Below, one piece after another: positions 1 to 64,000 of a stretch of DNA of 64,000 bases (positions are counted from its first letter, which is position 1; each line of letters begins with the position of its first letter). A model generated the notes under the pieces. That model was given only the letters and a program-made list of their open reading frames with translations. It was not told where the DNA came from and made no database searches. The DNA is from Antedon mediterranea (taxonomy: Eukaryota; Echinodermata; Crinoidea; Comatulida; Antedonidae), in the NCBI RefSeq assembly GCF_964355755.1, contig NC_092679.1, positions 11,336,932-11,400,931 of the forward strand, written 5' to 3'. The position numbers and the translations under genes were made by a program.

Positions 1-845
1 CAAACTATCTGTACACTGCCTTGACCCTGGCAGACCCCTCTAAAGTTCGACTAGAGACTCCATTCCCCCAACTGGCCTAGCTTAGATATTGTTGATACCA
101 CCAGCAACCAATGTTATAATTATGATTTAGCACATTGTAAGCAATACAAAATGACCTATAACAGACTATCTGTACACTGCCTTGGCACTGGCAGACCCCT
201 CTAAAGTTCCCCCATTTACCCCAAGTATATAGCCTACCTTAGATATTGTAGATACCACCAGCAGCAAAAAAATAACCACCCAAAACAACATGTTTAATTG
301 AATAAAGTTTAACTTTAATCGAACTAACACAAAACAATTGAAAATATATCACATCAATGACGATAAAATGACCATTACCATTCTAAAGGGGAAAATAGTT
401 TAAGAGTTTCAATTAAAACTTATATATTATAAGCCAAATATATATAACAAGTATGGATTCGGGTAAATTTAGCATTCCTTGCCTTTGGATGTCAAAGATA
501 CATCCGTCTGTAACTCTTGGACATATTTTGAGAGAAAGCTTAGTAATCACCCTAATCAAATTCAGGATTGTAGTAACTTAATCTTAAGTGATTTGATTAA
601 TTAATAGTGGGTAATTTTAAATGCTGTATATTATAATCTTAATCCTGTATTCATATGTATATATATATATTTATAAATCCAAAGGCAAATTACTGAAAAA
701 ATGACAATGCTGTGGGTATCAGTGGCTGGATCTCAATGGAGATACAAAAAAAAAGCGAAAAGCTAAATCAAAACGATAAAGTAAACAGCCAGAAAAGTTA
801 GCAGAGCTTTCGCGCAACACTAGCCCTTCATCAGTGCAAGTCTTA
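1..845 (-). repeat. Left arm of a giant inverted repeat
   Basis: This stretch is the approximate reverse complement of 3200-4066. Landmarks are CTGGCAGACCCCTCTAAAGT near 27 and 189, the ACATCAATGACGATAAAATG stretch near 350, and the GAGATAC/CAGCCAGAAAAG stretch near 735-795. The arm is cut by the window edge, so its true length is unknown. It brackets a Penelope-like element together with the right arm. Confidence 0.9.
795..845 (-). ncRNA. Hammerhead-ribozyme-like motif in PLE end (left)
   Basis: Minus-strand copy of the motif at 3205-3260. It has the exact core CTGATGA (834-828) and GAAA (811-808). Its stem II carries a GCGC change against GGGC, and stem I is not convincing. It is reported as a family signature rather than a proven ribozyme. 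Confidence 0.3.
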
Positions 846-1079
846 TATAGATGCGTTGAGGCTGCAAACGTGCTCAATTGGAATCAAGAGCGAATATATA
901 TTTTTATAAAGTAGATGGAACACGGACGTCTATTACACGGTGTTTTACGTTAAACGATCTTCAGATAGACTGAACACTACCGTATCTCGATCGAAAAAAA
1001 TATAAAAAAAAAAAAATATAAATATATATAATTTTATTTTATGTACTTTATTTATGTAGATATGTAGTACTGTATCTAT

Positions 1080-2899
1080 TTAAAAAGGTATTTGAACAAA
1101 ATTAGAGATCTCAATGAGATCCAAATTGACAATTGCCGCAAAATCCTCACTGAGTTTGACGTTGAAATTCACTCTAGAACTAAGAAGTTGAAAAGAGAAC
1201 TTCCTGCATCCTAGTTTCAAAACAAATTCTGGATTATCGCCAATGACTGCCGTAAACAATCAACGGTAATGGCCCGAAGGGAACATCACAAATTTGGTCT
1301 ACCATGCAGACTTGGTCATTTCAACACAAATGACTCTACCTTCGGATGACTTCAGGGCTTTTAGGAAACCCTGCAGAAGGTTCGTTGGGACATATAACAA
1401 GAATCAGAGCAACACCTCTGATTCAGTTGTTGAAATTAATTGTCGACTTTCCGAAGGAGAGAAAAAACTTCCTTCCCGAGGACTTAAATTCTGCCCAAAA
1501 CCAAGGCAGGTCGGCGCACAACAAGTATCTTTGGATATAGAGTCTTTTTCTAGAAGATTACGATTACGTGAATATTTTGCTGATTCAGACAGCAGCACCA
1601 CACAAAACGAAGGCAACGTTAACAAATTTAAACCAAAAAGTTCCTGGAATCCACCTAAAAATCGTTGTCCAGCTTTAGAAACATTTATCCAGGCTATTGA
1701 GGAGGATGTACAAAACTACGTCCCGAGTCCAGATAAACGTGACAATCTCAAAACAAGAGAGGCAGGCCATTGCCAAATTGCGTCAGTGTAATGATATCAT
1801 CATTAAACCCGCTGATAAAGGTCCTGCCACTGTTGCTATGGACATCAAATTTTATTAAGAGGAATCCTTAAGACAGCTTCATTATATATCGTAAACTCAC
1901 AACGGAACCCACCCCGGAAATTGCGGATAAGGTGGCAAAATCTGTTTCTGTGATGGTAAAAAAAAACACTCCATCGATCCTAAGATTTACAGTTACCAAA
2001 TCCACTAGTAGCGTTGATTTTGTGGACACTATAGTGACCATAGAAAATGGTACTCTCAAAACTGACCTATTCCGTAAATCCACTGATAAAAATATGTACC
2101 TGCTCCCTAGCAGTTGTCATCCCCAACATTGTACTAAAAACATACCGAACAGTAAAGCATTACCTATTAGACGTATCTGTTCTTCAGATTTAGATTTTCA
2201 GAATCGTACCGAAGAACTAACCGGACATCTCCGGAGTAGAAATTACAAACCTATCAACCTAGGTTGCCTCCATTACGGGGCTATTAATTTATTGAGAAAC
2301 ATATGCCCATTCTACAGTCCACAGAACGTCTCAGGACTGTTTTTCCGGAACCACCCATTATTGCATTTCGTAGACCTCCCAACCTTCGTGATATATTAGT
2401 CAGATCCAAATGTAAGAGTGAAATTAACTCTCATGACAGTCAAAATTTGGGCAGTCACCTTTGCGGCAAATCTTGCAAAACTTGTTCATTGGTTGATTCT
2501 ACTGAAAAATGTAAGAGTAACCAAACTGGCCGCATTTTTCGGATAAGACAATCAATTAATTGTCTAACCAAAAACGTCATTTATCTCATATACTGTAATA
2601 TTTGTGGCAAACAGTACGTCGGAGAAACAAAAAACACTCTCCGTATGAGAATGACACAACACAGATCAGCTATCAACACATTAAAGCTTGTTCAACCTAT
2701 AGCCGAACATTTTAATTCATCTGGTCACTCGATAACAAATTTCAGAGTTATTGCAATATTCCATGTGTCAAATGGAGCGACAAAACTTGCAAAGACAAGG
2801 AAAACCACTGGGAATTACAACTTAAAACCACAAAACCTTTTGTACTTAACATTAGAAACATACTCCCAGGTTGGTAAAATTATTCCATTGTCTACCTAA
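1080..2899 (+). pseudogene. Penelope-like element ORF remnant with GIY-YIG endonuclease
   Basis: Broken coding sequence in several frames. 1410-1790 encodes the PLE N-terminal block (EINCRLSEGEKKLP, GLKFCPKPRQ, SWNPPKN), running into IIIKPADKGPATVAMD at about 1800-1845. Stops and frame changes follow. The frame from 1932 jumps from RT palm N-terminal sequence to VDFVDTIVTIENGTLKTDLF and LPIRRICS, which lie after the RT catalytic core, so the core is deleted. 2303-2899 carries a GIY-YIG module: VIYLIYCNICGKQYVGETK and an R-x-x-x-H cluster. The RT deletion makes it non-autonomous; family assignment is from these motifs. Confidence 0.85.
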
Positions 2900-2938
2900 A
2901 TTTAAGTTTCAATATTAACCACCATTTAAGCTGTTTTT

Positions 2939-3038
2939 AGTCGCGTGGACGCGACTCTATAGTTCACTATGTCGGCGGTCGGTCGGTCTGTCGGTCTGTC
3001 TGTCGGTCCGGTATCACTATGCGTTTTAGCACGCGACT
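2939..3038. mobile_element. 100-bp MITE, internally deleted copy of the 40035 family
   Basis: Starts AGTCGCGTG, ends CACGCGACT, and shares the internal GACTCTATAGTTCACTATGTCGG and GGTCCGGTATCACTATGCG stretches with the 618-bp element at 40035-40652. Only the left ~80 bp and the right terminus remain. It sits between the PLE reading frame and its 3' end. Confidence 0.75.
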
Positions 3039-3199
3039 TATGGCTGTTGGCCATGTTTAGTTTCATTCCAAAATTGTTTATACTGTATCTCTACCAAGCT
3101 ACCTTCCTTGTTTTCTACTCTTATTCAGACTCCACCCTGTCTCCTTTTGTTGTATTTCTTTTATTCCTGTCCACCCAGGCAGCACTTGCCAGCTCTTAT

Positions 3200-4066
3200 C
3201 CTTCACTTGCAATGATGAAGGGCTAGTGTTGCCCGAAAGCTCTGCTAACGTTTCTGGCTGTTTTACTTTATCCTTTTGATTTAGCTTTTCACTTTTTGTT
3301 TGTATCTCCATTGAGATTCAGCCACTGATACCCACAGCATTGTCATTTTTTCAGTTATTTGCCTTTGGATTTATATATATAAATATATATAGAGGATTAA
3401 GATTATAATATACAGCATTTAAAATTACCAACTATTAATTAATCAAATCACTTTGGATTAAGTTACTACAATCCTGAATTTGATTAAGGTGATTACTAAG
3501 CTTTCTCTTAAAATAGGTTGCAAGAGTTACAGACGAATGTATCTTTGACATTCAAAGGCAAGGAATTCCAGATCCTCACAATTCTTAACAGGAATGCTAA
3601 ATTTACTCGAATCCGTACTTGTTTATATTTGGCTTATATAGGCCTAAGTTTGAAGTGAAACTCTTAAACTATTTTTCCCTTTAAAATGGTAATGGTCATT
3701 TTATCGTCATTGATGTGATATATTTTCAATTGTTTTGTGTTAGTTCGGTTAAAGTTAAACTTTATTTAATTAAATATGTTGTTTTGGGTGGTTTTTTTTT
3801 TGCTGCTGGTGGTATCTACAATATCTAAGGTAAGCTATATACTTGGGGTAAATGGGGAAACTTTAGAGGGGTCTGCCAGTGCCAAGGCAGTGTACAGATA
3901 GTCTGTTATAGGTCATTTGGTATTGCTTACAATGTGCTAAATCATAATTATAACATTGGTTGCTGGTGGTATCTACAAGATCTAAGCTAGGCCAGTTGGG
4001 GGAATGGAGTCTCTAGTCGAACTTTAGAGGGGTCTGCCAGGGCCAAGGCAGTGTACAGATAGTTTG
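3200..4066 (+). repeat. Right arm of a giant inverted repeat
   Basis: Reverse-complement partner of 1-845, with scattered substitutions and small indels. Its inner part is the 3' end of the Penelope-like element. The outer part is the first ~160-bp subterminal repeat unit and the start of the next. The divergence between arms says the duplication is not recent. Confidence 0.9.
3205..3260 (+). ncRNA. Hammerhead-ribozyme-like motif in PLE end (right)
   Basis: ATGATGAAGGGC, a 7-nt loop, GCCC, GAAA, then GCTCTGCTAA. It matches the hammerhead core order CUGAUGA - stem II - GAAA - short stem III (GC/UCU/GC), but the first core base is A instead of C. Penelope-like elements are known to carry hammerhead ribozymes. 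Stem I pairing is poor, so activity is doubtful. Confidence 0.3.
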
Positions 4067-4770
4067 TAATAGGTCATTTGGTGATTGCTTACAATGTGCT
4101 AAATCATATAACATTGGTTGCTGGTGGTATCTACAATATCTAAGCTGGGCTAGTTGGGGAAAGAGGGGTCTCTAGTCTAACTTTAGAGGGGTCTGCCAGG
4201 GCCAAGGCAGTGTACAGATAGTCTGTAATAGGTCATTTGGTATTGCCTACATGTGCTAAATCATATAACATTGGTTGCTGGTGGTATCTACAATATCTAA
4301 GCTGGGTTAGTTGAGGGAAGGGGGGCCTCTAGTCTAACTTTAGGGTGTCTCGCACTTGCGGTGCAGCAGACAATTAGTCTGTTGTTATCCATTTAGTATT
4401 GTATGAACACAACTTGTTCGTTTGGAATTGATTTTGAGTGGTACCTCACTCATCTATGCTAACCCCATTTTAGGCCCTCCCTCGGGGGGGGGGGGGGGGT
4501 CTGGCGGGCCTTTTGCAGCAGAGAAAAAGTCTGTCGTTTGTGATACTGTTATAAGGATGCCAATGGGCATCCCATGGTGGTAAAATTAGGTGGTATCTCT
4601 CTCATCTAACCTGTGCCGATTTTTTAGCACGTTTCGGGGTCCCCCCGGTCTAGACGCAGCAGGGGGTACCCGGCAGACTCCCATTTTCATTCACTTCAAG
4701 TGACCCCCAACACACTCAAATAGTCAGATATTGGTACCTAGCTCATCTAACCAAATGTCTCTGGGCTGCC
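3860..4770 (+). repeat. ~160-bp tandem subterminal repeats, decaying outward
   Basis: Units beginning ACTTTAGAGGGGTCTGCCAG start near 3860, 4021, 4180 and 4336, giving periods of about 161, 159 and 156 bp. Each contains TTGCTGGTGGTATCTACAA. Past 4400 the same frame persists only as degenerate TGGTA(T/C)CT...CTCATCTAA motifs at about 4440, 4590 and 4733. At least two units in reverse orientation occur at 27-210. Confidence 0.8.
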
Positions 4771-7700
4771 GGTCTATTAGTAACAATCGTAGAAACACCA
4801 ACAGCTTATAGTAACACATTTTTTGGCTTTAGCTTAGTACAAAATTACCCAAAAAGAAGAAAACTCAAAATTGACATACTTAGTTTTCGATATGAAAACA
4901 CGGTTAATTTTCAAGAACGTAAGAAATCAAAGTATGTTTTGTTGGTCGAATAAATAAATGAAATGAAATTAAATGAAAGTAAATTGAGTTGAGTTGAGAT
5001 GAAGAGAGAAGTTTGAGAAAATGTTGACTAAACTTTTAATTTAAGTTTGAAGCGTTTCCTTAATCGGTTTAATTGACAAGGGTCATTATCGTACTCAAAT
5101 CGTTGACTGTAACCAGAATTTCCTAGAGTTAAAATGTTAAAGAAATAAATAAAGTTGTGATTGATTTTCGTAAAGGATCTGGGTCTAGCCTAAGCCTAAG
5201 TTTCTACTAAGTGACCCATATTTAGATACTAATAGGCCTACTAAAATGTATGGTTTGGCCTACCAACTCTGTACTGACATGGATCCCATGTGCATAGTCT
5301 CAATTATTTAAAAAAAATACAAGCTTAAATTTTGTTTTATTTTTATTAGGTAAAACAAACGGATTTATCGGTTTATTATTAATCAATTAAACTTACTATT
5401 ACTTCCGTGTTTACAAATCATACGAACGTAAGTACGTATCTTGAATTCAACCAATCAGTCGCTGTCTGAGTTGGCCTTAAGAAGGGCAGCAGAGGAGATA
5501 TCTATGTATTAACTATAGAATGGCACTTCGAAAGTGCATACATCCGCCTACTGAAAATTCTCCTACATAATATAAGATTTCACCGGAAAAACAAAATAAT
5601 TTTTTTGTTATTCTTGAGTCTTAATGCTGTGTGGGATTAGGCTAATTTCACTCCAACCATGTGCATGCGAATTTGGTGTAATGGTTATGTAGCCAGCCTT
5701 TTAACCACTAATAGTTTCAGTTGACTAACAATAGAACAGCAACGCCAAAACAAACGGGTGAATTAAAAATAAATAGGTTTTTTAAAACTACTAGTATAAA
5801 AAAAACAGTAGTCCTACCAGGGAGTTGTTATTAGTTATTAACAACTCCCTGGTCCTACATTTAATCAAATGTTTTTAAATAATCACAAAATATAACTTTT
5901 ATCTTTTTAACAAAAATGACGTTTTTTGGACTATTAGTTAGAAAATGCAATTTCAGTTTACATTTATTAATTTAAGACTGCTCGCCGGCTTTTGAAAATT
6001 GTGTCCTATCTTTTAATAGTAGCAGGTTTGAAAAAAATACTAAAAAGTGGTCCAGAATTGGGATACTGGTCCGGATTGACTCCAAAATGTAATGGAGTGG
6101 TGGTCCCTAACCACATATCTATCTGTATTTTCGTTTGGTAAAAAAGATCTTGCAATAACTTTTTGAGTAATCAAACAGGCAGACAAATGCGATCGACTAC
6201 ATATACCTCATTAGCGGAGGTAAATAATGTTATCGTCGTATAAATAGGAGTTGTTTTTTACAGTTCGTTTTCGTGTGGAGAATACATTGTTGATCACATT
6301 GTTAAAGAATTAAACTCTCGATCGAATGTATTGTCTACGTAAACTCAAAAGCTACGATGTTCACAACTTATGGCTCACTTTCTTTAATTCCATATTATGT
6401 GGTGCACTGAGCTAAATGTATAGGCCTACAGATGGAGAGATTATGAGAGGAAATATGGACAGACTGGGCGGATGACAGGGAACATTTTCGCCAGTGTAGC
6501 GTAGCAAAAAGCTATACAAAACAACCTTATTGCTACACATTTTGAAAATTGTGTAGCAAAAAATACAATACAAACTATGTTTCTCGACTTAAAAATCAGT
6601 TTGATTAGCAATATTGCTAAACAAAATTTTTAAATGAAAATTTTCCCTGGATGATAGTTGGCGAGTGTATGCCGACGTTGATATGGTCTACCAGGAGAGA
6701 GGGTGAAAATGAAAATTGCTATACAGTAGGCTTATGGCAGATCCATCCCATCCTCAATCCTGCCTCCAGGTTGATTGAACGGAGCGATAGACTTCGGTCA
6801 GCGTCGACACGCACGAACCCATAGAGAAATTCGTTTGTCCCTACTGGGATACAATATTTATAATGAATATTTTCAGAGATCTGTCTTAATTTGTTGTTGT
6901 TTCTTAATTTCATCATTGTATTCTTGAACCGTGTGAATTTCATGTGAAGGATTGAATAAATCTGTATCTGTATCAACATTGATATGTGTTTTAACTTTTA
7001 ACTTGTTTATTTTTTTCAATTGCAGGACGCCACTGTAATTTTATATTTTAAGACTTGTTATATATATTAATGTTGTGTTTGTACCGACAGACCATATTAA
7101 ACGTTAAGATAAAGTTTCACATTATATTACAGTTCATATTGTACGTACCTCTGCTGAAATGTTACTTTAGGCGTAAATTTCATCCACAACAATTTATTGA
7201 TGGTCCCTATAGGTCTATAATTCTACACTACTCAGCACAATAGTGAAAAATGTGATGCGCCCATATAATTTCTACGATGATATCACTATATTTGTGCATG
7301 GGTCAAACTAGTTATAGAAACTAAGTTATAATACAACTTTAGAACTCAACTATAGGCATGTTTTAATTGCAAATAAATAAATATAGTTTTATGTTTATTT
7401 TTTATTTATTAAATTAAATTATTATTAAGTTAGTCCTAGTCATCGTGGCCCAAATACGTCGTCAGCATCGATTTTTTCATCTTGTAAATTCCATTTTAAA
7501 GTATTGCACAGTCACGAACAATAAAATATAATTAGTAGGAGTAGGACGACCCCATCCCACATGACGACACACCCATCGGTCTCCATGCATTCACACTCTT
7601 TTTTTACCTCTATTCAAACGTGGTAAAGTGAGTTAGGTTCTTTAAAGTTCTGATAATCTGATACAATACAACATGATTACCGTATCACTTATGATATTGT

Positions 7701-7929
7701 AATAGTATTCATATGTAGAATAGCTCAATAACCCCTTACAATTCATAGGCCTAATCATATTTTGGTCAAGGGCTTACTAATAGGAATGTAAAGAATGCAT
7801 TTAAGTCGTTTCAATAAAAAAACAACCATGATAATTATAACAAATAACCATTATGAATTCCCGGGTCGTAGAACACTACACTTCTTCTATAATCTCAGCA
7901 CGATATTATAATAAATTGTTGACGTAATA
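4771..7929. other. Gene-free stretch downstream of the Rho gene
   Basis: No coding frame is convincing. A perfect 14-bp-stem hairpin lies at 5817-5852 (CCAGGGAGTTGTTA and its complement). TATAAATA at 6239-6246 is followed about 25 nt later by a possible initiator; this could be a solo LTR or a promoter, without other support. Three-prime UTR of the Rho gene presumably lies just below 7930. Confidence 0.5.
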
Positions 7930-9128
7930 TTAAGATGACATGCATGCTGGCTTCTTCATGAAACGACTATACCAGTGCGTTTTATATTTCTTTCTTGGGG
8001 CGAAAATTGCCAACATGGCTTCAGCATAAACATCCTTTAGTCCTTTTTGTGTTAATGCAGAGCATTCGACATAACATTCAGCACCAATCTTTTCGGCTAA
8101 TTTATCCGCTGCTTCCACTGATACCATTTTCTTGTTTTGACGTTGGAGACGAGACTTTGTAAATCCGTCGTCACGAAGATCACTTTGGGTTCCGACTAAT
8201 AAAAATGGAGTGTCCGGGTTATTTTCTTTAAGTTCTTTTACCCACAAGTCTCTGACATTTTCAAATGAATCTGGCTCCACAACCGAGAAGCAAATAAGAA
8301 ATATGTCAGTCATTGGATATGCTAAGATGCGAAGCCGATCGTATTCTTCTTGGCCAGCCGTATCAAATAAACCAAGATTATATATAACGTTATTAATTGA
8401 TACATTCACTGGAAAATAAAATAATTAAGAAAGATGAGCATTGAATTGGAAAAACAGAGAGGACATTTAACAATATCATGTACCATAGCCTACACTCTTG
8501 CATGGTTGTACAAAATAATTAACAAGGCCTATGCCGTGATCGCCGCAACAAACAATTCACTGTACTCATCCCCATACTTCCCTCTATTTTTACTTATACC
8601 ATTTTAAGGACACATTTAATAATGATAATACACCAGTAATATTTTTAATTTTTAGTTACCGTTGGCGAGTTTCATAGGAAAGAAAGAGAGAAGGATCGTG
8701 GCCTCCTCTTCCCTCATCTCGAGCTTGATGTAATCAATTAAGTGGTCTAATCATATAATAATTTAAAACAAGTTCGATAAATGACAGTCGCATGTATGTA
8801 GGCCTATAATTTACGGCTCCATTCGTATTTAAGGAAGGACCGTATAAAAAGGTTTACTATAGTATTTATTAGTAGTTTAATCAGGAAGGTATAAAAATAA
8901 TAATATTTTTATACCTCCCTGGTTTAATGGCCTTCCTGCTTCTCAATACAATATAATATATGCCTAGATATGTATAAAATATGAATCTTAAAACTTTTAC
9001 TTACCCGAGTAATTATCGAAAACAGTGGGTATATGGTCCCGTGGAAATCTGTTTGTAGCATAGCTTATTAACATACACGTTTTTCCGACTCCGCCATCGC
9101 CTATAACAACACATTTCAGATTATTCAT
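7930..9128 (-). CDS. Rho-family small GTPase, Cdc42/Rac-like (two exons)
   Basis: A membrane-anchored GTP/GDP switch, expected to act on actin and polarity. Exons are 9128-9005 and 8408-7930; the donor is GTAAGT and the acceptor CCAG. The join restores TVFDNYS-VNVSINN and gives 200 aa. Visible: P-loop GDGGVGKT (10-17), switch I Thr35, DTAGQE with Gln61, G4 TQSD, a Rho-type insert after DLRDD, G5 SAL, a basic tail and the CaaX box CMSS. A terminal Ser suggests farnesylation rather than geranylgeranylation, by the usual CaaX rule. The start is set at MNNLKCVV by family alignment; the frame stays open upstream to 9326, but that stretch is unlike the family. Both GTPase-competence residues (Gly12, Gln61) are kept, so it is probably active. 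Subfamily assignment (Cdc42, TC10 or a divergent paralogue) is uncertain. Confidence 0.93.
8887..8916. repeat. Perfect 12-bp-stem hairpin in the Rho gene intron
   Basis: AGGTATAAAAAT and its exact reverse complement are separated by 6 nt, inside the single intron of the Rho gene. It is probably a tiny foldback insertion or an AT cruciform. No function can be assigned. Confidence 0.6.
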
Positions 9129-10948
9129 ATCAAAAAGTAAGAAGTTAATATTTCTTCTTTCTGCTTCACTATTTCCCGCCTGTTGCTCTGTACAGTCTAT
9201 ATCCAAGTGACAGCAAATACCACACGAACAATTGATGACATCATTCAAAATACTGTATTGGGAAAAGTAACCGCGAAAGAACGTACACTCATCTGTGTTC
9301 ATTGAAACATGACATTTGTTCACCAATCACAGCTTGTCATATTTTGAGTGAGATTAATATTTTATTTAGTGTACCGGATATTATTGTTTCCGATGGTTTT
9401 ACACAACAATTATGAAGGAAGCGTGAGTGTATATTATTATCATTGTATTGCACAATCCCACAACACCTTCGCACACACGAATTCAATTTGGTTACTACAG
9501 TACTTATATTGAAATCATAAGGAAGAGCACGCCACCTTATTACAATCTTTTTTCGGTATTTTAGTAGAACTACGTCCCAAAACCGCATACCGAATACAAA
9601 GGAGGTATCTGAAGGACCTATGTTATGCAATAAGGTAAACAAAGATTAAATAAACCACAAAGTCAATAATACTTAACAAAGGAACGTAGGGGTACTCTTG
9701 AAAGTAGGCCTACATAATTGATTAGACTTGCCCAAGTCTGTATTCATTGTCTTTTTTATTTATTTATTTGTTTTTATTTCGATTTTTGTCTGAAAATAAG
9801 TCTGTATTCATTGTCTTTTTTTATTTATTTGTTTTTATTTAGATTTTTGTCTGGAGTATCCAAACACAAGTAGTATACGTATGAAACGCCATATGTGCCA
9901 AAATATTTATCTCTTTACTAATATTAAAACAAAACTCTGTCTGGAACCCAGACTAATTATTTATAAGCAAAAGAGCAACCATTACAAAATTACAATTCAA
10001 TATTGTATTTTGAAAACAATATTATATTAAATTAAATCTTACAATGTTTTGAGTTGGCATTTCATTAATTACTATATAGCCTATAGGGTCTACAAATACG
10101 ATTTTAAACCAATTTGTTAATGTGTTTGTTATTGTTACTACATTTTTTCCCATCGAACTTAAATAACTGTTACTTTTGTATAAGCATATTTGAAATTTGA
10201 TTTGATTATAAATTTGGATATACAGTATTGTATTGTTAATTAACCGTCGAGTATAGATAACATGTTTGAATTGAAGTGAAGTGAATAGAACAACCAAAAA
10301 ACAAATTGTTTTTCTGAAAAAGTGATCAATAAATCATGAAACTCAATTATGTTTATAGGCCTACATAAATATTTTCATTTTACTTAATCTTTCAACTACA
10401 TTGCTGTATTAAATAAATTGAAAAGAAGATGGATGATGACGTTTTGGGATTGGGTGAAAGAAAGTTTTAAAATTTATGTTATTAAAAGTTTTTTTAAGCC
10501 CAGCGCACACTAGGCTGAGCCAACTGCTGACACGAGCAAACAAATTTGCTGCAAACTGTGATCGCATTCTATCGGACGCACACTAAACGCCTTCAGTACG
10601 CGATTACAGTTAACTGAGAGGCATACACAATTTTCGACCCGAAAAAACATTTTTGGCAATCATGAAATATTGATATGTCAAAGAAAAAGGAAATTCAAAT
10701 TAATTAAACAAAATTGAAAGAGATTTAGAAAAAAAGTATAGTACTGTATAGTGTAGTGCAAATTTGTTTTCTCTGCAATTTACTCATCCGAATAAATAAG
10801 ATAAACACTGTATATAACAAAAAACATTTCACAAATTCCAAATCATAAATTTGATCCTCATATATTTATTCTGAATACTGTATTACTTTTGTTTAAATCT
10901 AGTTTATATTTTTTTTTAAATGACAATTATAATGTACACAATTTAAGG
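9129..10948. other. Gene-free stretch upstream of the Rho gene
   Basis: The 5' UTR or promoter of the Rho gene presumably lies here. A ~60-bp T-rich direct repeat (GTCTGTATTCATTGTCTTTTT) occurs at about 9737 and 9799. No other gene is seen. Confidence 0.4.
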
Positions 10949-11290
10949 TTAAAGATGTATTGTTCCCCGAAACATGAAAAATCAAGATTAATTTAAATCA
11001 GACTTTGAATACGTTATTTTGTAGTTTTAATAAAGTTAATCACTTCCATAGAAAAAAAAATGTTTTCACTTATAAAATTACTAAATAAATGGTTAAATTC
11101 AACCAAAAATCCATTGGCTGGCAGCCAATTTGACCATTTTTTGCTTTAAATTACATGTTTTTCAGGTAAATACATTTTTTTTTCGATCCAATATTTGGTC
11201 AAAGTGGATAACTATATGTTACATTGAAATGGAATATTCAACACAAATTTTTTTAAGAATTATTTTTTCAGGGGGACAATACATCTTTAA
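10949..11290. mobile_element. TTAA-flanked MITE, AGATGTATTGT ends
   Basis: TTAA is followed by AGATGTATTGTTCC; the right end reads GGGGGACAATACATCT then TTAA. A second, longer copy is at 37772-38328. A TTAA target with these ends suggests a Kolobok- or piggyBac-type non-autonomous element. Related fragments are near 19040-19290, 38990-39081 and 43100-43222. Confidence 0.75.
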
Positions 11291-12032
11291 ACAACAATAT
11301 ATGCAATTTAAATGTAAAACCAAATACAAATACTGTCAATGTCATTTAAATAAAATTGTAACAATCATTTTAAATGCAATGTTAATAAATAAAATATAGA
11401 AAGATTATTTGACAGCTAAAATTGTATACAAATTAAAAGAGAATATCCACAATATTGCACTGTAATGGGTTACTGTATTTGAAATGCAAAATATTATAAG
11501 CCTCAACAATTAATTTAATTAAAAATTAATTTATTCATTCAATCAATCAATAAGGTATTAATGATCCTGTTATGAGGATCATTATAGTAAAATAGTAAAA
11601 AAAAAAAAATACAATATGAACAAATTCAACGAACAATCAATATATGCACATTTATGAACATTATGAACTTGCACAAATACATTTTTTTCATTATAAAAAG
11701 TGCTCTGATATCTATGTTTTTATTAATACAGTATAACTATAATGTATAATATATAAAAAGAGAAAACAAAACCAACAAGGCAATCCTGCAACGTACATGG
11801 AACAAATTCAACTATCGATTGATAACACAGACAATATATATATATAGTATAATTATGTCACTATATAATATGTTTATATATGTTTACACATGCACATCTA
11901 TAAACATTACTTTGTAATATCATTTACCGGCACCTTTCAATTCACGGCATCTGATTAGTAAATAGTTATTCCCATGCTCTCTCGAACTATACACATTTGC
12001 TATGCAAACTGCTTATGTCAGGCATATACACA

Positions 12033-12180
12033 CAGTGGCGGATCCAGGATTTTGAAATAGGGGGCCCAGGGTCTAAAAAAAAAAATGTTAGGTGCCAAAC
12101 TGAAATATGCTTTGCAATACATTTAGCAAAATTTAGGAAGATCAGGGCCGGCTGCCTGCCTGCCCCCCACCCCAATGAAT
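12033..12180 (+). mobile_element. hAT-type MITE end
   Basis: CAGTGGCGGATCCAGGAT begins at about 12034; this is a common hAT terminal sequence, here followed by AGGGGGCCCAGGGTC. The partner end is not visible, so the element is truncated or decayed. It lies between the Rho and cpRAS genes. Confidence 0.5.
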
Positions 12181-12530
12181 TGATGACTAAATATCAAATA
12201 TCAAAAAGTTTTAAATTGGTCTTTTTGTGTACAATGTTAGAACTAGTCTAGATATACGCTTTTCATCTCAGTATGATAATTTGACTTTTTTATCATAATT
12301 TTAAGGGTTCATGTGGGTTTTTTTTTCCATTTTATTGACTTGTTTTGTATTCTGTTTTTTTTTATGATGAATAAAAAACAAATAAAGTACGCTTTGGGAA
12401 TATTAGGAAGTTTTCGCAGAAGCACCTAAATTACCCACTCAATTTGTTTTTAATGCGAGTGGTGTACGTTTTGTGCATGACACATGCGTTATGTTCTATA
12501 CTTCAGTCTTGAAGCAAATCAAAATGAACA

Positions 12531-12645
12531 AGTACACGAACGCCAGTGTTTGCTAAAGTATGTTGTTATGCTAAAGAATAGAATGTTGGCATTAAAGTGA
12601 ACATTTACGTGCTAGTGCGAAAACTCCCTATTAATTGCATAGCGG
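12531..12645. repeat. Dispersed repeat shared with 51518-51640
   Basis: Both places contain TTTGCT..A..TATGTTGTTATGC, TAGAATGTTG and GCTA(A/G)TGCG(A/G)AAACTCCCTATT in the same order. It is an unclassified dispersed element; one copy is intergenic and one lies in an RNase T2 intron. Confidence 0.65.
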
Positions 12646-12963
12646 CAAGGGAAGAATTATCAAATGCAGTATAAAGTTCAAATAGTTACACAAGCACAGA
12701 GGAAAGGAGATAGGAAAATTGGTGAGGACATCAGTAAAGTGCTACAATGAGAGAAGATGAGAACAGATGATTACCATGATAACAATGATTCTTGACTTGA
12801 CATTCAAGTGGTAAAAATAATAGTTTAATAGGAAAGTGAAAAATGTTTAGAGCTGCCATTGCACTAATTTGACAGTTGTACTTGACAAATTATTACACTA
12901 TTTGTATCACCTTTTGGCCTAATTATTGAAGAGAATTTTGCTAATTCCAAAAAGACAAACATG

Positions 12964-12969
12964 TTTATT
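12964..12969 (-). terminator. Candidate polyadenylation signal for the cpRAS gene
   Basis: AATAAA lies on the minus strand 39 nt past the TAG stop at 13010-13008. It is a plausible poly(A) hexamer by position and sequence. No cleavage site can be shown without transcripts. Confidence 0.5.
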
Positions 12970-13007
12970 AATGACAGTAAGATAAACTATTGTCAATGTA
13001 CAAGTAT

Positions 13008-16000
13008 CTAGGAATTGTAACCATAATACTGCTCTTGTACATCTTTAGACACCTTCTTCTTTTTCAGATAGGCAAGCTTGCCTTTGCTGCTAACCATACT
13101 CTCCAAAGTCGGCTTGGCACTGCTGTATACTGGGCTCTTTGTCTGTGAAGAAACAATGCTAACATAGTAACTATTTTTTATTTATTTATTTTGTAGCCAA
13201 TGTTCGATATTTTCAGTGACTAGGGGCTAATTTGATCAGGGAAGTATAAAATTAATTTTACTTTTACCAGATTCGATTGATATCTCTATCTCAAATATAA
13301 TTATAACACTTTTAATAGTTCGTAATATATAACATCTAAATAAATTCCTGTCATTTGATTGGACGATTGTTGGTCACATGGCGTGCAATAGTACACATTT
13401 TTCATTTTTTGGTAAATGAAAAAAAAAATCTGTTCGTTTGGAAATTTTTGTAAAGACCATTACTTTAGAAATCCAATGATGATACAATGTGTATCATGAC
13501 GAAAGTACATTTCAGACCAAATAAAAGCATTTAAATTAGCTTTAGATCATTTTTATGATTTTGATTAATTAATGGGAAAATCTCTACAAGACATGAAAAT
13601 GGAATGGAAATAACAGAATTAGCCTAGGTCAGTGCCAGTTGCCTGTCAAAGTTTCGTAATGCATTTAGAAATAGCCTAAAAAAACATATTTACCTGAGGT
13701 CCAGCATAAACAGCTGAAAAATTTGCAAAGCTTCCTACAGCTTCATAATCTTTGGTCTTGGCACAAGTTCGCCGAAACAAAGCATTTGTCTTTTGTCTTC
13801 AATCAAAACACATAACCATAATGATTAATTTTTCAAAAAATAAATAAAATGAGAAATATGTCATTAATAAGTAAATATTTTTCCCATCATATAAAACATT
13901 TCTGAGGTGGTTGATCTAATTTATAGAAGAACATTTAATGTGATTACTATCTATCACATTAAATATATATAAAGATAATTGTAGTTATTATTATTACCGT
14001 ATATACATTTGTAGCTACAAGTAAAACAATCTTACATGTTTATGCGTGCTAGCGTGGAATTTTTATCACTGGATAACTTGGAAGATATCTGTAATGCTGC
14101 GGTACCAGCAACAGTAATATCCACATTCTAAAAAATGAAGTAGAAATATGAATGGAGTTGGAATCATTAAAGGCCAGGTGTGGGCAAAAAATTTCTATTG
14201 ATCATACATTCCAATAATTATCGATCTATAGTTTCCCCTATGTTTCATAATTTTTTGGGATTTTATTTGTGTTACACAAGCTTGTTTAAAATAAGCACTT
14301 TCTTATCAGTGGGGGGATAGTTCAAATTACACAGTAAAATCTCTATTCTTTTGTACACAAATTTTGTAAATAGAGAGGCATTTTAAAAAGCTATGAAAAA
14401 TAAACGGTGTGGTAAAAAGTGTTATCAGATGACTAAATATAGGTAATATAACTTGAATTTTACATTTCTGGTATTTTTATTCAACTTTAGATTTTTATTT
14501 TCATGCTATAGCCAAAATTATCCACCGTATACCCACTATCTTTTTTCACCTTCTAGGGAGTCACCAGACATGTTTTATATTAGGTTAAATTACCTAACTA
14601 CTACTTCCTGGTTTTTATGGCAGAATTTTGCCAAATTTTGTATTTGACCAAAATTCATGTTTTTTTGTCTTGATTTCTGTTACAAATATTTGATTTATGT
14701 ACAATTAACCAGAGATTATATTTAAAATTCATGCCTGTACCTGAGCTTTAATCTAGGGCTATAACCAAAGAAGAAAATAAAAACATTAATAGTTCTGTTC
14801 ACATTACATATTCTGTTCTGATATTATTAACAATTGAAATATTATATATTAAAAAAAAAATGTTTCAGAACTATCATTCAAGATAAAATGAGAATATAAA
14901 AAGTATTATATGCCAATTAATGACAGGAAATACAAAACAATGCGTATCCGGATATTCACCCCCTGGACATTTACCCCCGGACAACTACCCCCCGGACAAC
15001 CACCACCTGGACCACTACCCCCTTAGGACAACTACCCCTTTAGGACAACTACCCCCCGGACAACTACCCCCTTAGGACAACAACCCCCTTAGGACAACTA
15101 CCCCCTGGACAATTACCCCCTAGGAACAATTACCCCCTAGGAACAATTACCACCCGGACAATTACCACCCAGAAAACTATCCCTTTAGAACACCCTAACC
15201 ACCCAGACCATTCAACAACCTGACTCTGCAACTATTAATTAATAACTATATTTTAATTCGTTACTTTGACGAATTACTATTCATTATTGTAAACAAGAGT
15301 AAAAGATTGAACATAAATATAGCCTGGTGGTATAAACTGAAGATTGTCACACATGATCATAGGATAGTCGAACGTATTATATAGTACTCCATGTATTTAC
15401 TGTAAAGACTGGGTTCGCTAATAATAATAATAATTTTTGCGTCAGGAAAATGCTTCGATAACCACTGGTCTTAAAAGAATTAATTTTTGTCTCAAATTTG
15501 TCATATATGTATTTTTGTACACTTGAAGAATAATATCACTTTTGATATTTGACCTCAATGTTCACTCACCGAATAAACGTCGATCTTTAAATAAATTCCC
15601 CTCAAATAAACGGTGACCATGTCACTCCCATGAAACATCATATGGAATAATCGGCGTCTATTTCCATTAGATTATACCCCCTCCCATTGAATAAACAACT
15701 TTCTTCCAATAAATGTCCACCTAAAAACCACCTAAACAATAAACAGCCCAGGCCGTTTTTTCAATAAATACGGTACTTTAAATCTAGCACATCTAGGGTC
15801 TAGCGTGCTGTTAAACAGAATAATCGGTTAAAAACGGGTGTTTCGAAACTAGAGACCCGAGACCAGAGACCCAATACGAAAAGGGAGACCTAAATATACG
15901 AAAAGGGAGACCCACGTACGAAAAGGGAGACCCCACTATACGAAAAGGGAGACCCCACTATACGAAAAGGGAGACCCTAATATACGAAAAGGGAGACCTA

Positions 16001-19000
16001 AATATACGAAAAGGGAGACCAAATATACGAAAAGGGAGACCAAATATACGAAAAGGGAGACCCAAATATACGAAATGGGAGACCTAAATATACGAAAAGG
16101 GAGACCCACTATAAGAAAAGGGAGACCCCACTATACGAAAAGAGAGACCACACTATACGAAAAGGGAGACCCTAATATACGAAAAGGGAGACCCAAATAT
16201 AGGTCTCCCTTTTCGTATTGGGTCTTGTGTCAGGTCTCTGGTCTCGGGTCTCTAGTTTCGAAACACCCGTTAAAAACAGATGATTTCATTTTTACAGAAA
16301 CCGGTCCTATATATTTGTCTACTTTTGGATTGGGGGGGGGGGGGGGGGGGGGGGGGGGTAGTTGACCGGGGGGTAGTTGACCGGGGGGTAGTTATCCTAA
16401 GGGGGTAGTTGTCCTAAGGGGGTGGTTGTCCGGGGGGTAGTTGTCCGGGGGGTTGTTATCCTAAGGGGGTAGTTGTCCTAAGGGGGTAGTTGTCCGGGGG
16501 GTAGTTGTCCGGGGGGTAGTTGTCCTAAGGGGGTAGTTGTCCGGGTGGTAAACATCCGGGGGATAACTGTCTAGGGGGTAGGTGTCCTAGAACCAAAACA
16601 ATGAGCACTATTGAACATTTTTGATCTTTCTTTTATGTCACAGATCAGATTGGAGATCACACCCACAGTCTACCTGAGAAAGCGCAAGCAGCCTTTGTGA
16701 AACATAGTTCTTGTACTTTAATTGGATACACCAAAGAACATCACATTTAAATTAATAATTTTAATTGTGAAAGAATACATTTTATCCCATAAATTTGGAA
16801 TATTATGAATTGACATTATTGAAGAATATTTTTAATGGGATGTATTGTACTACTGTAGCATCATTTGCATTTCATTATTAAATACAATAAATGTTACCTC
16901 TTCAAATTCTTTAGTACTTTTGGTGACTCCACGTTCGTCACTGATAACACGTAGCATCTTTCTTCCATCTTTTTTTGTGTATTTTATTTGAGTCTAATAT
17001 CATAAAAGCAATTTTGTTAAAAGTTATGTTTTGATTTATTCTTTCTGTCTTCATTGTAGGTTTCACATGGAAGGCTTAACACAGTGGCCGTATTCACCAA
17101 TCACACTTAACTGAGATATTTCCCTTAAATCCTAAGAATTTCCCTTAAATCAAGAAAATATTAAGGGTTTCACTTAAGTGGTATTCACAAAGGGGTTAAG
17201 GTTAAGGGAAACCCTTAACTTGGTCTATTTTCCCTTTAACTTTTAAGGGACCTCTGAGGTTTTCTCTTCAGCCTCCCCCCGTCCCCCAACCCCTTACTCT
17301 TGTTTAAATATGCAAATTAGTTTTAGAGAGGAAAGTGATTGGATCATAGGGGAATTAAATTCTCTGTGATTGGACAATGGGACAACTCATGAATATTTAT
17401 GATTATTTTTACCCTTAAGTTTTACCCTTAAATTAAGTGTTTTCCTTAGGTAAGTGAATCCCTTAACTCATTTGTGAATACCCCTTAAGTGTTTCCCTTT
17501 GTTAATGGAATTTTTAAATTTTAAGGGTAAGTATTTCCCTTATATTAGCCTAAGTGAGATTGGTGAATACGGCCACTGCAATTTAGAAGTAAAATTTTAA
17601 GACAATTTTTATCTTACATTTTCTCCATTTGTTCTGTTACAGTGCGTTCAAGAACATGGAACACCATTCGAAAAGAGAAGGGGATTGTCTGGGGCCTACT
17701 GATCTCGGTAGGCACTTCACTACTGGCTTCTGTGGGTCGTGGGTATAGACCCTAATCTAATGTTTTGTTCATTTTAGCTTGGGGATGATTATATAACATT
17801 TACATTCATTATGTGTTTCTAATGCAGTTGTTTAAAACTTAATTTCCAAAAATGATAAATTAAGAAAAACATTTTTGTCTATTGAAAGAGTGAACCAATA
17901 GCTCAGATGATGATTTTACCTGAAATGGTAACTTGGTCAAGTTAAGATCATTCTTTTGCCTGAAACTGAATGTCAGGGTACTCTTGCTTGTTACACAGCC
18001 TAGTGTTTGCTGGATCTTGCTTGTACCCTATAAATATAATAAATCAAAGAAAGAATTATTTTGATTAAAAAAAACTACGGTATTGTGTTTTAGAATACAG
18101 TATTAGGCACTTTTCTTTCTGATAAAAACGTGGCCATTCTTCCACAAAATATTAGGGACTTTCAGATTTGCACATCCACTTTAAAGATGACTGAGCAAAG
18201 TGCATTGTGTAAGAAATTCGAGGCTTAATGTTCTAATACGCATATTTCTTCTTCAATATCGAAACCAAATAAGTATGTTAATGCAACTATGCACGCTGCC
18301 TTATAAATAAATAGGATGATATCATACAGTATGTCGAAATTAATTACTTCTTCTGCTCCTTAGCTAATAAAAAAAACACCCTCCTACTTTTGAGTTAGAC
18401 TGTTCATCAATAAACTCCAGGCAAGGATGAAGGATCATATTGACTTGAACATCAGTTGCTATGATGACATTTTGTGCTATCTCTCTCAGCTGTCTGGTTA
18501 ATTCGGTAGAATGTAAGATATTTGTTTCTCCTCCTGAAATGGCTGCTGCCTCACTAACAACTTCCATTTCATGTTGATTCTCTTTAATTTCTATTCCAAT
18601 GATGGATATTTTAGTCTGTTGCTCATATGCAATGTTTCCAATCTGAAGTTAAAGAGTCAATATTTTAAATAGATTTGAAAACATAAAAAATAGAATCAGG
18701 GTAGAATACATATGCTGAAAAATTTAAGATTTTTAACATAATGCTATTATTATCACAATAAAATGGAGAATGTATAGGACATACCTCATTATAGAATGAT
18801 GTTCTCAAATTAGTTCTTTCCATGCTACCAACTCCAATATTTGGAATTCCATCAGTACAAAGAACAATTTCAGAACCTGGAATCTTGGATACCATACCAA
18901 CACAGATTGCCAAAGCAGGCCCAAGGGCTGTTGAACCTGCAACCTTCAGATTTTCAACAGTAGACTTCAGGGAACTGGCAAATAAAGATTATATTGTCCA

Positions 19001-22000
19001 CATTAAAAATGTATTTTTCTTCAAAACATGAACAATTAATATGAGTAAAAAAATAAAACTTTGAATAGACTATTTTGTAGTTTTAATAAATTTATCCACT
19101 TTCAGAAAAAATGTATGATTTGCTTAGAAAAAAACAGTTAAATTAACCAGAAATGCATTGACTATTTCTTTTTTTTAAACTATGGGTCAGATAAATACTG
19201 TTTCTTTTATTTACAACAAATTATCTTTTATTTACAACAAATTATCTTTTAAGGGTGATCTTTAATAAGGATGTATTGTACTGGAGGATGGCAAGAATGC
19301 ACAAAGTACACATACTGAAAAGCCATACACACATTATCATGTCAAACAAATACAGTCATTAAACACAATTAACCCAGTTTATCATTACATATTAATAATA
19401 CAATACAAATCAATATTATCATCAAAACACAATAATTGGAAAGTATATTATTGTATATTTTAAGCATACTCTGAATATGCAGCAGATACAAATAGTAAAC
19501 AAAATGCCAAACCGAACATTTTTTATTGTTTCATTACCTCAAGGAATGGTCAATTTCTTTAATATCGGTCATCAAACCCTTTCCCAGATTCAGAAGTTGT
19601 TGTACATTTACTCGCTCAAGATTACGTTGAGTGGTACTTGTGTGAGGATTTGTGGCATCACCATAAATGATTACAGTGTTGTTGAAGGCTACCAAACTAA
19701 CACGCTTTTTAGGATTTTCCAATTGCAAACGCTCAAGTTGCCTGTCAGAAAAACAGTACATAAATATATCAAGAGCAGGCAGATACCACGATCACAAAAA
19801 AGTGTGATATACAGTAATATGTGAGTGGTAGTCAAATTTCTTATAAATACAAACTCGCTCATGACCTGATTGGCTCAGATTAGGAGCGTCTAACCACGAA
19901 CATGGCTAAAATCATTGACAATAATTTCTGTGATATTGAATACATTTTTTTTCTTCCATTTCCAAGATCAACAAATACCCATGAAATGTGAAGCTTTAAT
20001 TTTGGAAGACATTACTTGTGGAGAAAGAAAACATGATCTTTCCTACCTTACAATAGCAATCCGCATACAATCAATACGGTTAACAGATACTTGTCGTTCA
20101 CTACCAGACTTTACTTCATTCCACAATCCTACAACACAAACCATCAAACTTACTAAATAATATAAGATGTCATCATATTGGCCACAACGAGCCATTTACA
20201 TACCATGGGTATTGCTACAACATTTATACAGTGAGATATTGTCATTTGGTTGGTTGGTTTACATTTTGATTTACATCAATCATACAATACAAAAAAAAAG
20301 CTGGTAATCAATGAATCTAAAGAGATCTTACAAACTTGCAATTAAATATGTGAACATAATTATAAACAAATGATTTTTGGCAGTGTTTAGTGTTTTGATT
20401 GATCAGCCAGTTTGGTTGAAGCTTAACAAATTTATTTAGTTAGGGTAAAAAAGTACACAGAGAAACATTTTTTAACAAAAGAATGACTTGCCATGATTCA
20501 TCATTTTCACTTCAAACAAAATTATGGTAAAATTCAATGTAAGGCAACAAAATAGGAAAAAAAATTTTTTTTTTAAATTATTTGTGGAATGTTTATTATG
20601 GAATTTACAGTATTTTTTTTAAAGATGTAATTGTTTTACCTTGAAGATCAGGCATTGTAGTCTGTGATAGCATAGACGTGCTGATATCAATACAGTAAAT
20701 AACAACACCTTGATTACTTTCAACTGAGGTGGCATTGTCAGAGACACTGCTGGCAAGGTGTGGTGATGCTTCTAGCAGAAAATCAACTGAATTTTCTTTT
20801 GAAATCTAAAATAAATTATATAAATTATATACACCATTAAATAAATACAGTAGGCCTATCCACAATATTGTTCATGGAACTATTTTCAGAGAGGGAAAAA
20901 TGAATGTCACATGACATTCAGTAGTTTTTAATTAACTGGACATTACTACAAAGGCATTATAATAATAAATGAAAACTATGAGACTAGAAGTGCATATACT
21001 CTAGAGTCAGAGAGTGCCTACAGTATAATTTTCCTATATAACAAAATTGTGGGCTCGGGACTGTTCACAGAAAAAAAACCAAACAAAAACCTTTTAGGTA
21101 GAGGTAATAAAAATGTGTAAAATACCTCTTCAACATCCATACCGATATCTTTATTCTCACTTGAACAGAATTCACTGATAGAATAAAAGAAAGACAAATA
21201 TTTTACAATTTACATTTGAAACAACATTAAATTTACATACTGTAGTTCCATTGATACATATTATTATTAGTTTTTTTTTCATCCCATTGGGATGGCCACT
21301 CTTGTGCTTGCCATAACAAAGTGATTCAACTGGTAGGGTTGTTAGCCTAATGCAGTTATAAACTTCAGAACACCAGGGTATCTTTCTTGGAGGTGCACTG
21401 GAAGTGCACACAAGCCAGACATGTACACTGAACCTCATGTACCATAGGAATAATGGCTCAGGAGTGCCTTGAAAGTGCACCGATATTATGATTGCAGTTT
21501 GGATTACCCCTGCCTTTACTGCACTTTAGTCAACTTCTCATACAAACAATATTCTAATAATACTGTTAATAACTGTATGAAATCTTAAAAACACAAAATC
21601 GGGTAATTAAAACACACAAAAAGTGGTTGATGGTTAAATAATTTCAAATATAAAAGTAGTTATTACCATTTCCAAGTTGTGGTTTCATCTGCTTTTTGAA
21701 GCTGTGATAAATGTGATAACACAACATTACATTTAATACAATGCATTGGCTCTCCAGCCATGATAGTAGGTTCTTCTTCCAATGTACTCAGTGATAACAC
21801 CACAACATTAACATTCCTGTCTGAAGATTTCATTGGCTGCAAATCTATTTCAAGAAGATTTAATAGAAAAAGAAATTTAAACAATATTAACTCCAAATAG
21901 AGAGACAGAACACACAAAATTAGAAGTTTCGATATATTTGATCATGACTCATTTTGATGTCAAAGACTAATTCCTGTAAACACTTAATGGACTAGAAAAA

Positions 22001-25000
22001 TCCAGGCAAATACCAAAATATTTATGTTAATAGTCTGTAAGTGTAAGAATGTATAGTTTTTGTTTTGTTAAAGGCCCACCATTACTAAAATGATAACTAT
22101 CTGCAATGATGAGATAAATGTGCATTTTTCCTTCATAAAATAAATAGACTAGTTTTCATCCCAGAACTATGATAACCGCATGCTGCCTTTGATTAAAATA
22201 ATGTTTTCACAAGCCCGATCAAATGACATCATTATTAGAATTATTTCAATTTTATTGTTCTTATTGATCATGGCATCATTTGATTGGATTTTTATTATTA
22301 TTTTTATCAAAGACTTATGCATTAGTGGTTATTTTGTAGTTTTAGGATTAAAAGTGTCTAATTTCTTCGGTTTTATGCAAGAAAAATGTATGTTTATCTA
22401 TTTATCGTCATTCGTTATCGTTCTTAGTATAAACAGGCATTTAAATTAACTGAATCAATATAGTGAATTTTATATCATTTTGATTTATTCAAAGCAATAC
22501 AACTGATACTGCTTACCAATCCTATGTTTCCCGAAGGCTGAAATTTTATTTAAAGGTAGTTTATTAATGAATCAAAACAACAAAATAGTATTTTCTCTCA
22601 GGGCATTTCTTAATTAATAATAATAGACTGCTAATTCTTAAAAAGAGGTACTAAATTAAATATCAGACCACATGCATCAAAACACAACTGCGCTGCAATG
22701 ATCGGAGTAATAATGTTTATGGTGCAATGAGAGCCTGCTTATGAATTATATAAGAATGAACTACTATTAGGCAATGCAAGGTACAACATCACCTATTGTT
22801 TTTCTTAACGTTTTTTTCCTGTATTTTGTGACGGCCTATTCTGTTGAATGGCACATGCTCTCTTCTCAAACATTTAGTCAGGTTAAAAGAGGTATTCCGT
22901 GTGCAATTTGTGGTGAAAGTTGGTAACTTGTCTAAATATCTTTAGTGGGTCAAAATAAACCAGAAAAACGTTGTTTCCCAATCTGTAACCCCGTGGGGGG
23001 TATTTTATGGGCCTTGCTAAAAAAATAGAATATATGTGGATACCATAATTTCACATATGCTGCTACACTGTAAAAAATTATACATTATCACTAAACAGAA
23101 AATGGACACAATTCTGCACTATAAACATATTTACTTCAGGTGATAGGCTAGGATGGCATAGTCAATTTTCTTTGCACTAATACCCCTTTTACACCGCCGA
23201 GCTTATAACAAACCTGTGTCGTGTCCGGATAAATTTCCATTTCACACCTGATTCATTAACCCGGGAATGACACAGGTTTTCGTGTATTTACACTGCAAAA
23301 TACCAACCCGTTTATTGTTCTAGATCATTCGAAATATCGCCCTCTCTTGCACGAAGAGAGACCCTAGTAACGGTCTGCTCATTATACCTCCTACAATTTT
23401 GTTTTATGGCAATACACACACAAATTTAGTCTACTTGTGAAGAGTAATATCTTGAAATAAAAATGAATAATAAATAACCATAAGTTTTATTTATTAAATA
23501 AGCGAAGAAACAAAATCAATCTTATCTTAATTGTATGTAAATTAAATACTATAGTGAGCGAGGATAGTAAACAAACGAGTAAAGATACGCTGAGCGTTTT
23601 ACACCGCAAACATGGGTTCATCCCGGGTGCGTCCCGGGTTGACTTGATGCTGAACACATTCCGCATCACTTATACCCATACCCGGGTAAATCTTTACGTC
23701 GTTTACACCGGCCTACATTTTCGCATTTTTGCGTCCCGGGTACGACTCGGGTTATATAATTCCGGATCAACTCAGCATTTTTACTGGCGGTGTAAAAGGG
23801 GTATAACATGTGCATGTTACGCTTGCCCGTCATTGCACTGACGCATACCACCTCAATGACAAATTTCATGTCTAGTTATTATTTTTATTAAATTATATAT
23901 CTTTGATATTTTATTTGTTTGATGTTTCTTACATTTTTTTCCCTTCTTCTTCTTGCCAACCATTTTGCCTTTGTCACTAGCTGATTTCAACTTGTCCTTA
24001 GGAATGTCCGATACTGTGATCTGCTTACGAAAGCTGTCCTCAATAGTTGGATCATATTCTTCAAGGAAGTTATCACAGGTAAATCGTATTGTAATAGCAG
24101 ATTTGCCAACACCTCCATCACCGAGTACCACCACCTAAACACAATGTTGACAATGTACAGGCCATATTTTAACTTAAAATGTTAGAGAGTAATGACGTAT
24201 GAAATCGCCACAATTTTAATTAAATAAAAGTAATAAAAAATGTTTTAATAAAGTTTATTCTTTCCAATTATGGGGAAGGGTACATGCCATGGACCTCTCT
24301 TTGGATTTTATCTATTAGTTTTTGTGTGTGAGAAGCCATAATTTAGTACCATATTCAATTATTATAAACTAGAAATGTAGCTTGGGTTCGTTTGGAACTA
24401 ATTTGATACACTTAGTCCAGTTCATTATATGAAAAGACAGTTTAAGCACATTATAAATTTGTTATTACTTTGATAATTCTTGTAATCTCATACCTTGTAT
24501 TCAATACTAGTACGTGGTGTTTGACGAATAAGAGTCTTAAAAACTTCTTGAATGTTTTCGCCTGTTTTTGCAGAAGTTTCCAAAAAGGGAAGATTAAATT
24601 GTGCGGCAGCAGCCATTCCTTGCTCATAACTGACTTCTCGATTCTGATCAAGGTCTTTCTTATTTCCACAGAGCACCTAGAAAAAAAATCGTATAAATCT
24701 AAAATTATGCATACATTTTTTATATTACAGATTTGAGTAATGCTTTAATATAATTTATAATTTAAAAATAAAATTTAGATATTAAGTGACATTAGACAAA
24801 ACCTTCTGATGGAAACAAGCAAAGAAAATATCAACAGAACAATCAACTTTACAAACTAAAATACAAGAAACCTGTATGATCCCAAATCAGCAGCAAACTA
24901 CAGCTGTGTAATGAATTACTTTACATACATATTGAATCTAAATTTTGGACCATTCTTATATATTTGAATTCATTTGCATCAGTACAACATTTTATGAAAA

Positions 25001-26574
25001 TGTATTCAATTACGGTACTGCTATACAGTTCACCTTAGCACAGCTGCACAAAGCGTAACCTTTAGATATAAGTAGCCATTATCTGATTCGGTTAAAAACA
25101 ATAATGTACTTACTGCTGGGACAGATTTCGTCTTTCTGATCCTTGTCGTAAACTCATATATTCTTTTTGCATTCTCCAATGAGGCTAACGATGTGACAGA
25201 ATACACAATAAGAAATGCCTGTCCATCTCTCATATACTGTAAAACATGGCAAACAAACGGTTAACACTCTTCCCCCACTTCACCTCTCCACAACTGTTTT
25301 AGATCTGTGACAATTTTCTAATAGAAGCAATTGTTGAGCCCGATAGCTGGATGTAGACCAAAAATTGTATTCTTACAGTACCTACAGTAGTCTGGATATG
25401 AAAATCACATGGCATGTAAACTCTAACCCACACTTCCATATCTTACATTTGTCATATTCGATTGAGACTTTACCGTTGACTACAACTTTTTCATTTTTGA
25501 CCATTGGGATTGTTCTCAATGAAAAAGCTTATGTTGGTAAACGTTTTCAATTCAAAATATTTTCAGTTGAGCACAATTATTTTAGAATTTATCAGTTGAA
25601 CACAAAAAGTAATCAATGAATCTTTATTTTGACCTGCCATGAAATATGCCAAATTTGTATTTATGGCGCAAATGTATTACTTAAATAAAATGTCTACAGT
25701 ATGTAATCGTGTCAATATAATTTCTTATGATGAGCATGATGTCAAAGCACAAATGTTGTTTACCTGATCTCTCAACTTAGAGTACTCTTCTTGTCCTGCT
25801 GTGTCTAAAATATCAAGTAGACAGGTCTGCAAAAAAATAAAACAGCTAAAATGAAAGAATGAACTTCTTTTTGATGCATTTTTTTTAGACAGAAAACAGT
25901 TAATAATATTATATGTTAGCGCTCCCTGTTTGAAAAATCCTCCATCCACACCTATACCTCTGTCAAATCAACTAGCAAAACTCCGAGGACAATCTAGAGT
26001 TTAATGGTAAAATTACTCCAGAGTTCAAACCACAGGGGTTGAACAGCTGAATGTTCTCCGGTGGGTGCACTGTGAAGACACACTGGGACGGTCAATGTGA
26101 AACACTGAAAGGTACCAATTTCATTTAATTTAATTAATTTTTATTTAAATATAAACTCCAGTGTTTTTAGAGAAAAAGGTTCTCTCATATGATCAATCAT
26201 TGCTTTAGTTTATTTAAAAATACAAGACATATAGGATAATAGGAGCGGCATGACATAAATAAAAAATTAGCAGACTTGAAAATTGATTGTTTGAACCTTT
26301 TACAGTTATGAGGTAAAAGAAAGTTTTTATTTTTAGATAGTGAACATAGATTAACAAACAATGATTACAATCAATATTCCCATTAAACACGCATATATAC
26401 TTTTATTCCAATACTTAGTTTAGTGTCACAAAAACAAATTGTTACCTCACAATCATCACCTGCTGCGAATACTTGGTCTATAAGGTGTTCGTCAAGATTT
26501 ATCAGTTCCTCATCTTCTACATCAACTTCATCCCCTTTTTGTGCAACATAGATAAACTTATTTCCAAATTCCAT
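13008..26574 (-). CDS. cpras1: Circularly permuted Ras (cpRAS)-VWA protein, 17 exons, 785 aa
   Basis: Homologue of the cpRAS-VWA family ('circularly permutated Ras protein 1'), known in scattered metazoans and protists; cellular role unknown. Coding exons: 26574-26446, 25826-25764, 25236-25114, 24676-24494, 24134-23933, 21844-21667, 21174-21126, 20805-20640, 20128-20047, 19741-19538, 18974-18785, 18642-18388, 18027-17920, 16993-16898, 14127-14036, 13796-13694, 13142-13008. Every intron is GT-AG, all phases match, and the sum is 2358 nt including TAG. Order: acidic N-terminus (1-43), permuted Ras (about 43-210), Lys-rich linker (227-233), zinc finger (269-296), VWA (about 340-520), beta-rich C-terminal region. 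The start ATG sits in a GCCATGG context just after a possible acceptor (CTAG at 26596), so a 5' UTR exon is likely. The weakest junction is the acceptor at 21844, chosen because it keeps the frame. Confidence 0.93.
13240..13690. repeat. Dispersed repeat shared with 54830-55310
   Basis: The last intron of the cpRAS gene and the first intron of the RNase T2 gene share AAATAAATTCCTGTCATTTG, GTCACATGGCGTGCAATAG and GATTTTGATTAAT..GGGAA in the same order and orientation. This is an old mobile element without a recognisable coding part. Confidence 0.75.
15836..16268. mobile_element. 433-bp MITE with internal minisatellite and 9-bp TSD
   Basis: Ends are GGGTGTTTCGAAACTAGAGA and its complement. The direct repeat GTTAAAAAC occurs immediately outside at 15827-15835 and 16269-16277. 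The interior is about 17 copies of a 19-22-bp unit (TATACGAAAAGGGAGACCC) at 15885-16220. A 9-bp duplication suggests a Mutator-like origin. Confidence 0.85.
16332..16358 (+). repeat. G27 homopolymer
   Basis: Twenty-seven consecutive G residues directly before the GGGGGTAGTTG array. The exact length is prone to sequencing error. Together with the array it has strong G-quadruplex potential on the plus strand. Confidence 0.9.
17082..17578. mobile_element. ~497-bp MITE with CAGTGGCCGTATTCACC ends
   Basis: Perfect inverted ends CAGTGGCCGTATTCACC...GGTGAATACGGCCACTG, continuing as ACTTAA and (A/C)CCTTAA-rich subterminal sequence on both sides. It lies in the intron between cpRAS exons 13 and 14. 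The CAGTGG start resembles hAT, but no 8-bp target duplication is evident. Confidence 0.8.
18388..20805 (-). other. cpras1: Exons 8-12 of cpRAS gene: VWA domain with complete MIDAS
   Basis: A central strand [12 protein letters not shown] carries the MIDAS DxSxS (Asp349, Ser351, Ser353). [10 protein letters not shown] supplies the MIDAS Thr475, and EIVLCTDG supplies Asp501. All metal-coordinating positions are intact, so divalent-metal-dependent ligand binding is plausible. The domain is spread over exons 20805-20640, 20128-20047, 19741-19538, 18974-18785 and 18642-18388, with phases 1, 2, 2, 0, 0 at their ends. No transmembrane segment or signal peptide is seen, so the protein is predicted cytosolic. 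Confidence 0.9.
21126..21844 (-). other. cpras1: Exons 6-7 of cpRAS gene: Sec23/24-type zinc finger
   Basis: Residues 269-296 read C-I-K-C, 20 residues, then W-K-C-E-F-C. The third cysteine is created by splicing TG from exon 6 onto T from exon 7. The WxCxxC half-knuckle resembles the Sec23/Sec24 zinc finger. Exon 7 is only 49 nt; its acceptor (TCTATCAG) and donor (GAGGTATTT) are both clear. This finger connects the permuted Ras domain to the VWA module. Confidence 0.85.
22881..22997 (+). repeat. Dispersed repeat, inverted relative to 27512-27627
   Basis: Shares CCGTGTGCAA.TTGTG.TGAAAGTTGG and GGGTCAAA.TAAACCAGAAAAA with the reverse complement of 27512-27627. The two copies flank the 5' half of the cpRAS gene in opposite orientations. 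Confidence 0.75.
23181..23803. mobile_element. 623-bp Harbinger-type MITE, TAA target duplication
   Basis: Ends TACCCCTTTTACACCGCC and the exact complement GGCGGTGTAAAAGGGGTA, flanked by TAA on both sides (23178-23180, 23804-23806). The interior has GC-rich CCCGGGACG/GTGTAAACG motifs unlike its surroundings. It lies about 130 nt downstream of the donor of cpRAS exon 5. Confidence 0.85.
23933..25826 (-). other. cpras1: Exons 2-5 of cpRAS gene: permuted Ras domain
   Basis: Protein order is [15 protein letters not shown] (G3, Gln at 55), [23 protein letters not shown] (G4, 110-113), ETSAK (G5, 138-142), then [13 protein letters not shown] (G1, 171-178) and [14 protein letters not shown] (G2, Thr at 196). 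Canonical Ras runs G1 to G5; here the chain begins at G3. The old N-terminus (EYK-VVVLG) is fused to the last Ras helix through the short segment RQTPRTSI. Residues equivalent to Ras Gly12, Lys16, Ser17, Thr35, Asp57, Gln61, Asn116, Lys117, Asp119 and Ala146 are all present, so GTP binding and hydrolysis look intact. No CaaX box follows; the switch II and switch I halves lie at opposite ends of the domain. Confidence 0.95.
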
Positions 26575-26595
26575 GGCAGAAGGTTCAGTTGCAAG

Positions 26596-28046
26596 CTAGG
26601 TAGAAATATAATGAATTTAAATGTATATCAAATTTTTTAGCATAAATTTTCAGTGAATTGCACAATGACATGGATAACCAACAAAAGTATAATAATCTGA
26701 ATTATTCATAGTGGGTTGCGTAGTAAATTCGGCAATATACCAGAAGTAGCTCCTACTCTTTGTGCATTTGGACAAAAAAAAGAACAGCAATGGAATGTGT
26801 AGTACCTGTAGTGTGTGTTGTAAATTAATGTAAACCTAAAAAATCACCTCACCTATCTTGTTAAATAGAATGTTCAGGCTTTTAACCAATATTTCTGACT
26901 ATGTCAAGTTCAACTTTATTTGACAGAGGACTAGATCAAAATAGGTATTTTTCTGTGTGTTCTCTCCATTCATTATTTGTTTTATAATGACCAGTCCTAT
27001 AAGTGGGGCTTATGTCGACACAGAACTCAACTAGAATGAACTAATTGTGCAAAAGTGCTTATGTTGATTTTGAAAGCAACTGAAGAGAGTGATCCAGCGA
27101 TACTGGAACTGATTCTAACTATTGATTACCATACCACGCGCACAACACGATTAGTAGTATAGGTAAAGGTATATTCTGGTAAATGAACCATAAGTTTAAC
27201 TCTGGAAACTGAGGAAATTTGGATTAGGCTCTCCATGACAGCCAGCAGTGCAGCACCTACTAGATCAGAAAACGGAGACGATCCCCTGCTCTTTTGTTAA
27301 CATGCACGCACTCACAGGACCAACGGCTTTACATCCCATCCGAAAAGCGATGCAATGCGAGTAAAGTATCTTGCCTAAGAATGCAATCAGTGTGGTACAG
27401 ATAGACTTGAACCCTCACCTATAACATGCTACTGTAGTCTGATATCATTACACCATAAATGTCCATATGAACAAGTATGCATTTGGCCACCATCTTAAGG
27501 TCCAGAAAAGGACCCCCATGGGATTACAGATTGGACAACAATATTTTTCTGGTTTACTTTGACCCACTGAATATATCTAGCCATGTTGCCAACTTTCATC
27601 ACAATTTGCACACGGAACCTGTTTGAACCCGACTATTATTATAGTTTACTGTAGTTTAATATTATGATTTTTGTTCTGTACATCAGTGAGGCCACGGAAT
27701 TTGTTCTGAAATAAAAGTTGATTGTTTGATCGTGGATTTAATTAATTGATTGATAAGGTAAATCAACTACAGAAGGAAAACTATAATAAAAAAAAATTAA
27801 AATATAATCAAAATACATCCTTAAAACAGTGTATTTAATACCAGGTAGGCCCTGCTTTATGATTAATCAAGAATTTTAGACTATATTTTAATTAAAGACA
27901 CCTTCCCTACATTTGTTAGATCTAATTTCAGATCACAAACTATATTTAATGTAAAAATAATACTATATGGTCCTATTGCGATAACTTTTTTCGTCTGTAA
28001 ATGGTTAAAAATGTGAAAAATAAGTAGATAGACCAAAAAATAACTC
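26596..28046. other. Upstream region of the cpRAS gene
   Basis: Contains the SINE at 27200-27465 and the repeat at 27512-27627. No CpG-rich promoter or clear TATA box was found; a 5' UTR exon of the cpRAS gene probably lies here but I could not place it. Confidence 0.4.
27200..27465 (-). mobile_element. Probable tRNA-derived SINE
   Basis: On the minus strand, a tRNA-like head ends in GGTTCAAGTC (B-box-like). It is followed by TTAGGCAAGATACTTTACTC and GCATTGCATCGC, a tail type common in marine invertebrate SINEs. A-box match is weak and no target duplication was found. Confidence 0.45.
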
Positions 28047-30179
28047 CTGGTATTCTTTTTTAACGACATTACTGATCACTTTCCAGTATTCCAAATTCTA
28101 AAAAATTCTCATTCAAATCAAATAAAAAATTTAAAATGTAACAAAAAACATTACTCAAGAAAGATAAACCCAAAAAATATAGCATCTCTAGGGATTAACT
28201 TAATGAACACGAACTGGGACGATGTCTACCAAAATAACTCTGCAAATGAATCCTACAATATTTTTCTCGACAGATTTTCTTCACTATATGATACTCACCT
28301 CCCAAAGACAAGAACTAAAATTAACAAACGTAAACTTTGTAAACCATGGATAACAAAAGGTATAATCAAATCTATAAACACTAGAAATAAATTATATAAA
28401 AAATATATAAAAACACCAAATATGATTAATAAAACCAATTACATTAATACTTACAGAAATAAACTCACACGACTAATAAGAACATCATGTAAGCAACACT
28501 ATACAAATAAGTTTAACGACTATAAAAATAACATTAAAAAAACCTGGAATATAATTAATAACATTCTCTGTAAAAACACCACAAAGACGCTACCTAGTTA
28601 TTTTACAGATAATGGTACAAAAATTACTGACCCATCTCAAATTGCCAATAAATTCAATCGCTATTTTACTGATATTGGACCTAAACTTTCTTCAAAAATT
28701 TCGGCTACTTATGGCAACTTTACTGATTATCTAAGGAATCCCACTCAAAATTCAATTTTCTTCCTACCTACATCTGGTAAAGAGATTCTTGAAATAATTT
28801 CTAATCTAAAAAACAGTAAAAGTGCCAGCCTTGATGATATTGAACCCACGATTATTAAAGAAATTGGACCTTTTATTACCAGACCCCTTACCCACATCTT
28901 TAATCTATCACTAACTAATGGTGTATAAATTTCCATCATCCTTAAAAATCGCCAAAGTAATTCCTATTCATAAAAAAATTGATTCACATTCCTTTGAAAA
29001 CTACCGTCCAATCTCAATTTTGCCTTGCTTTTCTAAAATACTTGAACGCCTTATACAAGACTTTACAACTTTCTTTCTTCACATAAATCTTTTCATGATA
29101 ACCAATATTGCTTCAGACCAAAACATTCTACCGATCTTGCAATCCTTGACATTCAAAGTAAAATCTCTAACGCCTTATCTAAAAACCACCATACTATTAG
29201 CTTATTTTTGGACTTGTCTAAAGCATTTGACACTATTAACCACACAATTCTTTTAACTAAACTAAGTCACTATGGTATCAGCGGAACTCCTCTATCTCTA
29301 CTTTCTAACTATCTTCAAAATAGACAACAAATCACCTCTTTCGGCTCCTACTCCTCAGAAGCTCTTCCCATAACCTGCGGTGTGCCCAAAGGATCAATTC
29401 TTGGTCCTCTACTTTTTCTCATCTATGTCAACGACATTATCAACGCTTCCAACTCTTTTGAATACGTCCTGTTTGCCGACGACACAAACATTTTTTCCTC
29501 CCATCCTGACTACAACACCTTAACCAGAATTTTTAATAAGGAAATAAAACATATCTCACTGGCTTAAACTTAATAGACTCTCACTAAATATAAACAAAAC
29601 TGAATATATACACTTTTCTTCAAATAGAACACGCAATGACAATCAAAACACAATCCATATAGAAAACACTCCTATCAAAAGGGTTACTTATTCTCAGTTC
29701 TTTGGTGTAACTATAGATAATAACTTCAACTGGAAAACCCATATAACAAACCTAATAAAATTTCAAAAAACATCGGTGTCTTTAAACTCCAAAAACGGGC
29801 TATTCGCATTTGTACCAATTCTCACTATATAGCCCACGCAAAGTCCCTTTTCTTTAAACTTAATACCCTAAACATCTTCGATATTAACAAATTACAAATC
29901 GCCACACTTATGCACAGATATTCAAACAATCAACTTCCAAATATAATAATATACAAACATTTCTTCATCAAAAATAATGAATTTCACAACTATAATAAAA
30001 GAAATGCCAACAATTACGCCACAATAAATTTAACCCATAACACAATCCGAAATTCTATCAAATACCATGGTCCTCTAGTATGGAATAATTTAAGTCAATC
30101 CTTACTAAATACTAATAACTTAAATACATTCAAATCCAATTATAAACAATTCCTTTTATCACAATACAGATCGTATTAA
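28047..30179 (+). pseudogene. LINE reverse transcriptase remnant, frameshifted
   Basis: Open pieces run 28203-28928, 28918-29256, 29208-29567 and about 29560-30179. Recognisable RT motifs: YRPISILPCFSKILERL, LDLSKAFDTINH, CGVPKGSILGPLLFLIYVND and FADDT. At least four frame changes are needed: one in the T-run near 28060, one near 28925, one near 29215 and one near 29565. The FADDT box itself is intact. The copy cannot make a full protein but is not very old, since few in-frame stops occur inside each piece. Confidence 0.88.
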
Positions 30180-30400
30180 TACAACTTTTTCATTAAACTT
30201 TTTTTGTTCTCACCTCCTGCAAGTATATATGATAGTACATATACTATACCCTTTATTTTACGTTTGTCCTCTTGTTGTGTTTGTGTTGTCCTGTAGCGTA
30301 ATTGTGTATTTAAAAAAAAATATATATATATATAATATTATTTCTACTACTTTAATTAATATTTAATTATTGTTTATTGTATTTGATACAATTATTAGTG

Positions 30401-30823
30401 TATTTTGTACTGGTGAAACCAGGCTTAAAGCTGTATATTGAGCTTATTTGGTCTATTAATGTATTTTGTACTGGTGAAACCAGGCTTAAAGCTGTATATT
30501 GAGCTTATTTGGTCTATTAATGTATTTTGTACTGGTGAAACCAGGCTTAAAGCTGTATATTGAGCTTATTTGGTCTATTAATGTATTTTGTGCTGGTGAA
30601 ACCAGGCTTAAAGCTCTATATTGAGCATATTTGGTCTATTAATGTATTTTGTACTGGTGAAAACAGGCTTAAAGCTCTATATTGAGCATATTTGGTCTAT
30701 TAATGTATTTTGTACTGGTGAAAACAGGCTTAAAGCTCTATATTGAGCTTATTTGGTCTATTAATGTATTTTGTACTGGTGAAACCAGGCTTAAAGCTCT
30801 ATATTGAGCTTATTTGGTCTTTT
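30401..30823 (+). repeat. 61-bp minisatellite, seven copies, in LINE 3' region
   Basis: Units start at 30401, 30462, 30523, 30584, 30645, 30706 and 30767, each beginning TATTTTGTACTGGTGAAACC. Copies differ by one to three bases (GTATATTGAGC versus CTATATTGAGC; AACC versus AAAC). The block ends just before the LINE tail, so it belongs to the element or arose within it. Confidence 0.95.
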
Positions 30824-30918
30824 CCAGGCTTTGCATTTTTTATTTAATACTTTGAATTATATGTAAAACTATTAAGTTTGATGCATTGTGAAATAAAAAC
30901 GAACGAACGAACAAACGA

Positions 30919-31561
30919 AAATAATCTAGGGCCTAGCCTAGGCTAGATAGATATTATTATATTAGATTAATACAGCAAAATAAAAAAAATAAATAAATAT
31001 ATTTAAAATTATTTTATTTTTTAACAATTCGCTTCGTGTGGACTTTTTGCATTCCATACTTTAATGGGGCCGATTTGATCGATAGTTTTTGGCCGAGTAT
31101 GGCTTGAGGCCAAGTATGGCTTGAGGCCGAGTGGACGTAAGGCCGAGTGGACGTGAGTCCGAGGACCTGAGGTCGAGTGGACGTGTGGCCGAGTTGACGT
31201 GGGGCTGACTGACTACTCGGTTCCTACTAAAGATTCAACACAAAGACGTAACACAACATAAATGAGTTGACCAATCACAAACGATGGATTATTTGAACTG
31301 TCGCTTGTCATTTGACTACACGCTTTGAGTTGTGTTTACATTGCGTAAGTGGGAACCAAGCTTTAGGGCCGACTTGAACGAGGCAGAGACGGTTTAGGGC
31401 CGAGTTGGATCGAATTCCTAGAGGCCTACTAGACGCCTACTAGGCCGAGTGCAGTATAGTAACAGTAGTTCTAGTAGTACAGTACTACATAATACTAGTA
31501 GGCTAGTAGTAGTAGTAGTAGTAGAAAGTCGATCCCTCATTGGAACTAGGCTAGGTAGGCC
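30919..31561. repeat. Repeat-rich spacer with GGCCGAGTGGACGT minisatellite
   Basis: 31088-31210 has about eight imperfect copies of a GAGGCCGAGTGGACGT-type unit. 31216-31363 is a MITE-like fragment ending AGTGGGAACCAAGCTT, related to the element at 48064. TAG/TAGTAG microsatellite follows near 31480-31520. No gene is seen. Confidence 0.65.
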
Positions 31562-32661
31562 GGTTTACGATGAAATCGGTTGCGTCTGAAATCGGTCGCG
31601 TTTGAAATCGGTCGCGATAAAATCAACTGCCAGTATTTTGTATGGCGCGCCGCTAGAGATATACGTTTGAAATCGGTCGCGTTTGAAATCGGTCGCGCTA
31701 TTTTGTATGGAGCGAGATGCATGCTAGCGGGATTTACATTTTCTTCGTTTATATAGTCTAGATTTAATTGATATTCTTTAGGATTATTTATGTGGATATT
31801 TTTTATTTCGGTTAATAAATATTTATAATCAATAATTTTTTTTTTATTTCACAGGTCTCGGAGAAGGACTGTGTCTTTTCAAAATGGCCATTTCTAAACA
31901 CGTTTAAATATTTTATTAGGCATATAATAATTTACCTCTATTTTATTATGTACTGTAATTAATATATTATACTGTATAGAGAATATACGTCTGTCTTTTA
32001 TTAATATTATGCAAACAATTACGTAAAAGAGAACAATTTATTTAAAAATTGTTACAATGTATAGCCCGTAAAGCCTGTACGATCGTTTGTCCCTAGCCAT
32101 GTAAAGATGACGTATAGGCCTATTACTAATAACCATACGTTTGAAACATCATGGTGAAACGATGTATATAATTTACGTATACGTCGGCGATACTATAGTT
32201 TTTAATTTGAATATCTTTTATTTCTTCATTTATAATAATCACTTATGTAAATAATTAAGTACCACTCAGTGTCTTACATCCGTACGCCGTTCGTAAATCT
32301 AAATGTTTAAATATCAGTGCAAGATTACCTCTTTCAGAATCGTGCCCACCTTTATTATCCATCCATTATTATTCTCACATCTAGGCCTATCATTGTAGTA
32401 CAGCATACTGCATATAGTCCTACTGTATAGGCCCGGTAGATTGATTTATAACGGCATATTATTTTATTAGTATTATCCTAAAACCATGCTCACGTAAGAG
32501 TGGCGGATATCGAACGTAAAAATCATCGTCATACATAATCTTCCTTTATTGCATATTGACCTATATCATTAAACGTATAGCTCTAGCGGCGCGCCATACA
32601 AAATACCGGAAGATGATTTTATCGCGACCGATTTCAAACGCGACCGATTTCATCTGACACC
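31562..32661. mobile_element. 1.1-kb TIR element built on GAAATCGGTCGCG units
   Basis: Left end GGTTTACGATGAAATCGG, then repeated GAAATCGGTCGCGT units and TTTTGTATGGCGCGCCGCTA. The right end is the reverse complement with one unit fewer. The interior is AT-rich with no reading frame. Other copies are at 63618 to the window end (very similar) and a decayed one at 56254-56910. Confidence 0.85.
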
Positions 32662-33570
32662 GGTAGGCCTACAGTACTACTGGATAGGCTAGGCATGGAG
32701 GTACCTCCATGGGCTAGGCTAGTTAATGAATGAGATGGTGTCGCAACAATCAAAATGATTTAGTTAGGCTGCTAAGCCCAGCAAACACGACGCGCGATGG
32801 ATCATCGTAAATTATTGAAAATCAAAATTTGATTGAATCTATCTTACCTTATTAAAATACCAAGAACTTAGAAGTCAATAAACAGATCTAGGCCTAGGCT
32901 AGGCTATTATTATTGTTGTTATGCTAGTCGTCAGTGAGTAGAGAGTAGAACTGCAAAACCTTTGCTTTTTGACAGTTGTGCTGTTCGCGTACATCCGTCG
33001 TACCGTATGTTTATTCTTAGAAATGATCACTGTGTTTGGGATGTGATTGGTCCTTGACCATTACGAAAAGTACAAGAAAAGGCATGACTCTGTGCTGTTG
33101 TGAATATGGAATCGTAATAAGCAAACTCTTATTATGTTCAATATTTATTAGGGAATTTCCCACTTTGAAAGAAAATATTAAAAAGTGTATGGAACGCCAA
33201 CACGGCAATAAAAAAGGCAACGACAACAATAATAATATTTATATTGTTGTTTTATATACATTTTCTGACGGGTTTAGTCGAAAAAAAGTACAGTATCGAG
33301 GATTCGTACTACCAACAGGGCCAGCTACATAGGCCTCCTACAAATATCGTCTAACCTACAAACAGGTCAACACACATAAACTGCGGAATTTGTTAGTTTA
33401 GTGACTCTCGGTTATCTGTATTATAATTGATATGAAAGTAAAACAATTTTTGTATGAAACATATACTATGAGGACCAACATCTTGTCAAAATATTTAGGA
33501 TCAGGTGCCGTTTTCGGTCACCTCGACTTTAGTAGTAATAATACAGTACTACAATGACGTGCATTTGTAT
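32662..33570. other. Unannotated spacer before the Ty3/Gypsy element
   Basis: I see no gene and no recognisable repeat apart from short AGGCCTA-rich tracts. The frame at 33036-33332 has no recognisable domain. Confidence 0.4.
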
Positions 33571-33640
33571 TGTAATATTCTTTAAATACATGAGAGACGT
33601 TTCTAGTAACACAATGCTTTTATTCTCTAGTTATTCGACA
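33571..33640 (-). repeat. 3' LTR (70 bp) of the Ty3/Gypsy element
   Basis: Identical to 35995-36064. No clear polypurine tract precedes it on the element strand, which may be the result of the adjacent rearrangement. That leaves some doubt about the true LTR length. Confidence 0.7.
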
Positions 33641-33755
33641 TCATTGTTATCACAATCATTCGTGAGGTCTTCTATACTGAAGCCATGTTTTAGAGGACCT
33701 CACTAATGATTGTGATAACAATGATGTCGAATAACTAGAGAATAAAAGCATTGTG
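33610..33755. repeat. Snapback junction 2 in Ty3/Gypsy element
   Basis: Arms 33610-33669 and 33696-33755 match at 59 of 60 positions as reverse complements, with a 26-nt loop. The lower arm includes 31 bp of the 3' LTR. The upper arm is its inverted copy, fused directly to the end of the RNase H fragment. Confidence 0.92.
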
Positions 33756-34526
33756 TTTATACTTGATTGTCAGATCATATCCTTGTAGTCTCATTAGTAG
33801 TCTTTGTAGTCTTGGTGGTGCACACATTAGATTTTTTAGTTGGATCATCTCTAACGGTTTGTGGTCTGATTCCACAATGAATGAGTTTCCATACACATAT
33901 GTGTGGAACTTCTCTACTGCGTATACTACCGCCAGTAGTTCTCTTTCAATGTTCGCATATCTTTGTTCCGCTTCTGTTAATGCCTTTGATGTAAACGCAA
34001 CAACTTTTTCGTCTTGTATGAGTGCTGCTCCCACTCCAATCAGGGATGCATCCACTTGTAGTTTCAACTTTTTGTTAGGTTGGAAATAGGTCAGTGTTGT
34101 CTGGTTACATATTGTTGACTTTATCTCTTCGAATGCTTTTTGTTGTGAGCCATTCCATTCAAATACATTATCTTTTTTCAGAAGTTCTCGGAGGGGTGCT
34201 GTTTTGTCTGACAGCTTGGGACAGAAGGGACTCATATACGTGGCGATGCCTAGGAAACTTTGTAACTCTTTAACATTCGTTGGTGGTTTTATTTTGCTGA
34301 TGGCTTCAATGCGCTTTGGGTCAGCATGTACTCCATCTTTATCATATATCATACCAAAGAAATTTATTTGCGGTCGCTTTATTTCACATTTCTCTGCATT
34401 GAATACAAGCCCATATTCTCTAGCGGTTTCCATCAGGTCCATTAAGTTTCGATCATGTTCTTCTTCTGTTTTCCCAAATACAGCAACGTCATCTGCGATG
34501 CCTGTGGCTCCGATGCATTTCTCCAA
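33735..34526 (-). pseudogene. Ty3/Gypsy RT C-terminus and RNase H fragment
   Basis: Starts just before the RT catalytic box (GIADDVAVFG). It continues through thumb (FFGMIYDKDGVHADPKRI) and RNase H (LQVDASLIGVGAALIQ, FTSKALTEAEQRYANIEREL, VESDHKPLE). It ends in YDLTIKYKH, where the frame enters the second inverted repeat. Integrase is absent. Confidence 0.88.
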
Positions 34527-34726
34527 TACGGTATTTGATCCATCTTATGTTGAAAAACGTCTTGGCTGACATTCAGTCCAAATGGTAATCTTAGGAATCT
34601 GAATCTTCCAAACCCTGGAGTGTTAAATGTGGTAAGATAACTGGATTCCTAAGATTACCATTTGGACTGAATGTCAGCCAAGACGTTTTTCAACATAAGA
34701 TGGATCAAATATTGGAGAAATGCATC
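34512..34726. repeat. Snapback junction 1 in Ty3/Gypsy element
   Basis: Arms 34512-34598 and 34645-34726 are reverse complements except for a 5-nt indel (ACGGT). The 46-nt loop plus the lower arm are contiguous sense RT sequence (TFNTPGFGRFRFLRLPFG). The upper arm is an inverted copy joined directly to gag-protease. Confidence 0.92.
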
Positions 34727-35739
34727 TCTCTAATATATATATGTAATATATTACCCTCTGCACCTGTATCTACTTTTACTTTCAGGAAAGTTGGTTTGTT
34801 ACGGTTTATTTCAATTTTGACATTTGTGAACACTTCTGTGTCACCATCTTTAGCGTTTATCTGGCTTATTTTAATTGCTTCAAATGTAATATTAGATTCA
34901 TCTTCACTGTCGCAATCGCTATCATTGCTTTTGTTTATACCATGCACGTTTCTCTTACTTCTGTTAGGTGCATTTATATATTTGCCCTTTTGTTTGTCAT
35001 TACGTTTTGACCTACATGCTCTACTAAAATGATTTTTCCTACCACAATTATTGCAGGACATGCCAAAAGCTGGACATTTACCATATTCATGTGATCTAGT
35101 GCATCTTGAGCATGGTTTACTTTTATCTCTATTTTTGGTTCTATCATGTTTATAATTATTAGACATACCTAATTGATCTACCGCTACTTGGTGATCAGTT
35201 TTGAGCTCTTTCCCTAAGTTTCTCGACGCTTCTGATGCCTTACATATTTTCATGCACTTATCTAAATTTAAATCATCTTCTCTAAGCAATCGTTCACGCA
35301 ATTGATTGTCCAATAGTCCACAAACAATTCTATCCCTGATGAGGGATTCCTCAATTTCTCCAAACTCACATGTCTTGCTCTTGTTCTTTAGGTCGGTCAC
35401 ATATTGGTCTATCTTCTCACCTGGTATCTGGTTTCGTGAAAAGAAAGTGTGTCGTTCAAATGTAATGTTTTTCTTGGGGTTGCAATATTCCTCAACTTTG
35501 TGCATAACTGTGTTTAATCTCATCTTCTCAGCTTCATTTTCAAATTTAAATGCGTTATATACATCTAAGCCTTGTTGCCCAATAGTATGGAGTAGTAATG
35601 ACGTTTGCGTTTCACTTGGTTTTCGTGACATTCCACTGGCAATGTTATATAGTTCAAATCTCTGTTTGAATCTCTTCCAATTCTCGGATATGTTGCCTGT
35701 CGATATATTTATTGGTTCTGGCTGATTTAGGTTCGCCAT
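34705..35739 (-). pseudogene. Ty3/Gypsy gag with truncated protease
   Basis: Starts at MANLNQPEPINISTG (the frame is open 17 codons upstream). The capsid-like region is followed by two zinc knuckles: CSRC...H...C (variant spacing) and CNNCGRKNHFSRAC (canonical CCHC). The protease active site VDTGAEG is near residue 325. A few residues later the frame runs into the inverted RT copy and stops, so the protease is cut off. Confidence 0.85.
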
Positions 35740-35975
35740 GATCAATATTAATTTTTTAATATTGTCAGTTGTTGTATACAGTGGTAACAAAATGTGTATG
35801 GGCTATTTTTTGCCTTCTGCTATCCGAATACAAAATCCAATTCAGTTCTCTCCGCACGTCACGTGTGTACTCTCAACAACACGTTTTACTATTCTATTCG
35901 TGCGGCGGCGTGTACGCTAGCCTATTTATTCTTCTAGCCTAGTATAGCTTATCGATTGACTTTATTATATGTTTC

Positions 35976-35994
35976 AATCCCACCGCTGCCACCA
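35976..35994 (-). other. Primer binding site complementary to tRNA-Leu
   Basis: On the element strand TGGTGGCAGCGGTGGGATT follows the LTR with no gap. It equals the complement of the 3' end of an animal tRNA-Leu, including the added CCA, over 19 nt as I recall that tRNA. It would prime minus-strand DNA synthesis. Confidence 0.75.
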
Positions 35995-36064
35995 TGTAAT
36001 ATTCTTTAAATACATGAGAGACGTTTCTAGTAACACAATGCTTTTATTCTCTAGTTATTCGACA
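35995..36064 (-). repeat. 5' LTR (70 bp) of the Ty3/Gypsy element
   Basis: On the minus strand it starts TGTCGAATAACTAG, contains AATAAA and ends ATATTACA, directly before the primer site. It is identical to 33571-33640. Seventy bp is very short for this class; the flanking GTAT duplication at the same edges supports the boundary. Confidence 0.75.
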
Positions 36065-36099
36065 GTATGACGTACTTGGCGTTTCATAGATTCTATTGG

Positions 36100-36123
36100 C
36101 GGCCGCTTTCGCTCGCGGCCGCT
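36100..36123. repeat. GCGGCCGC hairpin outside the LTR element
   Basis: GCGGCCGC, 8 nt, GCGGCCGC: an extremely GC-rich perfect hairpin in AT-rich DNA, about 36 bp beyond the 5' LTR. No function is evident. Confidence 0.7.
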
Positions 36124-36487
36124 TTGGTTTAGTATACAATTAATTATAATAAGATGGGAAAATAGGGATGTCCCATGTATTAGTTTAGACGTGTAGTGTG
36201 CTGATTTGGTAAAATACTGCTTCTTTTTGTGCCTTATGTTTCAGCAACAAACGGACAACAACTATACGCCATGCACGCTGCAGAATTAATTGCAGTTTTC
36301 AATTAATACTTTTTACGCTTTATTTCTATATAATTTTCACGCTGCTATATCAAGCAGACGTTATATAGTAGTTCTAGAGGGGCTGACATTTTTTAGATTT
36401 TGTAAACTAGGACGGGTCATGCTCAAATTACAAACCCCAAAGCACGTCTGGGAGAAGAAAGTCTATAAAAACATTTGCTGATATATA

Positions 36488-36785
36488 TATCTCGGTTGGG
36501 GCAACTTTTTCTCATTCTCCCAGATTTCCTCTTCTTTATCGTTTCAAAAATTAATTAAATAATTTTCAGTGTATCACCGGGCGGTTTGGAATTTATTTCT
36601 ATGCCTGTTGTGTTTATATATATAAACAAATCAGGCAAAGAACATTAATTCTAAACCGCCCGGTGATATACTGAAATTTCATTAATTAATTTGAAACGAT
36701 AAAGATGAGGAAATCTGTGAGAATGAGAACTCGAACCGCCTGCTTGATATGCAGATGTCCTAACCATTAGACCACTGGGGCTTTA
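36488..36785. mobile_element. Head-to-head foldback of a tRNA-derived repeat
   Basis: The plus-strand tail 36488-36615 (TTTTTCTCATTCTC...ATCACCGGGCGGTTT) is followed by its reverse complement at about 36620-36728. The minus-strand tRNA-like head then runs to 36782 (GCCCCAGTGGTCTAATGG). The same family forms the tandem array at 59886-60700. Confidence 0.8.
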
Positions 36786-37771
36786 CTTTATTTAGACACG
36801 AGACTGATGTGCAGTGCAACGCGTTCAATCAATATTGATTGTTTTTACCAGTTCGTGATATTACAATAAAACCAACACCATATAAAAATACGACAAAAAA
36901 GATAGACAAGATTGAAATTGAAAAGAAAAAAAACCTTTATGATAAATACAGTATTATTGAGATGCGTGTAATCTGTAAATAATCTTATTTAATAAATAAT
37001 GACTTTGTTCTTGTTGTCAACCTAGGCCAGTATTATAATAATTCACTATCAAATAATAAAAACATTATTTTAGCTGTCTAGGCTGAAATCTAGACCGAAA
37101 TTATAATACTGTGATTCGCTGTCAGATAATTATTGAATTATTATCAAAACAGTTCATATAATAGTAAAGTTTTTGTTTGTAATACAATACAATTTGTTTA
37201 CACTTGAAGCATCTACTTGATGAAGTGACCTTAGCAATAAAATAAACTAAAGTGAGTCTGTTTAGTGGTCTAATTGGCTTTAATATTATTTGGACATCAT
37301 TTTTAATAATTATATCATCAGTATTTTTAAATTGCACAATATGACATATCAAAGTATGAATTCTTGTTGTATTTTACTTCAAATACAAAATTTATTTACT
37401 TCTGTAACAAAAAAAATAATATTTATTTACTTTAAAAAAAAAGAACAGAAACGTTTAATTATAACACACACACAAGTCACAAATCAGTTTATTTGATCCT
37501 GTAATATAATGATATACTTTTATAATTAAGGATCAACCTTTGTATTAGAATTCAAATAAGTTCACAAACTTGGCCCAGAAAGTCCAGAGGAGAGTTTGTC
37601 CAGGTGTTTTAAAAGTCCATTTAGTTTATAATTGAACCCCTAAAGAAAACACTTAGCTTAACCTTACGACCTCTCCCATCGTTAAACCAGGAGAGATTGA
37701 CAATATTTAAGTACAGATTTGACAGTGTTATCCATCATTGAAATACCTTTTATACCGTTAATCACCTCTAC

Positions 37772-38328
37772 TTAAAGATGTATTGTCCCTTTGACCAATT
37801 CCAAAAAAAAAAAAAAAAATAAAGATTTCGAAAAAAAAGTGGGTCATTTTGAAGTATCATAATAGTTATTAACTTTCACCAAAAATTAGTCGGAAAAAAA
37901 AAATCATTTAACTGAAATACAGACGTTTTTTTGTAAAAAAAATAACTTTGACTTCCAGTCAAAGTTTTTGATCAAAACATATCTCATAATGCAACGCGCT
38001 TGTTTGGCTACTCTGTAAGCATAATCATAACACTTCCTCGCGATCTGTGTGAGAACACCTTCTCAACCGTGACGAGTTGTAAACAATCCTAATTAGCATC
38101 ATGCATAATGCATACTCATGGTTTGAAATCTTTGTTTACTTTCATTTTGACGATTTTCCAGACGAAATGTAATCAAATTAATTTACCTCTTAATTACGTA
38201 AACTTGATGTTTTTGGCTCAAATTTTCGACTTAAAGTGAATAACTTTAATATTACTTTGATATGACCAATTTAAATTAAGAATATTTTGACTTCATTTTT
38301 TGTGTTTCAAGGGACAATACATCTTTAA
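37772..38328. mobile_element. 557-bp TTAA-flanked MITE
   Basis: TTAA-AGATGTATTGTCCC at the left and GGGACAATACATCT-TTAA at the right. This is a longer relative of 10949-11290. Confidence 0.82.
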
Positions 38329-38421
38329 ACACCCCTGGATTAACTTAGGACCAATCATTAGCTCCATAAATGACGTAATGACATTATGCTAATGAACTGA
38401 GCCAATATACCCCCAAGTTTC

Positions 38422-38618
38422 AGAAGAACATCCACACCTCACAGCCACTTCTTCGGAAGAACATCTACACCTCACAGCCACTTCTTCAGAAGAACATCCA
38501 CACCTCACAGCCACTTCTCCAGAAGCAGACCAACACACCTCACAGCCACTTCTTCGGAAGAACATCTACACCTCACACAGCCACTTCTCCAGAAGCAGAC
38601 CTACACACCTCACACCTC
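38422..38618 (+). repeat. 33-35-bp tandem repeat, about 5.7 units
   Basis: Units of AGAAGAACATCCACACCTCA start at 38422, 38455, 38488, 38521, 38556 and 38591. The first three periods are 33 bp and keep a reading frame, but no start codon precedes it. Directly downstream 38640-38760 looks like the 3' part of an LTR (AATAAA, then CATAACA), so the array may lie in a solo LTR. Confidence 0.8.
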
Positions 38619-40034
38619 ACCGACAGCATCATCGTATCCTCCGTTTCTGTTTCTCATTGTATTGTCTTGAGTATATAACGTATTATTGAATAAACAATAT
38701 ATGTGTTATTACAGTCAAGCGAGTAGAGTCCTCTTTACAAGTCAGGAACCTCATAACACTATATTACACAATCCATAAAGAAAAAAAAATACAAAGCAAA
38801 AAATATACAAAAGGAGCAGGGAGGCTTCCATTAAGGCCAAAAGCCGCATGCACCCGAACATTTTAAATAATATATAATTCTGTATAATAATAATATAACC
38901 CCAAAACCATTATCTGACAGACAATTTAAATATTTTTTTGCTTTTAGGTAAATGATTGTTTAGTTAACGTGAATTAACATTCAAAAACAAATTTGAATAA
39001 CTATTATGTGACAATAAAATGACATTAAAAAACAAATTTGAAATAAAAAATATTTTTCAGAGGGACAATATATCTTTAAAACTATTAAGTCAACAAGCGA
39101 GCAGCGTTTTTTGTAAGAAATTTTTCTTGTTTAGGTATCCTTCCCTGGATATGGACATGGATTTTCTAAGGTGGGTATTGAATAATTTGTAACGATTTTA
39201 TAGATACAGAAAGTATAAAGAAATTAGTTTTTATTCCAGTTACAAATAACAAACATAATTCTAAATCTAACAATAACGGTAGCATATTTAATAAAGATGA
39301 CAGTAGTACATTAATAAGATCATACTGATTATTAGGTAATCAGTAAAACAAATAATATTATAATTGTGCCAATGAATCTGTACCATTTTGTTCTCAGCAA
39401 CACAGAACGTTTGATAAACGTAATCGAAATGTTTGAAATTACGTTTTTTAGGTTTGGTTTTTCTAAAACGTTTTAAACACTTTTTTAAACGTTTCTGCGT
39501 AGAATAATAATACTAATAACTTTATTGTATCTCTTTTTTAACAGGGGCACTATCCACAAGGGATGTGCAACAAAATAATATAATAGTACACAACTATAAT
39601 AGTAAACACTTAATTGATTACAATATAAATGAAAGTACAAGTGATTAAAAAGGAAAAATAAAACAATACTGAAATTAAAGTACAAATTAAGGTAAAAAGT
39701 ACTACATATTTAAATATTTAAATATGTAGTACAAAAATCAATCATGTAATTTAAAAGTATTATAAATTTCATTGTGTTCTTCCCATGCAATTGTTAAGAA
39801 TAGTTTACAAAACGTTGTGCAAGTGCAAATGCAAGTCTGCCCTGCTCATGCACATTGTGACTTTCTGAGGCGCACACTATATTAATATTCACACAGCACA
39901 AAGTTCCATTTTGTAGCTTACAAATATTTCAAAGTAAAGGAATACTCCGTGTATAACAAAGTCAATGGCCGTAAATAGTTCCGAATTCTGGACATAAATT
40001 TCCCATTTTGGACAAATCAGATTTCTCTGTTTTT

Positions 40035-40652
40035 AGTCGCGTGGAAGCGACTCTATAGTTCACTATGTCGGTCTGTCGGTCTGCCTGTCGGTCCGGTATC
40101 ACTATGCGTTTTATCGCTTTCTGACCTTATCTTGATATCAGTTTAATCTAGCTAAGTCAATTTTTCACAGTATATTCCTTATGGCCAGGAATCGATGTGG
40201 TTTTGTTTTCACGGTGCGCAATAAAAAATTACGCGGTCTACGCACGATTTAACAAAATCACCTTTGCAATCATATCTTCACAACCATGAATCACAATTAA
40301 ATAAAATTTGGTACTCATAAATTTCAGGGCATAAATCATCATATGGCAATACAATTACGTGCGTAGCGCATGTAACGCATGCGTACGCGCGCTTAAAATT
40401 CTCAAAATTTATTTTCGATGAAATAAGAGTACGTTTCAGGCAATTTTAAGCGTTTACAAAGATTTCTGTTTTCTTGACTTACTTTTCAACTCGAAATTAC
40501 GTTATACGAGCACGTCAAAAGTGACAGGCTACGCACATGTAAATTAAAAAAATATAACTGTTTTTAAACATTTCAACATTTTTAAACATGTTCAGTAATT
40601 TCAGTCAGTTGGTAGGTTGATCGGTCGGTCGGTAAACACTAAGCACGCGACT
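40035..40652. mobile_element. 618-bp MITE with AGTCGCGTG/CACGCGACT ends
   Basis: Inverted ends AGTCGCGTG and CACGCGACT; (GTCGGTCT)n-like tracts lie next to both ends. The interior has CG-rich motifs (GCGCATGTAACGCATGCG). A 100-bp deletion derivative sits at 2939-3038 and a possible third end at 41263-41300. Confidence 0.75.
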
Positions 40653-41999
40653 GCAGCCATCTATATGGCCTTGTTGGACAGCTTCTCTATTTTGGACACA
40701 TCACTTCCTATCTTTCAGCAGTGCAGTCGTACCGTATAATGATAGCTGCATGCATCTGCATTTAATTATTACTATATAGTATTAATAATCTATTTTATAA
40801 TCGGATATAATCAGTAGTCATAATTTGACAATTGAGCACGCATTTGATATCTACATCGTCATTAATAATTAATTATTCATATGCTATTTCACAATATCGG
40901 AAAATAACATTAGCCGAACTTCAGAAGTAGGCCCTACACATTTTACAATGATTGTTTAGGCCTATTTAATAATTTTATCTATTGAAATATTATTTATTAA
41001 TCTTATAAAATGAATATAATAATTTTAAAATTAAGATAATATACACTCAATACCATAAAATATTATAGTTCGGATATAAAAAGTTAAAGAAAATTAGAGA
41101 TCACAACTTAAAGTAATAATGGATATAATGACTTCAACCAAAATAATTTTATAAAACTTAAAACTATACACTTCATAAATGATATAGGCCTAAATATAAC
41201 TGTAGTATATTATATACATTCAATTACTACTGTAATTTTGATAAATTAGTTTTGACATTTTTAGTCGCGTGCAAACACGACTCTGTTGGTCGTGTAACGT
41301 GTATTATTATGAGCTATATATAACTGGTCCTTTTAAGGTGATTCAAATTATTGGCTTAAAAGCTATGATTCTTACTTATTTTACGATGGGAAAATAAAGG
41401 TCGGGAGGTTAATACACTAGTGGCAAGCTACTTGAGAGGCTCCATATGTCGGTGGTGAACAACCACGTTGTTCAGTTATTTAGAAGTAGGCCTAGATTGT
41501 ATCAGGTACTAATTATAGTAATACTATATAAAACGTACATTTATATCAATTTTTTTATAACGACACTAATTTAGAGAAAGAAACCATGGAATTGCAATAT
41601 CGGAACCTATGGCGCGCACAAACTGTCATTTATTCAGGCAATTATTTCAGTTTTTATATCTCTATTATCCCAATTAGAGAAATTAATAATTTCTTTAATA
41701 ACAAGAACACTTGGTATAGACGACGCATGGGGTTTTTAAATAAAGATGCATCATTACACTTAAAATGCGTGTCGTTCTTTTCAGTATCGGTCATCAAATT
41801 TTATTTTATTAAGACTTTCATAATTATATTATTTATTAGACGGTTGCTTAAATAATCTGTTCTTATATTCATGGTAAATAAATTAATTTTAAAGTGTTAG
41901 TGTTTGTAGAGAAGGTCGGTGAAATAAAATTAATATAACTGTCAATCTTTGAGGCTACATTTTACAACCTTCTGTCTCATGCTTGAGTAGGCTCAGCAC

Positions 42000-42320
42000 A
42001 CAAAATGAATTTTGTCGATACAAAATGCATTTTGTCGATAAAAAATGCATTTTGTCGACACAAAAAATGAATTTTGTCGACACTGATTGAATTTGTCAAC
42101 ACAAAATGAATTTTGTCAGCACAAAATGAAGTTTGTCAGCACAAAATGAATTTTGTCCACACAAATTGAATTTTGTTGACACAAAATGAACTTTGTCGTC
42201 TCAAAATGTATTTTGTTGACACAGAATGAATTTTGTCCATATAATTAGAATGAATTCTATCGTTACAGAATTGTTTTTTTCGAATAGAATAAATTATGTG
42301 TCACATAATTGTATTTTGTT
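42000..42320. repeat. ~20-bp minisatellite with self-complementary units
   Basis: About 15 copies of ACAAAATGAATTTTGTCGAC-like units. Each contains the near-palindrome ACAAAATgaATTTTGT and often GTCGAC, so single strands can fold many small hairpins. Confidence 0.88.
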
Positions 42321-45300
42321 GACAAAATGAGTGATGTCCCGAACGGCGCCCCTTAAAATTCACCACACCTATTGGGTTGTCTTCATACACCAAGAGTTCC
42401 ACGTGCAATGTGCCTTTTTTGTCTGAGAAATATTTATTAAAGTGATATCATGCCTCCTTTATTCTTCAAATCATTTAGAGAAAAAGCATGTACCATTACA
42501 TTTCATTTTTTATCAAATTTTGTGAATATACCGACGTGAGGCTTGACTACATCAAAACCACGCCATTTATGGTTATCATAAGATAAGCCAATACATGCTA
42601 AGCTTTCCGAGTCCGATTATGGGGGGTGGGAGGGGGGAGGAGGGGTGTGTGTGTGGGGTGTATGTGTTGTGTTGTGCCAGTGGCTCACAGTGACTTGGTG
42701 TGTCCGAAACCCCCCGCGGTCCCGATCCATGTTATGTTATCCAATGTTATGTCACCCATGTTTAGCCATGGATTAATGGTTTACTGCCGGAAAAAGTTAC
42801 GATGTTTTGCCGATTGCTGTGCGATACAAAGAGTGTCCATTAATATTGTTCTACTCCGGCCAACTAGAGGTGCTATTTGTCATTTTGTTGGATAGTACGA
42901 TTTCTAATCTAATGGTGTCAAACAAAATTCGCTTCTATAGTAAGTTGTGTTAGTGCCTGGACCCCTACGCCTATAAATCCTGGATCTGCTCCAGACACTC
43001 AAAAGCACCAAATTACCCGTCACTCCTTGGATATATATTATAATACGGTAGTACTTATTTTGTTTGGCTAAATTTAACCGTTTATTTTGTCTCTTTATAA
43101 GTGAAATCATTCTTTGCGTGGAAAAATTGAATGAAATTGAATAACTTTATTAAAAGCTATAGCTTCGAATGGCCAATTCAAAATCTGATCTGAAAAAGTT
43201 TTTGGGGACAGTACATTCTTTAAAAATAATACTAGGTAATCTTAGAAAGAAGCCGAGTTAGATAGATTTTAAGTAAAATTAAGATTGATTTCAGTGATCG
43301 TCAGCTAAAATATCATAAGTAAAATTTTGAGGACATTTCTGTAGGCCTATAATGATTACAACCAACCCGTTGTACTAGATTTAATCATTTTTGCCGTTTC
43401 TAAATTAATCAATTCAGATATCAACGGACAGTTATTCTGTGTCTGTAATTGTTATATTACAATGAAAGTTATAATAGTGGCCTGAGCATAGATTTGGAGG
43501 TATAGGTCTGCCAACGGTGAAGACATTTTTGAATTGTAACAAACATGCAGATGTCCTGAAATATAGGCGGAAATGAATAATTTCACAACCGATTCCAAAA
43601 AACCAGTGCCACAACAGGGATTCAAAACTTATTTAATTATTCGTAGTTCCAATTACCGTAGACCGAAAGTTTTCTTGAATCAATAAAAACTAACTAATTC
43701 AACTCTCAAACATGCAGTATTTGTTATGTAAAACATACTGGATGTAGTTGTTGTTGTTGTAGTGGTTTTATAATATGATAAACATGTTTAACGAGATGTT
43801 AAAACAGATTCCACTTTATTCCTCGATGATAATTCAAAATTACACCAATTCAATTAACCCATGATAAATATGAATTATCAAGTACTATTTTCGACAAACA
43901 TTGTAAAATATTTCTGACCATGACCACACGAAATGTTATATATATATATATATAATACAATTCCTTCTCAAACTTAATTTTTTACATCTCTAAATTTTTA
44001 ATCTTTTTCAGTTTACTTTAATATTTTGTTTTTACTTACTATATAAGTTTTATATTTGAATACCTTTTCAGTGGTTTGTCATGACAAAGCATACTTTGTA
44101 AATGGTTTTTCTGTAATTTATTTACTGTATACTTGTTGCACATTTCATTGGGACTGTTCCTCTGATATAAAAGAGAAAAAAAAAGTTCAGTCCACACCGT
44201 CTTATTTTTCAGTATTATGAGAATTGCCAACAAAGGGAAATTATTGACTGTCGTCAAGTGAAAACAAATATTGTTCAGGGACTAAAATCTATACGGTTAA
44301 GAAATCAAATGTTCATCATTGGCTCATCCGACCGATCAGTTAGACTGTGTCTAACATTGATTAGAGAGTAAGTTCGAATCCTATACTATTCGTTTGAATG
44401 TTGGGATATTCAGTGGTTAGGTTCTTATTATGTATATATGAATATGTATTTCTTTACATATATGTGGGTGTGTAGGTTAATACTTGAAACTATCAGTGTA
44501 TACTATACAATGAATTTAATGTATGTAGTTAAGTATAAAAGTACAGTCAATGAGTAAACAATAAGTTTGTAATTATAATCAATAGGCCTATACAAATGGA
44601 TTTGTAAATAGATAATATAAACAAAAAAAGAAAGTAAATAATCCTTTGTATAATGTTCAGTAACTATACAGAAAACAATGCAAACAGATGGTTTAACCAA
44701 AAAATACTAAATGAAATATAAATGAATGTGATTTAACAAATATATGCCAGTAATGGTAGGATACTAAATGTTAAAATTATAAATGATATTAAAGAGGAAA
44801 AAAAGAAGAAAAATTAGTTAGAAAATGTTTGGAAATTATGTATTATTCATGAATTAATTTAGCCACATCGTGTATATTTAAACAAAAAGAAACAACATAC
44901 ATATGTTTTAAGTTAATAAGTACACAATTTTTATTAAAGATAAACACTGACATTTTTAACTTTAACGCTGAACCTAAAAAAAGTTGGTATGTTTAAAAAA
45001 AAAAACACAAGTATTTGACCTGATAAATCATACTATGTTCCTCTTATATAATGTTTATTTCTTAATATATTTGGTAAATGTAGATTAAATTACTTCTATA
45101 ATCATGTAGAAATGATGATAAATACAAACTGATAACACAGTGCTTTTTAAAAAATAAAAATAATACAGTATATTTATTATACTGAAAATGGTTGCTTTCC
45201 TCTGTGACCTCTTTATAGTACTGTAGCCTAATTATATTTAAACATTCAACTGATTTTACTTAGTAGCAGTAAATCAACACTTTCTTATAAATGAATAAAT

Positions 45301-45630
45301 TGAATCAAACTAACATTATACATTAAAGTATGTTAAACAGGAAAACAAACATAGATTCTGGCATTTTTAAAAATTTAATTTTATACATATTGTCTACATT
45401 CAATCATTATTTTTTTTAATCATATGTGTCCACAAGAGTATTCTTAAAATTTGAGAATCTATTATTCCCCACACAATATTAAACTATGCTGGATAACTTT
45501 AAAAAAAAATTAGTTTATGAAATATTACAAAATAAATTGTAGCAATGCATTATTTAATTTGACGAAACCTTCAGAGCTTTCGGTTAAAATTAAAGGATGC
45601 ATTTCTTTGGTATTTCATCTTGTTTATCTT

Positions 45631-48600
45631 CTAATGTACAAAAAAACTGTACTCATTCAAAGGTGGATAGTATATATCTTTCTTTGAGCTGCAGTTACCT
45701 AGGTTTGTCAATCTCTTTTGTGTTGAGCCTGGGCAATTCCTCAGAGTGAAGTTCTTGTTGTAACATATCTCAACTTGCTGCAGAACTACTTGTTCTTTAT
45801 TCTTAATTCATAAACAAAAAACCACAATAATTATTTTAAATAGTATTAAAATATACGGACATCTGATAAAAATAACAACACCTTTTAAATTTACAATGTA
45901 AATTTTTATTGGTAGCTGCACTTGAAATATATTTCTTTAGTTACCTATCTTCATCAGTGATAAATTGATTTGTTATACACATTAAAAACTGTGATTAAAC
46001 ATCTCCGGAGACAACAACAACAATAAGAATAATCAACATTTATAAATAATATAAATATATTTATAAAGTCCCCACAATTTTGTTACCAAAGGCACGTCCT
46101 CAAATTTGCTAAATAAATACAGTAAGTTGTTAAATTAATTTTAAATGAATTAAAAGTGGGTGAATGTTTTAAATACAGGATGCAACAAGGGAAAATGTAT
46201 GACTACCATAAGAAACTGGACAAATAGCAAATAATTTGTTAACGTAACACAACAATTTATATAAATCTTGGGGTACCTGCGTCATTTTCTTGATTGTTAT
46301 TTGTTTGTATATTTTTGCAGTAAAGAAAAGTGTAATTTGCTCAGTATTTCTGCATTGAACTTTTATTGTAAAATTATTATGAGATACTTTAGTTGTGCTT
46401 GCTACATTGATTCCAAAATATCTAATAATCTAAATAGAAATTAAAAATTGGTGATGTATGAAAATATTGTTTTATAGTTTAAATGATATAATATAATTTT
46501 GGAGGAATGATGATCAATTCAAAATGTTATGTATATAATGTTAATTACTGCGAAGCAGTTTTGCATCAGGGAGTTTAGAAATTGGTCAGGTGTTTGCCTT
46601 ACAAAAAACAAAGGGCTCAGTAGTAATAGCATGGACAACATCTGACCAATTATCTAGCTTCTTGATGCAAATCTACATTGAAGTAGTATTATCATGCTGT
46701 TTGTGCAGTACTCGCTGCTTCTTTGGGATCAAATCTAACCCTAAGCATCAGTGTATGCCTGATGGTCTAGAGTTATGAATACCAGGCTGGTGATCTTGAG
46801 GTTTTGGGTTTATTTCCCAATTTCAAATGATTTAAATCAAATTCAATTAAAATTTGTTGAACTTACATAGAAGCACAATACTTTTGTTGTTACATTAAAC
46901 GCCTTAAACAAAACACTGTTAATATTCGACAGGGAATAATTTCTTCCAGGCAAAATATGTCCAGATTCAAGGACACTGAAAAAAAACAACCAATAATCAA
47001 ACATTTATATAGCGTTAAAACATTAGGTATTCAGGTGCGGATAAACAGGCTTAAACCCCTTAAAATTTAACAGCCATGTCTTTTTATCTCTATAAAAAAA
47101 AATAGAACACTGACTACACATTGAATGCAAATCAAATCAAAACACCATCGACTCTGTGAGAACGATCAAACAATCGACGGTTCCTGGCAAAAAAAGTATG
47201 ATCGTATTGTTAAATTACATACATAGGAGTGTCATTTCCGGGCCTAGTCATTTGGGAGGTGCCATTTCATCCTGAATTTTATTTGTACCATCATTTACCT
47301 AAATCGCTTAGCCACAGGCCCCACTATACTTAGCGGTCTGCCCCTGGGTATTGTACAAGGAATCATTGGTCAAAGTTTGCATTATAAATATATACCTAGT
47401 TGTAAGTTAATTAATTTCTTAATCTATTAGTACTACAGTTAAGGCGTTTTTAAAATGTTTTTAGCGTTCCGTGCGCGTAAAAATATGCGCTCGCGTTTTC
47501 ACTTGCTTAAAATGACATGAAACGCTTAGAAAGTTGATTAAATTGATTTTCGCATTTTGAATTTTTAAACGCGCATAACTTTCAGTAAAGCATGTCATTT
47601 TTTTTCCACAGAATGTTAGCGCATGATATAAATTAAAATTTTGCTAAGTTTCAATTGAAATTGTTATATGGTGTTCGATCTATGTTAAATGTGCGAAATT
47701 CATAAAATCATGCGTAACTTACGCTGCGCGATGCTAAAGTCATATAACAAAGTTACGTACACATCTATAGGTCAATCTTATGACAAACTTATACAATCAT
47801 CTTATGTTGGCCAGAATTAGAGATACGCTGCGAACAAATTTTGTGGAAAGAAAGAAGAATATAGAAAAAAAAATCTCATGACAATAACAAGGGGTTATCC
47901 GCCAAGTGCGGATAACCAATGAATTGTTTAAAGTAATCATTTAAGAAAAATTGTATGACTAGAAAAATATCATTTAAAAGTTTCTTTAATGTACTTTAAC
48001 TTCCAGATTTGTAGGCAGTAAAATGATAATAAACTAAATTATGCTTTGAGTAATGTACCAACTAAGCTTGGTTCACACTACAGACGCAACGCAATCGAGT
48101 CGACCAATCACAAGCGATATATTATTCGAACAGTCGCTTGTCATTGATCAACTTGCTTGTGTTGCGTCCCAGTGGGAACCAAGCTTTATACTACAGAAAT
48201 AAGTGTATCAATATCAACATGTTAGTGTCAATATAGCAAATTCCATTCATGATATGATTTTCTGCCTAACATTACTGTAAGTGTCTTCAGAATAGTTTCA
48301 TCATAATTTGGCAAGTTGTATCAATGTGATGAACTGGCCTGGGAAAGGTCATTAAGGCAAAGGTGAAACGACAATGTTTCCTTTGCATTTCCTTCTGGTT
48401 TGAAAATTAACCCATTGATTTGGAACACAGGGTTATAAACCTAAAGGATAGATTACAGCAGTACTAAGTGAAGTACTAAAATGACATTGAACAATTTCCC
48501 TACGATCCAATGGCCTATCTAAAGATATTCATTCAAATACAATGGGAAGTTTGCGGCCTAGGTCATATCATGGATCAGGTTCATGGTCATACCTTGTGCT

Positions 48601-51600
48601 CGGCTAGCCTGTGTTTTCCTAATTTGATGATGCAAAATTATCCATGAATTTGTGAGTTTCCCATGTCGCTTCAGTATATTTACAAAAGTTAGAGGGTGTT
48701 GTTTTTTTAAACAGCAATATACAAGAATATACAGCAAAACTAATGTTTGGTTTAAACAATTCATCTAAATTTAGAGAAATTACTCTATTTTTTATTTTAA
48801 AACAAAATTCGCCCAAGGCTATAGGCTAGGCTACTGACTGAATAAACAATTCAGAGAGGTTTTTTTTGGGAGCAGAAATGGGTCTAAATATCGTGATCGT
48901 TTGTGGATATTATATTATACGGTATATTCCAATATAATGTAACCCATTTTCTTTTTTGACCCATGACATGAGGTGATAGTTTGCTGTGCTTTTCTTAAAT
49001 TACTCAAGCACACATGGGTAGCAAGGGACAATATGTGTATGGAGAATATACTGTATAAACAGTTTATGCTATACAAATGTGCGAAGGACTAAAAAAGGAC
49101 ACCAAAGTTTATAAACTCAAATGGAATTAAGGCAAAATTTGGGATTGACTTGTCCCAAAACACGCTAACAAAAGTATAATGTCTGTAAGAACTAAAATTC
49201 AAAATGAAAAGATAGGTCAAACAAACTTCCAACACAGGAATGGCAGTTTTGGTAAAAAAATTAGAATTTTAAGAACACCACCCAAGAAGTAATTTAGCAG
49301 AAACGGGGTAGCTCAAAATAAGGTATATAATAATATATAACAACAATAATACCATATTTTGAGTCATTTTTAGCAGAAACAAGCCCGAAGAGTTATTTGA
49401 ATTTAGAGAAATTATTTACTTGCCAACCTCGGCCAAGATCATAGGCAAGGCCTACTGTATCCATGAGAGATGCTTGTATGTGAAAGTGAATGTAATCAGG
49501 ATGGGATCATACTCGAGGAGGTAGTACCTGAGGGATATGGGTGTAGCCTGAATGGCAGATTTTAGGCAACCTGGATGGGAACATTGCCATAGAGGAACAC
49601 ATTTTGAGCTTTGATTCTATTGCAGTTGCAATTACATTACATAGCAGATTTGCAAAAAAATGTGCATACTTAGTCAGACTCAAGTTATTATGTAGATCAA
49701 TTCCTTTCTGGAAATAGTTCAATTCACCATTTATTGCTGAAGTGTTCTCACCACAGGTTCCGTGTTTGCACCACTCATGTTGCCTAGAAAGTAAGAACAT
49801 CTAAAAATAAACTAAAATCCTTTTCAAATTGTGTTGTTATATTTGTATAATTATTGGGATGACATAAATAAACTCCTGTCATTAATTACTGTATTTTTGT
49901 ATTTTGTTGGAAGTTAAACTTAAAAATACATGGCCTGTAATAAAAACAACCAACCAAAGGAACTAAACTGCTAAAACTTGAAAATAGTTCCTTTCTGTAA
50001 ATTAATGGATAAGAAACTTCCTCATTGAGTTTGTTAAAGCAAATAAGATTCTCAAAATTAAAAAAACAGAAGTTGTAAGCAAATCTGGTAGCGAATAACA
50101 CAAACCTCAATTCAATACCATAATTAAACATAGATCAATTATTTGTAGGTCTACGTGCCCATTTCTGTTTTATTGATTTATTCTAATGTTAAAATTTATG
50201 AATTCATCTATCTAATTTGCTGGTCTGTTTTTGTTTTATTTTATTGGAAACTTTTTTTAATTGTAAAGGGCATATAAGCTTTTGCATTGCTCCTATCAAT
50301 CCAAATTCCTTATTAATTATCCTTTTTATGTATTTTAACCTATGATGCGTTGCCAAATATTATCAAATGAAAAAAATGAAATAAAAGCCTTTTTGAAGAA
50401 ATAGTTACCAGAATACTGTAAATGGATTCTCCAATATTAGATTTGGCCATGTTTGGTTCAGTTGTTTTACCAAAGGCTGCCAAAAAATATATTATAAATT
50501 AAGATAGCTTTTAACAAAGTGTTCATGTATTTATATTGACACTGACAGCTGGCTTTGTGATCTAAATATTGAGTTTGATAATAGATGTCATTCAAATTAT
50601 TGACACACAACTTTTAACAAATATCTGCATATTGCCCGTGTGTTTGTAAACAGCTCTTATTATTCAACTAAATTCATTTGTCATGTACATGAAGCATTAA
50701 CTACAGGTCACATGTAAAAAGCAAACAATGCACACATACACCTGCCAATTCCAAATACAGTTACACAATATGCTTCAAAAATTGAAATTACTGTACACTG
50801 AATAAAATGTATACATTTCTTAAATTGAATTAATACCAAAGTCAGTACATAGCAACAGAACTTGGTTTATTCTGAATCAGTTCATTACTTACAGTTATAG
50901 TCGAATCATTAAACATTTGTGGAGAATAGCAGTATTCTGGATTTGTTCCATTTTCCAGTGATGGCCTATAAAAAAACAACAAAATTAACTCCATTATCCT
51001 AAAAAATTATGAAAAATAACAACCCCCATCAACTATGTTCCAAATTAACTAAACCTCACGTCAACTTGGTACTGTAGACGTTTTTTTGCGACCGGACAAT
51101 TCTTCGACAGGACATTTGCCAAACAGGAAACTTTGCCTACAGCACATTTAGCCAACAGGTCATTTCGCCAACATGGCAATTTTCGCCGAAAATCTTACGA
51201 GGTTCATTACTATACTTACAATACTGTTTCTATTTAAAATTCATTGATCGAGTGCCTTTGCTAAGTACAGTGTGAATAGCATCGCCACCCCCATACCTTG
51301 TGGTACTGCAAGTGTGGTAACAAAGGATTGTTCGTTTTGTTGCTTCCCAATCCAAACACATTTACATAGTTTTTCAAAACTTTCAACATTTGGATTTCGC
51401 CATCTTGTATTATGTGTGTCAGTATATCTAAAAGTGTATTCCCTCGCACATAGCAAAAGAACTGGTCATATTGACACATGTGTTGCACTTTTCATCGAAG
51501 CGCGGAATCAAAACAAACAAGTACAGTACGTTGAAGCAATTGTTTGCTGAACTATGTTGTTATGCAAATGAGTAGAATGTTGCCGTCATCCGTTATTGTT

Positions 51601-54600
51601 TAGGTGCTAATGCGGAAACTCCCTATTTCATAATTTGATGATGCTATGGCTTTTTCTGCTGACATTTTGCAGGTATGCACATATTCAGTGGTGCTTTGCC
51701 TCTTGTGGTACAGGTTGCTTGCCTGCTTGTGTTGCAGGGATATGTTCATCTAACCTGTCATTTATCCTATTTAGTAAACATATTGCTAATATTTTCCCAA
51801 GAACCGACAGGTACAGTATGATGGGCCTGATGTATTTTGGTGGACCCTTTTTCTTGGCTGGTTTTGGAATTGGGTGTAATATGACTTGGTATTAAATATA
51901 GTTCTGCTATGTGATTAAAAACATCCATATGTGCATGTTTTGCCATCAGAATATACTTGGTCACTTCCTGGACTTTCATTGTTTTTTAGGCATTTGGCTG
52001 CTTTGTCGGGTGTAAATGGAGACATCAACACTGTTTACATTTGTTTTGTCATTCAGTAAACATCCGGACACAGGCCCGTATGCAGCATTTGTAATGGGGG
52101 GTGCGAGCGAAGCGAGCAACAATGGCTGGGGGCCAGGGGGCCGCCAAGGGCCCCCGGTCAGGGTCGAGGGGCCGAAGGCCCTGGCAAAATTTGCGTTATT
52201 TGACGTTCTAAAGACTGATTTAAGATTCTTTGTTGTGGCTTGAGCTAGTTGAACGATGGACACCAGAACTTAATGCTTTCGGCCAACTCAGACAGCGTTG
52301 TACGACGCTGTCTGAGGCGCCGTATTCGATAGTGTCTATATTTCCAGCAAACACTTTAACTGCGTACCGCGTACATGAAGCGCTAAGCTATTGCTTGTCG
52401 TCACATGATCGACTGCGCATGTTTTACATCGAGTTTGTAGTCAGTTCAGATTCTGTAATTTAATTACCGGTATTTTTTCGTTTTATATTAACATATTTTT
52501 GTTTGTATACCATTGATAATGTAAATTTTGTATATATATAATGATATTGTCTTTAGTTAAACAAGACAAGAAAAAATACCAACCGAGGAAATAGTGGACC
52601 TTTTGGGACTTGGGGGGGGGGGGGGTGCGTCTGCACCCAACGCACCCCCCTGGATACGGGCCTGGGACATATTGCATCATTTTTAATGGTTAATTACATG
52701 TGCCAGAAATTGTTTATATATTTATTCTTGTATTCACTTTTTTATATTGACAGTTCAGTAGTAACACAGGAAGTTTGTCTTGTTTTATAAAGGAAAATTT
52801 TAAATTGGAACGAAATGTTTCAAACTAGTTCCTTTTACAGTTGTAGCATAGTGCATGGTCCACTATCATCTACAAGAAGATCGGACATCCATCATAAGTA
52901 AATTTAGTCACCATATTATTTCATTTTAAATTAAAATTTGTATTATATTCTATTCAAGGATAAGTAATATTGTAATAATGTGTTGAATTGAATTGGCAGT
53001 TTCAAATGGACGGTTTCAATGTCTTAATACCAAAATATATAAAAGATATATTCCTAGTAAAGTTGAAATCATTGTTAAGTTAAGGCTATTTTAATGTTGC
53101 CGGTGTTCGTAACATGTTTAAACGTTTTCAATTTAGTTCAAAACGCATATATATGTGTACTGATGACCACAAATATTGTCAGCAAAGTATCCTGTCTCCA
53201 AAATGTAACCTTTCGGGCTATTGTCTGCCAATCAAATTGTACTGTGTGTCAGTCAACCGTATAAATGGCAGAAAAATAGTATCAGCAAACTTGTCTGTTT
53301 GTTGTTGAGTGGCTGTCGGCCAATTGTTTGTCAACAAAATGTCCTAAATAACAGTGTTAAATTAGTACTTACCAAAGGCCATGTATAGTCCAGGTTTTTA
53401 CATCACTTGGTATAACACATTTGTTCTAACAAAGAGACAGACATATTAAATTTGAAGTAAATCCTTACTTTTTTTACCTAATTAATTAACACATTTACTG
53501 CACTTTCACTGTGAATCCCACCTCTGTGCAGAGATTTTTTTTAAAGAAAAATCATAAATGGGTGATTTTTAAATACATTTTTAAGAAAGTACTAAACAGG
53601 TTTGATTTTTAAAAAATGAAAATCATATTACACAGCCTTGAAGTAGAAACTAGGAAATTTGGGCTTCTTTGTTCCTATTAACAATCAATTTACAGTTGAA
53701 CATTAGATTATAATTTAAAACGGTCCTACTAAACACCACCAGATACCTACCAAAGCAACAAATCATACCACCAGAGAGCAGCCATTTGCTTGGAATTGAT
53801 TATTAATGGTATATTATAAATTTCAAAAGCTGAGTTTGATCATCATAATAATAACGAAACAAACGTTCATCCGTGTCTCTTGTGTATTATATTCAGCGGT
53901 CAACTGTGAAACCTATACAACTACTGTATGTTCACACAATTTGTCTTTTTTTGTAGTAGAAATGTATTCTTTGGTTGATATTTTTTGGTCCTTTTTTAAT
54001 GAAACCATAGAATTGGCAACAAAATGAATAAAAATGGTTGTGTAAATTGGATTTTTAGTCAAGCGTTTTCAGCTTACATTCTCAAATTCTGGAGAAAAAT
54101 GTACAATCGGACATCTTTAAAAAATTAGTACAAAAAAAAAAATGACGCAAAAAATGAATGGAGGCTATTTTTTGCAAAACAAGGTTTAATTGGATGCGAC
54201 GAACATGGTTTAAAAAAAAATGGAAAATAAATATGGTTTCATTAAAAAAGGACCAAACAAATATCAACCAAAAGAATACAAATTTCTACTACAAAAAAAT
54301 ACAAATTGTGTGAAGTTATGTATTCATTTTTAAATGTATAGTGTACAGAAAAGAATTTCTGCTTTTATTTGACCAAATAAATGATGTGAAAGCGTTATTT
54401 ATTTTGAAATGTTACAGTTTACAGAAATTAATTTATTTAACCATTGGTAGCGCCTCACAGTTGACCACTGAATACAATACACAAAAGAAATAGATGAACA
54501 CGTTCATTTCGTTACTATTTAGTATTATGGTGATCAAATGCATTCGATTCTGGCATTGCGACGGCGAGAAATTCACTTTTAACTTCAACTTTATCAACTT

Positions 54601-55762
54601 GAAAGAATTCAGCTTTATACCATTAGTAATCAATTCGAAGCAGGTGGCTGCTCTCGGGTGGTAGGATTTGTTACTCTGGTAGGTATCTGGTGGTGTTTTG
54701 TAGGACCCTATAAAATAAAACTTACATTTTGATCAGAAACTGAAATGCAAAATGATGGTGGCCAATGCTGTGAAAATGTTAGGTAATCCCAATCATTTCT
54801 TAAAGAAGATATAACATAAAAACTTAAGTGAGGTATAATTATAGTTTAATAATAAGTAATATACAGGTAACACCTAAATAAATTCCTGTCATTTGATTGG
54901 ACGATTGTGGGTCACATGGCGTGCAATAGTACACACTATTAAACGATCGTTTAATATAATAGTACTTTTTTTGTGTAAGAAAGAAAAATCTGTTCGCGTT
55001 TGGAAAATATTTTTTTAATTCTATTGCTTTTGAAATACAACACTCAGCGCCACTTATTTTGTACTTTCGTTGCCAATGTTATATTGTTGTGACTGGTTTA
55101 GCGATGGAAGTACATTTTTGGAGATATATATATACTAATTTAGATAAAAAAGGCATTTAAATAATAACTTTAGATCGAGTTTAATTTATGATTTTGATTA
55201 ATGGGAATATTTCTAAAAGACATGGAATCGTTGGAAAAAACATAATTAGCATGAGTTTCAGACTGTCGATGTTTCGTATTGCTGCCTGGCTGTCGCCTTG
55301 TTGATACATTTCATCATTCACCTCATGCCATTATTTATACCATTACACTCATAAACATCATTATTTGTATACTGTAATACTTGAAGATGAAAAATGAAGA
55401 TTAATATTTTAATCAGTTTTTAAAGATTTTTCCAGGACAATATCATTTTTTTAAATTTTGAAATTTCTTCAAATTGCTCATAACATTAAATAATGCGGTG
55501 TATAAAGTTCCGGCAGAATGAACACAAATTTTAGGGATCTAGTGGTTTTGTAGGTTCAATTCTCGATCAATTGTCTTTATTCATCATCATCTTAATAACC
55601 CACCATTCCTAGAGAGATTTTTTGGATAGGTTTTTGGGCCGATCGTCTCAGCGTTAGCATAGGCCTATGTTGGATTCTGTGTATGTAACAATGGGCAGTT
55701 GAATACCGGTGCCAGAACCCTAACCACAGCATTATTAATATTATGATGAGCAGAGATTTCAT
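45631..55762 (-). CDS. Secreted ribonuclease T2 (eight exons, 238 aa)
   Basis: Acid endoribonuclease of the T2 family, acting in lysosomes or secreted, cutting RNA through 2',3'-cyclic phosphate intermediates. Exons: 55762-55707, 54798-54726, 53425-53373, 50965-50893, 50476-50409, 49783-49670, 46975-46867, 45801-45631; all GT-AG with matching phases, 717 nt including TAG. Signal peptide MKSLLIIILIMLWLGFW. DWDYLTFSQHWPPSFC is the usual first strand; CAS I is TIHGLWP (His58) and CAS II is FWQHEWCKHGTC (Glu111, His115). The C-terminus has VEICYNK, the paired cysteines and the YYPPL motif. All three catalytic residues are present and the length is close to human RNASET2 (256 aa). Introns are large and filled with mobile repeats. 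Confidence 0.93.
46277..46429 (-). other. Possible in-frame cassette exon in RNase T2 gene
   Basis: A 153-nt open segment lies between RNase T2 exons 7 and 8. Its acceptor (TTTCTATTTAG) is good and a CAG/GTAC donor follows. It would insert 51 residues at a phase-0 junction without breaking the frame. Without it, the spacing between the KVLC and VEIC cysteines already fits the family. It is therefore either an alternative exon or a chance open stretch; I left it out of the main model. Confidence 0.3.
47895..47920. repeat. Hairpin GGTTATCCGC/GCGGATAACC in RNase T2 intron
   Basis: A perfect 10-bp stem with a 5-nt loop lies in the intron between RNase T2 exons 6 and 7. It is at the end of a CG-containing AT-rich stretch (47450-47880) that looks like an unclassified element. 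Confidence 0.55.
48064..48186. mobile_element. 123-bp MITE with AAGCTTGGTTC ends
   Basis: AAGCTTGGTTCACACT at the left and AGTGGGAACCAAGCTT at the right, with one mismatch. The interior CCAATCACAA...CGCTTGTCAT is shared with 31216-31363. It lies in an RNase T2 intron. Confidence 0.75.
52071..52664. mobile_element. 594-bp MITE with CAGGCCCGTA ends
   Basis: Inverted ends CAGGCCCGTA and TACGGGCCTG; GGACA directly outside on both sides suggests a 5-bp target duplication. G/C-rich subterminal blocks (GGGGCCGAAGGCCC; a run of G near 52613) stand out. It lies in the intron between RNase T2 exons 3 and 4. Confidence 0.75.
53722..54707. mobile_element. Near-complete 1-kb palindrome in RNase T2 intron 2
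   Basis: GGTCCTACTAAACACCACCA at the left and its complement TGGTGGTGTTTTGTAGGACC at the right. Pairing continues inward through GTCAACTGTGA and the AAAAAAGGACCAAA stretches near the centre. The right edge is 18 bp from the splice donor of exon 2 (54725), so most of the intron is one foldback. Confidence 0.85.
54830..55310. repeat. Dispersed repeat shared with 13240-13690
   Basis: Second copy of the unclassified element in the last cpRAS intron; here it is in RNase T2 intron 1. The copies are diverged by many indels but keep the same order and strand. Confidence 0.75.
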
Positions 55763-58700
55763 TTTCAAGTTAGGTGCGAAATACAGCACCCTACATGAAT
55801 ACCCAGCCCAGCCTACAGTATACTGTTATCTAGGGTGCTTGCTGTATGCCTAGCTAGTGTAGTAGCCAGATTCTAGTCAAGGCACCCTATCGCAAAGTTG
55901 CCCCTCACAAAGTCGCCCAGACACAGTCGCCCCATCACAAAGTTTTCCATCGCAAAAATCGCCCCAACACAGGGTCGCCCCATCGCAAAGTCGCCCCTAA
56001 ACGTTAAAATAGTTTATAAATAAGTGCGTCAAATCACGCAATTGATATTCTTGGGCAATTTGAACACAAAATAACACGAAACAGGTAGGCATACAAAGGG
56101 AAAGCCCCGCCATGTAATACCAGTAGTCTTAGGGCACAGTACATCGGCAACAAAGAGGAAGCCCCAACGTAATTACTTCACTGTCGGGCGCACTTACACG
56201 ATAGCTCACTATCGGGGAAACCCGTAATTGCTCTGCATTACTCCAAATTGTTACGATGTCGGTCGCATTCAAAATCGGTCTTGTTTAATTTTGGTCGTGA
56301 TAAAATCTAAATAATTTTTACTTTAGTCGATGAATATTTATTATTAATAATACATTTTTTTTAATTGTTTATTTTACAGGTCTAGGAGAAAGATGTGTGC
56401 ATTCAAAAATGACAATTTAAGATAATAATATTATTTAGCATACTGTATGTTAACAGTACAGTTACATAATTATTTAAATGTGAAATTTTACAGGGACCGT
56501 AGGCTATGTCTGTGTCTCTCTTTTTATATGCAACAAACTACATGAAACAATTTTTATTAATAAACATTCAGTTTACTATTATTAGTATTACAATGAACAT
56601 TTGATTAATAACCACAGAAAGGCAATCCCATCATTATCCATTATAAAATTGCATCATATTACCAAATATGTCGTAAAAATGATGATGTGTGTGTGTATTC
56701 ATCGTATGTCCGTGTACGCATGCATGTATAAAATAATCATATCGGCGATGAGATTTATAACCATAATAATATTAAATAACAATAGACATACAGTACTTGT
56801 CAATAAATGCAAATGTTTTAACTAATCTATACGATTGGCCTACTACTACAGTACAGTATATCACTTTTATACATTTATTATTATATTATCCTAAAAAATG
56901 AACTGGTAACCACTTGTTGAAAAAAGATTCGTAATTGTGGCTATTGGTAACTAATTTTAAAATCATATTAAATTAACATTCTTAGAAACTTTCAAAATAA
57001 GGAACTATTTTTAAAATGATTTTCAAAAAGCATATTACTCCATTAAAACCTGTAAAATAAAAATTCAAACACAAATTATGTATATAAATTAAATAATTTA
57101 GTAATTGAATATTTTGCGTTTTGTAATGATTTATGACACTTTGAATTTAAGATACAAAGCTGTAAATTGGTATCTAGGGTCAATACTTTTCTATTTAATT
57201 TATTGTACCGGTCTAATTAATTTTCATTTTTAGAGACTCTCTTAATGGGTGTCACGGGGTCTTAGCTTTCGTGGTCTTAGGTTTCGTGACACCCCTCTCT
57301 TAATGGTAAGTAAGAACAATCAGAAAAGCTTTACCGTATATTGTATATACAGTATGCATTTGTTATTAGCACTTGTGGTTGCCTCGATGAAATATTAAAC
57401 CATTTAACTCTTTTCAACTTTGTCTGGCATGGCTTTAAAGTTGGTTATACAGACCGAAAATGGGCAGAAAACGTTGATATTTACAGTGACCATTGACCTA
57501 CTGTAGGCAACATTTAATTATAATGCAACTTTTCTTTTAAATACAAATGATGATGCTATTGCATAATGATAATGTGATGTTTGACTGGTTGCAATTCCTG
57601 ATCTGTGTCTGGTCTAGATGTTTTAAATTATTTATAAATAGACAGCCTTCATATCTCTTCAGATATACACCAGACATGTGTTAACAAGTGGTACAAAAAA
57701 TAAATGTGAGTGGGTAAATATTGTCTAGGTAAAAAGGCAGTGAAAAAATGTTGATGCTTTTTCACAATTTTCTGCCTGTAACCAAATTTAGAGCCATGTC
57801 AGACACAGTTCAAAAAAAGTAAATGGTCTAATATTTATTTTAGGCAACCACAAGTGCTTCAACAATACTTACTGTACATATGTACAATATACAAAATTTC
57901 TGATTGATATTAATTACCTTTTAACACTTTGACTGCCAAATACGAAGATCTTCGTGTTTCGCGTTTTTTTACGAAATCCGGTAGATAGGTTAATTATTGG
58001 TATATACTATAAATATGGACACTATGTTCGGTCTGGACCGTCAATATTTTACTATTTGAAAGTAACTAATCTGGTTACGAACGACTGTCAAAATGGTACC
58101 TGTCGAAATAACATACACCGCGCATAACAGTAGCGCGTCGAGTGATTGCTTGGCGCATTGTGTATCGGTCACGCGCTAGCTATGCCGCCGAAGCATTAAA
58201 AAGGTTTTTGTGGATTGGCATGTTTGTTTGCTATCTGAATAAAAAATAATCGAGTCATTTTCAATATGAAGTCATTATTTTTATTATTGTATGTACAGTA
58301 TACCCTAATTGTTTTGGTGTTTCATTGTAAGTGACCGAGTTTCACACAACAAACTTGTTTAGAAATGGTATGGACATTATCATCAGTTTACTAGCTAGGC
58401 TAGCCTAGTCGTAAAACAGTTCCGGACCAACTTTAGGCCTGGTTAACTAGGCATGATGGGTTTACTATGTGGATTTTGCCGAAACATTAATGTAAGATTT
58501 ATGATTTATAAAATGTAATACATTTTTTACAAAAAGTGAATTATTGCTAGGCCTAAAGTTAGCTAGGCCTACAGTAGGCCATTACATTTTTCAGTTAATA
58601 ATAATATTGATATACAGATAGAATAGGCCTAGAGGCTAGGCCTAAATATTTTCATAAAACATGCCTATTTTTTTGCATATTAGTTAAAAAAAAAAATTAA

Positions 58701-58797
58701 TAACTATATTAGATTACACGTTTATAAACATACAATGTTTATACCAAGTTTGATGGTCATGTGTTATTGAATTTTCCAGTTACATCATTTATGCACA
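55763..58797. repeat. Upstream region of RNase T2, repeats only
   Basis: 55880-55985 is a degenerate minisatellite of CATCGCAAAGTCGCCCC units, with complementary units at 63345-63425. 56254-56910 is a decayed copy of the GAAATCGGTCGCG element. The rest is AT-rich with AGGCCTA tracts and no gene. Confidence 0.6.
57247..57294. mobile_element. 48-bp micro-MITE with 10-bp target duplication
   Basis: Ends GGGTGTCACG and CGTGACACCC are perfect 10-bp inverted repeats. CTCTCTTAAT lies directly outside on both sides (57237-57246, 57295-57304). The interior holds two CGAAA-C-TAAGACC-like units on the minus strand. Confidence 0.85.
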
Positions 58798-60143
58798 TTT
58801 AATTTACTCTAGTAGCTAGATCAACTTTCGTATGCACTTTGAGGTCCAGAGAATTCGACTTCAGAAATTGGTTTAGGGTGGTCAAACAATCATTTTTGGC
58901 TTGGTTACACATTTTGAAAATGTGGCGAAAGGTCAAAAGGTCAGGGTCAAAGGTTATAAGATCAAACACCATTATGTCCTTAAATCTCGACAACCACTGG
59001 TCACAGCGAGGTAATTTTGGTCTCAAATTGATCAGAAGGTATACATTCATATTCAGTCTAATGAAACATTTTAGTCGAAAATGACCGGAAATGCCATTTC
59101 TGACCTTTGACCCATAAACCAGGGCATGTCTGTATCTCCGTAACTATTGACCGTAGAGACTTGAATTTGGGCTCAAATTGTTCGAAATATACATTTAGTT
59201 ATTTGTTACACATTTTGAACAATGTTACAAAAGGTCAAAAGGTCAAGGCCAGGGGTTATATGAATAAACACAAATAGGTATTTGTATCTCGGCAACCACT
59301 GGTCACAGCGAGTAAATTTTGGTCTCAAAATGTTTAGAAGCTATACATTCATATTCAGTCTAATGAAACATTTTAGTAAAAAATGACCGGAAATGACATT
59401 TCTGACCTTTGACATACATACCAGGGCATCTTCTTATCTCTGTAAGTACAGGTCGTAGAAACTTAAATTTAGTATCAAATTGTTAGAAATACACATATTT
59501 ACATTCATTCTAACAGAAAATTTGGATAAAAGATGATCATAAATACTATTAATTACTAATCTTTTAAATGAAAAACATATCTACCCAACTTATCATTAGA
59601 CAGTAATGTTATGCAATAATTGATGCCTAATGATTTCATTATACTGTAGGAATTAAAACAAATCCTTTACTGTTTGTAATAATTGTAGGCCTACTTTTGC
59701 TTATAATAATGCTAGAAATTATTGTTTACCCCCGAACATTTTGAGAATGCTAGAAGTAATTTACTGTAGTTACCCGTATAAAAGCCTCGGGCATTTATTT
59801 ATTCAGGGAAGGCGTTTATTTTGTTGGGTGTAATAATGGTAACATGTATAATCAAAATAAATACACCCCAGATATATATATATAAATTCAAATTAATTAA
59901 TTAAATTTCAGTATATCACCGGGCGGTTTAGAATTAATGTTCTTTGCCTGATTTGTTTATATATATAAAAGTATCTCTTCGGAGATCCCGCCTCGTGAAT
60001 AAAAATACTGTATGTAAGATGAGGTCGTATCAATTTGATCTCTGGTGCGCGTGCGTACAACTGAGGACTAGTGCTGTTCCGCCGTACCACGCCGAGAATG
60101 TTAAAGAGTCGCTATCCAATCGAGTTCGAACAATACCATGAAA

Positions 60144-60215
60144 GCCCCAGTGGTCTAATGGTTAGGACATCTGCATATCAAGCAGGCGGTCCGAGTTCGA
60201 GTCTCGGTTGGGGCG
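60144..60215 (+). tRNA. tRNA-like sequence, anticodon loop ATATCAA (copy 1)
   Basis: Seventy-two nt fold as a cloverleaf: acceptor GCCCCAG/TTGGGGC, D arm GTCT/GGAC, anticodon stem TCTGC/GCAGG and T arm CCGAG-TTCGAGT-CTCGG. The putative anticodon is ATC (would read GAU). Since it sits in a mobile repeat family with decayed copies, I regard it as a SINE head, not a working tRNA gene. Confidence 0.6.
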
Positions 60216-60511
60216 ACTTTTTCTCATTCTCACAGATTTCCTCATCTTTATCGTTTCAAATTAATTAATTAAATTTCAGTATATCACCGGGCGGTTTAGA
60301 ATTAATGTTCTTTGCCTGATTTGTTTATATATATAAAAGTATCTCTTCGGAGATCCCGCCTCGTGAATAAAAATACTGTATGTAAGATGAGGTCGTATCA
60401 ATTTGATCTCTGGTGCGCGTGCGTACAACTGAGGACTAGTGCTGTTCCGCCGTACCACGCCGAGAATGTTAAAGAGTCGCTATCCAATCGAGTTCGAACA
60501 ATACCATGAAA

Positions 60512-60583
60512 GCCCCAGTGGTCTAATGGTTAGGACATCTGCATATCAAGCAGGCGGTCCGAGTTCGAGTCTCGGTTGGGGCG
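60512..60583 (+). tRNA. tRNA-like sequence, copy 2
   Basis: Identical to 60144-60215 in the next 368-bp unit; the same reservations apply. Confidence 0.6.
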
Positions 60584-62613
60584 ACTTTTTCTCATTCTCA
60601 CAGATTTCCTCATCTTTATCGTTTCAAATTAATTAATTAAATTTCAGTATATCACCGGGCGGTTTAGAATTAATGTTCTTTGCCTGATTTGTTTATATAT
60701 AAAAAAAATATATATTATATAATAAGAATAATAACGGGATTAAACCTCATTCTATCCTGGAGGAAGTACAATCATGTAATAAAAGGTATCGGAGACCACA
60801 ATAATAGACCAAGTCATTGTCATTATTACGTAACACTGTTGCATAATAGTTTTGAATGTCAACGACAAAACTTATACATATACACGTCTGTTCCCAGTGT
60901 AGATAATAAAACAATATATATTTCTGGAGATTTATTATCAATACCACTAGAAACTTTGACATGTTTTAGGTACTGAATGCATTGACAATAAAAGCATCAG
61001 AAGTTTATCATGATAAAATCATACTACAACACTGTACTACAGTACACAAGGGTGTTTTCAGGAAAGCTGGACATATTGTACAATAGTAATGAAACTATGT
61101 ATTGGCATTTAAAACTATGCAAAAGATTGTTGTCAAATTGTAGTTACAAACAAATAGATGATAGAATGAAGATCCATTATGAGTGCAATCGTGTCAGGAT
61201 AATGATGTGTCATTGTTTTATATCATTATACTGGCACCTAGAGGTGAAGATCCATTTAATGGAATCTATCACTTTTATTTTAAAAGACAGAAACATTTCG
61301 TTAAAAAGCATAAAGAGGAAAACGAATCATGTAAAGTACCTTTTATCAGTTGAGAAACGAAATACAATTATTAATATTAGAGTATTCCTTCAAATAAACG
61401 CCACCATTCCCTCAAATAGAACACCATGTGGAATAAACATGCCACATGCATTTACACAATAATTGTATCACGTCAACACATTTCATTAACTACCATAATC
61501 TACAATTTACCAAGCTTTTTGACATAATTTTATCACTTTTTGATATTAATTGTGCAGTATTTTTTCCCATCTAGGTGGTATTTATTTGATTATACATGTT
61601 ACCATATTATACCCCAAATAAAGATGCCTCCTTTCCCCCTAAAAACCATTTTGAACAATAAATGCCAGGGGCGTTTAATCGGATACATATGGCAAGTTAC
61701 TTCTAGCATTCTGAAAAGAACTGTTGAGCTTAACGTTTCTATCAAAATGTCCTCGGGGACAGCAATAACTAGTACTTGAAATTAAAACAATTTAAAGTAT
61801 CAGTTATTGCATAACATTACTGTCTAAGGATAAGTTGTGTAGATATGTTTTTTGTTTGAGACATTAGTAAGAGTATTTCTGTTCATCTTTTAACCACATT
61901 TTCTATTACAATGAATGTAAATATGTATATTTCGAACAATTTGATACCAAATTTAAGTTTCTACGACCTGTACTTTATGAGATATGAAGATGCCCTGGTA
62001 TGTGGGTCAAAGGTCAGAAATGGCATTTCTTATCATTTTTGACTAAAATGCCCCATTAGATGGAATATAAATGCATGCCTTCTGAACATTTTGAGACCAA
62101 AATTGACTTGCTGCGACCAGTGGTTGCCGAGATAAAAGTACCTTTTTTATTTGTTCAAATAACCCTTGACCTTGATTCTTTGACCTTTTGTAACATTTTT
62201 CAAAATGTGTAACAAATAACAAAACATATATTTCGAACAATTTAAAACCAAATTCAAGTGTCTACGACCAGTAGTTACGGAGATACATACATGCCCTGGG
62301 TTGTGGGTCAAAGGTCATAAATGGCATTTCCGGTCATTTTTTACTAAAATGTCCCATTAGACTGAATATAAATGTATACCTTCTGATTAATTTAAGACCA
62401 AAATTACCTCGTTGTGACAAGTGGTTGCTGAGATTTAAGGACATATTTATGTTTGGTCTTATGACCTTTCACCTTGACCTTTTGACCTTTCGCCACATTT
62501 TCAAAATGTGTAACCAAGCCAAATATGATTGTTTGACCACCCTAAACCAATTTCTGAAGTCAAATTCTCTGGACCTCAAAGTGCATACGAAAGTTGATCT
62601 AGCTACTAGAGTA

Positions 62614-63617
62614 ATTAGGCTTTTTCATTCATTCATTCATCTTTTTATTTCAAAATATCATGGTGACATAACATATCCATAGAAAAAGAGAGAAAACAAA
62701 ATCTAAGTAAGAGCTCATTTTGCATACAAATGCATATTAAGTAGATAATTTGAATAATGTTGTACCTGTTACCTTGAAATTGCATTTAAAAATAGACATA
62801 CTGTATGCAGACATAAACTGTGCCAAGTTTCTTTGTTATGGAATATTGTACACTGAAGTTACATCAATTATGCATATTACTTAGCTAGACTTTTATTGGT
62901 TTTCAATTACATTAAAAACAAATATTTTAGCAGTTTTCATGAGCACGTAAAAATGTTTCAGGACATTACAGCTCCTACTTTTTTTTTAACCAAAGGTTTC
63001 ATTCTAAGAAAAAGTTAATTCACAATATATACAGATTATATTTTTACTTTTTTAAGACTTTAATATTGGCAAAAAAGCGATTTTGAAATTGGCTGAAATC
63101 GGCATTGAAATTGGGTAACATTTAACATAACTCAACAACCGGTAGTCCAATTTTAAAAGGTTTTTCTGTTCTGAGTTCCTCTCACCCAGCTGCATCTTAT
63201 AAGCACTGAATACAATTTTAAAATGTGTGTGCTATGCCTAAATTAGTATTATACGACATTTAGCGCGACCAAAGTAACAACACGATCAATATCAAATGCA
63301 ACCGATATGATTAAAAACAGCGTACTAGCTTCATAACGCAATAAATCTGTGGGGCAACTTTGTGGTGGGGTAACTTTGTGATAGGGTGACTTTGCGTTGG
63401 GCCGACTTTGCGTTGGGGCGAGTTAGGCTAACTATATGAATATGATGTCTGGTTACTAGGGGTAGCGGGACGATTCGGCCCGGAGACAATTAGGCACACT
63501 GAAATTTATCGGCTTTGATATGCATTTTATAAGCATAAATTAGCTTTTTTCCCAAAACTTTATTTTCAGAGAGACTATGGGTATTAATTACTACTAACTA
63601 CAGTAGGGCCTAGTAGT
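62614..63617. other. Spacer with minisatellite, no gene seen
   Basis: 63345-63425 has GGGG(C/T)AACTTTGTG-type units, complementary to 55880-55985. The rest is AT-rich and unassigned. Confidence 0.5.
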
Positions 63618-64000
63618 AGGGGTTTACGATGAAATCGGTCGCGTCTGAAATCGGTCGCGTTTAAAATCGGTCGCGATAAAATCAACTTCCGGTATTTTGT
63701 ATGGCGCGCCGCTAGAGCTATATGTTTGATGATATCGGTCGCGTTTCAAATCGGTCGCGCTATTTTGTATGGAGCGAGATACATGCTAGCGGGATTTACA
63801 TTTTCTTCGTTTATATATAGTCTAGATTTAATTGACATTTTTTATGTAGAAACTAGATTATTTATGTGGATATTTTTTATTTTGGTAATAAATATTTATT
63901 ATCAATAATTTTTTTTTTATTTCACAGGTCTCGGAGAAGGACTGTGTTTTTCAAAATGGCCATTTCTAAACACGTTTAAATATTTTATTAGGCATATAAT
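63618..64000 (+). mobile_element. Second copy of the GAAATCGGTCGCG TIR element (cut by window end)
   Basis: Matches 31562 onward closely: GGTTTACGATGAAATCGG, the GGTCGCG units, GCGCGCCGCTAGAG, ATGCTAGCGGGATTTACA and CAGGTCTCGGAGAAGGAC. The right half lies outside the window. Confidence 0.9.

Follow-up and report, generated by a model that had tools for sequence, protein, structure and literature searches.

The locus raises the question of whether exons that carry the motifs of a Ras domain in permuted order belong to one intact gene and, if they do, to what kind of protein half the permuted domain is joined and what the two halves may do together. The window, that is, the whole stretch of 64,000 nucleotides from the crinoid Antedon mediterranea analyzed here, corresponds to positions 11336932-11400931 of contig C10 (G000:C10:11336932-11400931), and our genome scans covered the 354-Mb, 18-contig assembly.

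Structure and integrity of the gene

Rebuilt from the DNA, the circularly permuted Ras (cpRAS) gene lies on the minus strand between 26574 and 13008 and consists of 17 exons and 16 introns. Its CDS of 2358 nt translates into a protein of 785 aa, and its sole stop codon is the terminal one. All 16 introns have GT-AG ends, and the phases are consistent across all junctions. Exons, junctions, phases, and the lengths of CDS and protein, all given in the original prediction, were reproduced independently. The sequence around the start codon is GCCATGG, an in-frame stop precedes it at 26598, and an AATAAA polyadenylation signal is located on the same strand at 12964-12969, 39 bases past the stop codon.

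The first five exons carry the N-terminus and the Ras domain. Exon 1 (26446-26574) contains the start codon and an acidic N-terminal segment of 43 residues (pI 4.05). Exon 2 (25764-25826) encodes strand 3 and the G3 motif DTAGQEE (DTAGQ at 25805-25791), with the equivalent of HRAS Gln61 present, and exon 3 (25114-25236) the region from G3 to G4. Exon 4 (24494-24676) is the joint exon: it holds G4 (NKKD, 24664-24653) and G5 (ETSAK, 24580-24566), and ends with the last helix, the residues PRTSI and then the EYK of strand 1 (24502-24494). Exon 5 (23933-24134) provides the remainder of strand 1, G1 (GDGGVGKS, 24122-24099), G2 (YDPTIEDSF, 24056-24030) and a polybasic stretch of 23 residues (24002-23934; pI 10.4) with 11 K/R and 2 D/E.

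In the intron after exon 5, a frame-keeping microexon of 21 nt (22537-22517) was considered and not kept in the 17-exon model. When scored with leave-one-out matrices from the 16 real cpRAS sites, its donor reached 3.0 (real donors 3.2-10.3) and its acceptor -2.0 (real acceptors -0.5 to 11.7). It is thus a possible but unsupported exon, its donor and acceptor both scoring slightly below those of the real sites. Its inclusion would leave the downstream acceptor and phase of this intron unchanged at the start of the C-terminal module. The phmmer/PDB search of the Ras part used a model of 792 aa that includes the microexon; the Pfam families are identical for the 792-aa and 785-aa models.

Judged from the integrity of the sequence over 17 exons, selection for function may reasonably be regarded as likely. 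It is highly improbable that the gene is an unexpressed or decaying copy that merely looks intact, as an early pseudogene would. This was the only cpRAS gene found in the genome, hence there is no sister copy for comparison; but base-shuffled versions of the CDS contained 56 stops on average, against none internal in the 2358 nt of the real one, the 16 introns have proper ends, every G motif and the metal-binding MIDAS are retained, and both start context and polyadenylation signal are present.

The original prediction would have fallen if the exon with G1 and G2 belonged to a separate gene, and this is contradicted by two observations. Strand 1 is divided between exon 4 (up to EYK) and exon 5, so that the G1 exon requires exon 4. 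Moreover, in the part of the gene past exon 5 (13008-23932), tblastn with three Ras pieces gave no match at E <= 1, while the control over the whole gene recovered exons 2-5; since no Ras piece follows exon 5, a separate gene is very unlikely. The genome-wide Ras scan missed exons 2 and 3 of the cpRAS gene itself, and is therefore uninformative on a later G3 piece. A canonical small GTPase, presumably of the Rho type, is indeed encoded on the same strand 3.9 kb further downstream, but the chance that two adjoining genes or a local rearrangement were misread as one, with the G1-G2 exon coming from another Ras gene, is practically nil: strand 1 itself spans exons 4 and 5, the region after exon 5 is empty of Ras pieces, the neighbour is complete in itself, with two exons and normal motif order, and the order G3-G4-G5-G1-G2 defines a published family known from several species.

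We also recorded the surroundings of the gene. The neighbouring GTPase gene (7930-9128, minus strand; exons 9128-9005 and 8408-7930) has 603 nt and encodes 200 aa; its second-exon frame matches Pfam Ras at E = 2.6e-28, and the terminal CMSS fits a CaaX box. On the other side, starting 1.5 kb ahead of the cpRAS start codon, are pieces that resemble a non-LTR retrotransposon (28044-30179, plus strand); the frame 29046-29567 matches a reverse transcriptase (RVT_1, E = 1.8e-23), and no Pfam family matched the frame 28044-28928 at E <= 0.01. Farther upstream, an LTR-type retroelement (33735-35802, minus strand) comprises a frame resembling Gag, whose zinc-knuckle match is weak and below the cut-off (E = 0.0085), and a reverse transcriptase/RNase H frame. 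A plus-strand frame at 2288-2899 matches a GIY-YIG endonuclease just over the cut-off (E = 9e-5) and, we presume, possibly derives from a Penelope-like element. Within the cpRAS gene, the intron between exons 14 and 15 contains short-unit tandem repeats, GGTCTCCCTTTTCGTATA-like and CCCCCGGACAACTA-like, together with a long C run, identified by eye (15853-16365 and ~14970-15220 / 16340-16620).

The permuted Ras domain and its family

Along the chain, the Ras motifs appear in the order G3-G4-G5-G1-G2. Pfam Ras matched the 785-aa protein in two stretches (E = 1.9e-49). With phmmer, residues 41-158 aligned to residues 51-168 of Ras and residues 163-209 to residues 6-52, both in one canonical chain; these swapped halves, together with the positions of the motifs, bear out the order originally predicted. 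Among the PDB matches of the protein, the best 60 of 805 are all Ras-named, nearly all of them KRas or HRas. The joint is inside exon 4, where G4, G5 and the last helix run into PRTSI and EYK, and the predicted passage from the last helix into EYKVVVLG is indeed found, both sitting in the chain of exons 4 and 5. The domain is opened between strands 2 and 3: it begins with ETCLLDIL (strand 3) and finishes with FRKQITV (strand 2). The permutation point had been described as the start of the chain; this is correct for the domain but not for the chain, in which 42 residues, acidic overall, stand before it.

The canonical nucleotide-contact and catalytic motifs (GDGGVGKS, YDPTIED, DTAGQ, NKKD and ETSAK) have survived, G1 to G5 all being intact, as had been claimed. 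By HRAS numbering, we take the glycines of GDGGVGKS to be residues 12 and 13, the threonine of YDPTIED to be Thr35 and the glutamine of DTAGQ to be Gln61. The protein thus has a Ras-family G domain with TIE in G2 (YDPTIEDSF), and its effector loop YDPTIEDS is identical in the aligned canonical Ras.

We conclude that the gene almost certainly encodes an intact cpRAS-VWA (CPRas1-type) protein. It adds one protein to the cpRAS-VWA family that Elias & Novotny 2008 described (PMC2430557), and so belongs to a kind already known. The cpRAS domain was reported there from lancelet, sea urchin, sponge, choanoflagellate, Capsaspora, Acanthamoeba, Naegleria and Dictyostelium, and as of 2008 no function had been assigned to the proteins (PMC2430557). 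The predicted assignment to this family holds in motif order, N-terminus, linker, zinc finger and VWA half. The motif order, the TIE-type G2 and the linker are those of the family (PMC2430557). The N-terminus is without homology, with a length of 42 residues here and 40-66 in the family, and Pfam gave no separate match in these 42 residues at E <= 1. A four-Cys zinc finger precedes the VWA domain, formed here by CIKC and CEFC; these cysteines are kept in a paralog described below, and the Pfam match to zf-Sec23_Sec24 is below the cut-off (E = 0.020). The C-terminal half is of the VWA/Sec23-trunk kind, here with VWA_2 below the cut-off (E = 2.5e-4). The protein differs from the family in its length, 785 aa against the 840-970 aa reported, a range that is descriptive and not defining.

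The main text of PMC2430557 contains none of the words sandwich, COPII, MIDAS, intron and polybasic; the polybasic linker, the complete MIDAS, the beta-sandwich match and the exon structure are described here and are absent from that main text. Among the literature matches listed, later work on cpRAS consisted of citations of PMC2430557 or of CPRas in a gene list only, and no description of a beta-sandwich of the Sec23/24 kind, or of the boundary intron common to two genes (see below), was found. A passage of PMC8195603 concerns a permuted transglutaminase.

GTPases of the YRG/YlqF type also have a permuted GTPase domain. Their motif order is G4-G5-G1-G2-G3, however, whereas cpRAS has G3 first, and the break in their domain lies between strand 3 and helix 2, not between strands 2 and 3 (PMC2430557); they are not of the Ras family. 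A Pfam match of our protein to RsgA_GTPase (E = 4.1e-7, residues 86-181) covers just the G4-G5-G1 stretch common to both orders.

Looking for relatives outside eukaryotes, we found none of the module or of the permuted domain in viral contigs, and none of the module in prokaryotic genomes. The permuted query returned 70 prokaryotic Ras-like loci, 51 of them with Asgard names. Both halves were held in one frame at 65 loci, which could be tested (five were left unjudged), and all 74 frames in these were canonical, none having the permuted order; as a control, the same two profiles detect the permuted order in the cpRAS protein. The scan reached sequences that have its two peptide patterns, and is a sample, not proof of absence. 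Within this reach, the result agrees with the published view of cpRAS as eukaryotic (PMC2430557). Ras-like GTPases of canonical order were also seen in a few bacterial records (L033, L061, L080 and L083; Anaerolineae, Endozoicomonas, Cytophagales and Planctomycetota) within this set, which is otherwise mainly archaeal. In the crinoid genome, the canonical small-GTPase loci considered for comparison are ones that we take to be Rap, M-Ras, Ral, Di-Ras and Rab. No K/H/N-Ras gene was recognised among the genome matches listed, which are uninformative in this respect. No introns common to the cpRAS gene and canonical GTPases were seen in a comparison with one Ras-like and one Rab-like gene, made from exon edges in tblastn.

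The C-terminal module and its paralog

The rest of the chain is a module that begins in exon 6 (21667-21844), with the first zinc-finger pair CIKC at 21737-21726. The second pair, CEFC, is in exon 7 (21126-21174), its first codon being split between exons 6 and 7. Exon 8 (20640-20805) contains the MIDAS motif DISTS of the vWA domain (20688-20674), exons 9 (20047-20128) and 10 (19538-19741) continue the vWA/trunk, and exon 11 (18785-18974) contributes to it the MIDAS threonine in GSTAL (18937-18923) and aspartate in CTDG (18859-18848). Exon 12 (18388-18642) presumably holds the end of the vWA/trunk and the beginning of the next region. The beta-sandwich follows, its first part in exon 13 (17920-18027; Sec23_BS, E = 6.5e-6, residues 610-662) and its second in exon 14 (16898-16993). 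Exon 15 (14036-14127) encodes a segment after the beta-sandwich in which the paralog is similar. Exon 16 (13694-13796) precedes exon 17 (13008-13142), which carries the C-terminal tail (pI 9.5) with the basic stretch LKKKKVSK and the stop codon. The protein ends in YGYNS, and a CaaX box is absent from its C-terminus.

On the 785-aa protein, Pfam placed zf-Sec23_Sec24, VWA_2 and Sec23_BS (E = 0.020, 2.5e-4 and 6.5e-6) in the order known from Sec23/24, all three under the Pfam curated cut-offs. Sec23_trunk had no Pfam match in this protein at E <= 1. The helical and gelsolin domains, the part in which the arginine finger of Sec23 is placed, were detected at E <= 1 neither in the cpRAS protein nor in the paralog. 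A single-sequence search of the PDB reached Sec24 only at E = 0.02. A two-sequence profile of the module, made from the cpRAS protein and the paralog, was matched at E <= 1 by nine sequences of the PDB. Sec24/Sec23 occupy the first seven places, with four forms of yeast Sec24 (E = 0.0022-0.0036) followed by three entries at 0.24-0.6; the GTP-binding protein CIN4 accounts for the remaining two (E = 0.94). The best single stretch had an independent E of 0.065.

Ordinary Sec23/24 loci are found elsewhere in the genome, two on contig C6 and one on C10, as located by scans with Sec23_trunk and Sec23_BS; since these loci are separate, the cpRAS-VWA protein does not result from mis-modelling of a coat-subunit gene. 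It counts against a link with Sec23/24 that the cpRAS gene was not among the matches of the two scans, and that the paralog appeared with Sec23_BS only, below the cut-off (E = 0.1). Taken by its sequence, the module (zinc finger, MIDAS-bearing vWA/trunk and beta-sandwich) is very probably related to Sec23/24, a point on which the original prediction is silent. It resembles Sec23/Sec24, the COPII inner coat, in the order of zinc finger, vWA/trunk and beta-sandwich, with weak matches here, below the cut-offs. On the other hand, the helical and gelsolin domains are not detected in the cpRAS protein, which we do not class as a Sec23/24 member, and its GTPase is fused in cis and is of the Ras type rather than the Sar1/Arf type.

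The paralog, a VWA gene without cpRAS, is located at C2:9.781-9.798 Mb, where we assembled its exons by eye. Its module is 36% identical to that of the cpRAS protein and has the same zinc finger and MIDAS pattern. Pfam matches are over the cut-offs for Sec23_trunk (E = 7.1e-9) and VWA_2 (E = 5e-6), and below them for Sec23_BS (E = 9.8e-6) and zf-Sec23_Sec24 (E = 8.2e-4). Around it, no Ras pieces were found by tblastn in C2:9776500-9806200 (29.7 kb, reaching ~7.9 kb upstream of the first module exon), the two Ras matches there being at chance level (E = 0.36 and 0.44). VWA-only relatives without cpRAS were described in Dictyostelium, Lottia, Capitella, Strongylocentrotus and others (PMC2430557).

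The two genes can be compared at the boundary of the module. In the cpRAS gene, the module starts with exon 6, behind a phase-1 intron one codon ahead of LQPMK; in the paralog, it starts with an exon that has a phase-1 acceptor one codon ahead of IKPMK. Compared by eye, this boundary intron is the sole exact coincidence among the comparable introns of the two genes: a second pair, before NVDITV in one and NLNVAV in the other, is one base off, and most of the remaining introns differ. Being a comparison of just two genes, this is no more than suggestive of the cpRAS part having been gained or lost at the boundary intron. Repeated short units were seen in the introns of the paralog too (L001 ~8400-9470, L021 ~1400-1830).

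A possible switch within one chain

Passages of PMC9769691 describe Sec23/24 with a layout of five domains and their recruitment by Sar1 via the trunk of Sec23, and PMC10709328 describes Sec23 as an arginine-finger GAP, with the finger inserted into Sar1. The control of Sec23 by Sar1-GTP in COPII may have a parallel in the cpRAS-VWA protein, here in cis. From its start, the chain consists of an acidic N-terminal segment, the Ras G domain with its opening at strands 2/3, a polybasic linker and the Sec23/24-like module; the G domain would retain GTP binding and hydrolysis. The cut falls in the inter-switch hairpin, so that switch II leads to the N-terminus and switch I, by way of strand 2, to the linker and on to the module; as the opening lies between the two switches, each of them would be connected to one end of the remaining protein. 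The nucleotide state could then set the position of the Sec23/24-like platform, or its binding of ligands, all in a single chain. The polybasic stretches may hold the protein at an acidic membrane; they could equally be nuclear signals.

We infer GTP cycling, membrane binding and the coupling of the two halves from the features above. That the Ras switch drives its own membrane-facing, Sec23/24-like platform is the mechanism that we prefer, tentatively, while holding it to be less likely than not. A coat-like reading has against it that the G domain is Ras-type, that helical and gelsolin domains are undetected and that the matches of the module in the cpRAS protein are weak. The best explanation taken as a whole, in which an intact cpRAS-VWA protein has a module related to Sec23/24 and a switch mechanism in cis, has in our judgement even chances.

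The same protein could also work without any coat-like role, its vWA domain being an ordinary intracellular scaffold that binds ligands through a metal ion, and its G domain being regulated or read by outside partners of the Ras type. This chief alternative is a real possibility, if short of an even one. The MIDAS is complete in both the cpRAS protein and the paralog (DxSxS, T and D; in the cpRAS protein DISTS, the threonine of GSTAL and the aspartate of CTDG), whereas yeast Sec24 has a glycine in the last MIDAS Asp column (aligned stretch VVSGTLPN). An effector loop that is the same as in the aligned canonical Ras would suit such outside partners, and the lack of detectable gelsolin and helical domains, with Sec23_trunk unlisted for the cpRAS protein, points in the same direction. 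A generic vWA domain, however, does not predict the Sec23/24 order of the domains, nor that the best PDB matches of the module profile should be Sec24 and Sec23.

Going further than the switch in cis, cpRAS-VWA proteins might form a third lineage of COPII-like coats or adaptors, with GTPase and Sec23/24-type platform united in a single chain, in which the Ras cut between its switches would be a mechanical hinge that directly moves the platform on membranes, and in which the fusion, or its undoing, would have occurred at the phase-1 intron; we regard this as improbable.

An intact gene, a module-only paralog and ordinary Sec23/24 loci in one genome make it testable whether the cpRAS-VWA protein is a relative of the COPII inner coat that is driven by Ras within a single chain, and cpRAS offers a naturally occurring switch protein whose opening lies exactly between the two switches.
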